NCBI RefSeq assembly: GCF_030705305.1
Contig: NZ_JAUZEE010000003.1
Location: 1 to 64,000, forward strand
Length of the DNA stretch: 64,000 nt
Direction of reading: 5' to 3'
Source: Leptothrix discophora
GTDB taxonomy: Bacteria; Pseudomonadota; Gammaproteobacteria; Burkholderiales; Burkholderiaceae_C
In this document: piece after piece, positions 1 to 64,000 of the stretch
Numbering within the stretch: the stretch's first letter is position 1
Layout: each line of letters starts with the position of its first letter
Program-made: the position numbers and the translations under genes
Notes under the pieces: generated by a model
Told to the model about the DNA's origin: nothing
What the model saw: only the letters and a program-made list of their open reading frames with translations
The model's database searches: none

Positions 1-2
1 TC

Positions 3-173
3 GAAGGTGCCACATCACACTCGGGCCGTCGCACTTTCATCACGAACTTGGCCGCACAAGGCGTGTCGGTCCGCGTTCTAGCAGCGCTTGCCGGCCACAG
101 GTCCATTCAAACGACGCAGCGGTACATCGACGTCAACGACAACATGCTGCGTCGTGCGGTGGAGTTGGCTTAA
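3..173 (+). CDS. Tyrosine recombinase/integrase, C-terminal fragment (cut by window edge)
   Basis: Only the last 56 codons are in the window and the gene continues off the left edge. They carry the end of the tyrosine recombinase catalytic domain: a His-Ser-Gly-Arg-Arg stretch (the HxxR box, usually HxLR), a Gly-His-Arg-Ser segment holding the second conserved His, and a Gln-Arg-Tyr-Ile segment with the nucleophilic Tyr. The product would cut and rejoin DNA at an attachment site. It differs from the complete integrase at 2049-3335, so this edge carries two recombinases. Its TAA stop is almost back-to-back with the stop of the convergent gene on the minus strand. Family assignment is secure; target and completeness cannot be judged. 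Confidence 0.85.
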   Translation, partial: EGATSHSGRRTFITNLAAQGVSVRVLAALAGHRSIQTTQRYIDVNDNMLRRAVELA

Positions 174-183
174 CTACTCCACC
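158..183. terminator. Inverted repeat between convergent gene ends (possible bidirectional terminator)
   Basis: A perfect 8-bp inverted repeat (GGTGGAGT at 158-165, ACTCCACC at 176-183) with a 10-nt loop spans the stop codons of the two convergent genes. There is no clear T-run, so factor-independent termination is only plausible. Its right half lies inside the 10-bp TAACTACTCC that recurs at the guaA stop codon. Confidence 0.4.
171..180. repeat. 10-bp direct repeat, distal copy (candidate att core)
   Basis: TAACTACTCC here is identical to 3494-3503, which covers the last bases of guaA, its TAG stop and the three bases after it. If the two copies are attachment-site halves, they bracket a 3.3-kb unit carrying the integrase and three small genes. 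The match is short and partly used by a local hairpin, so this is tentative. Confidence 0.3.
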
Positions 184-560
184 GACCCGTTGACGACTGT
201 GTAAACAGTCTTGTACTCAACGAAATACTCATCGCCTTTTGCAGCTTCAGTCTCGTCAACACTGTAGATGGCTTCACGCTCCCAGGCCACTTTCGCAAGT
301 GCCGTCAGCGTACGTTGAACTTTGCCTTCTGCCATTGACATCTTGACGAACGTCGCCGTTTCGTTCGTACCACGCAAAAGACCTAGCAGTTGATCACCAC
401 TTAATCCAAGTTCGTTGTCTTCAGGCGGCAAGAGTGCTAGCAGACAAGTTGCCGTCTCTTCCGACAGCTCAAAGTGCCTTAGTTCGTTTCTCCAGTCAGC
501 CACGCTGATACGACTCACCAAGACAATTTTGGTGTCGTCTTGATAAACATGAAGAGTCAT
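174..560 (-). CDS. Hypothetical protein of the mobile region (128 aa)
   Basis: I do not recognise this protein. It is an acidic soluble-looking protein of 128 residues without signal peptide, membrane segment or obvious catalytic motif. Its start is supported by a GGAG ribosome site about 6 nt upstream of the ATG. It is the last of four same-strand genes downstream of the integrase at 2049-3335, with short gaps between them, and shares the low GC of that block, so it was probably acquired with it. A DNA-binding or element-maintenance role is conceivable, but nothing in the sequence shows it. Confidence 0.65.
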   Translation of the reverse strand: MTLHVYQDDTKIVLVSRISVADWRNELRHFELSEETATCLLALLPPEDNELGLSGDQLLGLLRGTNETATFVKMSMAEGKVQRTLTALAKVAWEREAIYSVDETEAAKGDEYFVEYKTVYTVVNGSVE

Positions 561-622
561 GCTTCACTCCGTGATTGAATGCAGGGAGCGCACACCGTCG
601 CCCCGCGCATTCAATATTGACT

Positions 623-1051
623 TTACTTCTTGCGCGCGTCGATGTTCGCTTCCATGATGGGAATGATGCACTCATCAAATTCGCCTTTGATGACATCATC
701 GGCGAACAATTCCATCAATTCGCACACTTGCTCGGGAGTATTGACCTGCAAGTACGTAGTTTCACCGAAGACATTCTTCAGCCACCGATTGCCGTACTTA
801 ATTCCAACTGCATACAGACCATCCTGTTGAATCTTGTAGACAAGATCGGGCTGTTCAACGTTCTTCGGATCGCGCAAGTAGGCGATGTTTTGGCGAAGCT
901 TTTCAGAGACTGCCTGACGCGCATCGTTCAATGTGTGGCGCTTGGTGCGACTGGTATTCAACGACTTAAGTGCGCGAACACTGGGAACGACTGTAGCGAC
1001 GCGAGACAGGTACTTGGCACCAGTGGTGCCATTGTGACTTTGAGTAGACAT
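623..1051 (-). CDS. Hypothetical protein of the mobile region (142 aa)
   Basis: I do not recognise this protein. The frame is open from 1078, but the ATG at 1051 is chosen because a GGAG motif sits 8 nt before it and the protein then begins Met-Ser-Thr-Gln. The N-terminal third is basic and Ser/Thr-rich. The remainder is mixed alpha/beta in character, with a charged helical stretch and an acidic tail ending in Lys-Lys. No transmembrane segment or known motif is visible. It lies between two other unrecognised genes on the same strand, 62 bp from the next, and has AT-richer codons than the chromosomal genes beyond guaA. Confidence 0.65.
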   Translation of the reverse strand: MSTQSHNGTTGAKYLSRVATVVPSVRALKSLNTSRTKRHTLNDARQAVSEKLRQNIAYLRDPKNVEQPDLVYKIQQDGLYAVGIKYGNRWLKNVFGETTYLQVNTPEQVCELMELFADDVIKGEFDECIIPIMEANIDARKK

Positions 1052-1197
1052 AACTAAGCTCCATTCAAGATAAATCAATGACGGAATGTCATCGATTGAA
1101 TGAATGTAGTTTTAGAGTCATCCGCGCGGTCTGAACAATGCAGCCTCCCGGCAGTTTGTTCCTAGCGATCGTTCCTAGCAGACCGGCCCGGCCGCCG

Positions 1198-1989
1198 TCA
1201 GCTGTTGTCGGGGAACCGCCCGTAGATCGTGTTGCGGACGTAGGCGTCAAAGTCCTTCTGCGCCCGCTTGACCAGCGTCACTTCGCTGCCCCCGAACAGG
1301 CCCTTCTTATAGACACCCTTGGCGATGTCGCGCTTGTCCTGCTCGGTCAGCGACCATCCGAACGGGTTCTTCGGGTCTTCCTTGATGGCGAGCACTTTGT
1401 CGGTCAAGCTCAACGGCTTGCCGGCAGGCGTCTTGCGGTAGCGCAGTCGTCCAACGTATGCCGCCTTTGCAAGTGCCTTTCTCGTAGCTGTGCTGAGCTT
1501 CCAGCCCTCAGGGTGGTAGTGGTACTTGGAGCCCGGCCGCTTCTGCATAATCAATCTGAACTGCGGCTTGGTACTTTCGTGTGCTCGCTTCCGACCTGTC
1601 TCGTTCAAGTCAAGGAACTTCTCGAACATCCGCAGTGCTTCAGCCTTCGTTTTCATGAGCGGAAGTTCGACAAGCATATAACCCGCTCGCGGCTTGTACT
1701 CAGACGGCTCCTCGATCCACTTGATGTGCGGCAAGTCCCAAAAGAGATGTGACCTTGGCTCCCACCACTCGCGTTGTGCAGCCGCATCTCCAAACAGATC
1801 AACGGCATGTATGTCGCCCCAGTCGTCGAACAGCTCGGTGAGGCCGGGGTACTGCTGCTGTAGTTCCAAGCAAACGGCATCGCGTTTCGTTCGTCGTGCC
1901 CAGCAGTAGCGCCGATAGTCGCGGTTGTTCAGGAAGAACCAGAGCCATTGAAGGATGCGGTTCATGTACCACGGCGTATCGGGATTCAT
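1198..1989 (-). CDS. Hypothetical protein of the mobile region (about 263 aa)
   Basis: I cannot name this protein. It begins with an aromatic-rich stretch (Trp-Phe-Phe-Leu-Asn-Asn-Arg-Asp-Tyr-Arg-Arg-Tyr) that recalls the N-terminus of small regulator-like proteins carried by integrative elements; that resemblance is weak. The rest is basic with many Lys/Arg, compatible with nucleic-acid binding. Two starts are possible: a GTG at 1998 directly after an AAGGG run, or the ATG at 1989. I list the ATG. It follows the integrase by about 50 bp on the same strand, so the two may be cotranscribed. A roughly 120-bp gap separates it from the next gene. Confidence 0.65.
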   Translation of the reverse strand: MNPDTPWYMNRILQWLWFFLNNRDYRRYCWARRTKRDAVCLELQQQYPGLTELFDDWGDIHAVDLFGDAAAQREWWEPRSHLFWDLPHIKWIEEPSEYKPRAGYMLVELPLMKTKAEALRMFEKFLDLNETGRKRAHESTKPQFRLIMQKRPGSKYHYHPEGWKLSTATRKALAKAAYVGRLRYRKTPAGKPLSLTDKVLAIKEDPKNPFGWSLTEQDKRDIAKGVYKKGLFGGSEVTLVKRAQKDFDAYVRNTIYGRFPDNS

Positions 1990-2048
1990 ACCTCTCACCC
2001 CTTGTACTTCGTCGGTTCGTCGGTCATGTCCGGCGTCTCAGCGGGCAC

Positions 2049-3335
2049 CTATGCGCTTTGCTTCGGAATCAGCAAGCCGTCTTTATATATGTAGCCGGCC
2101 AGAGCGTTCGTAATCATCCGCTCTTCAGTAGTGTGGTAGTAGGTGCGATCAATCTGTGCAGTGCTTGTTCCGCACATTTCCGCCACCTGCTGCGGCAGTA
2201 AACCGCTATTCACCTTCTTAGTGATGAAGTAGTGCCTAAAGCTATATGGAACCAGATCACGCTTTTCGACGTTTCGGATGTTCGCCTGCTCTAGCGCCTT
2301 CCGAAAGTGATAGTCGATCGAGCGAACTGTAATTGGAGACTTGCCATCCACGCTGAAGATTAGAGTCTCCGCAAATACAGGCGCGTCGCGTTCACCCTTG
2401 TGGACTTTGATATATCGCGGTTGAAGCAACTTGAACAAGCCATCGAAGTATTCTCTGTCCTCGATTGCAAATGTCCTTGTCTTACGAACCTTGCTCGTCT
2501 CGCCTCGAACAGTGATCTTCACAAGGCTTCGATCAATCCCGCCGATATTCCTGTCCAACCACGTTATGTCCCTCCAGCGTAGTTGCAACTGCTCCCCACG
2601 ACGCAGGCCAGTTTCTATCGAGAGCAGCAAATAGTGACCTACGATGTATCTGGTGAGACCATCTTCGTCGTCGATTTGCTTTCGCGCCTCTACCAAACCG
2701 CCTTCAAGTACACGCTGAATATCAAGAATCTCGTCGTCGGTGAAACTTGCACGCCTATTGGCGTCATCACCCCGGTCAATTCGCGGCAGCTTCTTGAAAT
2801 CAAATGCCTCGATGTACGTCTCTTTGTTCTTGTAAAGCCATGACATCATCGCGTTGATCGTACTCTGCTCATTGAGTACAGTTGTCTGGCTGATTGCAAG
2901 ACCACGCTTCGTCTTTGTGCGCTCATGAAAGTAGTTTTCGCAGTCAGTGCGCTCAAGTTCCTTCAACTTTGTATCGCGCCCTATGAAGTCAAGCCAATGG
3001 CCAAGATGAGTCTTGATCGTACCGTATCGACCTTTTACGATAATCCCTGCGTCGACATCTTTTTGTCGTTGTCCCAAGTATTCCTCTACGCCATCCTTTG
3101 CGTTCTTTGAGAAATACGACTTACCTGCCAATTGCTGCGCCATCAACTCATAGAATCGCTGTTTGGCCCTATCTATGGCCGTGCTCTTACTACGTGTCTT
3201 TAGCGAAAGACGAGCGTACTTTCGTTCCTTCGCAAGCCACATTCGAAAGTGCCAATAATCACCGCGCTTGTAGATGATGGCTTCATCGAAGATAGCTTCT
3301 TCGTCGGCGTCGTACTCTTTCTTCTTCAGTGTCAT
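2049..3335 (-). CDS. Site-specific tyrosine recombinase (integrase)
   Basis: A 428-residue tyrosine recombinase expected to integrate and excise the element next to guaA. The N-terminal part carries a SAM-like core-binding domain around residues 90-170. The catalytic domain shows the first Arg in a Thr-Gly-Leu-Arg-Arg-Gly-Glu segment near residue 240 and box II as Tyr-Ser-Phe-Arg-His near residue 365. A Cys-Gly-Thr-Ser stretch follows and the nucleophile is in Arg-Thr-Tyr-Tyr-His near residue 400. The first box II His is Tyr and the second is Thr; GTS-type integrases of temperate elements often look like this. The gene starts about 160 bp from the guaA stop and reads away from it, as expected for an integrase at the att-proximal end of an island. 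AT-rich codon use marks it as foreign. No good ribosome site is visible. Confidence 0.9.
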   Translation of the reverse strand: MTLKKKEYDADEEAIFDEAIIYKRGDYWHFRMWLAKERKYARLSLKTRSKSTAIDRAKQRFYELMAQQLAGKSYFSKNAKDGVEEYLGQRQKDVDAGIIVKGRYGTIKTHLGHWLDFIGRDTKLKELERTDCENYFHERTKTKRGLAISQTTVLNEQSTINAMMSWLYKNKETYIEAFDFKKLPRIDRGDDANRRASFTDDEILDIQRVLEGGLVEARKQIDDEDGLTRYIVGHYLLLSIETGLRRGEQLQLRWRDITWLDRNIGGIDRSLVKITVRGETSKVRKTRTFAIEDREYFDGLFKLLQPRYIKVHKGERDAPVFAETLIFSVDGKSPITVRSIDYHFRKALEQANIRNVEKRDLVPYSFRHYFITKKVNSGLLPQQVAEMCGTSTAQIDRTYYHTTEERMITNALAGYIYKDGLLIPKQSA

Positions 3336-3406
3336 TGCAATTTGGAGTTGCTACGGTTTTGAACAAATACCTTTACGTGCAAGGTTTTGTGCAACTGTAA
3401 ACGCGA

Positions 3407-3439
3407 AGCGCCAGCTAAATCAACGACTTAGCTGGCGCT
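3407..3439. repeat. Perfect 12-bp inverted repeat upstream of the integrase
   Basis: AGCGCCAGCTAA (3407-3418) and its complement TTAGCTGGCGCT (3428-3439) flank a 9-nt loop. It lies between the integrase start and the guaA end, where recombinase arm or core sites and the int promoter are expected. It could be an operator, a transcription terminator protecting the element, or part of the attachment site. Confidence 0.55.
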
Positions 3440-3452
3440 GTGAAAGATTTGT

Positions 3453-3486
3453 GTAAGTGCAAAATCGTTAAAAATCAAGCACTTAC
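3453..3486. repeat. 8-bp inverted repeat with GTGCAA-type repeats next to guaA
   Basis: GTAAGTGC (3453-3460) and GCACTTAC (3479-3486) form an inverted repeat around an AT-rich 18-bp centre. The hexamer GTGCAA occurs three times nearby on the plus strand, at 3377, 3389 and 3457. Such short repeated motifs beside an integrase gene are what arm-type recombinase sites look like, but no function can be read directly. Confidence 0.4.
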
Positions 3487-3496
3487 GTCAGAATAA

Positions 3497-5101
<1,605 letters not shown>

Positions 5102-5128
5102 GGCGGGTCTTCGAGTCGGTCGGACGGG

Positions 5129-6583
5129 TCAGGCCGGGATGGCCGGTTGGCGAGGCGCATCCTCGTCGCTCGGCTCGGCATGCGCTTCATGCGGAGCCGA
5201 CGGCGGATGGCGGCGGAAGTGGCGCAGCGCGAGCACCAGGGCGGTGACCTGCAGCGCGGAACAGAGGAAGAAGGGGGCGCCGATGCGCCAGTCACCCTGC
5301 GGCAGGTGCGAGACCAGGCCCAGCAGCGCCGCGCCGAGCACCGGCGCGAAGACCTGGGTGGCGCTGTTGAGCGAGGCCACCGCGCCCATCACCTCGCCCT
5401 GCGCGTGCGGGTCGGCGGCGCCCGACACGATGCTCTGCATCACCGCGGCGGTCATGAAGCCGAAGACGTTCAGGCCGATCACGGCGTACATCATCCAGCC
5501 CTCGGTGGCCGCGCCCCACAGCGCGTAGCAGATCGTCGACGAGACCAGGCCCCACAGCGCGATGCGGTGCGGCCGGCCGCGCTTGAGGGCGACGCGGATC
5601 AGCCCGCCCTGCACCAGCACCGACATGACGCCGACCGCGAACAGCGACCAGCCGTTCTCGCGCGGGCCCCAGCCGAACTTGAAGGTCGTGTAGAGCACCC
5701 AGGTGGTGTGCAGGATGAACTGCGCCAGGCTGGTCAGCGCCACCACTGCCACCAGCGAGCCGATGCCATGCAGCGCATGGAGCTTGCGCAGCGCGCTGAC
5801 CGGGTTGGCCCGACGCCAATCCATCGGCTTGCGGCGCTCGGGCGGCAGCGACTCGGGCAGCACGCGCCAGCCGTAGACGCCGTTGGCGATGGACAGCGTG
5901 CCGGCGACGAAGAAGGGCAGGTGCAGGTCGATCGCGCCGAGCACGCCGCCCATCACCGGCCCGAGCACGAAGCCCAGGCCGAACATCGCGCCCAGCATGC
6001 CGAAGCGCTTGGCGCGGTCCTCGGGCGGGGTGATGTCGGCGACGTAGGCGTTGGCGATGGCCGCGTTGGCCTGCATCGCGCCGCTGAACAGGCGCACCAC
6101 GACCAGCATCCACAGGGCCGATGCGAGCGCGGTGACGAAGAAGCTCAAGGCCAGGCCGGTAAAGCCCAGCAGCAGCACCGGCCGGCGGCCGTGCTGGTCG
6201 GACAGGCCGCCCAGGATGGGCGAGGCGAAGAAGCTGGCCAGGCCGAAGGCGAAGGTCACCACGCCGTACCAGAAGGCGTGGTCGCCCTGGTTGCTGGTGA
6301 AGGTGCCGACCAGCGGCGCGAGCACCGGGATGATCAGTCCGATCGAGACCATGTCGATCAGGACCGTGACCATGATGAAGGGCATCGCCGCCTGACGCTG
6401 CGGGCGCGCCTTCACGGCGGCGGGCGCGGCGGGTTCGGCGGGGCTGCTGCTGCGGGTCAAGCGTGGCTTTCGGGTCGGGGGCTGGCGCGGAGTCGGAGCG
6501 GCATGGCAGCGCGGGTCAGATCGCCAAAACGACCGCGCCCGGCCGGAGCCGGGCGACGGTGCGTCATCGGGGACGGGCCTCAC
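5129..6583 (-). CDS. MFS transporter, TetA/Bcr-like (DHA1) family
   Basis: A 12-helix major facilitator, probably a proton-driven drug or metabolite exporter. The first helix begins near residue 67 (Met-Pro-Phe-Ile-Met-Val-Thr), followed by a loop 2-3 motif containing [10 protein letters not shown], the classical MFS signature, near residue 125. The open frame starts with a GTG that overlaps the guaB TGA (GTGA). That gives an unusual 66-residue, Pro/Arg/Ser-rich leader, so the ATG at 6385, just before helix 1, is a real alternative start. It sits between guaB and guaA on the same strand, which suggests cotranscription and possibly a purine- or nucleoside-related substrate. That is inference only; the sequence looks like ordinary multidrug exporters. 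Confidence 0.85.
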
Positions 6584-8052
6584 TCCATGCGGTAGTTCGG
6601 CGCTTCCTTGGTGATCTGCACGTCATGCACGTGGCTCTCGCGGATGCCGGCGGAGGTGATCTCGACGAACTCGGCGCGGTTGCGCATGTCGTCGATGGTC
6701 GCGCAGCCGCAGTAGCCCATCGAGGCCCGGATGCCGCCGGCCATCTGGAACAGGATCGCCACCACCGAGCCCTTGTAGGGCACGCGACCCTCGATGCCTT
6801 CGGGCACGAGCTTGTCGGCGTTGGGGTTGGCGTTCTCGTCGTTTTCCTGGAAGTAGCGGTCGGCCGAGCCGGCCTTCATCGCGCCGATCGAGCCCATGCC
6901 GCGGTAGCTCTTGTAGCTGCGGCCCTGGTAGAGGATCACTTCGCCGGGCGCTTCCTCGGTGCCGGCGAACATGCCGCCCATCATCACGGTGCCCGCACCG
7001 GCGGCGATGGCCTTGGCGATGTCGCCCGAGTAGCGGATGCCGCCGTCGGCGATCAGCGGGACGCCGGTGCCGGCCAGCGCGGTGGCGACGTTGTCGATGG
7101 CGGTGATCTGCGGCACGCCCACGCCCGCGACGATGCGGGTGGTGCAGATCGAGCCCGGGCCGATGCCGACCTTGACGCCGTCGGCTCCCGCCTCGACCAG
7201 CGCGAGCGCGGCCGCGCCGGTGGCGATGTTGCCGCCGATGACGTCGACCTGCGGGAAGTTCTTCTTGACCCAGCGCACGCGCTCGATGACGCCGGCGCTG
7301 TGGCCGTGGGCCGTGTCGACCACGATGGCATCGACGCCGGCACGGGCCAGCAGCTCGACGCGCTCCTCGGTGCCGTCACCCACGCCGACCGCCGCACCGA
7401 CGCGCAGCTTGCCGTGGGCATCACGGGCGGCGTTCGGGAAGTTGGTCTGCTTGGTGATGTCCTTGACGGTGAACAGGCCGCGCAGCTCGCTCTGGTCGTT
7501 CAGGACCAGCACGCGTTCGAGCTTGTGCTGGTGCATCAGCGCCTTGGCCTCGGCCAGCGTTGCGCCTTCGCGGACGGTGATGAGGCGCTCGCGCGGGGTC
7601 ATGATCTCGCGCACCGGGGCGTCGAGGCGGACCTCGAAGCGCAGGTCGCGGCCGGTCACGATGCCAACCACGCGACCTTCGTCGACGACCGGGAAGCCCG
7701 AGATGCCGTGCTGGCGGGACAGCTCGATCACGTGGCGAACCGGGACGCCGGGCGAGATGGTGATCGGGTCCTTCAGCAGGCCCGATTCATAGCGCTTGAC
7801 GCGGGCGACCTCGGCCGCCTGCTGCTTCGGGCTGAGGTTCTTGTGGACGATGCCGATGCCACCTTCCTGCGCGATCGCGATCGCCAGTCGGGCTTCGGTC
7901 ACCGTGTCCATCGCGGCCGACACCAGCGGCAGGTTGAGCCGGATGTTGCGGGACAGCTGGGTGGCGAGGCTGGTGTCGCGCGGCAGCACCTGCGAATAGG
8001 CTGGCACGAGCAGCACATCGTCGAAGGTGAGCGCTTTGCCTAGAAGGCGCAT
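6580..8052 (-). CDS. guaB: Inosine-5'-monophosphate dehydrogenase
   Basis: Oxidises IMP to XMP with NAD+, the committed step toward GMP. The 490 residues are full length: a TIM barrel interrupted around residues 95-200 by a Bateman module of two CBS repeats, then the active-site loop [10 protein letters not shown] with the catalytic Cys303. A GGAG ribosome site lies 7 nt before the ATG. It heads the unit that ends in guaA, so both steps from IMP to GMP are encoded together with a transporter between them. The CBS module usually senses adenine or guanine nucleotides. Confidence 0.98.
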
Positions 8053-8078
8053 GAGGAGAGCTCCAGACGCAAAAGGAG

Positions 8079-8084
8079 ATTATA
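8079..8084 (-). promoter_or_regulatory. Probable -10 element of guaB
   Basis: A perfect TATAAT on the minus strand lies 27 bp upstream of the guaB ATG in otherwise GC-rich sequence. No good -35 hexamer is visible at 17 bp. The position fits a short leader with its GGAG ribosome site. Confidence 0.45.
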
Positions 8085-8120
8085 GAAAACCCCGAGCGGG
8101 CCGGCCGGTACACTGAAACG

Positions 8121-8696
8121 ATGGCCTGCACACACCGCCCCGCTCCGCTGCGGCTCGCCCTGCGGCGGTCGCTCCAGACGCCCGCTGCGCGTCGCTCCGG
8201 CCTGGTCCGGCTGCTCGTCGTGGCAGCCCTGGCCGGGACCTATGCCGGTGTCGCGGCGCCCGCGCTTGCGCAATGGAAATGGCGCGATGCGGACGGCCGG
8301 ATCCAGTACAGCGACCGCCCGCCGCCGCCGGGCATTCCGGCCAGGAGCGTGCTGGCCCGCCCAGCCGCTCCCGCGCCGGTGCAGGCCCGAGCAGTAGACC
8401 CGGCTGCATCACCCGCAGCCACGGCCGAGGCCGCTTCCGGCGCACGCAACGTCGACCCTGAACTGGCCGCCCGCAAGCGCGCCGCCGAGGCCGCCGAACG
8501 CAAGGCCGAGGACGAGCGCTTCGCCCGCGAGCGCCAGGCCAGCTGCGCGCGGGCCCGCGACTACCTGCGGGTGCTGGAGACCGGCTTGCCGCTGGCCCGC
8601 GTCAACGAGAAGGGCGAGCGCGAGAACGTGCCAGGCGCCGAACGCGACGCCGAGCTGCGCCGGGCGCGCGAGATCATCTCGTCGGACTGCCGCTGA
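8121..8696 (+). CDS. DUF4124 domain-containing exported protein
   Basis: A 191-residue protein with a long basic N-terminus and a hydrophobic segment ending in an Ala-Leu-Ala-like cleavage site near residue 50, so it is probably exported to the periplasm. Directly after it comes the DUF4124 signature Trp-Lys-Trp-Arg-Asp-Ala-Asp-Gly-Arg-Ile-Gln-Tyr-Ser-Asp-Arg-Pro-Pro. The C-terminal half is Ala/Glu/Arg-rich, probably helical, and carries two Cys that could form a disulfide. The molecular function of DUF4124 proteins is not known. It is divergent from guaB with only 68 bp between the starts. The first ATG was taken; a later start would shorten the basic leader. Confidence 0.8.
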   Translation: MACTHRPAPLRLALRRSLQTPAARRSGLVRLLVVAALAGTYAGVAAPALAQWKWRDADGRIQYSDRPPPPGIPARSVLARPAAPAPVQARAVDPAASPAATAEAASGARNVDPELAARKRAAEAAERKAEDERFARERQASCARARDYLRVLETGLPLARVNEKGERENVPGAERDAELRRAREIISSDCR

Positions 8697-8714
8697 GCCG
8701 GATCGGCTTGCCGC

Positions 8715-9089
8715 TCAAGGCTTGAGCGAGCCCACCTTGCGCCGCACCCGCCCGCGGTCGCCCTGGACCTCGTAGCGCAGCCGGCGCGCTTCCTTGGGGT
8801 CGACGCGCAGACCGCGCACGATCTCGACGCGGTCGCCGTCGTCGAGCAGCCGCTCGGGTGCCGCCGCCCTGCCCCACACCGCCACCGTCAGCGCACCGAT
8901 CACGCCACCGGCCTCGGCCGAAGGCTGCGCGGCCAGCTCGCGCAACAGCGCATGGTCGACCAGCAGGCCGCTGTGCTGGACGGCATCGGCCACGGTCGAG
9001 CCGGCCGGCAGGCAGAGCGTCACCGAGACGGTCTGGCGCGCAGCCGGACTGGCGACCACGTGGATGGTCAGCGTCTCAGCGCTTGCCAT
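8715..9089 (-). CDS. rnfH: RnfH family (ubiquitin-like fold) protein
   Basis: A small 124-residue protein of the RnfH/UPF0125 family, a beta-grasp fold. The diagnostic part is the C-terminal half: Val-Trp-Gly-Arg, a Leu-Asp-Asp-Gly-Asp-Arg-Val-Glu segment, then Arg-Pro-like Leu-Arg-Val-Asp-Pro-Lys-Glu-Ala-Arg-Arg. The ATG at 9089 is chosen because it overlaps the end of ratA by 14 bp, and ratA-rnfH coupling beside smpB is a conserved arrangement in proteobacteria. Its biochemical role is unsettled. Longer upstream reading in this frame only traverses ratA. Confidence 0.88.
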   Translation of the reverse strand: MASAETLTIHVVASPAARQTVSVTLCLPAGSTVADAVQHSGLLVDHALLRELAAQPSAEAGGVIGALTVAVWGRAAAPERLLDDGDRVEIVRGLRVDPKEARRLRYEVQGDRGRVRRKVGSLKP

Positions 9090-9543
9090 GGACCTGCTCG
9101 GCCCGGGCCACGAAGGCGTCGACGAAGGTGTTGGCGATGCGGTCGAACACGGGGCTGACCACCAGTTCCAGCGGCCGGCTCGAGAAGGCGTAGCGCAGCT
9201 CGAACTCGACCCGGCAGGCCTGCGCACCGCCGCCCGGCGTGGCCGCTGCCGGCGTGCCGATGGGCACGAAGCGCCAGGCGCCTTCCAGGCTCGAGAACGG
9301 CCCGTCGACCAGCGCCATCGAGACCTGCTCGCCGCTGACGTGGGTGTTGCGGGTGGTGAAGGCATGCCGCACGCCGCCGAAGGACAGGTGCAGGCGCGCG
9401 GTGACCTCATGGTCGGACTGCGCCAGCACCTCCGCCTTCTGGCACCAGGGCAGGAACTGCGGGTAGGCCGGGACGTCGACGACCAGGTCGTACATCTCGC
9501 GCGGCGAGTACCAGAGGAGGACGGACTTCTTGACGTGCTTCAT
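9076..9543 (-). CDS. ratA: RatA-like START/COQ10 domain protein
   Basis: A 155-residue member of the polyketide cyclase/START family that includes RatA (a proposed ribosome-association toxin) and the mitochondrial coenzyme Q-binding COQ10. The family start Met-Lys-His-Val-Lys-Lys-Ser is at 9543. The signature [11 protein letters not shown] follows, and the C-terminal helix ends in an Ala-Phe-Val-Ala-Arg-Ala segment. A Gly/Ala-Pro-rich insertion around residue 100 is unusual but harmless-looking. It is divergent from smpB with 58 bp between starts and overlaps rnfH. Whether it acts as toxin or as ubiquinone chaperone here cannot be told from sequence. Confidence 0.9.
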
Positions 9544-9601
9544 ACAATCCGCCCATTCTAAGAACGACCCATCCAACGCCGCCGTGTCGGCAGGACACGC
9601 C

Positions 9602-10069
9602 ATGAGCATCGCCGAGAACAAGAAGGCCTTTTTCAACTACCACATCGAGGAACGCTTCGAGGCCGGCATCGTGCTCTCGGGCTGGGAGATCAAGGCGATC
9701 CGTTCCGGCCAGGTCCAGCTGACCGACGGCTACGTGGTGATCAAGGACGGCGAGCTGTTCCTGATCGGCGCGCGCATCAACGCGCTGCGCAGCGCGTCGA
9801 CCCACGTCAAGCCCGAGCCGGACCGCACCAAGAAGCTGCTGATGCACAAGGCCGAGATCCGGCGGCTGATCGGCAAGGTCGAGCAGAAGGGCCACACCCT
9901 CGTGCCGCTGAACCTGCACTACAAGGGCGGCCGCGTGAAGGTCGATGTCGCGCTGGCCAAGGGCAAGGCCGAGCACGACAAGCGCAACACCATCAAGGAC
10001 CGCGAGTGGGAGCGCGAGAAGGGCCGGCTGATGCGCACGAAGGTCTCGTCGACCGGCAACCGCGAGTGA
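9602..10069 (+). CDS. smpB: SsrA (tmRNA)-binding protein SmpB
   Basis: Binds tmRNA and delivers it to stalled ribosomes for trans-translation. The 155-residue protein starts at the ATG at 9602 with the family sequence Met-Ser-Ile-Ala-Glu-Asn-Lys-Lys. It shows the conserved [10 protein letters not shown] segment, the Leu-Leu-Met-His motif, and a basic C-terminal tail that mimics an anticodon/codon in the A site. It is divergent from ratA and runs toward the cystathionine lyase, ending only 7 bp before that gene's stop. The tmRNA gene is not in this window. Confidence 0.97.
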
Positions 10070-10076
10070 GCCCGGC

Positions 10077-11300
10077 TCAACCCAGCGCGCCCAGCGCCTG
10101 GGTCAGGTCGGCGATCAGGTCGTCGACGTTCTCGAGCCCGATGCACAGCCGCACCAGCGTGCCCCGGTAGTCGCTCGAACGCTTGCGCAGCGTCGCCGGG
10201 TCGTAGGGCGCAACCAGGCTAACCGGCCCGGCCCAGGACCAGCCGATGCGGAACAGCCGCAAGGCATCGACGAAGGCGTCGACCCTCGCCGATGCGATGG
10301 CTGGATCGAACGCCACCGTCACCAGCCCCGCCGCCTGCGTGCACAGCGCCGCCCAGTGGGCATGGCCGGGCGAGGCCGGCAAGGCCGGGTGCAGCACCCG
10401 CACGAACTCGGGCCTCGTCTGCGCCCAGGCGGCGATGCGGCGGGCCGCCAGGTCCTGCGCGCGGTAACGCAGCTCGATCGTCGGCAGGCCGCGCAGCACG
10501 GCGGACACGTCGTCGGCACCGACGCCGTAGCCGAGCCGGCTGTGGGTCCATGACAGGTGGTGGTGCAGCGCGACGTCGCGGCAGGCGACCGAGCCCATCA
10601 GCACATCGCCGCCACCGGACGGGAACTTGGTCAGCGCATGCACCGCGATGTCGACGCCGAAGTCGTCCGCGTCGACGCCCGGCTCGCCCAGCCGGAACGG
10701 GTTGAAGGCCAGGCCCGCGCCCCAGGTGTGGTCGATCGCGATGCGGGCCTGCGGTGCCAGCGCGCGGGCGGTGCGGATCAGCCCGCGCAGGTCCGGGAAC
10801 TCCATCGTCACCGAGCCGGCCGCTTCCAGCCAGACCAGCTTCGTGGCCGGCGTGATGGACTGCGCCAGCGAGGCCGCGTCGAGCGGGTCGTAGAAGCGGT
10901 GCGAGATGCCCCAGCGCGCCAGCTCATGCTGGGCCAGCGACAAGCTGGGACCGTAGACGTTGTCGGGCAGCAGCAGCTCGTCGCCGGTCTTCAGCAGCGC
11001 CAGGTCGACCAGCGTGATCGCCGCCAGTCCGCTCGGCACGAGCATGACGTGCTCGGCGCCTTCCAGCACGGCCAGGCGGGCCTCCAGCGTGAAGCTGGTG
11101 GGCGTGCCCTTGAGACCGTAGGTGTAGGCGCTCTTGTCGATCCAGCGCCGCTCCCGCAGCGCCTTCACGTTCGGGAAGAAGACCGTCGAGGCCTTGTGCA
11201 CGCCGACGGGGATCGCGTCCCATTCGACCGGCGCGCGGTAGGCGTGGTGGATCAGCGCGGTGCTGACCGGTGAGGTCGGATCGTCGTGTTCATCGGCCAT
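10077..11300 (-). CDS. metC: Cystathionine beta-lyase
   Basis: A PLP-dependent trans-sulfuration enzyme of 407 residues that most likely cleaves cystathionine to homocysteine, pyruvate and ammonia in methionine synthesis. The Cys/Met-metabolism family pattern is clear: Tyr-Gly-Leu-Lys-Gly-Thr-Pro-Thr near residue 61, an Asp-Asn-Val-Tyr-Gly segment, an Ile-Asp-His-Thr-Trp-Gly-Ala-Gly stretch with the cofactor-binding Asp, and the PLP lysine in Ala-Leu-Thr-Lys-Phe near residue 224. It lies 18 bp downstream of rimO on the same strand, so cotranscription is likely. Cystathionine gamma-synthase or gamma-lyase activity cannot be excluded. Confidence 0.88.
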   Translation of the reverse strand: MADEHDDPTSPVSTALIHHAYRAPVEWDAIPVGVHKASTVFFPNVKALRERRWIDKSAYTYGLKGTPTSFTLEARLAVLEGAEHVMLVPSGLAAITLVDLALLKTGDELLLPDNVYGPSLSLAQHELARWGISHRFYDPLDAASLAQSITPATKLVWLEAAGSVTMEFPDLRGLIRTARALAPQARIAIDHTWGAGLAFNPFRLGEPGVDADDFGVDIAVHALTKFPSGGGDVLMGSVACRDVALHHHLSWTHSRLGYGVGADDVSAVLRGLPTIELRYRAQDLAARRIAAWAQTRPEFVRVLHPALPASPGHAHWAALCTQAAGLVTVAFDPAIASARVDAFVDALRLFRIGWSWAGPVSLVAPYDPATLRKRSSDYRGTLVRLCIGLENVDDLIADLTQALGALG

Positions 11301-11318
11301 CGCGCCCGCCCCACCCGA

Positions 11319-12704
<1,386 letters not shown>

Positions 12705-12792
12705 GGGCCGAATTGTCCGTGATCGGCGGACCGGACCGCCTGGCGACCGGACAATCACGCACCGTCGCCCCCTGACTTGCCGGCCCGCCGCC

Positions 12793-14841
12793 TTGAAGCG
12801 TTCCACTCACATCACGCCCATCACGCCCATCACGCCCGCCCGCACCCAGCCCCGCGACGACGGGCTGCCGTTCCCGGACGCGTTCGGCGGCCTCGACCCG
12901 ACGGCGCTCGGTGCGCAGGCGCTGGCGCAGGCGCAGGCACAAGCGCAGGCACAGGCGCGGCATGTGTTCCTGGGCGGCAACGGGCTGCCCGGTCGGTGGG
13001 CCGGGCAGGCGCGGCATGTCGTGCTGGACACCGGCTTCGGCCTGGGCCACCGGTTCCTCGCCACCTGGGATGCCTGGCGGCGCGATCCACAGCGCTGCGA
13101 TCGGCTGGTCTACGTCGCGCTGGACCGGCATCCGCCGACCGCGCAGGACCTGGCGAGCGGGCTGCGCGACTCGCCCTGGCCCGAGCGGGTGGCGCAGCTG
13201 GTCGCAGCCTGGCCGCCGGCCTCGCCGGACCTGCAGGGCATCGACGTCGAGGCCGGCCGGGTGCAGCTGCTGCTGGCCTGGGGCGACCTCGCCGAGGTGC
13301 TTGACGGCCTGCACCTGCGATTCGACACGCTCTACCTCGACGGCAGCGCGGCGGCCTGCCTCCCGGCGGTGCGGGATGCCGACATCTGCCGGCGCATCGC
13401 CCGTCTGGCGGCACCCGGTGCGCATCTGGCGACCCGGAGCGTCGACCCGGGCCTGCGCGACGAACTCGCGCGCCAGGGCTTCGAGACCACGCAGCGACCC
13501 GGCATCGGCGATCAGGCCGAGATCACGGTCGGTTGCCACAGGCCTCGCTTCCAGCCACCGGTGCCGCGCGGCTGGCACACGCCGACCGCGGCACCGGGCC
13601 GCGACGCGCTGGTGATCGGCGCCGGCCTGGCCGGCGCCGCCGCCGCCTGGGGCCTCGCGCGTGCGGGCTGGTGCCCGACCGTGCTCGACCGCCATGCACA
13701 GCCGGCGCAGGAGGCCTCGGGCAACGCCGGTGGCCTGGTCCACGCGATCTTCAACGCGCCCGACAGCCTGCACGCGCGCTGGTTCCGGGCCGCCGCGCTG
13801 GCGACGGCTCAGGCCGCAGGACCTGCGCTGGCACGGGGCGAACTGGCCGGCTCGCTCGAAGGCTTCTTGCGCCTGGAGCCTCGGCTGGCCGACGACCGGG
13901 CACGCCAGCAGCGCGATGCGGTCGGCCTGCCGCCGGCGCTGGTCGACTGGAGCGACGCCCGTCAGGCCGCTGCCCTGTCCGGCCTGCCGCTGGCCTCGGG
14001 CGCCTGGCTGTTCGAGCACGCCGCCGGCTGGCTGGACCCGGCCGGCTGGACGCGCTGGATGCTGGCCCAGGCCGGCGTCGACGCGGCCACGTCGACCCGA
14101 TGGATCGGTGCGCGGCAGGTCGAGCGGCTGGTCCCGCCCACGTCGGACGATGAGGGCTGGACCGCGCTCGGTGCCGACGGCGCGGTGATCGCCCGCGCCC
14201 CGGTCGTCGTGCTGGCCAATGCGCTGGATGCGACCCGGCTGCTGCCGGCCGGCGCGCTGCGCCCGCGCCTGTCGTCGGTGCGCGGCCAGGTCACGCGCCT
14301 GCCGGCCGACCTGCCGGGCCTGCGTCGACCGACGCTGCCGCTGTCCGGCCAGGGCTATGGCCTGACCTTGCCCGGCGGCGAGGTGCTGGTCGGCGCGACC
14401 ACGCAGCATGAAGCGCCCGACGACGCCGGCCGCACCCTGCGGCTGGACGACCAGCGCCACAACCTGTGCCGCGCCGCCGCGCTGGGCATCGTGCCGCCGG
14501 GCCTGGACGGCGACGCCGATCCGGACGCCCCCTTGCTGCCGGGCCGGGCCGGCTGGCGGGCGGTGACACCGGACCGCCTGCCCCTGGTCGGGCCGGTGGT
14601 CGATGGCATCGAGCGGGCGCGCCTGCTGGCCGCCGGCCGGACGCGGCTGGACGGACCGCGCCACCAGCCTCGCCTCGTTGGCCCCGCCCACGGGCTCTAC
14701 CTGTGCACCGGACTGGGATCGCGCGGCATCACCTCGGCGCTGCTGGCCGGGCGGGTGCTGGCGGCCTGGGTCGGGGGCGAGCCGATGCCGGTCGAGGCCG
14801 CGCTGCGCGACGCGCTGGACCCGGCCCGCGACCTCGGCTGA
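12793..14841 (+). CDS. mnmC: Bifunctional tRNA mnm5s2U34 biosynthesis protein MnmC
   Basis: Finishes the mnm5 modification at the wobble uridine of certain tRNAs. The N-terminal methyltransferase domain (about residues 1-250) shows the SAM loop Asp-Thr-Gly-Phe-Gly-Leu-Gly-His. The C-terminal FAD-dependent oxidase begins with Val-Ile-Gly-Ala-Gly-Leu-Ala-Gly near residue 275 and ends in a typical Gly-Leu-Gly-Ser-Arg-Gly segment. No ATG fits the start. I chose the TTG at 12793, a little before the family's Arg-Asp-Asp-Gly-Leu-Pro-Phe sequence; the true start is uncertain. Oddities are a run of three Ile-Thr-Pro units and an Ala-Gln repeat of about ten residues inside the methyltransferase domain, where relatives are shorter. 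Confidence 0.9.
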
Positions 14842-14881
14842 GCCGGGTCGAGACGGGTGGAGCCGGGCCGAGCCAGACGAT

Positions 14882-16207
14882 TCAGCCCTCGCTCGGCCGA
14901 CGTGCCACCCGACGTGCCAGCCGCTGCGGCAACCAGGCGCCGGCCCACAGCAGGCCGCCCATGACACGGAACAGCAGCGCCGGCCCGAGCGCCCCGCCGA
15001 GCAGGCCGAAGACCAGCGGCAGCACGGCGCTCGACAGGTTGATGACGGCCGAGCGCAGCGCGATCACCTCGCCCTGCTGGTCGGGCGGCGCAAGCTGGTG
15101 CAGCGCGCTCAGGATCATCGGCTGCACGATGCCCTGGGCCAGTCCCAGCACGATGGCGCAGACCACCATCGCGCCCGCGGTGGTCGCCAGCGGGTAGACG
15201 AAGAAGACCGCGCCGATCACCAGCATGGCCACGCTCATGACATGGCGCTCGGTCAGGTGCTCGGCCAGCACCGGCACCAGCAGCCGGACGGCCGTCACGG
15301 CCAGCGCGAACACGCCCAGCACGGTGCCGATGGCCGAGGCGCTCAGGCCGTTCTGGTGGCCCATCAGCGGCACCAGGAAGGTGTGCAGGTCCCAGCTGGT
15401 CGAGAAGAACCAGTTGCTCAGCAGGATGCCGCCGACACCCGGCAGCGACAGCAGCGCGATCACGCCGTGGCGCGGCACCGCCACGCGGCGGCCCGCCACC
15501 GCCGGATCGGCCTGCGAACCCGGCGCCAGCGCGACCGGCACGCGCGCGGCGCACAGCAGCGTGCCCAGCGGCAGCAGCGCGAGCACCGCCGCCGCGCCGG
15601 GGAAGCCGATCGCGTCGATCAGGAAGCCGGCCATCATCGGCCCGAGCACGTTGCTGAACGAGGGCGCGACGCCCAGCCAGCTGAACACGCGCTTCAACTC
15701 GGCGCGCACACGCTCGTCATCCTCCGGTGCGCCGGCCGGCAGGCCGTAGCTGGCCAGCCGGCCGGCGCTGCGCTGGATCGAGATCAGGCCCAGGTTGCTG
15801 CCGGTGCCGGCCAGCGACGCGGCCAGGCCGAGCAGCAGCAGCTGCGCGAGAGCCAGGCCACCGGCCGGCTGCGGCGTCGACCACAACAGGCCCCAGGCGG
15901 CGGCCGGTACCGCCAGCAAGCCGCCCAGCAGCACCAGCACGACGGCGCTGCGCACCGGGCGGTGGTAGCCGCGCCGATCGGTCCAGCGGCCAGCGCGCAC
16001 GGCCGTCACCACCGGCACGATCGAGAACAGGCCCAGCAGCAGGCCGGCCGCCGCCTCGCCGTGCAGCCAGCCCAGGCCGCCCTGGCGCAGCAGCATCAGC
16101 GGCAACGCCATGCGCAGCCCGGCCATCGCGGCATGCAGGCAGACCTGGCCGAACACCAGCGCGAACAGGATGTGGTGGCGGGCGACCGGGGCAGCGGTGG
16201 GACTCAT
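14882..16207 (-). CDS. MFS transporter
   Basis: A 441-residue major facilitator with about 12 hydrophobic segments. The loop 2-3 motif appears as Gly-Arg-Trp-Thr-Asp-Arg-Arg-Gly near residue 76. The first helix begins almost at the N-terminus. No substrate-specific feature is visible; it looks like a general exporter or permease of the YfcJ/arabinose-efflux kind. Its ATG overlaps the rmuC stop by one base (TGATG), so the two genes are probably translationally coupled although their functions seem unrelated. Confidence 0.85.
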   Translation of the reverse strand: MSPTAAPVARHHILFALVFGQVCLHAAMAGLRMALPLMLLRQGGLGWLHGEAAAGLLLGLFSIVPVVTAVRAGRWTDRRGYHRPVRSAVVLVLLGGLLAVPAAAWGLLWSTPQPAGGLALAQLLLLGLAASLAGTGSNLGLISIQRSAGRLASYGLPAGAPEDDERVRAELKRVFSWLGVAPSFSNVLGPMMAGFLIDAIGFPGAAAVLALLPLGTLLCAARVPVALAPGSQADPAVAGRRVAVPRHGVIALLSLPGVGGILLSNWFFSTSWDLHTFLVPLMGHQNGLSASAIGTVLGVFALAVTAVRLLVPVLAEHLTERHVMSVAMLVIGAVFFVYPLATTAGAMVVCAIVLGLAQGIVQPMILSALHQLAPPDQQGEVIALRSAVINLSSAVLPLVFGLLGGALGPALLFRVMGGLLWAGAWLPQRLARRVARRPSEG

Positions 16208-17523
16208 CAGGCCGGATTCTCCGGCGCGTCGTCCTCGTCCACGGCGGGCGGTCCGGACGGCCCGATCAGGTGGCGAGCGTCCGGCTCGGACAGCGCCTCG
16301 ACGCCCTTGAGCCGCCGGCCCATGGCGCGCGTGCGGACCTCCGCCTGGTCGAGCGTGTGGTGGGCCTCCTCCAGCTTCTTGCGGGCCTTGGCCAGCACGT
16401 CGCCGAACTTGGCGAACTCGGTCTTGACGGCACCCAGCACGGTCCAGACCTCGGCGCTGCGGCGTTCGATGGCGAGCGTGCGGAAGCCCATCTGCAGGCT
16501 GTTGAGCAGCGCCAGCAGCGTGGTCGGGCCGGCCAGGGTGACGTGGTGCTCGCGCATCAGCGCCTCGTTCAGGCCGGGACGGCGCAGCAACTCGGCGTAG
16601 AGGCCCTCGGTGGGCACGAACAGCAGCGCGAAGTCGGTCGTGTGCGGCGGCGCCAGGTACTTGGCGCGGATGGTGCGGGCCTCGTCCCGGATACGGCCTT
16701 CGAGCGCGCGCGATGCCGCTTCGGCCGCCTCCTTGTCGGCGCGGTCCTGGGCGTCGATCAGGCGCTCGTAGTCCTCGCGCGGGAACTTGGCGTCGATCGG
16801 CAGCCAGACCGGCGTGGCCTCGCGCATCTGGCGGTCGGGGCCGTCGGGGCCCGCGCCGCCGCGTCCGGGCAGGCGCAGCGCGAACTCGACCCGCTCGCTG
16901 CTGCCCGGCACCGTCGCCATGTTGACGGCGTACTGCTCGGCCGTAAAGACCTGTTCGAGCAGGGCCGCGAGCTGCACCTCGCCGAACACCCCACGGGTCT
17001 TGACGTTGCCCAGCACGCGCTTGAGGTCGCCCACGCCCTGGGCCAGCGTCTGCATCTCGCCCAGGCCGCGGTGGACCTGTTCGAGCCGTTCGGCAACCTG
17101 GCGGAAGCTCTCGCCGAGGCGCTGTTCCAGCGTCGCATGCAGCTTCTCGTCGACGGTGGCCCGCATCTGTTCGAGCTTGCGCTCGTTGTCGGCCTGCAAG
17201 GCCGACAGGCGCTGTTCGACACCCGCCTGCATGGCCTGCACGCGCCGGTCGAGGCTGGCGCGCAGCTCGCCCAGGCTGGCCACCAGTTCAAGCCTCGTGT
17301 CGCGGGCCGAGCCCTGCACCGCCTCGCGCAGCTCACGCTCCAGGCGCTGCTGGCCGCCGGCCAGGTCGCGTTGAAGCCGGTCGAGGTCGGACTCGATGCG
17401 CTGGGCCCAGTCGCTGTCGGCCGGATCGGCTGGCGCGCGCAGCACCAGCATGAGCAGCACGACCAGGTTGACGGCGCCCAGCAGGACCAGCAGCAGCCAG
17501 GGCAGGTTGAGGGCGTCGGTCAT
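16207..17523 (-). CDS. rmuC: DNA recombination protein RmuC
   Basis: RmuC is a nuclease-like protein that limits inversions and recombination at short inverted repeats. The 438-residue protein has one N-terminal transmembrane segment (Leu/Val-rich, residues 5-25), a long coiled-coil region of about 150 residues, and the conserved RmuC domain containing Gly-Val-Phe-Gly-Glu-Val-Gln-Leu. A Leu-Pro-Ile-Asp-Ala-Lys-Phe-Pro segment follows near residue 245, the catalytic-like core related to restriction endonuclease folds. A Gly-Pro-Asp-rich insertion precedes that core. It overlaps the following MFS gene by one base. Confidence 0.95.
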   Translation of the reverse strand: MTDALNLPWLLLVLLGAVNLVVLLMLVLRAPADPADSDWAQRIESDLDRLQRDLAGGQQRLERELREAVQGSARDTRLELVASLGELRASLDRRVQAMQAGVEQRLSALQADNERKLEQMRATVDEKLHATLEQRLGESFRQVAERLEQVHRGLGEMQTLAQGVGDLKRVLGNVKTRGVFGEVQLAALLEQVFTAEQYAVNMATVPGSSERVEFALRLPGRGGAGPDGPDRQMREATPVWLPIDAKFPREDYERLIDAQDRADKEAAEAASRALEGRIRDEARTIRAKYLAPPHTTDFALLFVPTEGLYAELLRRPGLNEALMREHHVTLAGPTTLLALLNSLQMGFRTLAIERRSAEVWTVLGAVKTEFAKFGDVLAKARKKLEEAHHTLDQAEVRTRAMGRRLKGVEALSEPDARHLIGPSGPPAVDEDDAPENPA

Positions 17524-17602
17524 CGGTGTCCTTGCAAGCTCGCGAAGGTGGCGAGCGTGCCAGCCCGGTGGCTCGGCAGGTGAGCCACCCCGGCGCGCGG
17601 CC

Positions 17603-18031
17603 TCAGGTCGCGGCCGTCAACAGCCCGCGCAGCTCATCGGGCAGCGGCACCGACTTGCGCACCCGCTGGTCGACCCAGACCGTCAGCGCGCCGCCACTGG
17701 CGTAGATGACGCCGGGCTCGTCGGCCTTCTCCAGCGTCGTGTAGGTCTCGATGCTGCTGCGGCCGGGATTGCGCACGTACATGCGGGCGACCACCTCGGC
17801 CGGAAACGCCAGCTGCAGGTGGAAGTTGCAGAAGGCGTTGACGATCACCGGCCCGATGCCGTGCGGCTCAACCTGCAGCCCGGTCGACGCCAGCCACTCC
17901 AGCCGGGCGATCTCGAGGTAGCGGAAGTAGACGGTGTTGTTGACATGGCCCATCGCGTCCATGTCGCCCCAGCGGACCGGGAAGCGGCTGGTGTGAACGA
18001 AGACCTTGTCCTCGGGAAGATCGAAGCGCAT
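17603..18031 (-). CDS. Acyl-CoA thioesterase, 4HBT/YbgC-like
   Basis: A 142-residue single hot-dog domain. The family catalytic signature is Val-Arg-Trp-Gly-Asp-Met-Asp-Ala-Met-Gly-His-Val-Asn-Asn near residue 18, with the Asp that activates water, followed by Tyr-Phe-Arg-Tyr-Leu-Glu. It should hydrolyse acyl-CoA thioesters in the cytoplasm; chain-length preference is not readable. It lies downstream of yceH and the SDR on the same strand, about 80 bp apart from each neighbour, so it may be in the same transcript. Confidence 0.9.
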   Translation of the reverse strand: MRFDLPEDKVFVHTSRFPVRWGDMDAMGHVNNTVYFRYLEIARLEWLASTGLQVEPHGIGPVIVNAFCNFHLQLAFPAEVVARMYVRNPGRSSIETYTTLEKADEPGVIYASGGALTVWVDQRVRKSVPLPDELRGLLTAAT

Positions 18032-18108
18032 CTCAGGTCGGAAATGGAAGGAGAAGGTGGAAGCCCGCGTGCGTCCGCAGGCGCGGGCTCAGGCGATGTC
18101 AGGCGACG

Positions 18109-18816
18109 TCAGGCGTCGTCGAGCGACACGCCCAGCTCGCCGGCCAGCTTGGCGACCTGGGCACGCAGCTGCGCGATCTCGGCCTGCATCTGGCGGTGTT
18201 CGGCCCGCAGCAGCGCAAGTTCCTCGTCGGTGGCCGATCCGCCGCCGGCATGGGACGACGGTGCGCCGCCGGCCTGCACCAGCAGCGCCGGGTCGACCGG
18301 GCCGCACAGCAGGTGGGTCCAGCGTGACTCGCGCGAGCCCGGCGCACGGGCCAGCTTGATGACGCGCGGCGGCGTCTTCTCGGCCAGCTCTTCCAGGAAG
18401 CCCTCGACCGACGAGACATCGGCGAAGCGGTGCAGCCGCTCGGCATTGGCGCGCAGTTCGGCAGCGGTCTGCGGACCGCGCAGCATCAGCGTGGCCAGCA
18501 GCGCGCCGGCCGCGCCGGGCACGCCCAGGCCGCGCGGCAGGTTGTGGTCGTAGCGCACCACCCGGCTGCCGCTGACCTCGCCGACCAGGCTGAGCGACTT
18601 CAGCTCGTCCAGCGCGGCCAGGATCTGCGGCTCGGTCAGCGCCATCACCGGCTCGCGCGCGGTCTTCTGGTTGCAGCCCGATTGCAGCGCGTTGAGCGAC
18701 ATCGGGTAGGTGTCGGGCACCGTCGCCTGCTTCTCGACCAGCACGGCCAGCACGCGGGCCTCGACCGGCGTCAGGTCGCGCACCTGGCGTGCGCCCGTGC
18801 CATGCGCCTCGCTCAC
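18109..18816 (-). CDS. YceH/UPF0502 (DUF480) family protein
   Basis: A 235-residue DUF480 protein built from two winged-helix-like repeats. The signature is Leu-Thr-Pro-Val-Glu-Ala-Arg-Val-Leu-Ala-Val-Leu-Val-Glu-Lys, then Thr-Tyr-Pro-Met-Ser-Leu-Asn-Ala-Leu and Cys-Asn-Gln-Lys-Thr-Ala-Arg-Glu-Pro. The C-terminus adds a 40-residue helical segment likely to form a coiled coil. The start is a GTG at 18816 that overlaps the stop of the upstream SDR (GTGA), which fits translational coupling and leaves ten residues before the conserved core. The biological role of the family is unknown; DNA binding is plausible from the fold. Confidence 0.88.
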   Translation of the reverse strand: MSEAHGTGARQVRDLTPVEARVLAVLVEKQATVPDTYPMSLNALQSGCNQKTAREPVMALTEPQILAALDELKSLSLVGEVSGSRVVRYDHNLPRGLGVPGAAGALLATLMLRGPQTAAELRANAERLHRFADVSSVEGFLEELAEKTPPRVIKLARAPGSRESRWTHLLCGPVDPALLVQAGGAPSSHAGGGSATDEELALLRAEHRQMQAEIAQLRAQVAKLAGELGVSLDDA

Positions 18817-19595
18817 AGGCCGAACCCGTCGTCGGCCTGGATCACCGCGCCATTGAGGAAATGGCTCTCGTTGGCGCACAGCATCAGCAGGCTGGTGTCG
18901 AGGTCGGCCGGCTTGCCCAGGCGCTTGCGCGGCAGCATGTTGACGAGCTTCTGGCCACCGTCGGTTTCCCAATGGTGGTGGTTGATCTCGGTGTCGATGT
19001 AGCCGGGGCAGATCGCGTTGACGTTGATGCCGAACTTGCCCCATTCCAGCGCCATCGCGCGGGTCATGTGGATGACGGCGGCCTTGCTCATGGCGTAGAC
19101 GCCGATCTGGCTGATCACGCGCAGGCCAGCCATCGAGGCGATGTTGACGATGCGCCCACCGGTGTAGGTGCCCGGTGCCGCGCCACGGGCCCGCGCCACC
19201 ATGCGGCGGCCGACTTCCTGGGCGACGAAGAAGGCGCCGCGCACGTTGGTGTCGAACACGAAGTCGAAGTCTTCGGGGCCCACGTCCAGCAGCTTCTGGG
19301 TCGTGCTGACGCCGGAGTTGTTGATCAGGATGTCGAGCGTGCCGACCTCGGTCTCGGCATGCGCCACCGCCGAGGCGATGCTGTCGGTGTCGGTCACGTC
19401 CAGTTCGACGACGTGGGCATCACCGCCCTGCCCCTCGATCTCGGCGCGCAGGGTCTTGAGCCGCTCGGTGCGGCGCCCGGCCAGGACGACGGCGGCGCCG
19501 GCCTTGGCAAGGGTGCGGGCGAACTGTTCGCCCAGGCCGCTGGAAGCGCCGGTGACGAGGGCGACGCGGCCCGACAGGTCGATGCTGTAGCTCAT
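18813..19595 (-). CDS. Short-chain dehydrogenase/reductase (SDR)
   Basis: A 260-residue classical SDR. The cofactor loop is Thr-Gly-Ala-Ser-Ser-Gly-Leu-Gly near residue 15, the Asn-Asn-Ser-Gly motif follows near residue 92, and the catalytic Ser-Tyr-Lys set includes Tyr-Ala-Met-Ser-Lys near residue 167. An Arg-Arg pair after the second strand suggests NADP(H). It resembles FabG-like and 3-hydroxyacyl dehydrogenase-like members common in Burkholderiales, so an acyl or alcohol substrate is likely but unproven. It heads a minus-strand run with yceH and the thioesterase, the latter supporting fatty-acyl metabolism. Confidence 0.9.
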   Translation of the reverse strand: MSYSIDLSGRVALVTGASSGLGEQFARTLAKAGAAVVLAGRRTERLKTLRAEIEGQGGDAHVVELDVTDTDSIASAVAHAETEVGTLDILINNSGVSTTQKLLDVGPEDFDFVFDTNVRGAFFVAQEVGRRMVARARGAAPGTYTGGRIVNIASMAGLRVISQIGVYAMSKAAVIHMTRAMALEWGKFGINVNAICPGYIDTEINHHHWETDGGQKLVNMLPRKRLGKPADLDTSLLMLCANESHFLNGAVIQADDGFGL

Positions 19596-19718
19596 GGTGT
19601 GGGTCTGTAGGGAACGACTTGAAAGCGCTCGGCGAGGTGCCTTCCGGCACCCCGCGAGGGATCACATCACGATAGCAGAAGGCCCCTGGCGCGGGCCTGG
19701 TCCGAGGCGGCCGGAAGC

Positions 19719-21956
19719 TCAGGCTGCGGGGCTGTCCAGCGGGCTGGAGGGGCCGACGGCCGGGACAGGTCCGAGCTGCTGCAACCACTGCTCGACCGGC
19801 ATCGGGCGGGCGAAGTGATAGCCCTGGAATTCCTGCACGCCAAGGGCGCGCAAGGCCTCGAACTGGGCCTGTGTCTCGACCCCTTCGGCGACCGTCGACA
19901 TGCCCAGCGCCGCGCACAGCTGGACCATGTGGGCCAGCAGCTTGGCGGCGCGGCCATCGTGGTCGATGTCCATCACGAAGCTGCGGTCGATCTTGATCTT
20001 GTTGAACGGCAGGTGGCGCAGGTAGCTCAGTGAGGAATAGCCGGTGCCGAAGTCGTCCAGCGCGAGCGAGTAGCCGGTTTCGCGCAGCCGCCGCAGCAGC
20101 GGCTCGACCACGGTCATGTTGTCGACCAGGGCCGACTCGGTGATCTCCAGCTCAAGCTGATCGGGCGTGATGCCGGCGCGCTGGCAGGCCACCATCAGCT
20201 GCTGTTCCAGGCCGCGTTGCAGCAGCTGCTTGGGCGACAGGTTGACGGCCACGGTGAAACGGTGACCGGCTTCCTGGCCGCGCTTGACCAGCTGGGCCGC
20301 CGCATGCAGCGCATGGCGACCCATCAGGCCGATCAGGCCGGTCTTCTCGGCCATCGGGATGAACTCGACCGGCGAGACGTTGCCGAAGGCCGCGGTCGAC
20401 CAGCGCATCAGCAGCTCGACGCCCACGGCATGGCCGTCGCGGTCGACCTTGGGCTGGGCCACGAAGGTGAAGCCGTTGCGCTCGGCATCGGTGCGCAGCA
20501 GCGACTGCATGCGCACGCGCCGCTGCACGTCGGTGTCCAGCTCGGGGTCGTAGAAGGACAGGCCGTTGCGGCCACGTTCCTTGGCGACGTACATCGCCGC
20601 GTCGGCCTTGCGCAGCAGCGTGCCGGGATCGGTGCCGTCGCGCGGCGACAGGGCGGCGCCGATGCTGGGCGTCACGGTGACCTCATGGGCGTCCAGCGCG
20701 ATCGGCTGGTTCAGTGCGGCCAGCACGATCTGCGCGACCGACCGGACCTCGTTGTCGCCCGAGTCCGGTCCCAGCACGATGACGAATTCGTCGCCGCCCC
20801 AACGACCGACCAGCGCGTCGTCCGGCAGCAGTCCGGTCAGGCGCCGGGCGACCGCGCGCAGCAGCTGGTCGCCGACCTCGTGGCCGAAGGAGTCGTTGAC
20901 CTCCTTGAAGCCGTCAAGGTCGATGAACACGATCGCAAATGGCCGCCGGGTCGCCTCGGTCAGCCGCGAAGCCAGGTGCTGCTCGATCGCCGCCCGGTTG
21001 GGCAGCTCGGTCAGCGCATCGGCCAGCGCCATGCGGGCCAGCCGGGCCTCGGCGCGCATCTGCTCGCGCAGGTCGGTCAACGAGACGATGTAGCCGCGTC
21101 CCGACTCGGTGAAGTGCGACAGCGGCGTGATGTTGACCTCGACCGGAATGGCCTCGCCCTGCAGCGAATGCAGCTCGGCCGGACCGGCCCAGCCGCCCAG
21201 TCCGGCCAGCTCGGCCTCGATCCCGGCCGGCAGCGTCAGCCTCGGCGCGATCGCCTGCCCGGCCAGCTCGTCGCCATGCAGGCCGCACAGCGCGCTGTAG
21301 GCCTGGTTGGTTTCCTGGATGCGCCATTCGCCGTCGGTCACCGCAATGGCATCGCGCGTGCTGGTGAAGGCCTGCGCCATCAGCCGCAGCGATTCCTCGG
21401 CCTCGCGCTGCTCGGTGATGTCCTTGATCGTCCCGGTGACCAGCAGGGCATGGTTCTGGCGGTCGCGCTGGACCGCCCGGCCGCGCGCGCGCACCCAGCG
21501 CAGGCCCTGCGGCAGTTGCAGGCGGAAGGCGACGTCCAGATCGTGGCGCAGGCCGCTGGCATGCATGCGCCAGGTCAGCCGGAAGGTCTCGATGTCCTCG
21601 ACATGCACGATCGCGGCCAGCTCGGCCTTGGTCAGCGCCGGCACGCAGACGTCGCGGCCGTGTTCGTCCACGTAGGGCTCGACGCGGAAGCGAAGGTCGT
21701 CGGACGACCAGGACCAGACCGCCTCGCCGCTGGCCCAGAGTGCGCGTTGCAGGCGCCGCTCGGCATCCTCGCTGCGGCGGATCTCCAGCCGGGCCTGTTC
21801 CAGCGCCAGCCGGGCGTCGTGAAGTTCCTGCAGGTGTCCGGCCAGACGTGTCTCGCTGGCCTGGCGGGCGGCGCGTTCCTGGGCCAGCTGCCGGGCCAGT
21901 CGCTCGGCCAGCGGCAGACCCGCATCCGGTGCCACCGGAACGCGATCGGCCTTCAT
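19719..21956 (-). CDS. PAS-GGDEF-EAL cyclic-di-GMP protein
   Basis: A 745-residue cytoplasmic-looking signalling protein without transmembrane segments. The ATG at 21956 gives an N-terminal coiled coil (residues 20-70) followed by two PAS domains (about 70-185 and 195-300). A diguanylate cyclase domain carries the intact Gly-Gly-Asp-Glu-Phe at 387-391, and an EAL phosphodiesterase domain follows from about 490. The EAL signature is Glu-Leu-Leu (514-516) rather than Glu-Ala-Leu. Downstream Asp-Asp-Phe-Gly-Thr-Gly and Ile-Asp-Arg-Ser-Phe motifs and the Ala-Glu-Gly-Val-Glu motif are present, so hydrolysis is likely. No RxxD inhibitory site is seen before GGDEF. It may feed the cellulose and Lap systems encoded nearby. 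Confidence 0.93.
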   Translation of the reverse strand: MKADRVPVAPDAGLPLAERLARQLAQERAARQASETRLAGHLQELHDARLALEQARLEIRRSEDAERRLQRALWASGEAVWSWSSDDLRFRVEPYVDEHGRDVCVPALTKAELAAIVHVEDIETFRLTWRMHASGLRHDLDVAFRLQLPQGLRWVRARGRAVQRDRQNHALLVTGTIKDITEQREAEESLRLMAQAFTSTRDAIAVTDGEWRIQETNQAYSALCGLHGDELAGQAIAPRLTLPAGIEAELAGLGGWAGPAELHSLQGEAIPVEVNITPLSHFTESGRGYIVSLTDLREQMRAEARLARMALADALTELPNRAAIEQHLASRLTEATRRPFAIVFIDLDGFKEVNDSFGHEVGDQLLRAVARRLTGLLPDDALVGRWGGDEFVIVLGPDSGDNEVRSVAQIVLAALNQPIALDAHEVTVTPSIGAALSPRDGTDPGTLLRKADAAMYVAKERGRNGLSFYDPELDTDVQRRVRMQSLLRTDAERNGFTFVAQPKVDRDGHAVGVELLMRWSTAAFGNVSPVEFIPMAEKTGLIGLMGRHALHAAAQLVKRGQEAGHRFTVAVNLSPKQLLQRGLEQQLMVACQRAGITPDQLELEITESALVDNMTVVEPLLRRLRETGYSLALDDFGTGYSSLSYLRHLPFNKIKIDRSFVMDIDHDGRAAKLLAHMVQLCAALGMSTVAEGVETQAQFEALRALGVQEFQGYHFARPMPVEQWLQQLGPVPAVGPSSPLDSPAA

Positions 21957-22373
21957 GCGGGGCTCCGGCCGGACGCCGGCACGGTCGCCCCCACGATCGC
22001 CGGTGCCTGCGATGACTGCGCGGCATGAACGGAGGACAACAGCAGGTCGATACCGGAGGACATGCGGGAACAGGCGTCGGATGGGAGGTCGGGCAGGGAC
22101 GGGGCGGGGCTGGGCTTGGCGACAGGGCGGTGCATCCGCCCAGGACAAGCCGGGGCTTCAGGGCCGCAGATTAGCGTCAGTGACACCGTCGCGATCGACC
22201 GAATTGGCGTGGGTTCCGCGAACTGTGAACGTCGTGCGGCACGTCTTCGATTCTTCAACTTACCAAATGTCAATTTAGCACGACCGTGCTTTTGTTGCAG
22301 TGCAGCTGAGTAGAATCTCGCCGCCGCAGCGAAGACTGTGGAACCCCAGCCCACACGGAAGACAAGGATGAGC
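21957..22373. other. Intergenic region between divergent c-di-GMP gene and ETF-QO gene
   Basis: About 417 bp hold the divergent promoters. The half nearest the ETF-QO gene is clearly AT-richer. A small hairpin (AGCACG-AC-CGTGCT at about 22276) is followed by TTTT. I could not define a convincing -35/-10 pair. No gene is supported here. Confidence 0.4.
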
Positions 22374-24044
22374 ATGAGTCCCGAGGAGATCCTGGCCCAG
22401 TTCGGCCCGCGCGAGTCGATGGAATACGACGTCGTGATCGTCGGTGCAGGCCCGGCCGGCCTCGCCGCCGCGATCCGGCTCAAGCAGCGCCATGCCGACC
22501 TGTCGGTGGTGGTGCTCGAAAAGGGCTCCGAGCCCGGCGCCCACATCCTGTCCGGCGCGGTCATGGACCCGATCGCGCTGAACGAGCTGATCCCCGACTG
22601 GCAGGCGCTTGGTGCGCCGCTGAATCAGCCCGTCACCGGCGACGAGGTGCTCTTCCTCAGCGAAACCCACGCGCAGAGCACGCCACAGGGGCTGATCCCG
22701 GACTGCTTCCACAACCACGGCAACTACGTCGTCAGCCTGGCCAACGTGGTGCGCTGGCTGGCGACGCAGGCCGAGGGCCTGGGCGTGGAGATCTTCCCTG
22801 GCTTCACCGCCGCCGAGCTTCTGTATGACGAGGCGGGTGCGGTGCGCGGCGTGGCCACCGGAAACATGGGCGTCGGCAAGGACGGCGAGCCGACCGACAA
22901 CTTCCAGCTCGGCATGGAACTGCTGGGCAAGTACACCTTCTTCGCCGAGGGCGCGCGGGGCCACCTGGGCAAGCAGCTGATCGCGAAGTACGCGCTCGAC
23001 GAGGGCCGCGATCCACAAAGCTACGGCCTTGGCATCAAGGAACTCTGGGAAGTGCCGGCCGACAAGGCCCAGCCCGGCAAGGTGGTGCACACCGCCGGCT
23101 GGCCCATGAACGAGCAGACCTACGGCGGCGGCTTCCTGTATCACCTCGAAGGCAACCTCGTGACGCTGGGCTTCGTGGTCGGGCTGGACTACCAGAACCC
23201 CTGGCTGAGCCCGTTCGAGGAGATGCAGCGCTGGAAGACCCACCCGGCGATCCGCGCCCACATCGAGGGCGGCAAGCGCATCGGCTACGGCGCCCGGGCG
23301 ATCGTCGCCGGCGGCCTGCTGAGCCTGCCCAGGCTGGCCTTCCCCGGCGGCGGCCTGCTGGGTTGCGACGCGGGCACGCTCAATGCCGCGCGCATCAAGG
23401 GCAGCCACGCCGCGATCAAGACCGGCATGCTGGCCGCCGATGCCGCCGCCGACGCGCTGGCCGCCGGTCGTGCCCGCGACGAACTCGTCGCCTACCCGGC
23501 CGCCTTCGAGTCCAGCTGGCTGCACGCCGAGCTGGACCGCAGCCGCAACTTCAAGCAGTGGTTCAAGAAGGGCAACACGGTCGGCACGGTGATGACCGGC
23601 ATCGAGCAGTGGCTGCTGCCCAAGCTCGGCATCAAGAGCCCGCCGTGGACGATCCACCGCCACGGCCCGGACCATGCCCGCATGCATGCCGCCTCGGCCT
23701 GCGAGCCGATCCGCTACCCCAAGCCCGACGGCAAGCTGACCTTCGACCGCCTCAGCAGCGTCTTCATCAGCAACACCAACCACGAGGAAAACCAGCCGGC
23801 GCACCTGACGCTCAAGGACGCCTCGGTGCCGGTGTCGGTGAACCTGTCGAAATATGCCGGCCCCGAGAGCCGATATTGCCCGGCGGGGGTCTACGAGTTT
23901 GTCAACAAGGACGGTGCGGACCAGTTGGTGATCAACGCGCAGAACTGCGTGCACTGCAAGACCTGCGACATCAAGGACCCGACCCAGAACATCGTCTGGG
24001 TCACGCCAGAAGGTGGCGGCGGCCCGAACTACGGGGGTATGTGA
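22374..24044 (+). CDS. Electron-transfer flavoprotein:ubiquinone oxidoreductase
   Basis: Passes electrons from reduced ETF, produced by acyl-CoA and amine dehydrogenases, to ubiquinone at the membrane. The 556-residue protein has the FAD dinucleotide-binding motif Val-Gly-Ala-Gly-Pro-Ala-Gly-Leu near residue 25. A conserved Gly-Asp-Ala-Ala-Gly-like Gly-Cys-Asp-Ala-Gly segment lies near 335. The C-terminal 4Fe-4S domain has Cys-Pro-Ala-Gly and Cys-Val-His-Cys-Lys-Thr-Cys. The second of two close ATGs (22374) is chosen because an AAGGA lies 6 nt before it. It fits functionally with the acyl-CoA synthetase and hydratase at 36-39 kb. Confidence 0.96.
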   Translation: MSPEEILAQFGPRESMEYDVVIVGAGPAGLAAAIRLKQRHADLSVVVLEKGSEPGAHILSGAVMDPIALNELIPDWQALGAPLNQPVTGDEVLFLSETHAQSTPQGLIPDCFHNHGNYVVSLANVVRWLATQAEGLGVEIFPGFTAAELLYDEAGAVRGVATGNMGVGKDGEPTDNFQLGMELLGKYTFFAEGARGHLGKQLIAKYALDEGRDPQSYGLGIKELWEVPADKAQPGKVVHTAGWPMNEQTYGGGFLYHLEGNLVTLGFVVGLDYQNPWLSPFEEMQRWKTHPAIRAHIEGGKRIGYGARAIVAGGLLSLPRLAFPGGGLLGCDAGTLNAARIKGSHAAIKTGMLAADAAADALAAGRARDELVAYPAAFESSWLHAELDRSRNFKQWFKKGNTVGTVMTGIEQWLLPKLGIKSPPWTIHRHGPDHARMHAASACEPIRYPKPDGKLTFDRLSSVFISNTNHEENQPAHLTLKDASVPVSVNLSKYAGPESRYCPAGVYEFVNKDGADQLVINAQNCVHCKTCDIKDPTQNIVWVTPEGGGGPNYGGM

Positions 24045-24105
24045 TCGGTACCTGATTCGCCGCCGCGCCGATCGCGCGGGCCGCGGTTCGGCGAATGCCA
24101 TCGGA

Positions 24106-24135
24106 GGGGACGGGGCCAGGGGCCGCGTCCCCTTT
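24106..24135 (+). terminator. Terminator hairpin after the ETF-QO gene
   Basis: GGGGACG (24106-24112) pairs with CGTCCCC (24126-24132), with an inner GGCC pairing, and is followed by TTT. It lies 60 bp after the stop. The rest of 24045-24373 is a 329-bp non-coding stretch before bcsB with an AT-richer segment at about 24220-24300, probably the bcsB promoter region; no clear hexamers were found. Confidence 0.55.
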
Positions 24136-24373
24136 GTCGTTTCAGACCCTCGGCTCCTGGGAGACGGCCGTGGCGTCCAGCGCCCGACATCGGGGGCACA
24201 CCCCGCGTTCAAGGGCGTGAATTTGTCAGTTTCGGGATCGCTTTTCGCGTAATACGTATCCCGGACCTCAAGGTATCATCTTGTTACGCCATGGACATTT
24301 TGAAGCCAGCATTCATGGGCTGGTTTTCCTGGACGGCGTGACAGACTCGATCAACCTCGTTGTACTGCGCTCA

Positions 24374-26737
24374 ATGGCCGACATTCGTTACATATTCCCG
24401 CCACGTCGACAACGACTCGCCCTGCTGGTCGCCGCAGCGGGTTTCGGATTGGCGCCGATCCAGGCGACGACCGCGGCCGGCACCGGGCCGGCACCGATGG
24501 TCGGTCACGCAGCGCTCAGCGAGGTCCAGGTCGCCAACGTCGCCCAGGACGTGGTCAACCAGGCGCTGCAGACACCAACCGGCGCGGGCAGCACCGACAG
24601 CTCGGTGCGGAACCAGCAGATCCTGCTGCGCGACCTGGGTGCCCAGGTGCCGATCGAGCTGCGCGGCATCGACCAGAGCGTCTACCTGCCGCTGTCGATG
24701 CGACTGGACGAGACGGTCCAGAAGGCGCGGCTGCGGCTGAACTACACCTTCTCGCCGGGCCTGCTGGCCGACCTCTCGCAGATCAAGGTCTCGATCAACG
24801 ACGAGGTGCTGGGCACCGTGCCGGCGGTCAAGGGCAAGCTCGGCAGCCCGCAGTCCGCCGACATCGAGCTGGATCCGCGCTACTTCACCGAGTACGCCAA
24901 GCTGCGGCTGCAGTTCATCGGCCACTACACCACCGACTGCGAATATCCCTTCCACACCTCGTTGTGGGCCCAGGTCAGCAATCAGAGCGTGCTCGAGCTG
25001 ACGACCCGCCGGCTGCCGTTGCGCAACGACCTGTCGCTGCTGCCGACGCCCTTCTTCGACGTGCGCGATGCCGCCCGCCTGCGTCTGCCCTTCGTGATGG
25101 CCAGCCAGCCGCCGCTGGACGTGGTGCGCAGCGCCGGCGTGCCCAGCAGCTGGTTCGGTGCGCTGGCGAGCTACCGTGGCGCCGACTTCCCGGTCAGCTC
25201 CAAGGTCCCGGCCGGGCACACCATCGTGCTGGCGACCAACGAGCATCGCCCGACCGGCGTCGAGATCCCGACGGTCGAGCAACCGACCCTCAAGCTGATC
25301 GACCACCCGAGCGACCCGGGCGCCAAGGTGCTGCTGGTGCTGGGCCGCGACGGCGCGCAGCTGTCGCAGGCGGTCGACGCACTGGTGCTGGGCCAGGCCG
25401 CTCTCAGCGGCGAACAGGCCAGCGTCGGCAAGGTCGAGCTGCCGGCCCGGCTGGCCGCGCACGATGCGCCCAACATCGTCAAGACCGGCACCGTGGTCAA
25501 GCTCGGCCAGCTGGTCGGCAACAGCCAGGCGCTGCAGGTCACGGGCACGACGCTGCCGGTGATCCGCCTGCCGCTGCGCCTGCCGGCCGACACCTTTGCC
25601 TGGCGCACCGAGGGCGTGCCCATCGAGCTGCGCTACCGCTACACGCCGCCGGCGCAGCTCGGCACGGCGCGGCTGGCGGTGCAGATCAACGACCAGCTGG
25701 TCGAGTCCTTCCTGCTGCGCCCGGCCGCCGCCCAGAGCACGCAGTCGCAGCGCATGCTGCTGCCCTTCCTGGAGATCGGCGGCACCTTCGACCGGCAGGA
25801 CCTGGTCGTGCCGGCCTTCCAGCTGGGCAGCACCAACGAGTTGCAGTTCCGCTTCGAGATTCCGCCGGTCGAGAGCTCGCGCTGCCGCGACACCGTGCTG
25901 GTCTCGCAGGCCAGCGTCGACGCCGACTCGACCATCGACCTGCGCAACCTGGAGCACTACGCGACGCTGCCCAACCTGGCGATGTACGCCAACAGCGGCT
26001 TTCCCTTCACCAAGTTCGCTGACCTGGCCGAGACCGCCGTGGTGATGTCCGACCAGCCCGGACCCGAGGAGATCGAGACCGCGCTGGGCGTGCTGGGCCA
26101 GATGGGCGCGGCCACCGGCGTGGCCGGCACGCGGCTGCAGGTGGTGGGCGCCAGCCAGGTCAAGAGCGTCGCGGACCGCGACCTCCTGGTGATCGCCACC
26201 GGTCCGTCGCCGGCGCCGCTGGACGGCTGGTCGCAGTCCTTGCCGACCCACCTGGACGCCGCCGCGCGGGGCAACTCACCGCTGACCCGTTTCAGCGACA
26301 CCGCCTCCGAATGGTTCACCGGCGCCACCCCGCGCCGCTACCCCGGCAAGGCCTGGACCGAGTGGAAATCCGAAGGCCCGCTGGCCGCGCTGATGGGCTT
26401 CGAGTCGCCGCTGTCGGCCGGTCGCAGCGTCGTCGCGCTGCAGGCGACCGACCCGGCCACGCTCGGCGCCATGCGCGTCGCCCTGCTCGATCCGGCCAAG
26501 GTCGCCAGGATGCAGGGCGACCTGGTGCTGGTGCGTGGCTCGCAGCTGGAATCCTTCCGGGTCGGCGACGTCTACCAGGTCGGTGAACTGCGCTGGTGGC
26601 GCTGGGTCTGGTACCAGATGCGCGGCCATCCGCTGCTGCTGGTCCTGCTGGTCGCCGTCATTTCCCTCCTGCTGGCCCTGACGCTCTACCGCGCGCTGCG
26701 GGCCCGCGCCGAACGTCGCGTCCAAGGCGAATCCTGA
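24374..26737 (+). CDS. bcsB: Cellulose synthase periplasmic subunit BcsB
   Basis: BcsB sits in the periplasm, anchored in the inner membrane, and completes the cellulose synthase with BcsA. The 787-residue protein starts at the ATG at 24374 with a hydrophobic signal segment (residues 15-35). Then come the alternating carbohydrate-binding and flavodoxin-like domains with the family's Val-Pro-Ile-Glu-Leu-Arg-Gly and Cys-Glu-Tyr-Pro-Phe-His segments. It ends in a single transmembrane helix (about residues 750-775) and a basic tail. It opens a plus-strand bcsB-bcsZ-bcsC unit. Unlike the usual order, bcsA is not upstream but 7 kb away on the opposite strand. Confidence 0.95.
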   Translation: MADIRYIFPPRRQRLALLVAAAGFGLAPIQATTAAGTGPAPMVGHAALSEVQVANVAQDVVNQALQTPTGAGSTDSSVRNQQILLRDLGAQVPIELRGIDQSVYLPLSMRLDETVQKARLRLNYTFSPGLLADLSQIKVSINDEVLGTVPAVKGKLGSPQSADIELDPRYFTEYAKLRLQFIGHYTTDCEYPFHTSLWAQVSNQSVLELTTRRLPLRNDLSLLPTPFFDVRDAARLRLPFVMASQPPLDVVRSAGVPSSWFGALASYRGADFPVSSKVPAGHTIVLATNEHRPTGVEIPTVEQPTLKLIDHPSDPGAKVLLVLGRDGAQLSQAVDALVLGQAALSGEQASVGKVELPARLAAHDAPNIVKTGTVVKLGQLVGNSQALQVTGTTLPVIRLPLRLPADTFAWRTEGVPIELRYRYTPPAQLGTARLAVQINDQLVESFLLRPAAAQSTQSQRMLLPFLEIGGTFDRQDLVVPAFQLGSTNELQFRFEIPPVESSRCRDTVLVSQASVDADSTIDLRNLEHYATLPNLAMYANSGFPFTKFADLAETAVVMSDQPGPEEIETALGVLGQMGAATGVAGTRLQVVGASQVKSVADRDLLVIATGPSPAPLDGWSQSLPTHLDAAARGNSPLTRFSDTASEWFTGATPRRYPGKAWTEWKSEGPLAALMGFESPLSAGRSVVALQATDPATLGAMRVALLDPAKVARMQGDLVLVRGSQLESFRVGDVYQVGELRWWRWVWYQMRGHPLLLVLLVAVISLLLALTLYRALRARAERRVQGES

Positions 26738-26740
26738 ACC

Positions 26741-27898
26741 GTGGTGCTCCGACGTGACCTGCTGACCGCCCTGGCATTCGCACTGCCGGTGGGTGCCTGT
26801 GCCCGCGCATCGACCGGCTGCCTGCCGGGCGGCGCGACCGAATGGACCGACTGGGAGGTCTTCCGCCGCGCGCTGGTGAGCGACGATGGCCGCGTGATCG
26901 ACCCGATCGCCAAGGACGTGACGACCTCCGAAGGCCAGTCCTACGCGATGTTCTTCGCGCTGGTGGCCGGCCAGCAGGCGGTGTTCGACCGGCTGTTGCG
27001 CTGGACCGAGGACAACCTCTGCGCCGGCGACATCGCCAGCCGCCTGCCGGCCTGGCAATGGGGCCGGCGCGACGACGGCCGCTGGGACGTGATCGACCCC
27101 AACGCCGCCAGCGACGCCGACCTGTGGATCGCCTACACCCTGGCGCAGGCCGGCCGGCTGTGGAAGAACCGCCGCTACGAGGCGCTGTCGCAGGTCCTGG
27201 GCCGGCGCATCCTGGCCGACGAGGTGGTCGATCTGGCCGGCCTCGGCCCGACGCTGCTGCCGGGCCCGAAGGGCTTCCGGCTCGACGAGGACAGCCACCG
27301 CCTGAACCCGAGCTACCTGGCGCCACCGCTGCTGGCCTGGTTCGCCGCGAACCGGCCGGAACCGGCCTGGAAGGGCCTGCGCGCCTCGTCGCTGCAGGTG
27401 CTGGCCGGCAGCGCGCCACGCGGCCTGGCGCCCGAGTGGACGGTGCATGTGCGTGACCGCGGCTTCGTGCCGGAGCGGCTCGCCGTCGAGGACCGGGTCG
27501 GCAGCTACAACGCGATCCGGGTCTACCTGTGGCTGGGCCTGACCCACCCGGACGACCCTGCCCTGCCCGGCCTGCTGCGCCAGTACGCGCCGATGGCCCG
27601 GCTGGCCGGCCAGCGCGGCGCCGTGCCGGAGGTCGTCGATCCGGCCAGCGGTGAGGCCCTGTCGACCAGCGGCGACGGCCCGTCGGGCTTCCAGTCGGCG
27701 CTGCAGCCGATGCTGGCGCTGATGGGCGAACGCGACATCGCCGACAAGCTCAAGGCACGCATCACCGCCCGGCCGATCCAGGCGCGCCACTACTACGACC
27801 AGGTGCTCCATCTGTTTGCCTCCGGCTTCGTCTCCGGCCGCTATCGCTTCACCGCCAACGGCAGCCTGCAGACCGGCTGGGCGCCATGCGACGCCTGA
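26741..27898 (+). CDS. bcsZ: Periplasmic endo-1,4-beta-glucanase BcsZ (GH8)
   Basis: A family 8 glycoside hydrolase that trims cellulose during export. The GTG start, 3 bp after the bcsB stop, gives 385 residues. An N-terminal signal ends in Val-Gly-Ala-Cys, so Cys20 could be lipidated. The general acid lies in Ser-Glu-Gly-Gln-Ser-Tyr-Ala (Glu64) and the second acidic residue in Ala-Ser-Asp-Ala-Asp-Leu-Trp (Asp125/Asp127), as in other BcsZ enzymes. It overlaps bcsC by 13 bp. Its place between bcsB and bcsC is the standard one. Confidence 0.95.
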   Translation: MVLRRDLLTALAFALPVGACARASTGCLPGGATEWTDWEVFRRALVSDDGRVIDPIAKDVTTSEGQSYAMFFALVAGQQAVFDRLLRWTEDNLCAGDIASRLPAWQWGRRDDGRWDVIDPNAASDADLWIAYTLAQAGRLWKNRRYEALSQVLGRRILADEVVDLAGLGPTLLPGPKGFRLDEDSHRLNPSYLAPPLLAWFAANRPEPAWKGLRASSLQVLAGSAPRGLAPEWTVHVRDRGFVPERLAVEDRVGSYNAIRVYLWLGLTHPDDPALPGLLRQYAPMARLAGQRGAVPEVVDPASGEALSTSGDGPSGFQSALQPMLALMGERDIADKLKARITARPIQARHYYDQVLHLFASGFVSGRYRFTANGSLQTGWAPCDA

Positions 27899-30800
27899 GC
27901 TGGCTGATGCTGGCCCTGGCGCTGCCGCTGCCGGCAGCCGCCGCACCGGCCATTGCCGCCGCCGAACCGGCCCGCCGCAGCATGGATGCGCTGATCGACA
28001 GCGCCCAGCTCTGGCAGGCCCGCAAGCGCCCGGATCTGGCCCGCAGCGTGCTCCAGAAGGTGCTCGCGGTGCAGTCCGACGAACCGCGCGCCCTGCTGAT
28101 GCTCGGCGAGCTGGAGCTGAGGGCCGGCAGCCGGAACGCCGCACTGGCGCCCCTGGCGCAGCTGCAGGCCAGCCACCCCGACAGTCCCGAACTGCGCCAG
28201 CTCCAGCAGCTCGCCCAGCTCCACAGCAGCGACCTGGTGCGACTGAACCGGCTGCAGCAGCTGCGCGAGGTCGGCCAGTTGGCGGAGGCCGCGCGACTGG
28301 CCCGGCAGATGTTCCCGACCGGCGAGGCGCCCGGCCTGCTGGGCGCGGAAATGGCCGGCCTGATCGCCAGCACGCCCGGCGGCTGGGACATCAGCCGACG
28401 CCAGATGGAAGCCCGCGTGGCCCGCAGCGGCACCGCGATCGACCGGCTGGCGCTGGCCGAGGTGCTGGCGCTGTCGCCGACCACCCGCAAGCAGGCCTGG
28501 ACGCGGCTGCACGGCCTGGTCGACGAGGGCGTGCTGCCGCGCGAGATCATCGCCAGCAGCTGGCGCCGGGCCATCCGGCTGCAACCTGACGACGTCGCGG
28601 CCGGACCGCTGTGGGACGACTACCGAGGCACGATGGGCGAAGGCGTGGCGCCGATCGGCAGCACCGGCAACGGTCGCGCCGCCGCCGCCGCCGTGTTGCC
28701 CGGCGGCACGGCGGCGGAGGGCGCGTCGACGGCGCCCCGATCAGCCGCCAAGGTCGCTGAGAAGGCCGCTGAGAAGGTCGCCGAGAAGGCCGCCCCCAGG
28801 ACCGCCTCGACCGCGCCGGAACCCCCGGCGCGTGACGTGGCGCTGGAAGCCGCGCGCCGGGAAGCCGACCGGCTGCTCGACATCCCCGAGAACGAACAGG
28901 CCGCCGTGCTGCTGGCCGACGTGCTGGTGCGGCTGGGCGACGATGGCCGGGCCTGGGGCCTCTACGGCATCGCCCGCATGCGCCAGGGTGACCATGCCGC
29001 GGCGGTGCCCGCCTTCGATCGGGCACTGGCCGGCGATCCGGACGATGCGGCGCGCTGGCGCAGCCTGGGGCTGACCTCGCGCTACTGGGCCGGCGTGGCC
29101 GAGGCACGCCGGTCGGCCGAGGCCGGCGACGATGCGGCCGTCGTCGCGCTGCTGGACCCGCTGATCGACACCCAGCCCGAGGCCATCGAGGGCACGTTGC
29201 TGCTGGCCGGCGCGCGGGCCCGGCAGGGCGAGGATGGCGCGGCCCGCCAGCTCTATGAACGCGTGCTGGCCCTCGCGCCGAACGAAGCGCGGGCCTGGCG
29301 CGGCCTGACCGCGCTGGCGATGCGCCGCGATCCGGAAAGCGCGCTGGCGATGTTGGCGCAGCGCTACGGCATCGGACCGGCGGCGAACGATCCGGACCGG
29401 CCCGAAAGCGCCCCGCAGGCACCCGCACGGGCCGCATCGGCCGGACCGCTCGATCCGGCCGACGCGGTCGACACCGCCACGGTCCGCCGTGTCGTTGACC
29501 AGCGCCGGGCCGAGGGCCGCCACGGCTCGGCCCTGCGGCTGATCGAACAGGCGCTGCTGCTGGCACCGGACGAGACCTGGTTGCGCTACGACACCGCCCG
29601 CATCTATGCCGATTTCCGGCTGCCGGACATCGCCCTGGCCGTGATGGACGAAGGCCTGGCGCGCAACCGTCAGGAGCCTGACCTGCTGCAGGCCGCCGCG
29701 CTGATCGCGCTGGCGGCCGACGCGCCACGGCGCGCGGTCGAGATCCTCGACGGCCTGCCGGTCGCGATCGCCCAGGGGCCGCAGCGCGAGCTGGTGCAGC
29801 GGGCCCGCCGTGAACGCGCCCTGGCCTCGGCCCGCGAGGCCTTCCTCGCGCAGGACATCGCGCTCACCCGCGTCTGGCTGGCCGAGGCCGAGCAGCTGGT
29901 CGACGACCGCGGCCGGTTCGTGCTGGCCAGCAGCACGGCCGGCAGCTCGTTGTCGGTCAGCGATGCCGTGGTCAGCGATGCCGTGGCCAGCGAGCCCTGG
30001 CCCAACCTGCGCCTGGCCCGCATGCGCCTGGCCACGCACGAGACCCGGGCCGCGCGTGACCGCCTGGAGCGGCTCGATCCGGTCGCGCTCGCCCCGCAGG
30101 TCGACGCGCTGCTCGAATGGGCCCGCCTGAACGTCGACGCCGACCAGCTGGCGACCGCCTACGACGGCGTGCAGCGTGCCCTCGACGCACCGGCCGAACG
30201 GACCGGCTGGACGCCGGCAGAGCGGGCCGAGGTGCTGCTCGCGCATGCCGGTCTGGCGCTGGACCTCGACCTCAACAGCACCGCCCGCGCCGATGCCGAG
30301 CAGGTCGCCATGCTGCTGCCCGACGACGCCCAGGAGGCCCGCCTGCGGCTGCTGCGGCTGCAACGTCGCATGGGCCATGCGCTGGCGGCCCGCTCGACCC
30401 TCGACGGCCTGCTGGCCCGCACGCCGAACGACCCGCTGGTGCGCCTGGAAGCGGCCCGCCAGGCGCGTGCCGACGCGGACGAAGGCGAGGCGCTGGCGCA
30501 TCTGGACATCGCCCGTCGCCGCGCCCTGCCCGGCAGCGAGACCGCGCTGGAGATCGAGCGCGTGCAGGACGCGATCGAGGCCGAAAACCAGCCCTTCGTC
30601 GAGGCGGCGATGCACGCCAGCCGCAACCCCGGCAGCGTCGGGCGCGGCAACCTGGACAGCCGCGAGACCACCGCCCGCATGACCTGGCCGAAGATCGGCC
30701 AGGGCCAGTACTTCGTCCATGTCGATCACCTGTCGCTGGATGCCGGCGCGCTGCCGACCGACATCGACAATGCCGGGCTGCTGGGCCGCACCCTGCTGAG

Positions 30801-31698
30801 CTCGCCGGGCGGCCTCGCCGCCACGTCGCCGCAGTCGGCCCGAGGCGCGGCGATCGGCGCGGGCTGGCGCGGCGCCGGCCAGGAGATCGACGTCGGCGTG
30901 GTCGACCTGGGGGTGCGCAACTGGCTCGGCGGCTGGCGCCTGAGCGGCGACACCGGCACGCTGGTCTGGCGGGTCGGCCTGAACCGCCGCCTGGTGACCG
31001 GCAGCCTGCTGTCGATGGGCGGCGCGCGCGATCCGGTCGACGGCCATGCCTGGGGCGGCGTCACGTTGACCGCGCTCGACGGCTCGATCTCCCAGGACTT
31101 CGACGAGACCCACAGCCTGAGCACCCAGGTCCGCGTCGGACTGCTGCGCGGCCAGGGCGTGGCCGACAACCACACCGCGCAGGCACGGGTGGCCTACACC
31201 CGCGTGATCAGCGCCAGCACGACCCACCGCAGCACGCTGGGCGCGACGCTGACCCACTGGACCTACCAGCGCAACCTGCGCTACTACACCGACGGCCAGG
31301 GCGGCTACTACAGCCCGCAGGCCTATGGCTCCTTCAGCATCCCGTGGGTCCACGAGGGCATGAACGGCCGGCTGTCCTGGCAACTGCGGCTGATCGCCAG
31401 CCACAGCGTCTCGGTCGAGAAGGAAACGCCCTACTACCCGAACGACCCGGCCGCGCAGTCCGCCTCCGGCAACCGCCTGCATGGCGGCGGCCCCGGCAAC
31501 GGCTTCGGCGGCTCGGGCCGCCTGCTGCTGGAGTGGCGTGCCGCGCCGGACTGGGCCATCGGCACGGCGCTGTCGGCCGAGAAGTCGAGCGGCTACTCGC
31601 CACGCCAGGCCAGCGTCTACCTGCGCCACGGGCTGGGCCGGGTGCCGCCGCCGCTGGGCTGGCCACCCGAGATGCTCGAGTCCTACGTGCGGCGCTGA
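27886..31698 (+). CDS. bcsC: Cellulose synthase outer-membrane subunit BcsC
   Basis: BcsC guides nascent cellulose through the periplasm and outer membrane. The 1270 residues begin with a signal peptide (residues 1-25). A long superhelix of TPR-type repeats follows, interrupted near residues 250-310 by a low-complexity Ala/Lys-rich linker. The last 330 residues or so form the BCSC_C domain that makes the 16-strand outer-membrane barrel, with alternating aromatic segments such as Gly-Gly-Tyr-Tyr-Ser-Pro-Gln. It overlaps bcsZ and ends before a hairpin shared with the convergent bcsA-bcsG unit. Confidence 0.95.
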   Translation: MRRLSWLMLALALPLPAAAAPAIAAAEPARRSMDALIDSAQLWQARKRPDLARSVLQKVLAVQSDEPRALLMLGELELRAGSRNAALAPLAQLQASHPDSPELRQLQQLAQLHSSDLVRLNRLQQLREVGQLAEAARLARQMFPTGEAPGLLGAEMAGLIASTPGGWDISRRQMEARVARSGTAIDRLALAEVLALSPTTRKQAWTRLHGLVDEGVLPREIIASSWRRAIRLQPDDVAAGPLWDDYRGTMGEGVAPIGSTGNGRAAAAAVLPGGTAAEGASTAPRSAAKVAEKAAEKVAEKAAPRTASTAPEPPARDVALEAARREADRLLDIPENEQAAVLLADVLVRLGDDGRAWGLYGIARMRQGDHAAAVPAFDRALAGDPDDAARWRSLGLTSRYWAGVAEARRSAEAGDDAAVVALLDPLIDTQPEAIEGTLLLAGARARQGEDGAARQLYERVLALAPNEARAWRGLTALAMRRDPESALAMLAQRYGIGPAANDPDRPESAPQAPARAASAGPLDPADAVDTATVRRVVDQRRAEGRHGSALRLIEQALLLAPDETWLRYDTARIYADFRLPDIALAVMDEGLARNRQEPDLLQAAALIALAADAPRRAVEILDGLPVAIAQGPQRELVQRARRERALASAREAFLAQDIALTRVWLAEAEQLVDDRGRFVLASSTAGSSLSVSDAVVSDAVASEPWPNLRLARMRLATHETRAARDRLERLDPVALAPQVDALLEWARLNVDADQLATAYDGVQRALDAPAERTGWTPAERAEVLLAHAGLALDLDLNSTARADAEQVAMLLPDDAQEARLRLLRLQRRMGHALAARSTLDGLLARTPNDPLVRLEAARQARADADEGEALAHLDIARRRALPGSETALEIERVQDAIEAENQPFVEAAMHASRNPGSVGRGNLDSRETTARMTWPKIGQGQYFVHVDHLSLDAGALPTDIDNAGLLGRTLLSSPGGLAATSPQSARGAAIGAGWRGAGQEIDVGVVDLGVRNWLGGWRLSGDTGTLVWRVGLNRRLVTGSLLSMGGARDPVDGHAWGGVTLTALDGSISQDFDETHSLSTQVRVGLLRGQGVADNHTAQARVAYTRVISASTTHRSTLGATLTHWTYQRNLRYYTDGQGGYYSPQAYGSFSIPWVHEGMNGRLSWQLRLIASHSVSVEKETPYYPNDPAAQSASGNRLHGGGPGNGFGGSGRLLLEWRAAPDWAIGTALSAEKSSGYSPRQASVYLRHGLGRVPPPLGWPPEMLESYVRR

Positions 31699-31707
31699 GC
31701 CGGACCG

Positions 31708-31731
31708 GGTGCCGGCCTCATCACCGGCACC
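31708..31731. terminator. Hairpin between convergent bcsC and bcsG
   Basis: GGTGCCGG (31708-31715) and CCGGCACC (31724-31731) form a perfect 8-bp stem with an 8-nt loop in the 48-bp space between the two convergent cellulose units. No T-run follows on either side, but position and symmetry suggest a shared transcription stop. Confidence 0.5.
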
Positions 31732-31746
31732 GGCTGCCCGCGGCCG

Positions 31747-33309
31747 TCAGGGCTGGGCCGACATCAGCCGCCAGTTGCCGTCGGGCGTGCGCAGGTAGCC
31801 ATACGGGCCGCGCTGCAGGTAGACGTGGCCGGCGTTCTCGGCCACCCATTCGAGCGGCGGCAGGGCCTGGCCCAGCTCGACCAGGCGCTGCGGCCGGGTC
31901 GCTTCCTCGCCACCGCGCAGCAGCGCGGCCACGACCGCGAACAGCGACTGGTAGCTGGCGTTCTGGGTCACGTGCACCGGCGGCGCGTCGGCGGCCCGTG
32001 CGACGCCGAAGTTCATCAGCATCAGGCCAGCCGGCACATGCGTCAGCGCCCGGGTCGGCAGCTCGCGCAGGCCGGCGATCTGCTGCGCGTCGCCACGCAC
32101 CGCGCCGCCGTGCTCGGGCGCCAGCACCACCACGGTCGGCCGGCCGCTGCGCTCGATCAGGTCGAGGAAACGCTCCAGGTCATCGAACAGCTTGCGCGCC
32201 CGTGGTGCATAGGTCTCCAGGCTGGACACCGAGGCGATGCCCGGCACGCGGTTGCCGTCGTGCAGCGAGATGGAGTTGTAGAGCAACGCCACGCGCCCGT
32301 TGCCGACGCCGTCGGTGCGGGCCCGCCACCAGCGCGTCAGCACCTCGGCGTCGTCGCGGATCGGGTTGCCGTCGAAGCTCTTCATGGCCACCGGCGCGTC
32401 GAGCACCTGCTCGGGCGGGATGGACAGCCCGCTGTCGCGCCGCAGCATGTCGGCAAAGCCGTCGAAGCGGCCATCGTGGTTGAGCAGCACGGCAGGCTGG
32501 TAGCCGGCCTGCTCCAGGCCGCGCATCAGCAGGCATTCGCCCCGCGCGCCGCCGTACAGCTCGCCCTGGGGCACCAGCCCGCAGTTGGCATGCAGCAGCC
32601 GCAACACGGCCGGACCGCTGTAGGTCGCGCCAGTGTTGAAGCGATCGAAGACGACGTCGAGGCGGCGCATCAGCGGCGCGTCGCCCAGCCGGGCGGTGTC
32701 GAGGTCGTCCCAGGACAGCGAGCAGACATTGAGGATCACGAGGTCGAAGGGCGGCGGCCCGCTGTCCTCGGCCAGCTTGAGCGTCTTGGCGCGTTCGCCG
32801 TCGAAGAAGGCCTGCAGCGTGCGGTCCAGCTGGTTCAGTGCGATCGGGCCGCTGCTGTCGCTCGTGGCGATCGAGGCGATGTCCCGCTCGCGTTCAAGCT
32901 GGGCCGGCGACGGCAGCCCGGCGATCACCGCCAGGCCGATGAAGACCCAGACCGACAGCCGCAGCCGCGTCGCCAGACCGGCCAGCAGCACCGAGGCCAC
33001 CAGCAGCGCGGCCAGCATCTGCGCATGCACGATGCGGGTGGCCAGTTCGAGCAGGTAGACGACGCTGAAGTCGGTCACCGCGCCAAAGGTGGACCAGACC
33101 CGCGCGAGCGGCGGCCAGGGCGACTCGTGGTAGAGCAGCCCGAAGGCCAGCGGCAGCGCGAGCCAGCGCACCGCCGTGCGCGCCGATCCCCGCAGCGGCC
33201 AGGTCAGCAGCAGCGCCAGCGCCAGGTTCAGCGCCGGCACCAGCTCGATCAGGCCCGCCAGGTGCAGCCCGAACTTCAGCAGGAAATGGATCGCGTAGGC
33301 GGCACCCAT
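31747..33309 (-). CDS. bcsG: Cellulose phosphoethanolamine transferase BcsG
   Basis: BcsG decorates cellulose with phosphoethanolamine. The 520-residue protein starts at the ATG at 33309, 2 bp after the bcsA stop. It has about four to five transmembrane helices in the first 150 residues. The periplasmic alkaline-phosphatase-like domain opens with Asn-Val-Cys-Ser-Leu-Ser-Trp-Asp-Asp-Leu, which holds the catalytic Ser and its neighbouring Cys. Later come Asn-His-Asp-Gly-Arg-Phe and the metal-binding Pro-Glu-His-Gly-Gly. Length is close to the enterobacterial enzyme (about 560). The partner genes bcsE, bcsF and bcsQ are not in the window. Confidence 0.93.
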   Translation of the reverse strand: MGAAYAIHFLLKFGLHLAGLIELVPALNLALALLLTWPLRGSARTAVRWLALPLAFGLLYHESPWPPLARVWSTFGAVTDFSVVYLLELATRIVHAQMLAALLVASVLLAGLATRLRLSVWVFIGLAVIAGLPSPAQLERERDIASIATSDSSGPIALNQLDRTLQAFFDGERAKTLKLAEDSGPPPFDLVILNVCSLSWDDLDTARLGDAPLMRRLDVVFDRFNTGATYSGPAVLRLLHANCGLVPQGELYGGARGECLLMRGLEQAGYQPAVLLNHDGRFDGFADMLRRDSGLSIPPEQVLDAPVAMKSFDGNPIRDDAEVLTRWWRARTDGVGNGRVALLYNSISLHDGNRVPGIASVSSLETYAPRARKLFDDLERFLDLIERSGRPTVVVLAPEHGGAVRGDAQQIAGLRELPTRALTHVPAGLMLMNFGVARAADAPPVHVTQNASYQSLFAVVAALLRGGEEATRPQRLVELGQALPPLEWVAENAGHVYLQRGPYGYLRTPDGNWRLMSAQP

Positions 33310-33311
33310 GC

Positions 33312-36050
33312 TCAGCTCCGCTCGATGGCGCGGCGCAGGCGCGCGGCCCGCGTGCCGACCCACGCGCCGGCATCGCTGCGCCAGCCGGCGGCGCCGTCGC
33401 GCACATGGCCCAAGGCATTGCGGATCAGCAGCGCGTAGCTGCTCCAGCCGAGCTTGGCGATCTCGATCAGGCCATGCATGGCACGGTCGCTCTCGGGCGA
33501 CAGCTGCCAGTTCTGCCACGCGTCCTTGCGGGTGAAGGTGCAGCGGATCAGCGCGGCCTGCTGGTCGAGGTTGAGGCGACCGAACTTCAGCGCCAGCCGG
33601 TCGCCGCGGTGGCTCACGACCTGGACCGGCAGCAGCTGCGGCCGGCCCTCGTCGAACAGGCGCAGACCGAGGGTCTGGCCGGTCGGCAGCGCCAGGTCGG
33701 GCGACACGCCACGCAGGCCGACGCCGGCCAGCGCGTAGTCCTCGGTCTCGCAGGCCAGCAGGGCGCCGTCCGGCGTCATCAGCTCGGCCCGCAGGCGGCT
33801 GGTGACGCGGGTGTTGCGGCGCACCTGGCGGCGCTCGCGCGCCACGCCGATCGCCGCGCCCAGCGCCAGCAGGTTGTAGACCGTCCAGAGCATGTTGAGC
33901 AGGATCGTGCCCCACTCCCACGGGTAGATGAGCAGCCGGCCAAGTCCGAACAGCAGGCCCGCCGCGTTGAGCAGCACCAGCGCGAAATAGGGCCGCGCGA
34001 TGTGCCAGTCGACATGGGTCTGCTCGATCAGGCCGCCCTTGGCGGTGACGTCGAAGTTGCCGCCGCGCGGGTTGAACAGCGCGGCCGTGGTCGGCACGGC
34101 CACATACCAGGCGAGCACGGTCTCGTAGAGCTCGGACCAGAAGGTGTGGCGGTGCGGTCCGGCGATGTGCGCGTTGGCGATGTGCGGCAGCACCAGGTGC
34201 GGCAGCAGGTAGAGCAGCAGCGTGCCGACCTGGGCATGGATGATGTGGAATTCGAAGAACAGGTAGCCCAGCGGCGCGGTCAGGAAGACCAGCCGGGGCA
34301 GCCCGTAGAAGAAGTGCAGCATCGCGTTCGAGTAGCACAGCCGCTGCATCGGCTTGAGCCCCGGCCCGAGCAGGGGGCAGTCGATGCGGAAGATCTGCGC
34401 CATGCCGCGGGCCCAGCGGATGCGCTGGCGCACATGGCCCGACAGGCTCTCGGTGGCCAGGCCGGCGGCCAGCGTCTCGTTGAGGTAGGCGGTGCGCCAG
34501 CCGCGCCGGTGCAGCTTCAGGGCGGTGTGCGCATCCTCGGTGACGGTCTCCACCGCGATGCCGCCGATCTCGTCGAGCGCCGAACGTCGGATCACCGCGC
34601 AGGAGCCGCAGAAGAAGCTCGCGTTCCAGACGTCGTTGCCGTCCTGCACCAGGCCGTAGAACAGCACGCCCTCGTTGGGCACGCGCCGGAAGGTGTCGAG
34701 GTTGCGCTCGAAGGGGTCGGGCGAGAAGAAGTGGTGCGGCGTCTGCACCAGCGCGCAGCGGCTGTCGCGCAACAGCCAGCCCATCGTGTGGATCAGGAAA
34801 CCGCGCACCGGCATGTGGTCGCAGTCGAAGATGGCGATGTACTCGCCCTGCGTGACCGTCATCGCCGCGTTGAGGTTGCCGGCCTTGGCATGGCGGTTGT
34901 CGCTGCGGGTCAGGTAGTTGACGCCGGCCTCCTCGGCGAAGGCCTTCATCTCCGGACGCCGGCCGTCGTCCAGCAGGTGGATGCGCAGGCGGTCGGCCGG
35001 CCAGTCGAGGTCGCGTGCGGCCAGCACGGTCGGGCCGACCACGCTCATCGGCTCGTTGTAGGTCGGGATGAAGACGTCCACCGTCGGCCATTGATCGCGC
35101 GGCAGCTCGATCGGCACGATCGGCCGTTTCAGCGGCCGCGAGGTCTGCAGGAAGCCCAGCACCATCACCAGCCAGGCGTACAGCTCGGCCAGCAGCAGGC
35201 CGGTGCCCAGCACGGCCTCCCAGCCCGGGTTGAAGTCCAGCGATTCGCTGACGCGCCACCAGCCGTAGCGGCAGGACGCCAGCATCGCCAGCGACACCAG
35301 CAGCAGCGTCGGCAGGTTGCCGGGGATGCGGCGCACCACCAGCACCAGGCCCAGCATGGCCAGGAAGAACAGGAACTGGCCGAACGGACTCAGCGGCGTG
35401 CTGGCGGCCAGCCACAGGGCGGCGGCAGCGAGCACACCCAGGCCGATGCGGACCGGCCGGCGCCGCCACATCGGCAGGTCGGACCAGCGTTCCAGCACCC
35501 GCGCGAGCGGCGAGAAATCGAGCTTGCGCCACAGCTCGCCGATCCGCGCGAAGGACCGCGCGGGCGACGAGCGCGCCAGCCACTGGCGCCAGCCCGGCCG
35601 GCCGTCCGGGTGCGGCTCGGCGGTCGCTGAGGCTGATGCTGAAGCCGAGACTGCGGCAGGCGCGGCTGGCGCGTGCTGCGGCATCGGCGGGACCGCCGCC
35701 CCGACCTGGCCGAACGCGATGCCGCCCTCGCTCGGGCCGCCGTTCGCCGCGCTGCTGCCGCGCCGCAGCACGCCGATGCGCTGGCGGCGGATCGGGGCGG
35801 TCTCCCGGCTCAGCGGCGCAGGCGCGGTGGTCGGGCCGTCACGCGTCGCGGATCGGGCGGCCACGGCCGTCGGCAGCCTGGCCGGCGCGGGCTCGCGCGA
35901 GGCGCGCAACACCTGGCGATCGTGGCGGGACAAGCGCGCCCGATGGCGCTGCGGCGGCAGCACGAACAGGCGCTTCAACCAGCAACGCCAGTCGTCGGGC
36001 TGTTCGACCTGCAGCGCACGCGCCCATCGATTCAAGACTCCGACCGTCAT
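33312..36050 (-). CDS. bcsA: Cellulose synthase catalytic subunit BcsA
   Basis: Polymerises UDP-glucose into cellulose at the inner membrane and is activated by c-di-GMP. The 912 residues include a long N-terminal cytoplasmic extension (1-200) with an Ala/Ser repeat. Transmembrane helices follow from about 203. The GT2 core has Asp-Asp-Gly (361-363), Asp-Cys-Asp (409-411), Thr-Glu-Asp (504-506) and Gln-Arg-Ile-Arg-Trp (542-546), then more helices. The C-terminal PilZ domain has the Arg-Arg-Asn-Thr-Arg binding motif (744-748). The second PilZ motif is Asp-Tyr-Ala-Leu-Ala-Gly (771-776), with Ala in place of the usual Ser. It is followed 2 bp later by bcsG and is convergent to bcsBZC. Confidence 0.97.
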   Translation of the reverse strand: MTVGVLNRWARALQVEQPDDWRCWLKRLFVLPPQRHRARLSRHDRQVLRASREPAPARLPTAVAARSATRDGPTTAPAPLSRETAPIRRQRIGVLRRGSSAANGGPSEGGIAFGQVGAAVPPMPQHAPAAPAAVSASASASATAEPHPDGRPGWRQWLARSSPARSFARIGELWRKLDFSPLARVLERWSDLPMWRRRPVRIGLGVLAAAALWLAASTPLSPFGQFLFFLAMLGLVLVVRRIPGNLPTLLLVSLAMLASCRYGWWRVSESLDFNPGWEAVLGTGLLLAELYAWLVMVLGFLQTSRPLKRPIVPIELPRDQWPTVDVFIPTYNEPMSVVGPTVLAARDLDWPADRLRIHLLDDGRRPEMKAFAEEAGVNYLTRSDNRHAKAGNLNAAMTVTQGEYIAIFDCDHMPVRGFLIHTMGWLLRDSRCALVQTPHHFFSPDPFERNLDTFRRVPNEGVLFYGLVQDGNDVWNASFFCGSCAVIRRSALDEIGGIAVETVTEDAHTALKLHRRGWRTAYLNETLAAGLATESLSGHVRQRIRWARGMAQIFRIDCPLLGPGLKPMQRLCYSNAMLHFFYGLPRLVFLTAPLGYLFFEFHIIHAQVGTLLLYLLPHLVLPHIANAHIAGPHRHTFWSELYETVLAWYVAVPTTAALFNPRGGNFDVTAKGGLIEQTHVDWHIARPYFALVLLNAAGLLFGLGRLLIYPWEWGTILLNMLWTVYNLLALGAAIGVARERRQVRRNTRVTSRLRAELMTPDGALLACETEDYALAGVGLRGVSPDLALPTGQTLGLRLFDEGRPQLLPVQVVSHRGDRLALKFGRLNLDQQAALIRCTFTRKDAWQNWQLSPESDRAMHGLIEIAKLGWSSYALLIRNALGHVRDGAAGWRSDAGAWVGTRAARLRRAIERS

Positions 36051-36075
36051 CCGCTCTGCCTGGCTCGTCCGTTCT

Positions 36076-36092
36076 GGTCACAAATTGTCACC
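36076..36092. promoter_or_regulatory. Imperfect palindrome upstream of bcsA
   Basis: GGTCACAAATTGTCACC is a 17-bp palindrome with one mismatched pair, 26 bp before the bcsA ATG in AT-richer sequence. It could be a regulator site overlapping the promoter; the regulator is unknown. The 177-bp gap to the hydratase gene holds nothing else obvious. Confidence 0.35.
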
Positions 36093-36227
36093 GAATGCCG
36101 AACCCAAGGGAGTGGCTCGGCAGACGATCCTGCGACGAACCTGTCCGACAGGCCCGTCTTCGAGCCATTTTCAAGGCGAATGCGACACAACCCAAGCGAA
36201 GTCTGCACCGCAGGCGTGCGGCGGGGC

Positions 36228-37010
36228 TCACCAGCGCGGCGGGCGCTTGTCGATGAAGGCCTGCACGCCCTCGAGCGCGGCCTCGTCCATCATGTTGCAG
36301 GCCATGCTCTGGCCGGCCAGCTGGTAGGCCGCCGCCAGGCCCATCTCGAGCTGGCGGTAGAACTGGTCCTTGCCCATCGCCAGCGCCACGCGCGGCTTGG
36401 CGACGATGCGCGCGACCAGGCGCTCGACCTCCGCATCGAGCGCCTCGATCGGCGCGACGCGGTTGACGAGGCCCTGCTCGCGAGCCTCGTCGGCGCTGAT
36501 GAAGTCGCCGGTCACCAGCATCTCGAAGGCCTGCTTGCGGCCGACGTTGCGGCCCAGCGCGACGCTGGGCGTGGCACAGAACAGGCCCAGGTTGACGCCG
36601 CTGACCGCGAAGCGCGCGCTGTCGGCGGCCACCGCCAGGTCGCACTGCGCGACCAGCTGGCAGCCGGCCGCCGTCGCGATGCCCTGGACCCGCGCGATCA
36701 CCGGCACCGGCAGCGCCTGGATCGAGAGCATCACCTTGGCGCAGCGTGCGAACAGCTGCTGGTAATAGGGCAGCGACGGCTCGGCGCGCATCTCCTTGAG
36801 GTCATGGCCGGCGCAGAACGCCCGGCCTTCGGCGGCCAGCACGACCACGCGCACCTGCTCGTCGCGGGCGATGGCATCGAGCTCGGCCTGCAGCGCGGCC
36901 AGCATGGCCTCGCTCAACGCGTTGAAGGCCTGCGGGCGGTTGAGCGTCAGCGTCAGCACGCCGCGGTCGTCGAGGCGACGCAGCAGCAGCGGGTCATCGA
37001 GGGTCAGCAT
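36228..37010 (-). CDS. Enoyl-CoA hydratase/isomerase family protein
   Basis: A 260-residue crotonase-fold protein. The oxyanion-hole segments are Phe-Cys-Ala-Gly-His-Asp-Leu near residue 65 and Ala-Ala-Gly-Cys-Gln-Leu near residue 113, followed by Gly-Leu-Phe-Cys-Ala-Thr-Pro. The second catalytic Glu of typical hydratases (residue 144 of rat crotonase) is not obvious, and the sequence resembles the ECHDC3 type, so hydratase activity is not certain. It lies 34 bp downstream of the acyl-CoA synthetase on the same strand and probably acts on that enzyme's products. Confidence 0.88.
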   Translation of the reverse strand: MLTLDDPLLLRRLDDRGVLTLTLNRPQAFNALSEAMLAALQAELDAIARDEQVRVVVLAAEGRAFCAGHDLKEMRAEPSLPYYQQLFARCAKVMLSIQALPVPVIARVQGIATAAGCQLVAQCDLAVAADSARFAVSGVNLGLFCATPSVALGRNVGRKQAFEMLVTGDFISADEAREQGLVNRVAPIEALDAEVERLVARIVAKPRVALAMGKDQFYRQLEMGLAAAYQLAGQSMACNMMDEAALEGVQAFIDKRPPRW

Positions 37011-37044
37011 CGTGGGTGTCTCCTGGTCGGATGGCTCGCCCGGC

Positions 37045-38721
37045 TCATTCGATGGCCGAGTTCGAGCGTGCGCGCTCGCGCAGCTGGAACTTCTGGATCT
37101 TGCCGGTCGAGGTCTTGGGGATGGCCTCGAAGCGGATCTCGCGCGGCACCTTGTAGCCCGCCAGCAGTGACTTGCAGTGCGCGATCAGCGCGGCCGCGTC
37201 GACCTGGGCGCCGGGCGCCAGTTCGACATAGGCCAGCGGCGTCTCGCCCCACTTCGGATCGGGCTTGGCGACCACCGCTGCCGCCATCACGGCCGGGTGG
37301 CGGTAGAGCGCGTCCTCGACCTCGATCGAGCTGATGTTCTCGCCGCCCGAGATGATGATGTCCTTGGAACGGTCCTTGATCTTGACGTAGCGGTCCGGCT
37401 CCATCACCGCCAGGTCGCCGGTGTGGAACCAGCCGCCCTCGAAGGCCTGGTGCGTCGCCTTCGGGTTCTTCAGGTAGCCCTTCATGACGATGTTGCCGCG
37501 GAACATGATCTCGCCCATGGTCGTGCCGTCGGCCGGCCGCTCGGCCAGGGTCTCCGGGTCGAACACCGCCATGCCTTCCTGCAGCTCGTAGCGCACGCCC
37601 TGGCGGCCGTTCAGGCGGGTCTGCTCGGACAGGTCGGCATCGGCCCATTCGGGGCCCTTGACCGCCACGGAGGCCGGGCCGTAGACCTCGGTCAGGCCGT
37701 AGACGTGGGTGATGTCGAAGCCCAGCCGGGCCATGCCCTCGATCATCGCTGCCGGTGGCGCGGCACCGGCCACCAGGCCGCGCACCTTGCCCAGTCCGGC
37801 GCGCAGCTCGGCCGGCGCGTTGATCAGCAGGCTGTGCACGATCGGCGCGGCGCAGTAGTGGTCGACGCCGTGCTCGCGCATCGCCGTCAGGATCGCCCCG
37901 GCGTCGACCTTGCGCAGGCAGACATGGGTGCCGCCCAGCAGCGCCACGGTCCACGGGAAACACCAGCCGTTGCAATGGAACATCGGCAGCGTCCACAGGT
38001 AGACCGGGAAGTGCGGCATGGTCCAGGTCACGCTGTTGCTGACAGCGTTGAGGTAGGCGCCGCGGTGGTGCGTGACCACGCCCTTGGGGTCGCCGGTGGT
38101 GCCGCTGGTGTAGCTGACCGCGATGGCATCCCACTCGTCGGATGGGCCTTCGAGCCGGACCAGCGGCTCGTGCGCGGCCAGCAGCGTCTCGTACTCGTGC
38201 GTGCCGAGGCGCTCGTGCGGGCCGGCGAACTCACTGTCGCAGACGTCGATCACGACCAGCTCGCGGCCATGGCTGGCCTTCAGCAGCGCCAGCGTCTTGT
38301 CGATCAGCGGGGCGAACTCGCTGTCCGTGATCAGCACCATGGCCTCGCAGTGGTTCAGCTGCCAGGCCAGCAGGGCCGCATCCAGCCGGGTGTTGAGCGT
38401 GTTCAGCACGGCCCCCAGCGCCGGCACGGCGTAGTGGACCTCGACCATCTCCGGCGTGTTGGGCAGCATCGCGCTGACGGTGCAGCCCTTGCCCACGCCC
38501 AGCACGCGCAGCGCGGCGGCGAGCCGGGCGCTGCGTTCGCGCAGCTGGCCCCAGCTGTAGCGACGCGCGCCGTGGATCACGGCTGGCCGGTCGCGGTAGA
38601 CCTCGGCACTGCGCTCGATGAAGCTGACCGGGCTCAGCGGCACGTGGTTGGCGGCGTTGCGCGGCAGGTCCTGGTCGTAGATGCCGGGCGTGGTCACGAA
38701 GGGTTGCGGAACGGGGTTCAC
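37045..38721 (-). CDS. Acyl-CoA synthetase (AMP-binding, ANL superfamily)
   Basis: Activates a carboxylic acid, probably a fatty acid, to its CoA thioester via an acyl-adenylate. The start is a GTG at 38721 supported by an AGGAGG 5-6 nt upstream, giving 558 residues. Motifs are the P-loop Tyr-Thr-Ser-Gly-Thr-Thr-Gly-Asp-Pro-Lys-Gly near residue 188, Tyr-Gly-Leu-Thr-Glu near 325, Trp-Phe-His-Thr-Gly-Asp near 425, and Lys-Thr-Ser-Thr-Gly-Lys-Ile-Gln-Lys with the catalytic Lys near the end. Sequence and length fit the AMP-binding AMP-acyl ligases of the FadK/LcfB kind. It forms a unit with the enoyl-CoA hydratase. Confidence 0.93.
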   Translation of the reverse strand: MNPVPQPFVTTPGIYDQDLPRNAANHVPLSPVSFIERSAEVYRDRPAVIHGARRYSWGQLRERSARLAAALRVLGVGKGCTVSAMLPNTPEMVEVHYAVPALGAVLNTLNTRLDAALLAWQLNHCEAMVLITDSEFAPLIDKTLALLKASHGRELVVIDVCDSEFAGPHERLGTHEYETLLAAHEPLVRLEGPSDEWDAIAVSYTSGTTGDPKGVVTHHRGAYLNAVSNSVTWTMPHFPVYLWTLPMFHCNGWCFPWTVALLGGTHVCLRKVDAGAILTAMREHGVDHYCAAPIVHSLLINAPAELRAGLGKVRGLVAGAAPPAAMIEGMARLGFDITHVYGLTEVYGPASVAVKGPEWADADLSEQTRLNGRQGVRYELQEGMAVFDPETLAERPADGTTMGEIMFRGNIVMKGYLKNPKATHQAFEGGWFHTGDLAVMEPDRYVKIKDRSKDIIISGGENISSIEVEDALYRHPAVMAAAVVAKPDPKWGETPLAYVELAPGAQVDAAALIAHCKSLLAGYKVPREIRFEAIPKTSTGKIQKFQLRERARSNSAIE

Positions 38722-38854
38722 CGGAGCCTCCTGAAACAGATGCCTGCACTCTAGCGAAGCCGCCTGTCCCGAGGCTGTCCGGTCGGAACGTACACTGCCG
38801 CGCCGCTCGCGTTGCCTGTCCCAGGCGCGCGCCCCACCCTGCCGTCCCCCGCCG

Positions 38855-39985
38855 ATGTCCGTCCTGTCCGCCGCGTCGAAACCTGTCCTGGCGCTGGCCC
38901 TGATCCTGGGTCTGTGCGCCGTGCCGAGCGGGCCTGCCGACGCGGCGCAGCAGACGTACATCGCCCTAAACAAGGCCCCAGACAAGGCCCCGAACAAGGC
39001 GCCGCGCAAGCCCGCCCGCGCCGCCCAGGTCGACACCCCGCCCTACGGCCTGCGCGAGGATGTGCAGGCCTGGATCCGCGAGCAACAGGCTGCCCATCCC
39101 GAATGGCCTGCCGACTGGGTCGCCCGCACCATCGGCCAGGCCCGCCACATCCCGCAGGTGCCGCAACTGATCATGCCGCCGCCGGCCGGCACCGCGAAGA
39201 ACTGGACCGCCTACCGGGCCCGCTTCGTCGAGTCGCGCCGCATCGCCGCCGGCGTCGCGTTCTGGCGCGAGCATGCCGATGCGCTCGCCCGTGCCGAGGC
39301 CCGCTGGGGCGTGCCGGCCGAGGTCATCGTCGGCATCATCGGCGTCGAGACGCTCTACGGGCGTCACACCGGCCGCCTGAGGACGGTCGACGCACTGGCC
39401 ACGCTGGCCTTCGACTTCCCGAGCGGCCGCAGCGACCGCAGCGCCTTCTTCCGCAGCGAACTGAGCGCGCTGCTCGAACTGGCGTTGCGCGATGGCATCG
39501 CGCTCGACACGCTGCGCGGCAGCTACGCCGGTGCGCTGGGCTGGCCCCAGTTCATGCCCAGCTCCTGGCTGCGCCACGCGGTCGACTTCGACGGCGACGG
39601 CCGCATCGCGCTGCAGGACAGCCCGGTCGACGCGATCGGCAGCGTCGCCAACTTCCTCGCGGCACACGGCTGGCAGCCCGGCCTGCCCAGCAGCTATGGC
39701 GTCAGTCCGCCCAGCCAGGCCGATGCGCTGGCCACGCTGCTCGCGCCCGACATCAAGCCCAGCTTCGCGCCGGTCGCGATGGCCCAGCTCGGCGCCGCGC
39801 TGGACGAGGCCGCGATGGAACACGGCGGCCCGCTGGCGCTGATCCGGCTCGAGAACGGCGACACGGCCGAACCGACCTACCTGGCCGGCACACAGAACTT
39901 CTGGGTCCTGACCCGCTACAACTGGTCGGCCTACTACGCCAGCGCGGTGCTCGAACTGGGCCGCGCGGTGGCCCAGGCCCGCTGA
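38855..39985 (+). CDS. mltB: Lytic murein transglycosylase B
   Basis: Cleaves peptidoglycan glycan strands to 1,6-anhydromuropeptides in the periplasm. The 376-residue protein has a signal peptide (residues 8-30). Its Cys21 is preceded by Leu-Gly-Leu, a poor lipobox, so it may be soluble rather than lipid-anchored. A Lys/Ala/Pro-rich linker with an imperfect short repeat follows (about 38-56). The catalytic Glu165 is in Gly-Val-Glu-Thr-Leu-Tyr-Gly-Arg, and the Gly-Ala-Leu-Gly-Trp-Pro-Gln-Phe-Met-Pro-Ser-Ser segment is typical of MltB. It is divergent from the acyl-CoA synthetase gene. Confidence 0.95.
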   Translation: MSVLSAASKPVLALALILGLCAVPSGPADAAQQTYIALNKAPDKAPNKAPRKPARAAQVDTPPYGLREDVQAWIREQQAAHPEWPADWVARTIGQARHIPQVPQLIMPPPAGTAKNWTAYRARFVESRRIAAGVAFWREHADALARAEARWGVPAEVIVGIIGVETLYGRHTGRLRTVDALATLAFDFPSGRSDRSAFFRSELSALLELALRDGIALDTLRGSYAGALGWPQFMPSSWLRHAVDFDGDGRIALQDSPVDAIGSVANFLAAHGWQPGLPSSYGVSPPSQADALATLLAPDIKPSFAPVAMAQLGAALDEAAMEHGGPLALIRLENGDTAEPTYLAGTQNFWVLTRYNWSAYYASAVLELGRAVAQAR

Positions 39986-40030
39986 CGTCGCCCGGCCCGA
40001 CCCCGACCCTCTTCCTTCCTTCCGGTCCCC

Positions 40031-42016
<1,986 letters not shown>

Positions 42017-42033
42017 ACCCGGTCGGATCAGCC

Positions 42034-42069
42034 CCACAAAAGACTGGATGTTCATACAGTCTTTTGTGG
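42034..42069. promoter_or_regulatory. LexA (SOS) box inside a 36-bp near-perfect palindrome
   Basis: CTGGATGTTCATACAG (42044-42059) fits CTG-N10-CAG and shares CTGGAT....ATACAG with the box before lexA at 45692-45707. The symmetry extends outward: 13 bp on each side pair perfectly (42034-42046 with 42057-42069) and ATG/CAT pairs inside. It ends 14 bp before the ATG at 42084. The outer arms (AAAAGACTG...CAGTCTTTT) would also fold into a hairpin that might stop transcription from the ABC-F gene. Confidence 0.8.
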
Positions 42070-42083
42070 CAGACTGGCACGCC

Positions 42084-43394
42084 ATGAGCCGTGCCACTCC
42101 CCGCCGCGTCCAGCGCGCCCCCGAGCGTCTTGCCCCGCAGCGGCGCATCCCGCGCCAAGCTCGCGCACCGTTGCCGGAAGCGATCGACGGCCCGCCAGTT
42201 GACGCGCCTGCCGAGGTGGCTCACGCAGCCCAGGTCGCTGCGCCGGCCGGATCGCCGCTCGGCGCGCCGGTCGTCGCCCCGATCCGGCCGGTCGACGGCC
42301 CCAGCCTGGCGCTGTTCGATGCGCCCGATGCATCGACGTCCGGGCGGAACCGCCGCCGTGGCCGTCCACCCCGCCCCCCCGAGCAAGCCGCGCACGAGGA
42401 TGCCGCGGCCACCGATCCGGGCTGGCGCGAGCAGCCCTGGCCCGGCATCCGGCGACGCGGCGAGGCCGCCGAAGCGCCGGCAGCCTCGCCGGCCGTGGTG
42501 GTCCCCGAAACCTGCCTGAGCCTGCTGCGTGCCAACGACCGCCACGACCTGCCCTGCCCGCTGGTCGCCAACGCCTACCGCGTCGAGGCGGCGGCCGGCG
42601 ACGCGCCGGGCGGCCTGCGCATCCACGCCAAGGTCAACGCGCCCCAGCGCCTGCGCGAGGCGCTGCGCCGCCCCGGCCTGGTCGTCCGCCCGATCCAGCT
42701 GGGCACGCTGGCCGACCCCTACCTGCCGGTCGAACGCGAGCAGCGCCTGACCCGCGCGCTGCTGGAGGTGCTGGCCGAGGCGCGACACCCGGTCGGCCTG
42801 CTGACCGCGTCGCCCGCCGTCGTGCGCGACCTCGACCTGCTGGCCGGCCTGGCCGCACGCCGGCAGGCGGTCGTGCTGATGCGGCTGGCGCCTTCCAGCT
42901 GCCCGCTCGGGTGGACCGGCGAAGGCGACGTGCCGCCGGCGCGGTTGGCAGACGCTGTACCGACGCCCAAGCCCGCCGCCACGCGGGGCCGCCCGCGCAA
43001 GTCCACCGCGGACGTCCCTGGCGCGGCCCTGCGCCAACAGCTGGCCGCCAGCCTGTGGCTGCAGTCGCTGGCCCGGCTGGCGCGGGCCGGGATCCCGGTG
43101 GGCGTGCAACTGGACCTGGCCGCCGATGGCGTCGACGCCGCCGATCTGTTGCCGCCCGTCGCCGACCCGTCCCGGCGCGAGGCCTGGCTGGCGCTGTTCG
43201 CCCAGCTGCGCGCCGCCGGTGCGTGCTGCTGGCGTTGCAACCTGCCGGGCGAACGCCTGGACGATGCCCTGGCGCTGTCCGACCTGGCCGCGCAGGCTGG
43301 CCTGGGCAGCACGCTGCCGGCACTCGATGCGCGCCCCTTCGTCGCCCCCGCGGCCGTCGTCCCGGCCGGACCGCGGCAGGTCACCCTCTTTTGA
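42084..43394 (+). CDS. SOS-controlled PA0069/SplB-like protein lacking the radical SAM cysteines
   Basis: A 436-residue protein whose core reads like the PA0069 family of radical SAM proteins, relatives of DNA photoproduct lyase. Visible matches are Arg-Ala-Asn-Asp near 149 with Asn-Ala-Tyr-Arg at 163-166; His-Ala-Lys-Val-Asn-Ala near 181; Leu-Gly-Thr-Leu-Ala-Asp-Pro-Tyr-Leu-Pro-Val-Glu-Arg-Glu (206-219); Arg-Asp-Leu-Asp-Leu-Leu-Ala-Gly-Leu-Ala (248-257); and Ala-Gly-Ile-Pro-Val-Gly-Val (335-341). Where the family has its Cys-Glu-His-Gly-Cys-xx-Cys loop, just after Asn-Ala-Tyr-Arg, this protein has about 11 Ala/Gly residues and no Cys. The first 130 residues are low-complexity and basic. It ends in Gln-Val-Thr-Leu-Phe, like a sliding-clamp-binding peptide. 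The ATG at 42084 is used because the upstream ATG lies inside the LexA box. Function unknown. Confidence 0.75.
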   Translation: MSRATPRRVQRAPERLAPQRRIPRQARAPLPEAIDGPPVDAPAEVAHAAQVAAPAGSPLGAPVVAPIRPVDGPSLALFDAPDASTSGRNRRRGRPPRPPEQAAHEDAAATDPGWREQPWPGIRRRGEAAEAPAASPAVVVPETCLSLLRANDRHDLPCPLVANAYRVEAAAGDAPGGLRIHAKVNAPQRLREALRRPGLVVRPIQLGTLADPYLPVEREQRLTRALLEVLAEARHPVGLLTASPAVVRDLDLLAGLAARRQAVVLMRLAPSSCPLGWTGEGDVPPARLADAVPTPKPAATRGRPRKSTADVPGAALRQQLAASLWLQSLARLARAGIPVGVQLDLAADGVDAADLLPPVADPSRREAWLALFAQLRAAGACCWRCNLPGERLDDALALSDLAAQAGLGSTLPALDARPFVAPAAVVPAGPRQVTLF

Positions 43395-43404
43395 TGCCTG
43401 TTGA

Positions 43405-43439
43405 CTGACGCCTGACGCCTGACGCCTGACGCCAGACGC
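43405..43439. repeat. Tandem 7-bp repeat (CTGACGC)
   Basis: Four exact copies of CTGACGC followed by one CAGACGC run head to tail just after the stop of the preceding gene, and GGAC is repeated four times shortly downstream (about 43454-43469). This looks like a small slippage-prone intergenic repeat. There is no protein-coding role. Confidence 0.85.
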
Positions 43440-43500
43440 CTGGCCCGTGACCCGGACGGACGGACGGACAGCTTCCCGCATCCTGGGTTTGAAAGACCAC

Positions 43501-43527
43501 ATTGCGAACAATTCAATTGTTCGCAAT
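43501..43527. promoter_or_regulatory. OhrR operator (perfect palindrome)
   Basis: A perfect palindrome with 13-bp arms (ATTGCGAACAATT and its complement) around a single C. It contains the CAATT-N-AATTG core typical of OhrR-type MarR operators. It ends 13 bp before the ohrR ATG, so OhrR probably represses its own gene and ohr from here. Confidence 0.8.
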
Positions 43528-43540
43528 TAAATTCGCGCCC

Positions 43541-44026
43541 ATGCCTGCATCCGTCGTCCCGATTCCTGCTGAACCGCTTCCGGCCGAGGTCCTGCCCGAC
43601 GACTTCCTGCGCCTGGACCAGCAGCTGTGCTTCGCGCTGTATTCGGCCTCGCTGGCGATGACCAAGGTCTACCGGCCGCTGCTCGACGCGCTGGGCCTGA
43701 CCTATCCGCAGTACCTCGTGATGCTGGTGCTGTGGGAGCGCGGCAGCGCCTCGGTCGGCGAACTGGGCGAACGCCTGAACCTGGACTCCGGCACCCTGAC
43801 GCCCCTGCTCAAGCGCCTCGAACAGCAAGGTCGCCTCGCCCGGGAGCGCAATGCCGTCGATGAACGCCGGGTCGACGTCCGGCTGACCGAGGAAGGCCTG
43901 GCGCTGCGCGAACAGGCCCGCCAGATCCCGCCCCGCATCCTCGAAGGCGTCGGCTGCACCGTGGACGAACTCGGGTCACTGACGCGCCGGTTGCAGGCCC
44001 TGCGCGACACGCTGCAGGACCGCTGA
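43541..44026 (+). CDS. ohrR: Organic hydroperoxide-sensing MarR regulator OhrR
   Basis: A 161-residue MarR-family repressor that releases DNA when its sensing Cys is oxidised by organic peroxides. The reactive Cys30 is in [11 protein letters not shown], exactly the OhrR signature. The winged helix contains [13 protein letters not shown] and the wing Asp-Glu-Arg-Arg-Val. The ATG at 43541 is the first after the operator palindrome. The target gene ohr follows on the same strand 120 bp downstream. Confidence 0.95.
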
Positions 44027-44146
44027 AGACCGCCCGGCCCGGCCGGCTTCACCCGCACCGCCTCATCGCCTCACCGCCTTACCGTCCCTCCGCCCGACCG
44101 CGGGCAACCCACCGCCGCAAACGGCACCTCACCGAAAGGACCTCCC

Positions 44147-44575
44147 ATGGCACTCCAGCAAGTTCTCTACACCGCTCACGCCACCTCCAACGGCGGCCGC
44201 GACGGCAGTTCGAAGTCCGACGACGGCCGCCTGGCGGTCAAGCTGTCGGTGCCCAAGGGCCTGGGCGGCGACGACGGTCCCGGCACCAATCCCGAGCAGA
44301 TGTTCGCGGCCGGCTACTCGGCCTGTTTCCTCGGCGCGCTGAAGTTCGTCGCCGGGCAGAAGAAGGTGGCCCTGCCGTCGACCGTCTCGATCGACGCCAG
44401 CGTCGGCATCGGCCCGATCCCGACCGGCTTCGGCATCCAGGCCGCGCTGACCGTCTCGATCCCGGGCATGGACAAGGGCCAGGCCGAAGAACTGGTGCAG
44501 GCCGCCCACATCGTCTGCCCGTACTCCAACGCCACGCGCGGCAACATCGACGTCACGCTGACCACGGTGGTCTGA
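44147..44575 (+). CDS. ohr: Organic hydroperoxide resistance protein Ohr
   Basis: A thiol peroxidase of 142 residues that reduces organic and fatty-acid hydroperoxides using lipoylated proteins. The two redox cysteines are present: the peroxidatic Cys60 in Tyr-Ser-Ala-Cys-Phe and the resolving Cys124 in His-Ile-Val-Cys-Pro-Tyr-Ser-Asn-Ala. A GAAAGGA ribosome site lies upstream of the ATG. It follows ohrR by 120 bp, enough for its own promoter, but no second copy of the OhrR palindrome is visible there, so control probably works from the ohrR operator. Confidence 0.97.
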   Translation: MALQQVLYTAHATSNGGRDGSSKSDDGRLAVKLSVPKGLGGDDGPGTNPEQMFAAGYSACFLGALKFVAGQKKVALPSTVSIDASVGIGPIPTGFGIQAALTVSIPGMDKGQAEELVQAAHIVCPYSNATRGNIDVTLTTVV

Positions 44576-44685
44576 GCATCCGGATCTTGACGAGGCAGGC
44601 CGGCGTCTCCGCAGGGAGGCGCCGGCCTGCGGCCTTTCAGGCGACGCGGTGCGAGCCTGCGTCCAGGCGCATCAAGCCCGGTGCA

Positions 44686-45681
44686 TCAAGCCCGGTGCAT
44701 CGTCGCCAGCAGGCGCAGCAGCAGTTCGACCCGCGCCTGGGCTGGCGTGAGGCCTTCGGCGCTGGGCAGGCTCTCGACGCTGCCGGGCAGGATCACGCCC
44801 GAGCCATGCCGCAACGCACGCAGCACCGCCACGCCTTCCCGGGCTGCGCGCATCAGGCTGGCGCGCAGGTCGTCATGCACCGTGCCATTGCCGGTGCAGG
44901 CGACCACGATGCCCTGGACGCCGGCGTCGAGCAGCAGGTCGACCAGGCGACCGTCCGCCCCGCCGTGGCTGACGACGATTTGCACCTCGGGCCAGATCTC
45001 GGCGGCCAGCACGGCCAGTCCCAGCGGCTCACCGGTTGGCCAGTCGCGCAGGCGGCGCATCCGGCCCTCCTCGAGATAGCCGATCGCACCGGCATCGCCG
45101 GCGCTGAACGCGTCGGTGCGGTAGGGATGCACCTTGCGGACCTCGTGGCCGGCCCAGACCGTGCCCGCGACGACGGCCAGCACGCCGCGCGCCTCGGGCA
45201 GGCAAGCCAGCTCGATCGCGTGGCGAAGATTGGTCGGACCGTCTGCCTCGGAGGAACTCGCCGGCCGCATGGCCGCGGTCAACACCAGCGGCTTGGACGG
45301 CGCCAGCACCCGTTGCAGCAGGTAGGCGGTCTCTTCCAGCGTGTCGGTGCCGTGCGTGATCACCACGCCGGCGACGTCCTCGCGGTTCAGGTGGAAGGCG
45401 GCGCGCTCGGCGATGCGGCGCCACACAGCGTGGCTCATGTCCTTGCTGTCGACCTGGGCGACCTGCTCGACCTCAAGCCTCAGGCCCGCAGCAACCCGCG
45501 TGTCCAGCCCCGGCACGCCGTCCACCAGGTCTCCCACGCCGACCAGGCCAGCGCTGTAGCCGACGTTGTCGTGCGCATCACCGGCCTTGCCCGAGATCGT
45601 GCCGCCCGTGCCCAGCACCACGACGCCCCGCGTGGCGCCCGCGTCACGCGCTTCGGTTCCCTCGCTCATCATGCTTGTCAT
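44686..45681 (-). CDS. L-asparaginase
   Basis: Hydrolyses asparagine to aspartate. The roughly 331-residue protein has the first catalytic Thr in Leu-Gly-Thr-Gly-Gly-Thr-Ile-Ser-Gly-Lys near the N-terminus and the second in Thr-His-Gly-Thr-Asp-Thr-Leu-Glu-Glu-Thr-Ala. No signal peptide is evident, so a cytoplasmic enzyme is likely. Three ATGs compete for the start (45681, 45672 and 45669); the first directly follows an AAGGG and is listed. It is divergent from lexA, and the LexA box lies only 11 bp before the start, so SOS control of this gene is possible. Confidence 0.92.
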   Translation of the reverse strand: MTSMMSEGTEARDAGATRGVVVLGTGGTISGKAGDAHDNVGYSAGLVGVGDLVDGVPGLDTRVAAGLRLEVEQVAQVDSKDMSHAVWRRIAERAAFHLNREDVAGVVITHGTDTLEETAYLLQRVLAPSKPLVLTAAMRPASSSEADGPTNLRHAIELACLPEARGVLAVVAGTVWAGHEVRKVHPYRTDAFSAGDAGAIGYLEEGRMRRLRDWPTGEPLGLAVLAAEIWPEVQIVVSHGGADGRLVDLLLDAGVQGIVVACTGNGTVHDDLRASLMRAAREGVAVLRALRHGSGVILPGSVESLPSAEGLTPAQARVELLLRLLATMHRA

Positions 45682-45691
45682 GCCCTTGGAA

Positions 45692-45707
45692 CTGGATAAA
45701 AATACAG
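45692..45707. promoter_or_regulatory. LexA (SOS) box between asparaginase gene and lexA
   Basis: CTGGATAAAAATACAG fits CTG-N10-CAG. A TTGTCA at 45675 followed 16 bp later by TAAAAA at 45697 could be the lexA -35/-10 pair, putting the box over the promoter as expected for autoregulation. The outer half-sites match the box at 42044-42059 exactly. Confidence 0.82.
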
Positions 45708-45769
45708 ATGCTGGATGAACAGCCAGTGCCCTCGCCAGCCGGCGTCGGGCGTGCAGCCGGCGAGGCCCC

Positions 45770-46459
45770 GTGAACGACAGCCCCAAATTGACCGCGCGAC
45801 AGCAGCAGGTTCTCGAACTGATCCAGAGCAGCATCGAGCGCACCGGCGCCCCGCCCACCCGGGCCGAGATCGCCGCCGAACTCGGCTTTCGGTCCGCCAA
45901 CGCCGCCGAGGAACACCTTCAGGCCCTGGCACGAAAGGGCGTCATCGAACTGCTCGGCGGCACCTCGCGAGGCATCCGTTTGCAGTCTGACACACTGCGC
46001 TCGATCCATGAATCGCGCCTCAAGGGCATCGGCCAGCAGTACAACCTGCCCCTCGCCGCACTGGCCCAGCTGAGCCTGCCACTGGTCGGCCGGGTGGCCG
46101 CTGGCCACCCCATCCTGGCCCAGGAACACGTCGACCAGACCTACACGGTCGAGGCCCACCTGTTCGCCCGCAAACCCGATTTCCTGCTGAAGGTGCGCGG
46201 CATGAGCATGCGCGACGCCGGCATCCTCGATGGCGACCTGCTCGCGGTGCAACGCGCCAGCGAGGCCAAGAACGGCCAGATCGTCGTGGCCCGGCTGGGT
46301 GACGAGGTGACGGTCAAGCGCTTCCGGCGCAGCAAGGCAGGCATCGAGCTGATCCCCGAGAACCCCGACTTCGACATCATCCACGTCGGCGACGACAGCC
46401 CCGAGTTCACGCTTGAGGGCCTGGCCGTCGGCCTCATCCGCAACACGATGCTGATGTAA
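45770..46459 (+). CDS. lexA: LexA repressor
   Basis: Represses DNA-damage genes until RecA filaments trigger self-cleavage. The 229-residue protein has the winged-helix DNA-binding domain (1-72) with [10 protein letters not shown], the Ala111-Gly112 cleavage site, and the catalytic Ser146 (Gly-Met-Ser-Met-Arg) and Lys183 (Val-Thr-Val-Lys-Arg). It starts with GTG at 45770. Its own SOS box lies 62 bp upstream, and a second box controls the gene at 42084. An imuA-imuB-dnaE2 cassette, often near lexA in this group, is not in the window. Confidence 0.97.
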
Positions 46460-46692
46460 CGCCTGCGTGCGGCCTAGGCTCAGGGCCGTCCATCGGCACG
46501 CGTCGAAGGCCCGTCCGTGACGTGATGCCGGCGGCGCCCTCCGCGTTCGAGGGAGCGCCTCAACCTCGGCGTCGACGGCGCCGATACAACCGCCAGATGG
46601 AATTGACGGCAGCCCGCGAGGACGCCGCGTGATCACTCACGCGCATGTCCGCATGACTTCCGTCCCCGTGACATAACCGACCGGAGTTCGTG

Positions 46693-47064
46693 ATGCAACG
46701 TTGGCTACAGCAATGGTTCCTACACCTGGGCGCGGGCTTCATGCCGCAGGCGGCCATCCCGAGCATCGATCCGCGTGCGCCCAGCTCGCTGATCGTCCAG
46801 GGCCACGCACCCCATGCCCTGCCACGCCGCGGTCGGTCGCGTCGGCCCGTCGTCGTCACCGCCCGTCCGGCCGAGTCGGCTGGACGATCCCTCGACGCCG
46901 ACACCACGCGCCGCGTGCACCTGAGCGTGGACCCAGCCGACAGCAGCCGCACACGCATCTGTGGCCGCATGGCCGATGTCTGCGACGCCCTGGACGCCCT
47001 GATCGATCGCGAGGCCGCACAGCAGGCCGGGCTGACGGTGCACGCTTCCGGCCTGAACGGTTGA
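46693..47064 (+). CDS. Hypothetical protein (123 aa)
   Basis: I do not recognise this protein. The ATG at 46693 is preferred over an adjacent GTG because a GGAG lies upstream at a fitting distance. The N-terminal 25 residues are amphipathic and Trp/Leu-rich. The middle is basic (Arg-Arg-Gly-Arg-Ser-Arg-Arg), and the C-terminal 40 residues, with two Cys in Arg-Ile-Cys-Gly-Arg-Met-Ala-Asp-Val-Cys, look helical. It lies between lexA and mnmH with a 233-bp gap upstream in which I see no gene. Codon use is like the neighbours, which supports real coding, but a spurious frame cannot be excluded. Confidence 0.5.
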   Translation: MQRWLQQWFLHLGAGFMPQAAIPSIDPRAPSSLIVQGHAPHALPRRGRSRRPVVVTARPAESAGRSLDADTTRRVHLSVDPADSSRTRICGRMADVCDALDALIDREAAQQAGLTVHASGLNG

Positions 47065-47133
47065 ATTCGTTCTGCCAGCCTTCCGCGAGCGGGCGGGAGA
47101 CGGCGGCGCCTGCGGCCGCACGACAATCGCCGC

Positions 47134-48198
47134 ATGAGTCTCCAACGTGTCGCCGCGCCGGATGTCATGCCGGCGCTGGAAAGCTACAGCGCCATCATCG
47201 ATGTGCGCTCCCCCTCCGAGTTCGCCGAGGACCACCTGCCCGGTGCCATCAACTGGCCCGTGCTGGACGACGAGGAGCGCCGCATCGTCGGCACCCTCTA
47301 CAAGCAGGTCTCCGCCTTCGAGGCCCGCAAGCGCGGTGCCGCCCTGGTTGCCCGCCGGATCGCCGACCACATCGACCGGTGGGTCGCGCCGGTCGACAAG
47401 CACTGGCGTCCCCTGGTCTATTGCTGGCGAGGTGGTGACCGCTCCGGAACCATGTCCTGGTTCCTGGACCGCATCGGCTTGCGCACCAGCGTGATCGACG
47501 GCGGCTACAAGGCCTACCGCAACCAGGTCCGCGAGGACCTCGACACCTGGCCGGCACGCTTCCAGTGGCGCGTGCTGTGCGGCAAGACCGGCTCGGGCAA
47601 GACACGGCTCCTGCATGCGCTGGCCCGCCAGGGCGCGCAGGTGCTGGACCTCGAGGGCCTCGCGGTGCATCGCGGCTCGGTGCTGGGGCTGCCGCCCGGC
47701 GAGACGCAACCCAGCCAAAAGATGCTGGACAGCCGGATCTGGCAGGCCCTGCGGCGCTTCGATCCAACCCGACCCGTCTACGTCGAGAGCGAGAGCAAGA
47801 AGCTCGGCCAGCGCTGGTTGCCGGAGGAACTCATCGCCCGCATGCGCGCCGACGGCCGTTGCGTTCTGGTCGAGATGAGCGACGAGGCTCGCCTGCAGTT
47901 GCTGCTGGAGGACTACGACCACCTGCACCGCGACCCGGAGAACTTCTGCCGGCTGCTGGGCGCCCTGGTCGAACTGCGGGGCCGCGAGCGGGTTCAGCAG
48001 TGGCAGGCGCAATCGCGTGCGGGCCAGACGGCCGCCGTCTTCATGGACCTGATGCTGCAGCACTACGACCCGGGCTACATGAGCTCGCTGGCCCAGCATT
48101 TCGTGGGGTTGGCGGCAGCCCGCCGGCTCGTGCTGGCCGATGGCGGCGAGGCCAGCCTGAGCGATGCCGCGCGGCAATTGATCGCCGACGAGGGCTGA
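47134..48198 (+). CDS. mnmH: tRNA 2-selenouridine/geranyl-2-thiouridine synthase
   Basis: Replaces sulfur by selenium at the wobble 2-thiouridine of tRNAs through a geranylated intermediate. The 354-residue protein has an N-terminal rhodanese domain with the catalytic Cys97 in Val-Tyr-Cys-Trp-Arg-Gly-Gly and a C-terminal P-loop domain with Gly-Lys-Thr-Gly-Ser-Gly-Lys-Thr at 150-157. It needs selenophosphate from SelD, whose gene is not in the window. Together with mnmC at 12.8 kb, two steps of the same wobble-uridine pathway are present. Three hairpins follow the gene. Confidence 0.95.
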   Translation: MSLQRVAAPDVMPALESYSAIIDVRSPSEFAEDHLPGAINWPVLDDEERRIVGTLYKQVSAFEARKRGAALVARRIADHIDRWVAPVDKHWRPLVYCWRGGDRSGTMSWFLDRIGLRTSVIDGGYKAYRNQVREDLDTWPARFQWRVLCGKTGSGKTRLLHALARQGAQVLDLEGLAVHRGSVLGLPPGETQPSQKMLDSRIWQALRRFDPTRPVYVESESKKLGQRWLPEELIARMRADGRCVLVEMSDEARLQLLLEDYDHLHRDPENFCRLLGALVELRGRERVQQWQAQSRAGQTAAVFMDLMLQHYDPGYMSSLAQHFVGLAAARRLVLADGGEASLSDAARQLIADEG

Positions 48199-48236
48199 AT
48201 CAGCCGGCAGGCGCGAGCCTCGCTGGCCCCAAGACA

Positions 48237-48260
48237 AACGGCGCACCGAGGTGCGCCGTT
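48237..48260. terminator. Hairpin 1 downstream of mnmH
   Basis: AACGGCGCAC (48237-48246) and GTGCGCCGTT (48251-48260) form a perfect 10-bp stem with a CGAG loop, 39 bp after the mnmH stop. Strong stem, no T-run beyond GTT-GGTT. It is the likely stop for mnmH. Confidence 0.65.
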
Positions 48261-48295
48261 GGTTCATTCAGATGGGTACATGCCATCGCACCCCA

Positions 48296-48319
48296 CGATG
48301 GGGCTTGCAAGCCCCATCG
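48296..48319. repeat. Hairpin 2: perfect 24-bp palindrome
   Basis: CGATGGGGCTTG and its reverse complement meet without a spacer. It lies in the middle of the mnmH/phaB convergent gap. It may be a protein-binding site or a cruciform rather than a classical terminator. Confidence 0.6.
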
Positions 48320-48329
48320 GTTCGTCCGG

Positions 48330-48358
48330 CAGGAAAAGGTCCTCAGGACCTTTTCCTG
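48330..48358. terminator. Hairpin 3 downstream of phaB
   Basis: CAGGAAAAGGTCC (48330-48342) and GGACCTTTTCCTG (48346-48358) form a perfect 13-bp stem with a 3-nt loop, 7 bp beyond the phaB stop on the minus strand. It is the likely terminator of the phaC-phaB unit. Confidence 0.65.
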
Positions 48359-48365
48359 TCCGGAC

Positions 48366-49103
48366 TCACCCCATGTGCAGGCCGCCGTTGCAGCTGAAGT
48401 CGGCACCGGTCGTGAAGCCCGAATCATCGCCGGCCAGCCAGCCGACGATGGAGGCGATCTCTTCCGGGGTGCCCAGGCGCTTGACCGGGATGGTGGCGAC
48501 GATCTTCTCCAGCACCTCCGGCTTGATCGCGCGGACCATGTCGGTGCCGATGTAGCCCGGGCTGACCGTGTTCACGGTGACGCCCTTGGCCGCCATTTCC
48601 TGCGCCAGGGCCATCGTGAAGCCGTGCATGCCGGCCTTGGCGGCCGAGTAGTTGGTCTGGCCGGCCTGGCCCTTCTCGCCGTTGACCGACGAGATCTGGA
48701 TGATGCGGCCGAAGCCCCGCTCGGCCATGTCCGCGACCACCTGCTTGGTGACGTTGAACATCGACGTCAGGTTGGTGCTGATGACGGCTTCCCAGTCTTC
48801 CTTGCTCATCTTCAGGAACATGCGGTCGCGCGTGATGCCGGCGTTGTTGACCAGCACGTCGATCGGACCATGTTCGGCCTTGGCCTTGGCGAAGGCCTCG
48901 ACGGTCGAATCCCAGTCGGCCACGTTGCCCGCCGAAGCGTAGAAGGTGTAGCCCAGGACGCGCTGTTCCTCGATCCACTTCACGTGGTCACGGCTGGGGC
49001 CGCAACCGGCGATGACCTTGAAACCGTCCTTCGCCAGACGCTGGCAGATGGCGGTACCAATGCCACCCATGCCACCCGTCACATACGCCACTTTCTGTGC
49101 CAT
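48366..49103 (-). CDS. phaB: Acetoacetyl-CoA reductase
   Basis: Reduces acetoacetyl-CoA to (R)-3-hydroxybutyryl-CoA with NADPH, supplying monomer to the PHA synthase. The 245-residue SDR has Thr-Gly-Gly-Met-Gly-Gly-Ile-Gly at the N-terminus, Asn-Asn-Ala-Gly-Ile-Thr-Arg-Asp near residue 88, the active-site Ser in Ile-Ser-Ser-Val-Asn-Gly and Tyr-Ser-Ala-Ala-Lys near 153. The substrate-loop sequence Ser-Val-Asn-Gly-Glu-Lys-Gly-Gln is typical of PhaB. It lies 172 bp downstream of phaC on the same strand. Confidence 0.96.
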   Translation of the reverse strand: MAQKVAYVTGGMGGIGTAICQRLAKDGFKVIAGCGPSRDHVKWIEEQRVLGYTFYASAGNVADWDSTVEAFAKAKAEHGPIDVLVNNAGITRDRMFLKMSKEDWEAVISTNLTSMFNVTKQVVADMAERGFGRIIQISSVNGEKGQAGQTNYSAAKAGMHGFTMALAQEMAAKGVTVNTVSPGYIGTDMVRAIKPEVLEKIVATIPVKRLGTPEEIASIVGWLAGDDSGFTTGADFSCNGGLHMG

Positions 49104-49275
49104 TGCTCTGCTCCTCTGTGCAAGTCGATCTGAGACGTCCGCATCATCGCGCGGCCAGATCGGTTCACGGGTCCGTACTCACCCCGTATCGTTCGCGGCC
49201 CGCCTCGTGGTGAGGCTCGGCCGGTCTCCTGTCCGGCGCTCGACGGTCAGCGCCGGAATCTTGTGCAGGCGGTCG

Positions 49276-51033
49276 TCAGACCTTCTGCTTGACGTATCGG
49301 CCGGGTGCCGGCTCGATCGCCTTGTACTTGCGGTTGCCCGGCGACTTCGGCGCCGCCTTGAGCTTGCCGCCGTTGGCCTTGAGCCAGTCCGACCAGTCCG
49401 GCCACCAGCTGCCGGGCTGGTCGGTCGCGCCGTCGAGCCACTGCTCGGCGGCCTTGGGCAGCTGGTCGTTGGTCCAGAAGTTGCGCTTCTTCTTAGCAGG
49501 CGGGTTGATCACGCCGGCGATGTGGCCGGAGGCACCCAGCACGAAACGCAGCGGTCCCTTGAGCACCTTGGTGTTCAGGTAGGCCGAGTCCCAGGGGACG
49601 ATGTGGTCCTCGCGCGAGGCGTAGATGTAGAACGGCGCCTCGATCTTGCCGAGGTCGACCTTCTCGCCGCACACCGTCGTCGCACCCGGCTTCTTGAGCT
49701 TGTCCTCGAGGTAGGTGTTGCGCAGGTACCAGCAGTACATCGGACCCGGCAGGTTGGTGCTGTCGGAGTTCCAGTACAGCAGGTCGAACGGCGGCGGCGT
49801 CTCGCCCTTGAGGTAGTTGCCGACGACGTAGTTCCAGACCAGGTCGTTCGGACGCAGGAAGCTGAAGGTGGCCGAGAGTTCCTTGCCCTTGAGCAGCGCC
49901 GGGCCCTTCGGGGCCTTCTCGCCGATGGTCATCTCGCGGACCTTGACCATGGCCTCGTCGATGAACAGGTCCAGCACCCCGGTGGCGCTGAAGTCCAGGA
50001 ACGTGGTCAGCAGCGTGACGCTGGCGGCCGGCTGCTGGCCGCGCGCGGCCAGGACGGCCAGCGCGGTGCTCAACAGGGTGCCGCCGACGCAGAAGCCCAG
50101 CATGTTGAACTTCTCGCTGCCGCTGATCTCGCCGACCACCGAGATCGCCTTGATGACGGCGTCCTCGATGTAGTCGTCCCAGGTCTTGGCGGCCAGGCTT
50201 TCGTCCGGGTTGCGCCAGCTCACCACGAAGACGCGGTGGCCCTGCGCGACCGTGTAGCGGATCAGCGAGTTGTCCGGCTGCAGGTCGAGGATGTAGAACT
50301 TGTTGATGCAGGGCGGCACGAACAGCATCGGGCGCTCGTGGACCTGCTCGGTCAGCGGCTTGTATTCGAGCAGCTGGAACAGCTCGTTCTCGAACACCAC
50401 CGAGCCTTCGGTCGTGGCGACGTTGCGGCCGACCTCGAACAGGCTCTCGTCGGTCTGCGAGACATGACCCTGGCGGATGTCGTTGAGCAGGTGCTGCATG
50501 CCCAGCGCGATGCTTTCGCCCTTGGTCTCGATCGCCTTCTTCTGCGCCTCGGGATTGAGCGCGAGGTAGTTCGAAGGCGCGGCCGCGTCGATCCACTGCT
50601 GCACCGAGAAACGCACCCGCGCACGCGTCTTGGCGTCGCCCTCGACGGCATCGGCCAGCGACATCATCGTGCGCGCGTTGAGCAGGTAGACCGCCGCCGA
50701 AAAGCCCGACAGCGGGTTGCTCTTCCAGGCTTCGTTCGAGAAGCGACGGTCGCCGGCCATGGCCTGGAAGGAACCGGAAATGGCCCCGTTCCAGAGTTCG
50801 GCGGCGGCGGCCATGTACTCGGCCTGGATGCGGTTCAGGTCAGCCGGCGCGATCTTGAGCTGCGAGAAACCCTTGAGGGAATCACCCAGGCTCGCACCGA
50901 GTTCTCCGAGTTGCTGGCCGGCTTCGCCAAACTGCGGCGTGCCGGTCATGGAGAACGCCTGCTTCAGGCTCTCTTCGAGGTTGAGGCCCATCGAGCCACC
51001 CAACCCGGGCATCTGCCCGAGAAATCCACTCAT
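49276..51033 (-). CDS. phaC: Class I polyhydroxyalkanoate synthase
   Basis: Polymerises 3-hydroxyacyl-CoA into PHA storage granules. The ATG at 51033 is chosen because a GGAGGAG lies 4 nt upstream, giving 585 residues. The lipase-like box Gly-Phe-Cys-Val-Gly-Gly holds the catalytic Cys315, with Asp476 (Arg-Glu-Asp-His) and His504 (Ser-Gly-His-Ile-Ala-Gly). Length and the long N-terminal domain indicate class I. phaB follows, but a phaA thiolase gene, usual between them, is absent. A short divergent promoter region separates it from the small membrane protein gene. Confidence 0.97.
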   Translation of the reverse strand: MSGFLGQMPGLGGSMGLNLEESLKQAFSMTGTPQFGEAGQQLGELGASLGDSLKGFSQLKIAPADLNRIQAEYMAAAAELWNGAISGSFQAMAGDRRFSNEAWKSNPLSGFSAAVYLLNARTMMSLADAVEGDAKTRARVRFSVQQWIDAAAPSNYLALNPEAQKKAIETKGESIALGMQHLLNDIRQGHVSQTDESLFEVGRNVATTEGSVVFENELFQLLEYKPLTEQVHERPMLFVPPCINKFYILDLQPDNSLIRYTVAQGHRVFVVSWRNPDESLAAKTWDDYIEDAVIKAISVVGEISGSEKFNMLGFCVGGTLLSTALAVLAARGQQPAASVTLLTTFLDFSATGVLDLFIDEAMVKVREMTIGEKAPKGPALLKGKELSATFSFLRPNDLVWNYVVGNYLKGETPPPFDLLYWNSDSTNLPGPMYCWYLRNTYLEDKLKKPGATTVCGEKVDLGKIEAPFYIYASREDHIVPWDSAYLNTKVLKGPLRFVLGASGHIAGVINPPAKKKRNFWTNDQLPKAAEQWLDGATDQPGSWWPDWSDWLKANGGKLKAAPKSPGNRKYKAIEPAPGRYVKQKV

Positions 51034-51196
51034 CGTCTCCTCCATCGGGTACACGGTGCATGGCCATGCCATGCGTCAGGACAATCCGTCGCCGGGCCCG
51101 GAATGGACTGGACGGCGAAAATGATTATGGGTCTTGAGCCTTGCATGAAACTGTAGGTGTCGCACCCGCGACACCGGACCGCCACAGGAAACTCGG

Positions 51197-51484
51197 ATGT
51201 ATCTCGTCGCCATTGCATGGTTTTATGTCGCCCTGATGATGGCCGTGGCGGAGGCCGTGCACCCGGGCGGCTCGCTGCTCGGCGCCTTCTTCACGCTGAT
51301 GCTCTACGGGGTCGGCCCGATCGCGCTGGTGCTCTACCTGCTGGGCACACCGTTGCGGGCGCGGGCACGCCGCAAGGCTGAACAGGGCACCGTGACGATG
51401 CCCGCCTCAGCCCCCGTCGCGCAGCCAGACGAAGCCGGCCATGCGGCCGGTGAGCCGGTCGCGGCGGAACGAAAAGAAGCGTGA
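51197..51484 (+). CDS. Small inner-membrane protein, function unknown
   Basis: A 95-residue protein with two predicted transmembrane helices in the first 55 residues (Leu-Val-Ala-Ile-Ala-Trp-Phe and Leu-Met-Leu-Tyr-Gly-Val-Gly-Pro-Ile-Ala-Leu-Val), a short periplasmic Gly-rich turn and a charged, Ala/Glu-rich C-terminal tail. No known motif. It is divergent from phaC with 163 bp between starts and its 3' end overlaps the convergent pgeF gene by 78 bp. The clear membrane topology supports a real gene. A role in PHA metabolism is not indicated. Confidence 0.65.
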   Translation: MYLVAIAWFYVALMMAVAEAVHPGGSLLGAFFTLMLYGVGPIALVLYLLGTPLRARARRKAEQGTVTMPASAPVAQPDEAGHAAGEPVAAERKEA

Positions 51485-52273
51485 CGGCTCGCTGGCGGTG
51501 CACCAGCCGGTGCCTCCGTCCATCCCACCGCTGACTCCACCGCTGATCCCACCGTCATTCCCGCCGACCGCCGTGACGCCGGCCTGAGCCAGTCGCTTGC
51601 GCGCCAGTCCCGCCAGGTCGGCCCACCACTTGCCCGCCACGCCGGCACGCGGCCGGAACGACGCGCCAGGCTCATCGACTGAGCCACCGAAGGCCGCCAG
51701 CACGTCGGCGCCGACCTCGAAGGCGGCCGGTCCGATGCAGGGCCCGAGCCAGGCCTCGACACGATCGGGCGACACGCCGTGGCGCGCGTGCAGGGCGGCC
51801 AGCGTCGCCTCCAGCACGCCGCCGGCGAGGCCGCGCCAGCCCGCATGGGCGGCGGCCACCGCACGGCCGTCGCGGTCGGCGAACAGCACCGGCAGGCAGT
51901 CGGCCACCTGGACCTCACAGGCCAGGCCCGGACGACCGCAGACCGACGCATCGGCCACCGGCAAGCCGCCGCCCGCATCGACCTGCTCCAGCGCGCAGAC
52001 CACCGTCCCGTGGACCTGGTCCAGCCGCACCGGCCGCGCACCGATCCAGCCCTGCAGCCGGGTCCGGTTGACAGCAACGGCGGCCGGGTCGTCGCCGATC
52101 TCGGCCTTCAGGTTCAGCGCATCGAAGGGCGCGACGCTGACACCCCCGACCCGCGTGCTCATGAAGGCGCCGACCGCCGGGTGGCTGAAGACAGGCCAGA
52201 GGCCACGTTCGTCCTGGCGGGTCGACGGGGCGGCGACCGGCTGGGTCGACACGCTCAGGGACGACAGGCTCAT
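51407..52273 (-). CDS. pgeF: PgeF/YfiH-type purine nucleoside phosphorylase-laccase fold protein
   Basis: A 288-residue member of the DUF152 family, described as peptidoglycan editing factor and as a polyphenol oxidase or nucleoside phosphorylase. The zinc-site motifs are clear: Asp-Gln-Val-His-Gly near residue 88, Val-Ala-Asp-Cys-Leu-Pro-Val-Leu near 126, and Ala-Ala-Ala-His-Ala-Gly-Trp-Arg-Gly near 143. A later Gly-Pro-Cys-Ile-Gly segment is also conserved. A Gly-rich repeat (Gly-Gly-Ile-Ser-Gly-Gly-Val-Ser-Gly-Gly) near 243-256 is an insertion not expected in the family. Its ATG overlaps the maiA stop (ATGA), so the pair is probably coupled. Confidence 0.92.
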   Translation of the reverse strand: MSLSSLSVSTQPVAAPSTRQDERGLWPVFSHPAVGAFMSTRVGGVSVAPFDALNLKAEIGDDPAAVAVNRTRLQGWIGARPVRLDQVHGTVVCALEQVDAGGGLPVADASVCGRPGLACEVQVADCLPVLFADRDGRAVAAAHAGWRGLAGGVLEATLAALHARHGVSPDRVEAWLGPCIGPAAFEVGADVLAAFGGSVDEPGASFRPRAGVAGKWWADLAGLARKRLAQAGVTAVGGNDGGISGGVSGGMDGGTGWCTASEPSRFFSFRRDRLTGRMAGFVWLRDGG

Positions 52274-52917
52274 TCCTGGGCGTCCGGACAGGCCGAAGGC
52301 TGGGCCGCCTGGAAGGCCGGCAAGGCCATGCAGGCCTCGAAGATGCGCATGACGGTGGGCAGGCCGTCGAGCCGGCAGTCGAAGCGCTGGGCATTGAAGA
52401 TCTGCGGCACCAGCAGGCAGTCGGCCAGGCCGGGCGTGTCGCCGTGGCAGTGGCGGCCGGTGGCCGGCTCGCTGGCCAGGCGGCGCTCGACCACCTCCAG
52501 CCCGCCTTCGACCCAGTGGCGATACCAGGCGTTCTTGGCGTCCTCGCTGACGCCCAGGTCCTTGACCAGGTAGCGCAGCACGCGCAGGTTGTTCAGCGGG
52601 TGGATCTCGCAGGCGATGTCCAGTGCCAGCGAACGCACCCGGGCCCGGCCGAGCGGATCGGCCGGCAGCAGCGCCGGGTCGGGGTGGGTCTCGTCGAGGT
52701 ACTCGATGATGGCCAGCGACTGGCTGATCGCCTGATCGCCGTCGACCAGCAGCGGCACCAGGCGCTGGGCCGAGCGGGCGGCGTAGTCGGCACCGAGCTG
52801 CTCGTTGCGCACCAGGTGGACCGGCTGGTAGTCGTAGGGCAGGCCCTTGAGCGCCAGGGCGATCCGGACCCGGAACGAGGCCGACGAGCGGTGGTAGTTG
52901 AACAGCTGCAAGGACAT
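52270..52917 (-). CDS. maiA: Maleylacetoacetate isomerase (zeta-class GST)
   Basis: Isomerises maleylacetoacetate to fumarylacetoacetate with glutathione in tyrosine breakdown. The 215-residue protein starts at 52917 with Leu-Phe-Asn-Tyr-His-Arg-Ser-Ser-Ala-Ser-Phe-Arg-Val-Arg, which contains the family active-site Ser-Ser-xxx-Arg pattern. It also has the Gln-Ser-Leu-Ala-Ile-Ile-Glu-Tyr-Leu-Asp-Glu glutathione-binding segment. Other tyrosine-degradation genes (hmgA, fahA) are not nearby, so another GST-type reaction remains possible. It overlaps pgeF by 4 bp. Confidence 0.88.
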   Translation of the reverse strand: MSLQLFNYHRSSASFRVRIALALKGLPYDYQPVHLVRNEQLGADYAARSAQRLVPLLVDGDQAISQSLAIIEYLDETHPDPALLPADPLGRARVRSLALDIACEIHPLNNLRVLRYLVKDLGVSEDAKNAWYRHWVEGGLEVVERRLASEPATGRHCHGDTPGLADCLLVPQIFNAQRFDCRLDGLPTVMRIFEACMALPAFQAAQPSACPDAQE

Positions 52918-53050
52918 GGGAACGCTCGTGACCAGGGGGATAGGGAGGCGGTGGCGACCGCGCCATCCGGGCCCGTGAAGGACCTCGCGGCAGACCGCCG
53001 GAATCGGCAAACGATCATGCCACGCAGACCCTCGCCGCTACACTGGAACG

Positions 53051-53596
53051 ATGCCTCTCACGCCCCGCATCAAGCATTGCCGAGCCTGCGGCACGCCGGT
53101 CGCCTACCGCGTGCCGGCCGATGACAACCGCGAGCGCGCCGTCTGCCCGGCCTGTCACGAGGTGCACTACGAGAACCCGCTGAACGTGGTCGGCACGGTG
53201 CCCCATTGGGAGGACAAGGTCCTGCTGTGCCGGCGCAACATCGAGCCGCAACGTGGCTTGTGGACGCTGCCGGCCGGCTTCATGGAACTGGGCGAGACGA
53301 CGGCAGAAGGCGCACTGCGCGAGACCGTCGAGGAGGCCGGCGCGGCCATCGAGATGCTGCCGCTCTACACCGTGCTGAACGTGGTGCGGGCCGGCCAGGT
53401 CCACCTGTTCTACCGCGCCGCGCTGCAGCACCTGCGCTTCGACCCAGGGCCCGAGACCATCGAGGTCCAGCTCTTCAGCGAGGCCGACCTGCCCTGGCAT
53501 GAACTGGCCTTCCGCACCGTGCGGGTGACGCTGGAGCACTACTTCGCCGACCGCCGCAACGGCCAGTTCGGCGTGCACCACAGCGACATCGCCTGA
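53051..53596 (+). CDS. NUDIX hydrolase with zinc ribbon
   Basis: A 181-residue hydrolase for nucleoside-diphosphate-linked compounds. An N-terminal zinc ribbon (Cys10, Cys13, Cys32, Cys35) precedes a complete Nudix box from Gly76 to about residue 98, with Arg90-Glu91 and Glu94-Glu95. The zinc ribbon plus Nudix layout resembles NADH pyrophosphatase-like and ADP-ribose pyrophosphatase-like enzymes; the substrate is not readable. It is divergent from maiA and followed 65 bp later by the Lap transporter genes, probably without functional connection. Confidence 0.9.
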   Translation: MPLTPRIKHCRACGTPVAYRVPADDNRERAVCPACHEVHYENPLNVVGTVPHWEDKVLLCRRNIEPQRGLWTLPAGFMELGETTAEGALRETVEEAGAAIEMLPLYTVLNVVRAGQVHLFYRAALQHLRFDPGPETIEVQLFSEADLPWHELAFRTVRVTLEHYFADRRNGQFGVHHSDIA

Positions 53597-53661
53597 GCCC
53601 TGCCGACGCCGGCAACCCGACGCGCGACGCCGCCCTGCGCGTCGCCCCACCTGCCTCCGAC

Positions 53662-55875
53662 ATGACCGACGCCGCCGCGCCTCCGCCCCAGCCCGTGCCC
53701 GGAACCGAACCGGCCATCGAGGCACCCGATCCCGTCGTCGCCCGGCTGCGCGAGGACCTGATCCACCCCGATCCGCTGCTGGACTGCCTCATCGAGGTCT
53801 GCCGGCTGCACGGCGTGAACGTCTCGCGCGCCGGGCTCAGCGCGGGCCTGCCGCTCGAAGAGGGCCGCCTGACCCTCGCGCTGGCCGACCGTGCCGCCGC
53901 CCGTGCCGGCATGAGCACGCGGCTGCAGCGCCTGCGTCGCACCCGCATCGACCCGGCCACGCTGCCCGCCATCCTGCTGCTCAAGGGTGGCAACGCCTGC
54001 GTGCTGCTCGGCTGGACGCCCGAGGGCGACGCCCGCGTGCTGCTGCCCGAGACCGGCCAGGGCGCCATCGTCATGCACCGCAACGAGCTGCGCCGGCGCT
54101 ACACCGGCGTGGTGCTGTTCGTGCGGCCGCATTTCCGCTTCGACGAGCGCACGCCGCAGCCCGCGCCGCCCGACACCGGCCACTGGTTCTGGTCGGCCGT
54201 CAGCAGCCAGCGCGGCGTCTACCGCGACGTGCTGTGGGCGGCGCTGCTGATCAACCTCTTCGCCTTGGCGTTCCCGATCTTCACGATGAACGTCTACGAC
54301 CGCGTGGTGCCCAACCACGCCACCGAGACGCTCTGGACGCTGGCCATCGGCCTGCTGATCGTGCTGGGCGCGGACCTCTACCTGCGCCTGTTGCGCAGCC
54401 GTTTCGTCGACGAGGCCGGCGCGCGCATCGACCTGCAGCTGTCGGCCAGCCTGCTCGAACGCGTGTTGGGCATGAAGCTCGAACACCGGCCGGCCTCGGT
54501 CGGCAGCTACGCGGCCAACCTGCGCGGCTACGAGCAGGTGCGCGACTTCATCGCCGCCTCCACCGTGACGACGCTGATCGACCTGCCCTTCGCCCTGCTG
54601 TTCCTGTTGGCGATGACCTGGATCTCGGGCTGGCTGGCGCTGCCGGTGCTGCTGGCCTTCGGCGCGATCCTGTTCATGGGCTGGACGCTGCAGGGCCGCC
54701 TGCACCGCCTGGCCAAGTCGACCCACCAGGCCAGCGCACAGCGCAACGCCACGCTGGTCGAGGCCCTGACCGGACTGGAGACGCTCAAGACCCAGGCCGC
54801 CGAGGGCGTCATCCAGGCCCGCTGGGAACGCGGCAACCAGTTCCTGGCCCAGGCCCAGGTGGCCATGCGCGGCATCGCCAACCGGGCCAGCTTCGGCACC
54901 TCGACGCTGGTGCAGGCGGTCTCGCTGCTGATCATCGTGATCGGCGTCTACCTGATCGGCGACCGCCAGCTGACCATGGGCGCGCTGATCGCCTGCACCA
55001 CGCTCGCCTCGCGGGCGCTGGCGCCGGCCGGCCAGATCGTCGGCCTGCTGATGCAGTACCAGGGCGCGCGCACCGCGCTGGAGGCGCTCAACGGCGTCAT
55101 GGCCCAGCCGATCGAGCGCGAGGTCGGGCAGAACTTCCTGCACCGTCGCGAGCTGCGCGGCGAGATCGAGCTGCGCGACGTCCGCTTCGCCTACCCCGGC
55201 CGCGACGACGCGGTGATCGACGGCGTCAGCCTGCGCATCCAGCCCGGCGAGCGGGTCGCGCTGATCGGCAAGGTCGGCTCGGGCAAGAGCACGCTGCAGA
55301 AGCTGATGCTGGGCCTGTACCAGCCCAGCGCCGGCGCGGTGCTGCTCGACGGCATCGACCTGCGCCAGCTCGACCCGGCCGACGTGCGCCGCAACATGGC
55401 CTATGTCTCGCAGGACGTCACGCTGTTCTACGGCACGCTGCGCGACAACATCACGCTGGGCATGCCCTATGCCGACGACCAGAGCGTGGCCACCGCGGCC
55501 GAGATCGCCTGCCTGACCGAGTTCATTCACCGGCACCCGCGCGGCTACGACCTGCAGGTCGGCGAACGCGGCGAGCTGCTGTCGGGCGGCCAGCGCCAGA
55601 GCGTGGGCCTGGCCCGCGCGCTGCTGCACAACGCGCCGCTGCTGCTGCTCGACGAGCCGACCAGCGCGATGGACTTCTCGACCGAGGCGATGGTCACGCG
55701 CAAGGTGGCCGATTTCGCCGAGGGCCGCACCGTCGTACTGGTCACGCACCGCACCTCGATGCTGGCGCTGGTCGACCGCATCGTCGTGGTCGACGGCGGG
55801 CGCGTCATCGCCGACGGACCGCGCGACCGCGTCCTCGAAGCCCTGCAATCCGGCCGCATCGCGAGGGCCGCATGA
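53662..55875 (+). CDS. lapB: Type I secretion ABC transporter (LapB-like)
   Basis: The inner-membrane ATPase/permease that exports the Lap adhesin. The 737 residues contain an N-terminal C39-like domain (about 35-160) and a transmembrane domain of six helices (about 190-460). The nucleotide-binding domain has Walker A Gly-Lys-Val-Gly-Ser-Gly-Lys-Ser near 538, Leu-Ser-Gly-Gly-Gln-Arg-Gln and Leu-Leu-Leu-Asp-Glu-Pro-Thr-Ser-Ala-Met-Asp. The C39-like domain has an Asp-Cys but lacks the usual peptidase context, so it probably binds substrate rather than cutting it. It overlaps lapC by 4 bp (ATGA). Confidence 0.94.
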   Translation: MTDAAAPPPQPVPGTEPAIEAPDPVVARLREDLIHPDPLLDCLIEVCRLHGVNVSRAGLSAGLPLEEGRLTLALADRAAARAGMSTRLQRLRRTRIDPATLPAILLLKGGNACVLLGWTPEGDARVLLPETGQGAIVMHRNELRRRYTGVVLFVRPHFRFDERTPQPAPPDTGHWFWSAVSSQRGVYRDVLWAALLINLFALAFPIFTMNVYDRVVPNHATETLWTLAIGLLIVLGADLYLRLLRSRFVDEAGARIDLQLSASLLERVLGMKLEHRPASVGSYAANLRGYEQVRDFIAASTVTTLIDLPFALLFLLAMTWISGWLALPVLLAFGAILFMGWTLQGRLHRLAKSTHQASAQRNATLVEALTGLETLKTQAAEGVIQARWERGNQFLAQAQVAMRGIANRASFGTSTLVQAVSLLIIVIGVYLIGDRQLTMGALIACTTLASRALAPAGQIVGLLMQYQGARTALEALNGVMAQPIEREVGQNFLHRRELRGEIELRDVRFAYPGRDDAVIDGVSLRIQPGERVALIGKVGSGKSTLQKLMLGLYQPSAGAVLLDGIDLRQLDPADVRRNMAYVSQDVTLFYGTLRDNITLGMPYADDQSVATAAEIACLTEFIHRHPRGYDLQVGERGELLSGGQRQSVGLARALLHNAPLLLLDEPTSAMDFSTEAMVTRKVADFAEGRTVVLVTHRTSMLALVDRIVVVDGGRVIADGPRDRVLEALQSGRIARAA

Positions 55876-57407
55876 ACGACACCACCCGAAGCCGGCAACG
55901 GCCCGATGGCCGCGACACGGCCGAAGCCGGCGCCGACACCCTGCGACCCGAGCCGACCGCGCTCGGCGCGGCCGTCCAAGAAGCGGCCGCCGCACCGGGT
56001 CGCCTGGAGCGCGCCCAGGCCTTCGTCGCGAAGGTGCTGCGCCACGTCTTCGGCAGCACGGTGACCGACCTGCCCGATCCGGGCGCCGAGCAGCGCGCCC
56101 GCCAGAACCGCTTCAACTACGAGTACGAGGCGCTCGACCTCATGAGCCGGGAGGACACCGCGCGGGCCCAGCTCGTCGTGCGGGTGGTCTCGCTGATCGT
56201 GCTGCTGCTGCTGCTGTGGGCGGCGATTGGCCAGATCGACGAGGTCACGCGCGGCGACGGCAAGGTGATCCCGTCGCGCCAGCTGCAGGTGGTGCAGTCG
56301 CTCGATGGTGGCGTGGTCTCGGAGATCCTGGTGCGCGAGGGCGACAACGTCGAGGAAGGCCAGCTGCTGCTGCGCATCGACGAGACCCGCGCCACATCCG
56401 GCGTGCGCGAGAGCGCCGCGCAGGTGTTCGCGCTGAAGGTCCGCCAGGCCCGCCTGAAGGCGCTGGCCGAAGGCGCGAGCTTCAACCCGCCGTCACCGCA
56501 GCCGGGCAATGCCGAGGAAACGCGCATCGTCGACGAGGAGCGCAACCTCTACAACGCCCGCGTCAGCGAGCTGCAGGCCACGCTGTCGATCAGCAGCCAG
56601 CAGCTGCAGCAGCGCCAGCAGGAACTCGGCGAATCGCAGGCCCGCCAGTCGGCCGCTCAGCGCGCGCTGGCGCTGTCGCGCCAGGAACTGCAGAAGACCC
56701 GGCCGCTGCTGGCCACCGGCGCCATCTCCGAGGTCGAGGTGCTGCGCCTGGACCGGGAGGTCAGCCGCAACCGCGGCGACGTCGAGGCCGCCGCTGCCCA
56801 GATCGCCCGCCTGCAGGCCGCCATCGGCGAGGCCCGCCGCAAGAGCCAGGAGACCGAGCTTCAGTTCCGCAACGAGGCCCGCCGCGAGCTGTCGGACGTG
56901 CTGGGCCGGCTCAGCGCGCTCAACCAGGGCGCCGTCGCGCTGGCCGACCGGGTCAGCAAGGCACAGGTCAAGTCGCCGGTGCGGGGCCGGGTCCAGCGCC
57001 TGCTGGCCAACACCATCGGTGGCGTGGTGCAGCCGGGCAAGGACATCGTCGAGATCGTCCCGCTGGACGACACGCTGGTGCTGGAGGCGCGCGTCGAGCC
57101 CAAGGACATCGCCTTCATCCATCCCGGCCAGGCCGCGATGGTGAAGTTCACCGCCTACGACTTCTCGATCTACGGCGGCCTGGAGGCGGTGGTCGAGAAC
57201 ATCAGCCCGGACACGCTGGTCGACGAGCGCGGCAATGCCTACTACCTCGTGCGCGTGCGCACCAACCGGCCCGAGTTCGGCGAGGACCAGCCGATCATCC
57301 CGGGCATGACCGCGTCGGTGGACATCCTGACGGGGAAGAAATCGGTGCTGTCCTACCTGCTCAAGCCCATCCTGAAGGCCCGTGCCTACGCGCTGCGGGA
57401 ACGTTGA
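55872..57407 (+). CDS. lapC: Type I secretion membrane-fusion protein (LapC-like, HlyD family)
   Basis: Bridges LapB and the outer-membrane channel. The 511-residue protein has a cytoplasmic N-terminus of about 100 residues, one transmembrane helix (about 102-122) and a beta-barrel/lipoyl segment with Gly-Asp-Gly-Lys-Val-Ile-Pro. A long coiled-coil hairpin rich in Gln and Arg (about 190-350) follows, then the HlyD C-terminal domain with Pro-Gly-Met-Thr-Ala-Ser-Val-Asp-Ile. The ATG overlaps the lapB stop. The adhesin gene begins 286 bp downstream. Confidence 0.94.
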   Translation: MNDTTRSRQRPDGRDTAEAGADTLRPEPTALGAAVQEAAAAPGRLERAQAFVAKVLRHVFGSTVTDLPDPGAEQRARQNRFNYEYEALDLMSREDTARAQLVVRVVSLIVLLLLLWAAIGQIDEVTRGDGKVIPSRQLQVVQSLDGGVVSEILVREGDNVEEGQLLLRIDETRATSGVRESAAQVFALKVRQARLKALAEGASFNPPSPQPGNAEETRIVDEERNLYNARVSELQATLSISSQQLQQRQQELGESQARQSAAQRALALSRQELQKTRPLLATGAISEVEVLRLDREVSRNRGDVEAAAAQIARLQAAIGEARRKSQETELQFRNEARRELSDVLGRLSALNQGAVALADRVSKAQVKSPVRGRVQRLLANTIGGVVQPGKDIVEIVPLDDTLVLEARVEPKDIAFIHPGQAAMVKFTAYDFSIYGGLEAVVENISPDTLVDERGNAYYLVRVRTNRPEFGEDQPIIPGMTASVDILTGKKSVLSYLLKPILKARAYALRER

Positions 57408-57693
57408 GGCGGGGGCGACGTCGGCCGAGCCCGCCGGGGTTCGGCCCGCCCTCAACCTGAACTGAACATCTCGCTCGCGCACGGTTCGTGACATCTGCAC
57501 GGCGCTGGTGCGCCACAGATGTGTTTCGAGGTGTGTGACGCGTATCAAACCGGGCTTTTCAGACGCGCCGCCCAGGAACCGAAGCGATATCCTTCAACTC
57601 CATACGTGGGTCACTTCATCCGTTACTTGAAGTTGGCCGCGCAGCGACTGGCTGCGACCGGCGATCCACGGCTAGCTTGGAGTGGACGACGTC
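57408..57693. promoter_or_regulatory. Leader region upstream of the Lap adhesin gene
   Basis: A 286-bp non-coding gap on the adhesin side of lapC, AT-richer around 57530-57640. I see no hairpin with a T-run and no clear promoter hexamers, but its length suggests an independent promoter for the adhesin gene. Confidence 0.3.
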
Positions 57694-60600
57694 ATGGCTG
57701 AAACAACTGAAACCCCGGTCGCCGAGACCGACACGGCCGCCGCCGCAGCGGCGGCTGGTGCCGCCTCCGCGCCGCAGGACATCCCCAGCCTCAAGGCCGT
57801 CCAGCTCATCCCCGACTACGTGCCCGCACGCCTGCCGGCCGGCGTCGTGCTGGGCATCACCGGCGAGGTGGTGATCCGCACGCCCGACGGCACGCTGCGC
57901 CAGCTGAAGGTCGGCGACGAGATCCGCAAGGGCGACATGATCCTGACCTCCCAGGACGGCATCGTCGAGATGAACGCCGAAGGCAGCCGGCTGGCGCGCA
58001 GCCCGCTCGGCGCCGACCTGCTGCTCGAACCGCCCTCGGCCGGTCTCGGCGAACCGGGCTCGCTGCTGCCGGGCCTGCGCATCGGCCGCCTCAACGAGTC
58101 GCTGTCCGGCCAGTCCTGGGACCTCGCCGGCGCGGGCGAAGACCTGCGCGGCATCGGCGACCTGACGACCCAGGACCAGCCGGGTGCCGAGGTCAATGCC
58201 GGCATCGCCAACGTCGCGCCCGCCCTCAACATCGTCGGCTCGACCGTGTCCGAAGGCGGCGGCACCCTGCCCTTCACCGTCACGCTGACGCAGCCGTCCG
58301 ATCGCCCGCTGGTGGTCACGCTCGAGACCGGCTCGCCGGCCGACAGCGCGACGCCGATCGTCGACTACGGCCCGATCGAGCACTCGCTCGACGGCGTCAC
58401 CTGGACCGTCGGCAACGTCGTCCAGGTGCCGCCCGGCGTCACCGAGATCCAGGTCCGCGTGCCGATCGTGCAGGACAACATCCACGAGCCGAACGAGACG
58501 GTCACGCTGATCGGCACCGTCACCGACCCCATCACCAACCTGCCCGGTGGCGGCAGCGGCGTCGGAGTCATCGTCAACGACGACGCGGCCCCGACGGTGA
58601 CCACCGTCACGCCGCGCAATCCGGACACCGACAACGACAACATCGCCGACGTGATCGAGGGCACCGGCACGCCCAACACCGTCACCTACGACGTGGTCCT
58701 GAGCAACCCGTCGAGCACGCCGACGACCTTCGCGGTCTCGCTGGCCGGCGTGGCCACCGGCCTGACCGCCGCGGCCAACCCGGCGGCCGACCTCGGCGCG
58801 ATGACCGTGACCTACCCCGGCGGCACGCCGATCCCGGTCATCGGCGGCACCCTCACCGTCCCGGCTGGGGTGACCACCTTCGTGATCGAGCTGCTGACCC
58901 AGCCCGACGGCATCGACGAGACCCACGAGACCTTCCAGCTGGGCGTCGGCGGCGTCGACCGGCTGGTGACGATCACCGACGACGATGCCTCGCCGATCGT
59001 GGCGTCCTCCGGCATCAATGCGCGAGAGGAAGGCCCGAACGTCAGCCTCGGCCTGACCGCCCCGACCGATCCGGACGCCGGCTCGACGCTGACCATCACC
59101 GTGACGGGCCTGCCGGCCATCGGCAGCGTGCTGCTGGCCGACGGCACCCCCGTGGGCAACAACGCGACGCTGACCGCGCAGCAGCTCGCCGGCCTGCAGT
59201 ACCAGCCACCGGCGGACCATGTCGCTGGCGCACCGGTGGGCGACTTCACCTACAGCGTCAGCGACGGCATCAACGCCACCACCGGCCGCACCACGATCAC
59301 CCTGGAGGCGATCAACGATCGCCCGGTCGCGAACAACGACGCCCTCGGCGCGACCGAGGACACCGTCACGACCTACACCGTCGCCCAACTGCTGGCCAAC
59401 GACACCGACGTCGACAACCCGCCCGAAGACCTGCGCGTCGTCTCGGTCACCAGCGGCACCGGCGGCTCGGCCATGCTGAACAACGACGGCACCGTCAGCT
59501 TCACGCCCAACGCCAACTTCAACGGCCAGGCCAGCTTCACCTACACGATCAGCGACGGCAGCCTCGAAAGCACGCCGGCCACCGCGACGATCAACGTCGC
59601 CTCGGTCAACGACCTGCCGGTGATCAACCTGCCGGCGACCGGTGCGGCCGGCCTGACGACCAGCGAGGACATCGCCCGGGTCTTCTCGAGCGCGAACGGC
59701 AACGCGCTGACGGTCTCCGACGCCGACGGCCCCGGCACCATCCTGACCGCGACGGTGAACGTCTCGCAGGGGCAGTTCACGCTGGCCACCACGGTGGTCG
59801 ACGGCCTGCGGATCAGCGGTGACGGCAGCGGCAGCGTGCAGCTGGTGGGCACCGCCGCCGCGATCAACGCGGCGCTGAACGGCGCTTCCTTCCTGAACAA
59901 CCCCGACCAGTTCAGCCACACCAGCGGCGGCGCACCGGCGCCTGGCCAGCCGACGCCGACCCTGAACCTGACGGTCAGCGACGGCGAGGCGACCGTCAAC
60001 AGCCCAACCGCCAACCTGGTCGTGCTGGCGGTCTCGGACATCGTCAACGACACCTTCCTGACCAACAAGGACCAGGGCTTCACGGCCAACCTGACCTCGA
60101 CCTTCGAGGACCCGAACGCGACCATCACCCGCATCAACAACACCGCCGTCGCCATCGGCGACACGATCGCGGTGCAGGACGGCACGGTGCAGATCCTCTC
60201 GGCGCACGAGATCCACTACACGCCGAACCCCGGCTTCATCTCGCCGATCATCGGCGCCGACCTGCTCGCCACCAGCGACTTCACCTTCACGGTGCAGGCT
60301 GGCGGCTCGACCGAATCGGCCTTCTACCGCGTGCAGGTGGCCGACACCCCGGCTGCGCCGAATGCCGGCGTCCTGAGCGTGAATGCCCCGGCGGCCGACG
60401 TGCTGACCGGCCTGGCCGGCCAGAGCGACGTGTTCGCCTGGACCCTGGCCGACGCCGGCACCGAAGTCGCCCCGCATGCCTGGCAGGTCAACAACTTCGA
60501 CGCCGCGCCACTCAGCCAGAACGGCGACGTGCTGGACCTGCGCGACGTGCTGGTCGGTGCCACCACCGGCACCATCGACGCCTACCTGGACTTCAGCCAG

Positions 60601-60783
60601 GTCGGCGGCAGCACCGTCGTGACCGTCAACAGCGACGGCCAGGGCGCGGCCAACCTGAGCATCACGCTGCAGGGCGTCGACCTGAATGCCAGCCTCGGCC
60701 TGGGTGCGGACGCACCCGATGCGCAGATCGTCACGGCGCTGGTGGCTCAGGGCAAGCTGCTGGCGGACATCACCGCGACCTGA
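57694..60783 (+). CDS. lapA: LapA-like biofilm adhesin, type I secreted
   Basis: A surface adhesin of about 1029 residues, small for this class. The ATG at 57694 is preferred over a GTG four codons upstream because a GGAG lies before it. After an Ala-rich tract (about 14-26) comes a folded module typical of LapA retention domains (about 50-110: Gly-Glu-Val-Val-Ile-Arg-Thr-Pro-Asp-Gly-Thr-Leu, Val-Gly-Asp, Asp-Gly-Ile-Val-Glu). Ig/cadherin-like repeats follow with Asp-Asp-Asp and Asn-Asp-Arg-Pro-Val-Ala-Asn-Asn-Asp linkers. The last 130 residues are the VCA0849-type C-terminal secretion domain (Ser-Asp-Val-Phe-Ala-Trp-Thr-Leu-Ala-Asp-Ala-Gly-Thr, Gly-Asp-Val-Leu-Asp-Leu-Arg-Asp). RTX nonapeptides are almost absent. 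Confidence 0.88.
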   Translation: MAETTETPVAETDTAAAAAAAGAASAPQDIPSLKAVQLIPDYVPARLPAGVVLGITGEVVIRTPDGTLRQLKVGDEIRKGDMILTSQDGIVEMNAEGSRLARSPLGADLLLEPPSAGLGEPGSLLPGLRIGRLNESLSGQSWDLAGAGEDLRGIGDLTTQDQPGAEVNAGIANVAPALNIVGSTVSEGGGTLPFTVTLTQPSDRPLVVTLETGSPADSATPIVDYGPIEHSLDGVTWTVGNVVQVPPGVTEIQVRVPIVQDNIHEPNETVTLIGTVTDPITNLPGGGSGVGVIVNDDAAPTVTTVTPRNPDTDNDNIADVIEGTGTPNTVTYDVVLSNPSSTPTTFAVSLAGVATGLTAAANPAADLGAMTVTYPGGTPIPVIGGTLTVPAGVTTFVIELLTQPDGIDETHETFQLGVGGVDRLVTITDDDASPIVASSGINAREEGPNVSLGLTAPTDPDAGSTLTITVTGLPAIGSVLLADGTPVGNNATLTAQQLAGLQYQPPADHVAGAPVGDFTYSVSDGINATTGRTTITLEAINDRPVANNDALGATEDTVTTYTVAQLLANDTDVDNPPEDLRVVSVTSGTGGSAMLNNDGTVSFTPNANFNGQASFTYTISDGSLESTPATATINVASVNDLPVINLPATGAAGLTTSEDIARVFSSANGNALTVSDADGPGTILTATVNVSQGQFTLATTVVDGLRISGDGSGSVQLVGTAAAINAALNGASFLNNPDQFSHTSGGAPAPGQPTPTLNLTVSDGEATVNSPTANLVVLAVSDIVNDTFLTNKDQGFTANLTSTFEDPNATITRINNTAVAIGDTIAVQDGTVQILSAHEIHYTPNPGFISPIIGADLLATSDFTFTVQAGGSTESAFYRVQVADTPAAPNAGVLSVNAPAADVLTGLAGQSDVFAWTLADAGTEVAPHAWQVNNFDAAPLSQNGDVLDLRDVLVGATTGTIDAYLDFSQVGGSTVVTVNSDGQGAANLSITLQGVDLNASLGLGADAPDAQIVTALVAQGKLLADITAT

Positions 60784-60861
60784 TCAAGGCGTGCGGACCA
60801 GGGCGAACGGATCGCCCGCCCGCGAACCGCAACAGGCGCTCTCCCGAGCGCCTGTCGCGTT

Positions 60862-62763
60862 TCAGGACCGCACCGCCGGTCCGGTCCAGGCGTCGAAGCC
60901 GACCTCGCGCACGGCCTGCAGGTCCTGCGCACGCGAGACGCCCTCGGCACCCACCTGCAGGCCGAGCCCGCGCAGCGTCGACACCAGTCCGCGCACGAAC
61001 TGCTGGCGCGCCGGCAGGTCGGCCAGCTCATGCACCAGCGACGGCGACAGCTTGACGTAGTCGATGCCGGCCTGGGCCGCCAGCGCGAAGTCGGGCACAC
61101 GCTCGCCGGCATGTTCCAGGCCAACCCGCACGCCCAGCGCGCGGACCAGCCGGCCCAGTTCCACCAGCGCTTCGGGATGGCGGGCGATCTGCACGGCGTC
61201 GATGTCGAACAGCAGCCGCGACGCATCGCCGCCCGCCCCGCGCAGGCGCAGCATCAAGCGGGTCAGGAAACCGCTGGTCAGCAGCGAGACCGGCGACACG
61301 CTGACGCAGCGCGGCTGTCCATCGCGCTCGATCGCGCGCAGCGCAAGGTCCAGCGCGCACAGGTCGACATCGGGCATCAGGCCGGTGCGCAGCGCATGGG
61401 GCAGCCAGGTGCCGGCGACCTCGTGCGGACCGTCCAGGCGCAGTTGCAGGCGCAAGGGACATTCGAGGTGCAGCACCGCGCCGTCGCGGTCCACGACCGG
61501 GAACTCGCCCAGCCGGGCCCGGCCATCGCTGAGCGCCTGGCGGATTGCCTGCCGCCAGGCCTGCTCGCCACCGACCGGCTCGACCGTGGTCGGCGCCGCA
61601 CCCAGCTCGATCGCGAAGGGCTCGCGCGCCTCGGCCCGCGCCAGTGCGGCGTCGGCCCCGGCGAGGACTTCGTGCAGCGGCTCGCCACGCCCGAGCGCAC
61701 GCACCGACATCACCACCGAGACACCGTCGTAGGACTGCAGGCGCTCGCGCAGCCGCGCCATCAGCTCGGCCGGGATGTCGTCGTGCCAACCGGCCGCGCC
61801 GTGAACGACCGCCAGGTCGCTGCCATTGAGCCGGCCGCTGAACAACGGCAGGTGCGTGCCCAGCGGCAGTCGCAGGCGGTCGGCCAGCAGCTTGAGCATC
61901 GCGTCGGTGGCGAGGTGGCCGCGCTGGCGGTTCAGCTCGGCCAGGCCCATCACGCGCAACAACATCAGGCGGGCACCGCCCAGCGCCTCATGGTCAAGCT
62001 GTTCCTGCAGCTGGGCGAGGAAATGGCTGCGGTTGGACAGGCCGGTCAGCGCATCCTCGTTGGCGACACGGCGCAGATGCTCGAGGGCGGTCGCCTGCTC
62101 GTTGAACTGCGCATGCACCCGCTCGACCATGGTGTTCATCGCGCGGGCCAGCGCACCCAGCTCGGGCGTGCGCGGCTCGACGGTGGTGACGTAGCGGCGC
62201 TGGCTCAGCGCCTCGGCCTGGGCGACGACCGCGTCGAGCGGCCGGCGCAGGCGCAGCACCGCGAGGTGCGAGATCAAGCCGCCGGCCAGTCCCAGCAGCA
62301 GCATCCAGACCGTGGTGCGCAACGCGCCGCTCCACAGGTCGGCATAGGCGAAGACCGGCTGGCTGATCACCTCGACGCGGCCGATCGGGGCCCAGCCGGA
62401 GGTCACCTCGGCATGACCGGGGATGGACTCGATCGGCACCAGCCGCTCGAACCAGGCCGGCACGTCGGCCAATCGCGGCGGCGCCTGGCGGGCGAACAGC
62501 TCCTGGCCCTCGGGCGACAGCAGCCGGATCGACTGGTAATGGCCGATGTCGAACTGCGAGGCGATCGCCAGCTCGATCAGGCCGCGGTCGCCGCCCTGCT
62601 GCGTCAGCGTCAGGGCCAGCGCCTGGGCGTTGTCGCTGTTCTTCAGGGCCAGCTGGGTCTGCAGATAACTGCGGGCGGTCCAGGTCGTCACCAGCACGCT
62701 GCCGACCAGTGCAAACAGGATCAGGGTCGCCACCAAGGCACGCACCTGGCGTATCAACGACAT
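60862..62763 (-). CDS. lapD: Cyclic-di-GMP receptor LapD
   Basis: An inner-membrane receptor that binds c-di-GMP and sequesters the protease LapG, keeping the adhesin on the surface. The 633-residue protein has two transmembrane helices (about 8-28 and 150-170) around the periplasmic LapD/MoxY domain, then a HAMP segment. A degenerate GGDEF domain has Asn-Gly-Ser-Asp-Leu at 313-317, and a degenerate EAL domain has Glu-Cys-Pro at 434-436. Loss of both catalytic signatures is the hallmark of LapD. It is convergent to the adhesin gene and lies 25 bp downstream of lapG. Confidence 0.94.
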   Translation of the reverse strand: MSLIRQVRALVATLILFALVGSVLVTTWTARSYLQTQLALKNSDNAQALALTLTQQGGDRGLIELAIASQFDIGHYQSIRLLSPEGQELFARQAPPRLADVPAWFERLVPIESIPGHAEVTSGWAPIGRVEVISQPVFAYADLWSGALRTTVWMLLLGLAGGLISHLAVLRLRRPLDAVVAQAEALSQRRYVTTVEPRTPELGALARAMNTMVERVHAQFNEQATALEHLRRVANEDALTGLSNRSHFLAQLQEQLDHEALGGARLMLLRVMGLAELNRQRGHLATDAMLKLLADRLRLPLGTHLPLFSGRLNGSDLAVVHGAAGWHDDIPAELMARLRERLQSYDGVSVVMSVRALGRGEPLHEVLAGADAALARAEAREPFAIELGAAPTTVEPVGGEQAWRQAIRQALSDGRARLGEFPVVDRDGAVLHLECPLRLQLRLDGPHEVAGTWLPHALRTGLMPDVDLCALDLALRAIERDGQPRCVSVSPVSLLTSGFLTRLMLRLRGAGGDASRLLFDIDAVQIARHPEALVELGRLVRALGVRVGLEHAGERVPDFALAAQAGIDYVKLSPSLVHELADLPARQQFVRGLVSTLRGLGLQVGAEGVSRAQDLQAVREVGFDAWTGPAVRS

Positions 62764-62788
62764 AAGGCACCCATCGAGTTACAGGAGA

Positions 62789-63547
62789 TCACAGAAAACC
62801 CTGGTCACGGGCCCGCGCCAGCAAATCGCGCCAGCGCGACAGACGCGCCAGCGGGTCACCGGCGCCGGGACCCTGAGTTCCGGTCCAGAGCCCTTCGGCA
62901 TTGAAACTGAATACCGGCGCCAGATCCGGCCGGCGCGACGCCGGGCGAATTTCGGCGACGAGATTGTCGAGAATGGCCGGGTCGCTCGCGCCCGGCACCG
63001 GATAGTAGGCCAGCACCATGTGGGCCTGCTGGCTCGAACCACCTGGCCCGGCCAGCGTGGCCTTGACATACACCAGCCGCAGGCGCGCCGGCTGGACCCC
63101 GGCGGCGATCAGGCTGAAGTACTTGGCGATCGCATAGTCCTCGCAATCGCCGGCGCCGCGTCCGAGCATCTCGATGGGTGTCGCCCAATAATCGATCTGG
63201 CCCCACACGTCGATATCGTCACGGAAGGTCACGCGGCGATTGAAGAACTGGTTGAGCTGCTGCAGCCGGGTCTCGTCGTCCTGGCTGGCGAGCTGACCGA
63301 CCAGATCGACCAGCTGGCGGATCGAATCGGGTGCCTGTCCCGCCTGGCGCGCCGCCGACTGTCGCAGGCGGTCGACATCCCAGGCCGCCGAATCCCGCAC
63401 CGCCAGCAGCAGCACGGCCATCACGCCAAGTCCACAGGCACCCGCCAGGGTGCGGACCGAGCGTTGCAGAAAAATGCCGAAAACCGCCCAGCAGGTCACA
63501 AGGTGTGACCGCTTGGCGGTTTTGAAGGACGGCAGGAATCTCGGCAT
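62789..63547 (-). CDS. lapG: Periplasmic cysteine protease LapG
   Basis: A calcium-dependent transglutaminase-like protease that clips the adhesin when c-di-GMP is low. The 252-residue protein has an N-terminal hydrophobic segment (about 33-50) for export. The triad is Cys135 (Gly-Asp-Cys-Glu-Asp-Tyr-Ala), His176 (Gln-Ala-His-Met-Val) and Asp194 (Ile-Leu-Asp-Asn-Leu). The upstream Asp-Asp/Trp-Gln motif (Trp-Gly-Gln-Ile-Asp-Tyr-Trp-Ala-Thr-Pro) is typical of the family. It is followed by lapD and divergent from the gene that starts at 63924. Confidence 0.95.
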   Translation of the reverse strand: MPRFLPSFKTAKRSHLVTCWAVFGIFLQRSVRTLAGACGLGVMAVLLLAVRDSAAWDVDRLRQSAARQAGQAPDSIRQLVDLVGQLASQDDETRLQQLNQFFNRRVTFRDDIDVWGQIDYWATPIEMLGRGAGDCEDYAIAKYFSLIAAGVQPARLRLVYVKATLAGPGGSSQQAHMVLAYYPVPGASDPAILDNLVAEIRPASRRPDLAPVFSFNAEGLWTGTQGPGAGDPLARLSRWRDLLARARDQGFL

Positions 63548-63923
63548 CGCTACCTTATCGGTCGGCAGTCCTGCGAGTTGACCATGACCCGATGACAGGC
63601 AACCGGCACAGCTGGCCGGAAAACGCCCCGCTTATCGGGCCAATCGCCTGGGTTGTCTTGCCCGATCGGACCGCCCTGTGGGATACTGAAGAAAATCTAT
63701 TATCAAACGATCGGCGGCCACCTGCCCGGGTGTTCGACCCAGATCCGCGCGATGCCGCCGCCGCTGTCCGACCGCCCGGTCGTTCATGTCGGCAACGCCC
63801 CGGACCGCCGGCCGTGAACGTTCTTTTCCGCTGCATCTCCAACCGCCGTTGACGTACTTGCCGGGTTGCCTTTGGGCATTTTGGCGACACGGCCCGAAAC
63901 GGCTTGACAGGATATCGATCACC
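63548..63923. promoter_or_regulatory. Divergent promoter region between lapG and the right-end gene
   Basis: A 376-bp region without a convincing gene. A possible plus-strand promoter is TTGCCC (63658-63663), 18 bp, GATACT (63682-63687), followed by an AT-rich stretch. Short open frames here have no family features and were not annotated. Confidence 0.35.
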
Positions 63924-64000
63924 ATGTCCAAGGTGTCTCTCCCGATGATTGGAAGACTGGCTCTGGCCAGCCAGCTCGCCCTGGTTTTCCCGGCCTGGTC
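63924..64000 (+). CDS. Start of an exported protein, probably TolC-like LapE (cut by window edge)
   Basis: Only the first 25 codons are present. They encode a basic start and a hydrophobic stretch (Leu-Ala-Leu-Ala-Ser-Gln-Leu-Ala-Leu-Val-Phe-Pro-Ala-Trp) that looks like a signal peptide. The missing part of the Lap export machine is the outer-membrane channel LapE, and a TolC-like gene next to lapG-lapD is a common arrangement, so this is my best guess. The visible sequence alone supports only an exported protein. Confidence 0.5.
   Translation, partial: MSKVSLPMIGRLALASQLALVFPAW

Follow-up and report, generated by a model that had tools for sequence, protein, structure and literature searches.

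The locus analysed here raises the question of what remains of a radical-SAM-family gene that has kept a LexA box but no longer encodes the cysteines of its cluster site. The gene lies in a 64,000-nucleotide stretch of Leptothrix discophora DNA, referred to below as the window. The original prediction described its product as a repurposed DNA-damage protein rather than a dead enzyme. We examined its ancestry, its operator, its relatives, the selection acting on it and the short motifs at its two ends.

A PA0069-family paralog without the cluster site

The predicted reading frame of 436 codons proved to be intact, running on the forward strand from an ATG at 42084 to 43394 and ending in RQVTLF. 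A second in-frame ATG is found at 42048. Because this codon lies inside the LexA box, and because a TGA separates its counterpart from the start codon of the ortholog in Sphaerotilus mobilis, the ATG at 42084 is the likely start. The protein-coding features are as follows.

42084 to 43394, forward strand: Cys-less PA0069-family paralog (the B copy), 436 residues, ending in RQVTLF
42495 to 42893, forward strand: residues 138-270, with homology to the beginning of the canonical radical-SAM domain (hhalign)
42582 to 42614, forward strand: residues 167-177, the remnant at the site of the family's CxxxCxxC and loop (multiple alignments)

Against the NCBIfam model NF033668 (rSAM_PA0069), the window protein scored 82.4 bits with an E value of 2.9e-23 (80.9 bits in the comparison of genus copies), far under the curated cut-off of 360 bits. 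A profile of the window and S. mobilis proteins (the Cys-less pair) aligned with three canonical copies of the genus over residues 138-270 (hhalign, 99.6%, E 1.2e-23, 50% identity), and the proposed PA0069-like kinship is thereby borne out. Of the stretches on which the original prediction had based it, residues 142-166 and 178-260 fall within this alignment, whereas residues 331-343 lie outside it and are matched in the multiple alignments only. No Pfam family, including PF04055 (Radical SAM), was found in the window protein at E values up to 1; the canonical copy from the same genome scored 48.2 bits against PF04055 (cut-off 29.5). The SPL model was touched by one of the four other genus copies scanned, the B copy of genome G011 (E 0.32). 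Searches of solved structures with a 448-residue reading of the window gene and with the canonical copy returned no sequence match at E values up to 1.

In the multiple alignments, CxxxCxxC and most of the subsequent loop are gone after Asn-Ala-Tyr-Arg (residues 163-166) and before the next conserved stretch, leaving residues 167-177, in agreement with the predicted loss. The motif is missing from the window and S. mobilis copies; all 75 canonical rows have it, many of them having been selected on that basis. Furthermore, 54 of the 86 family-invariant positions (columns at least 95% constant across the 75 canonical rows) are lost in the window protein, including Lys in the TKS motif and Thr in TD. 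With so many of these positions lost and the profile alignment limited to residues 138-270, the comparisons do not demonstrate the conserved fold that was assumed earlier. Sequence comparison confirmed the window gene as a diverged duplicate of a PA0069-family radical SAM gene that lacks the cluster site. A frameshift or an assembly error is an unlikely origin of the missing cysteines, since the intact S. mobilis ortholog has the same Cys-less form.

Short tandem TGACGCC repeats (43404-43434) are located 3' of the stop codon. Further on, a perfect 13-bp inverted repeat (ATTGCGAACAATT/AATTGTTCGCAAT, 43501-43527) directly precedes a MarR-like gene, itself beside an Ohr-like gene, and looks like a putative operator of the MarR-like gene. 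Rfam listed no family at gathering scores within the 64-kb window.

LexA box and predicted SOS control

The regulatory features upstream of the window gene, together with lexA, are as follows.

42044 to 42059, forward strand: LexA box CTGGATGTTCATACAG, by pattern match, identical in S. mobilis
42034 to 42069, no strand assigned: 13-bp perfect dyad CCACAAAAGACTG-N10-CAGTCTTTTGTGG with the LexA box in its middle (as folded RNA, -20 kcal/mol, z -5.5)
45770 to 46459, forward strand: lexA, named by sequence, with a LexA box at 45692-45707

Within the window, the pattern CTGKATNNNNATACAG matched twice, before the window gene and before lexA, and it did not match in 100 shuffles. Across the whole genome of 4.65 Mb it occurred in four places (lexA, imuA, the window gene and the canonical copy), and the reversed pattern, used as a control, occurred nowhere. 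The SOS box of the original prediction was thus found as a strong LexA box conserved in S. mobilis. The box of lexA (CTGGATAAAAATACAG) is similar to that of the window gene and not identical. A second CTG-N10-CAG site before lexA (45711-45726) was read by eye, and the box of the canonical copy is CTGTATATTCATACAG. The fourth match (G000, contig C22, 463828-463843, locus L136) is located 47 bases upstream of an ImuA gene, which was identified with NF033429 (164 bits, cut-off 150). Because of this position, the genome may encode an ImuA-ImuB-DnaE2 cassette.

The operator and dyad have the same letters in the window genome and S. mobilis. The dyad with its LexA box sits after an ABC-F gene, so one element could be both an operator and the terminator hairpin of the ABC-F transcript. 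A terminator scan that allows loops of up to 8 bases did not list the dyad, whose loop is 10 bases, and a simple scan found no sigma-70-like promoter.

Pseudomonas aeruginosa PA0069 itself is a member of the LexA regulon. By its promoter box, the window gene is a predicted member of the SOS (LexA) regulon as well, and LexA would be expected to bind there and to control its induction. When sites of the form CTG-N10-CAG that agree with a LexA consensus at 11 or more of its 16 positions were counted, LexA boxes were found upstream of seven of the nine B-type copies and all four canonical (A) copies; the boxes of G002 and G004 barely reach 11/16, and G001 and G005 have none. The copies in these last two genomes (L067 and L066) are related B-type copies that lack a recognisable LexA box, yet retain both the cysteines and QxxLF at the C terminus.

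The original prediction knew of no described SOS system of this kind. However, SOS control of SplB-like genes has already been published: one study predicts it in alpha- and beta-Proteobacteria (PMC3323433), a study of Bacteroidetes calls it shown in several species (PMC8565304), and it appears in a third paper (PMC3765255). What is new at this locus is the loss of the cluster.

A graded series of copies in the genus

A canonical copy with CEHGCIYC is present on another contig of the same genome and scores 444.5 bits against the PA0069 family. The earlier reading of the window mentioned neither this second, Cys-bearing copy nor the clamp-like motif at the C terminus nor the graded erosion in relatives. 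Among 13 genomes of the genus, four carry a canonical and a B-type copy, five carry a single B-type copy and four have no family match. G004, one of the single-copy genomes, is 83% complete and may hold an unseen second copy; of those with no match, G003 is 94% and G006 68% complete.

Two of these genomes have the Cys-less form: that of the window and G007 (S. mobilis DSM 10617). The S. mobilis protein is 71% identical to the window protein, its gene has the same operator, and MarR-like and Ohr-like frames lie beside it. An ortholog that combines conserved Cys loss with a LexA box was therefore found in this one species, while the other seven B-type copies of the genus keep the cysteines. The B-type copy follows the same ABC-F gene in G007, G004, G009, G011 and G012, and in G001 it lies about 0.8 kb after that gene; no ABC-F gene was found within the DNA fetched for G002 and G005. 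G008 and G010, which have no family match, do have the ABC-F gene, and about 1.5 kb of sequence following it contains no B copy.

In a tree built from 34 rows, a branch supported at 100/99 had all nine B-type rows on the same side, including the G004 copy, which is classed as B-type by place and tree though its sequence is fully canonical. The branching order inside this side is less sure, given the long stem and odd composition of the Cys-less pair (2.97 changes per column on the stem, 0.10 and 0.45 on the tips). The bit scores of the B-type copies against the family model and the numbers of invariant columns that they keep, out of 86, are given below.

G004: 444.0 bits, 86 columns
G001: 294.1 bits, 70 columns
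G005: 271.3 bits, 63 columns
G002: 228.5 bits, 61 columns
G009: 195.3 bits, 53 columns
G012: 160.2 bits, 48 columns
G011: 153.4 bits, 44 columns
Window gene: 80.9-82.4 bits, 32 columns
S. mobilis: 79.8 bits, 31 columns

The cysteines are kept in the first seven of these and lost in the last two. The constant Lys of TKS is replaced by Arg in six B-type copies and by Ala in the Cys-less pair. Both Cys-less copies coexist with an intact canonical copy, whereas the five single copies and the B copies of the other two two-copy genomes keep the cysteines. The loss thus occurs in two of four two-copy and none of five single-copy genomes, which is a suggestion only, because a form found in two species counts as one evolutionary event. 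The shortened loop after the cluster was considered as additional support and dropped: in G011 and G012 the loop of the B copy has 9 and 8 residues, respectively, compared with 22 in canonical copies, but it is also shortened in three single-copy genomes (15, 15 and 12 residues).

Outside the genus, no Cys-less ortholog was found among 399 genomes of the family (a sample that does not contain G007; best score outside the genus 82.9 bits) or 399 genomes of the order (best score outside the window's genome 89.6 bits); at most four candidates were scored per genome and part of the matches was read, and low-scoring independent losses could escape such a search. The Cys-less form is thus not general in Burkholderiales. 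The family itself is widespread, with 111 of 299 evenly sampled genomes of the phylum having a match over the cut-off. One apparent Cys-less copy outside the genus (L055 in G240) turned out to be a broken ordinary copy, its frame being interrupted just before a retained GCIYC. Plasmids gave matches in 20 records, all of them partial and below 80% coverage, and viral contigs contained relatives of the canonical copy at 21 loci and no match for the Cys-less pair. A search of genome contigs returned no match with the window protein alone as the query and, with the pair as the query, nothing other than S. mobilis.

Selection on the Cys-less pair

Over 403 codons compared between the window gene and its S. 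mobilis ortholog, pS was 0.467 and pN 0.207 (Fisher p 5e-19), and dN/dS was 0.33 (NG86) or 0.155 (YN00), low as the original prediction had anticipated. The corresponding values for the canonical pair were 0.25 (NG86) and 0.05 (YN00), so the constraint on the B pair is the weaker one because its dN/dS is higher. In short windows along the B pair the two methods disagree (NG86 0.21-0.41, YN00 0.08-0.66). In the nucleotide alignment of the Cys-less pair, eight of ten gaps are multiples of three, and the remaining two span 10 and 11 bases. A dN/dS of about 0.16-0.33 argues against a pseudogene, which we judged unlikely in view of this purifying selection and the intact S. mobilis ortholog.

A slower form of decay was also considered, in which the canonical copy does the work and the duplicate erodes under weak selection with no function of its own. 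It would account for the weaker constraint just described, for the loss of invariant positions in grades across the genus and for a Cys-less form confined to two species, and it would fit the four of 13 genomes with no family match, two of which have no B copy within about 1.5 kb past the ABC-F gene. We regard it as unlikely, because pN is well under pS, the frame has stayed open in both species despite 10 gaps between the two proteins, and the operator, the N-terminal LxLF and the C-terminal QVTLF have all been kept. Moreover, the tree places the bulk of the change on the stem of the Cys-less pair, and the tips are shorter. Taken together, the ancestry, the loss of the cluster site, the SOS box and the intact, constrained frame make a repurposed protein more likely than a dead gene, as first proposed.

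Clamp-binding-like motifs

The window protein has a C-terminal motif that resembles those of beta sliding clamp ligands, and a further short element in its N-terminal part.

43377 to 43391, forward strand: QVTLF, which matches the beta-clamp pattern Q-phi-x-[L/M]-[F/L] (sequence and family survey)
42303 to 42320, forward strand: SLALFD element, residues 74-79

The clamp-binding motif Q-phi-x-[L/M]-[F/L] is C-terminal in some clamp partners, according to a published account (PMC11139829). Among 87 distinct family members, which are best-scoring matches that include the B-type copies and not a random sample, Q-x-x-[LM]-[FL] forms the exact end of 80. Four of the other seven have the motif in the last 12 residues and three fail (L020, L021 and L101); in L101, QLSLF begins 15 residues from the end. 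As a control, 910 other mechanical ORFs, many of them not genes, were taken from the fetched DNA in all frames, and two of these end in the motif. One of the two, in L020, may itself derive from a family member whose end is broken. Among the 80 members with the exact tail, the Cys motif is absent by pattern in three: the window copy, the S. mobilis copy and the broken L055. The tail is kept in nine of nine B-type copies, including the QVTLF of the Cys-less pair. The canonical tails of the window species and S. mobilis (QHELF and QHDLF) fit the published clamp pattern less well. At the N terminus, LxLF was found in six of nine B-type copies and in none of 75 canonical rows, of which many long ones had been trimmed to the final 400 residues; this element lacks the Gln of the clamp motif.

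By its tail, the window protein is a candidate beta-clamp ligand and would be expected to bind the clamp. To our knowledge, no published definition of the PA0069 family includes QxxLF. Among the open-licence papers listed by literature searches, none addresses a clamp motif of PA0069/SplB-like proteins or a Cys-less (cluster-less) family member, judging by the listings.

A dominant-negative or regulatory binder that acts through DNA or the canonical copy alone, with a QxxLF tail that does not serve the clamp, seems improbable to us. A canonical copy for it to act on is present in both Cys-less genomes, and the conserved stretches of greatest length (residues 131-275) consist of radical-SAM-domain sequence and not tail, but the tail fits the clamp pattern, and all nine B-type copies retain it even though not all of them retain the cluster. 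That the four cysteines common to the Cys-less pair form a new metal or Fe-S site replacing the radical-SAM cluster is very improbable: the S. mobilis protein has exactly four Cys, all matched in the window protein (residues 144, 158, 273 and 385 of its six Cys) and in columns that hold Cys in 0/75 canonical rows in three cases and 3/75 in the fourth, but four shared Cys are unremarkable at 71% identity, and Cys 144 also occurs in six other B-type copies.

Proposed role and comparison with known systems

The reading we prefer, whose chances we consider evenly poised, is that the window gene encodes a LexA-induced, clamp-tethered pseudoenzyme, logically like ImuB. An old PA0069-family duplicate would have lost the cluster loop, and very probably radical chemistry with it, while retaining LexA control, part of the barrel and the clamp-like C-terminal QxxLF. 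DNA damage would clear LexA from the operator, and the window protein and the canonical Cys-bearing copy would be made together. The window protein would then dock on the beta sliding clamp via QVTLF, perhaps also via the N-terminal SLALFD, and act there as a non-catalytic accessory or competitor that holds, positions or displaces the canonical copy or a translesion factor. We know of no tested function of the canonical family.

A more specific version, which we consider doubtful, is a two-armed ligand in which SLALFD and QVTLF bridge both clamp sites or two clamps and recruit or restrain the active PA0069 copy at stalled forks. If this were true, the whole PA0069 family, for which SOS control is predicted in many bacteria, would serve the SOS response as a repair or translesion module tethered to the clamp. 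The clamp-like tail in nearly all members examined leads to the prediction that PA0069-family proteins work at the replication clamp. With the cluster lost and the switch and tail kept, the window gene is a natural paralog that would separate a docking role from radical chemistry, and its relatives in the genus include intermediates between intact enzyme and pseudoenzyme.

Compared with the spore photoproduct lyase SplB of Bacillus, the canonical copies are relatives within the radical-SAM superfamily, whereas the window protein, as described above, has no Pfam match. With the PA0069 family (NF033668, 'SplB-like'), the window protein shares kinship over residues 138-270, a LexA box directly upstream and the C-terminal QxxLF; it differs in lacking CxxxCxxC, in scoring below the family cut-off, and in having an N-terminal extension and a reduced C-terminal half of the domain. 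The closest parallel in logic is ImuB of the ImuA-ImuB-DnaE2 mutasome, which is described as an inactive relative of Y-family polymerases with a functional clamp motif that induced mutagenesis requires (PMC11791113). The two protein families are unrelated, and ImuB has known partners whereas the partner and the clamp binding of the window protein are predictions. Nevertheless, both are damage-induced (for the window gene, by prediction), and both have lost their catalytic residues and kept a clamp motif.
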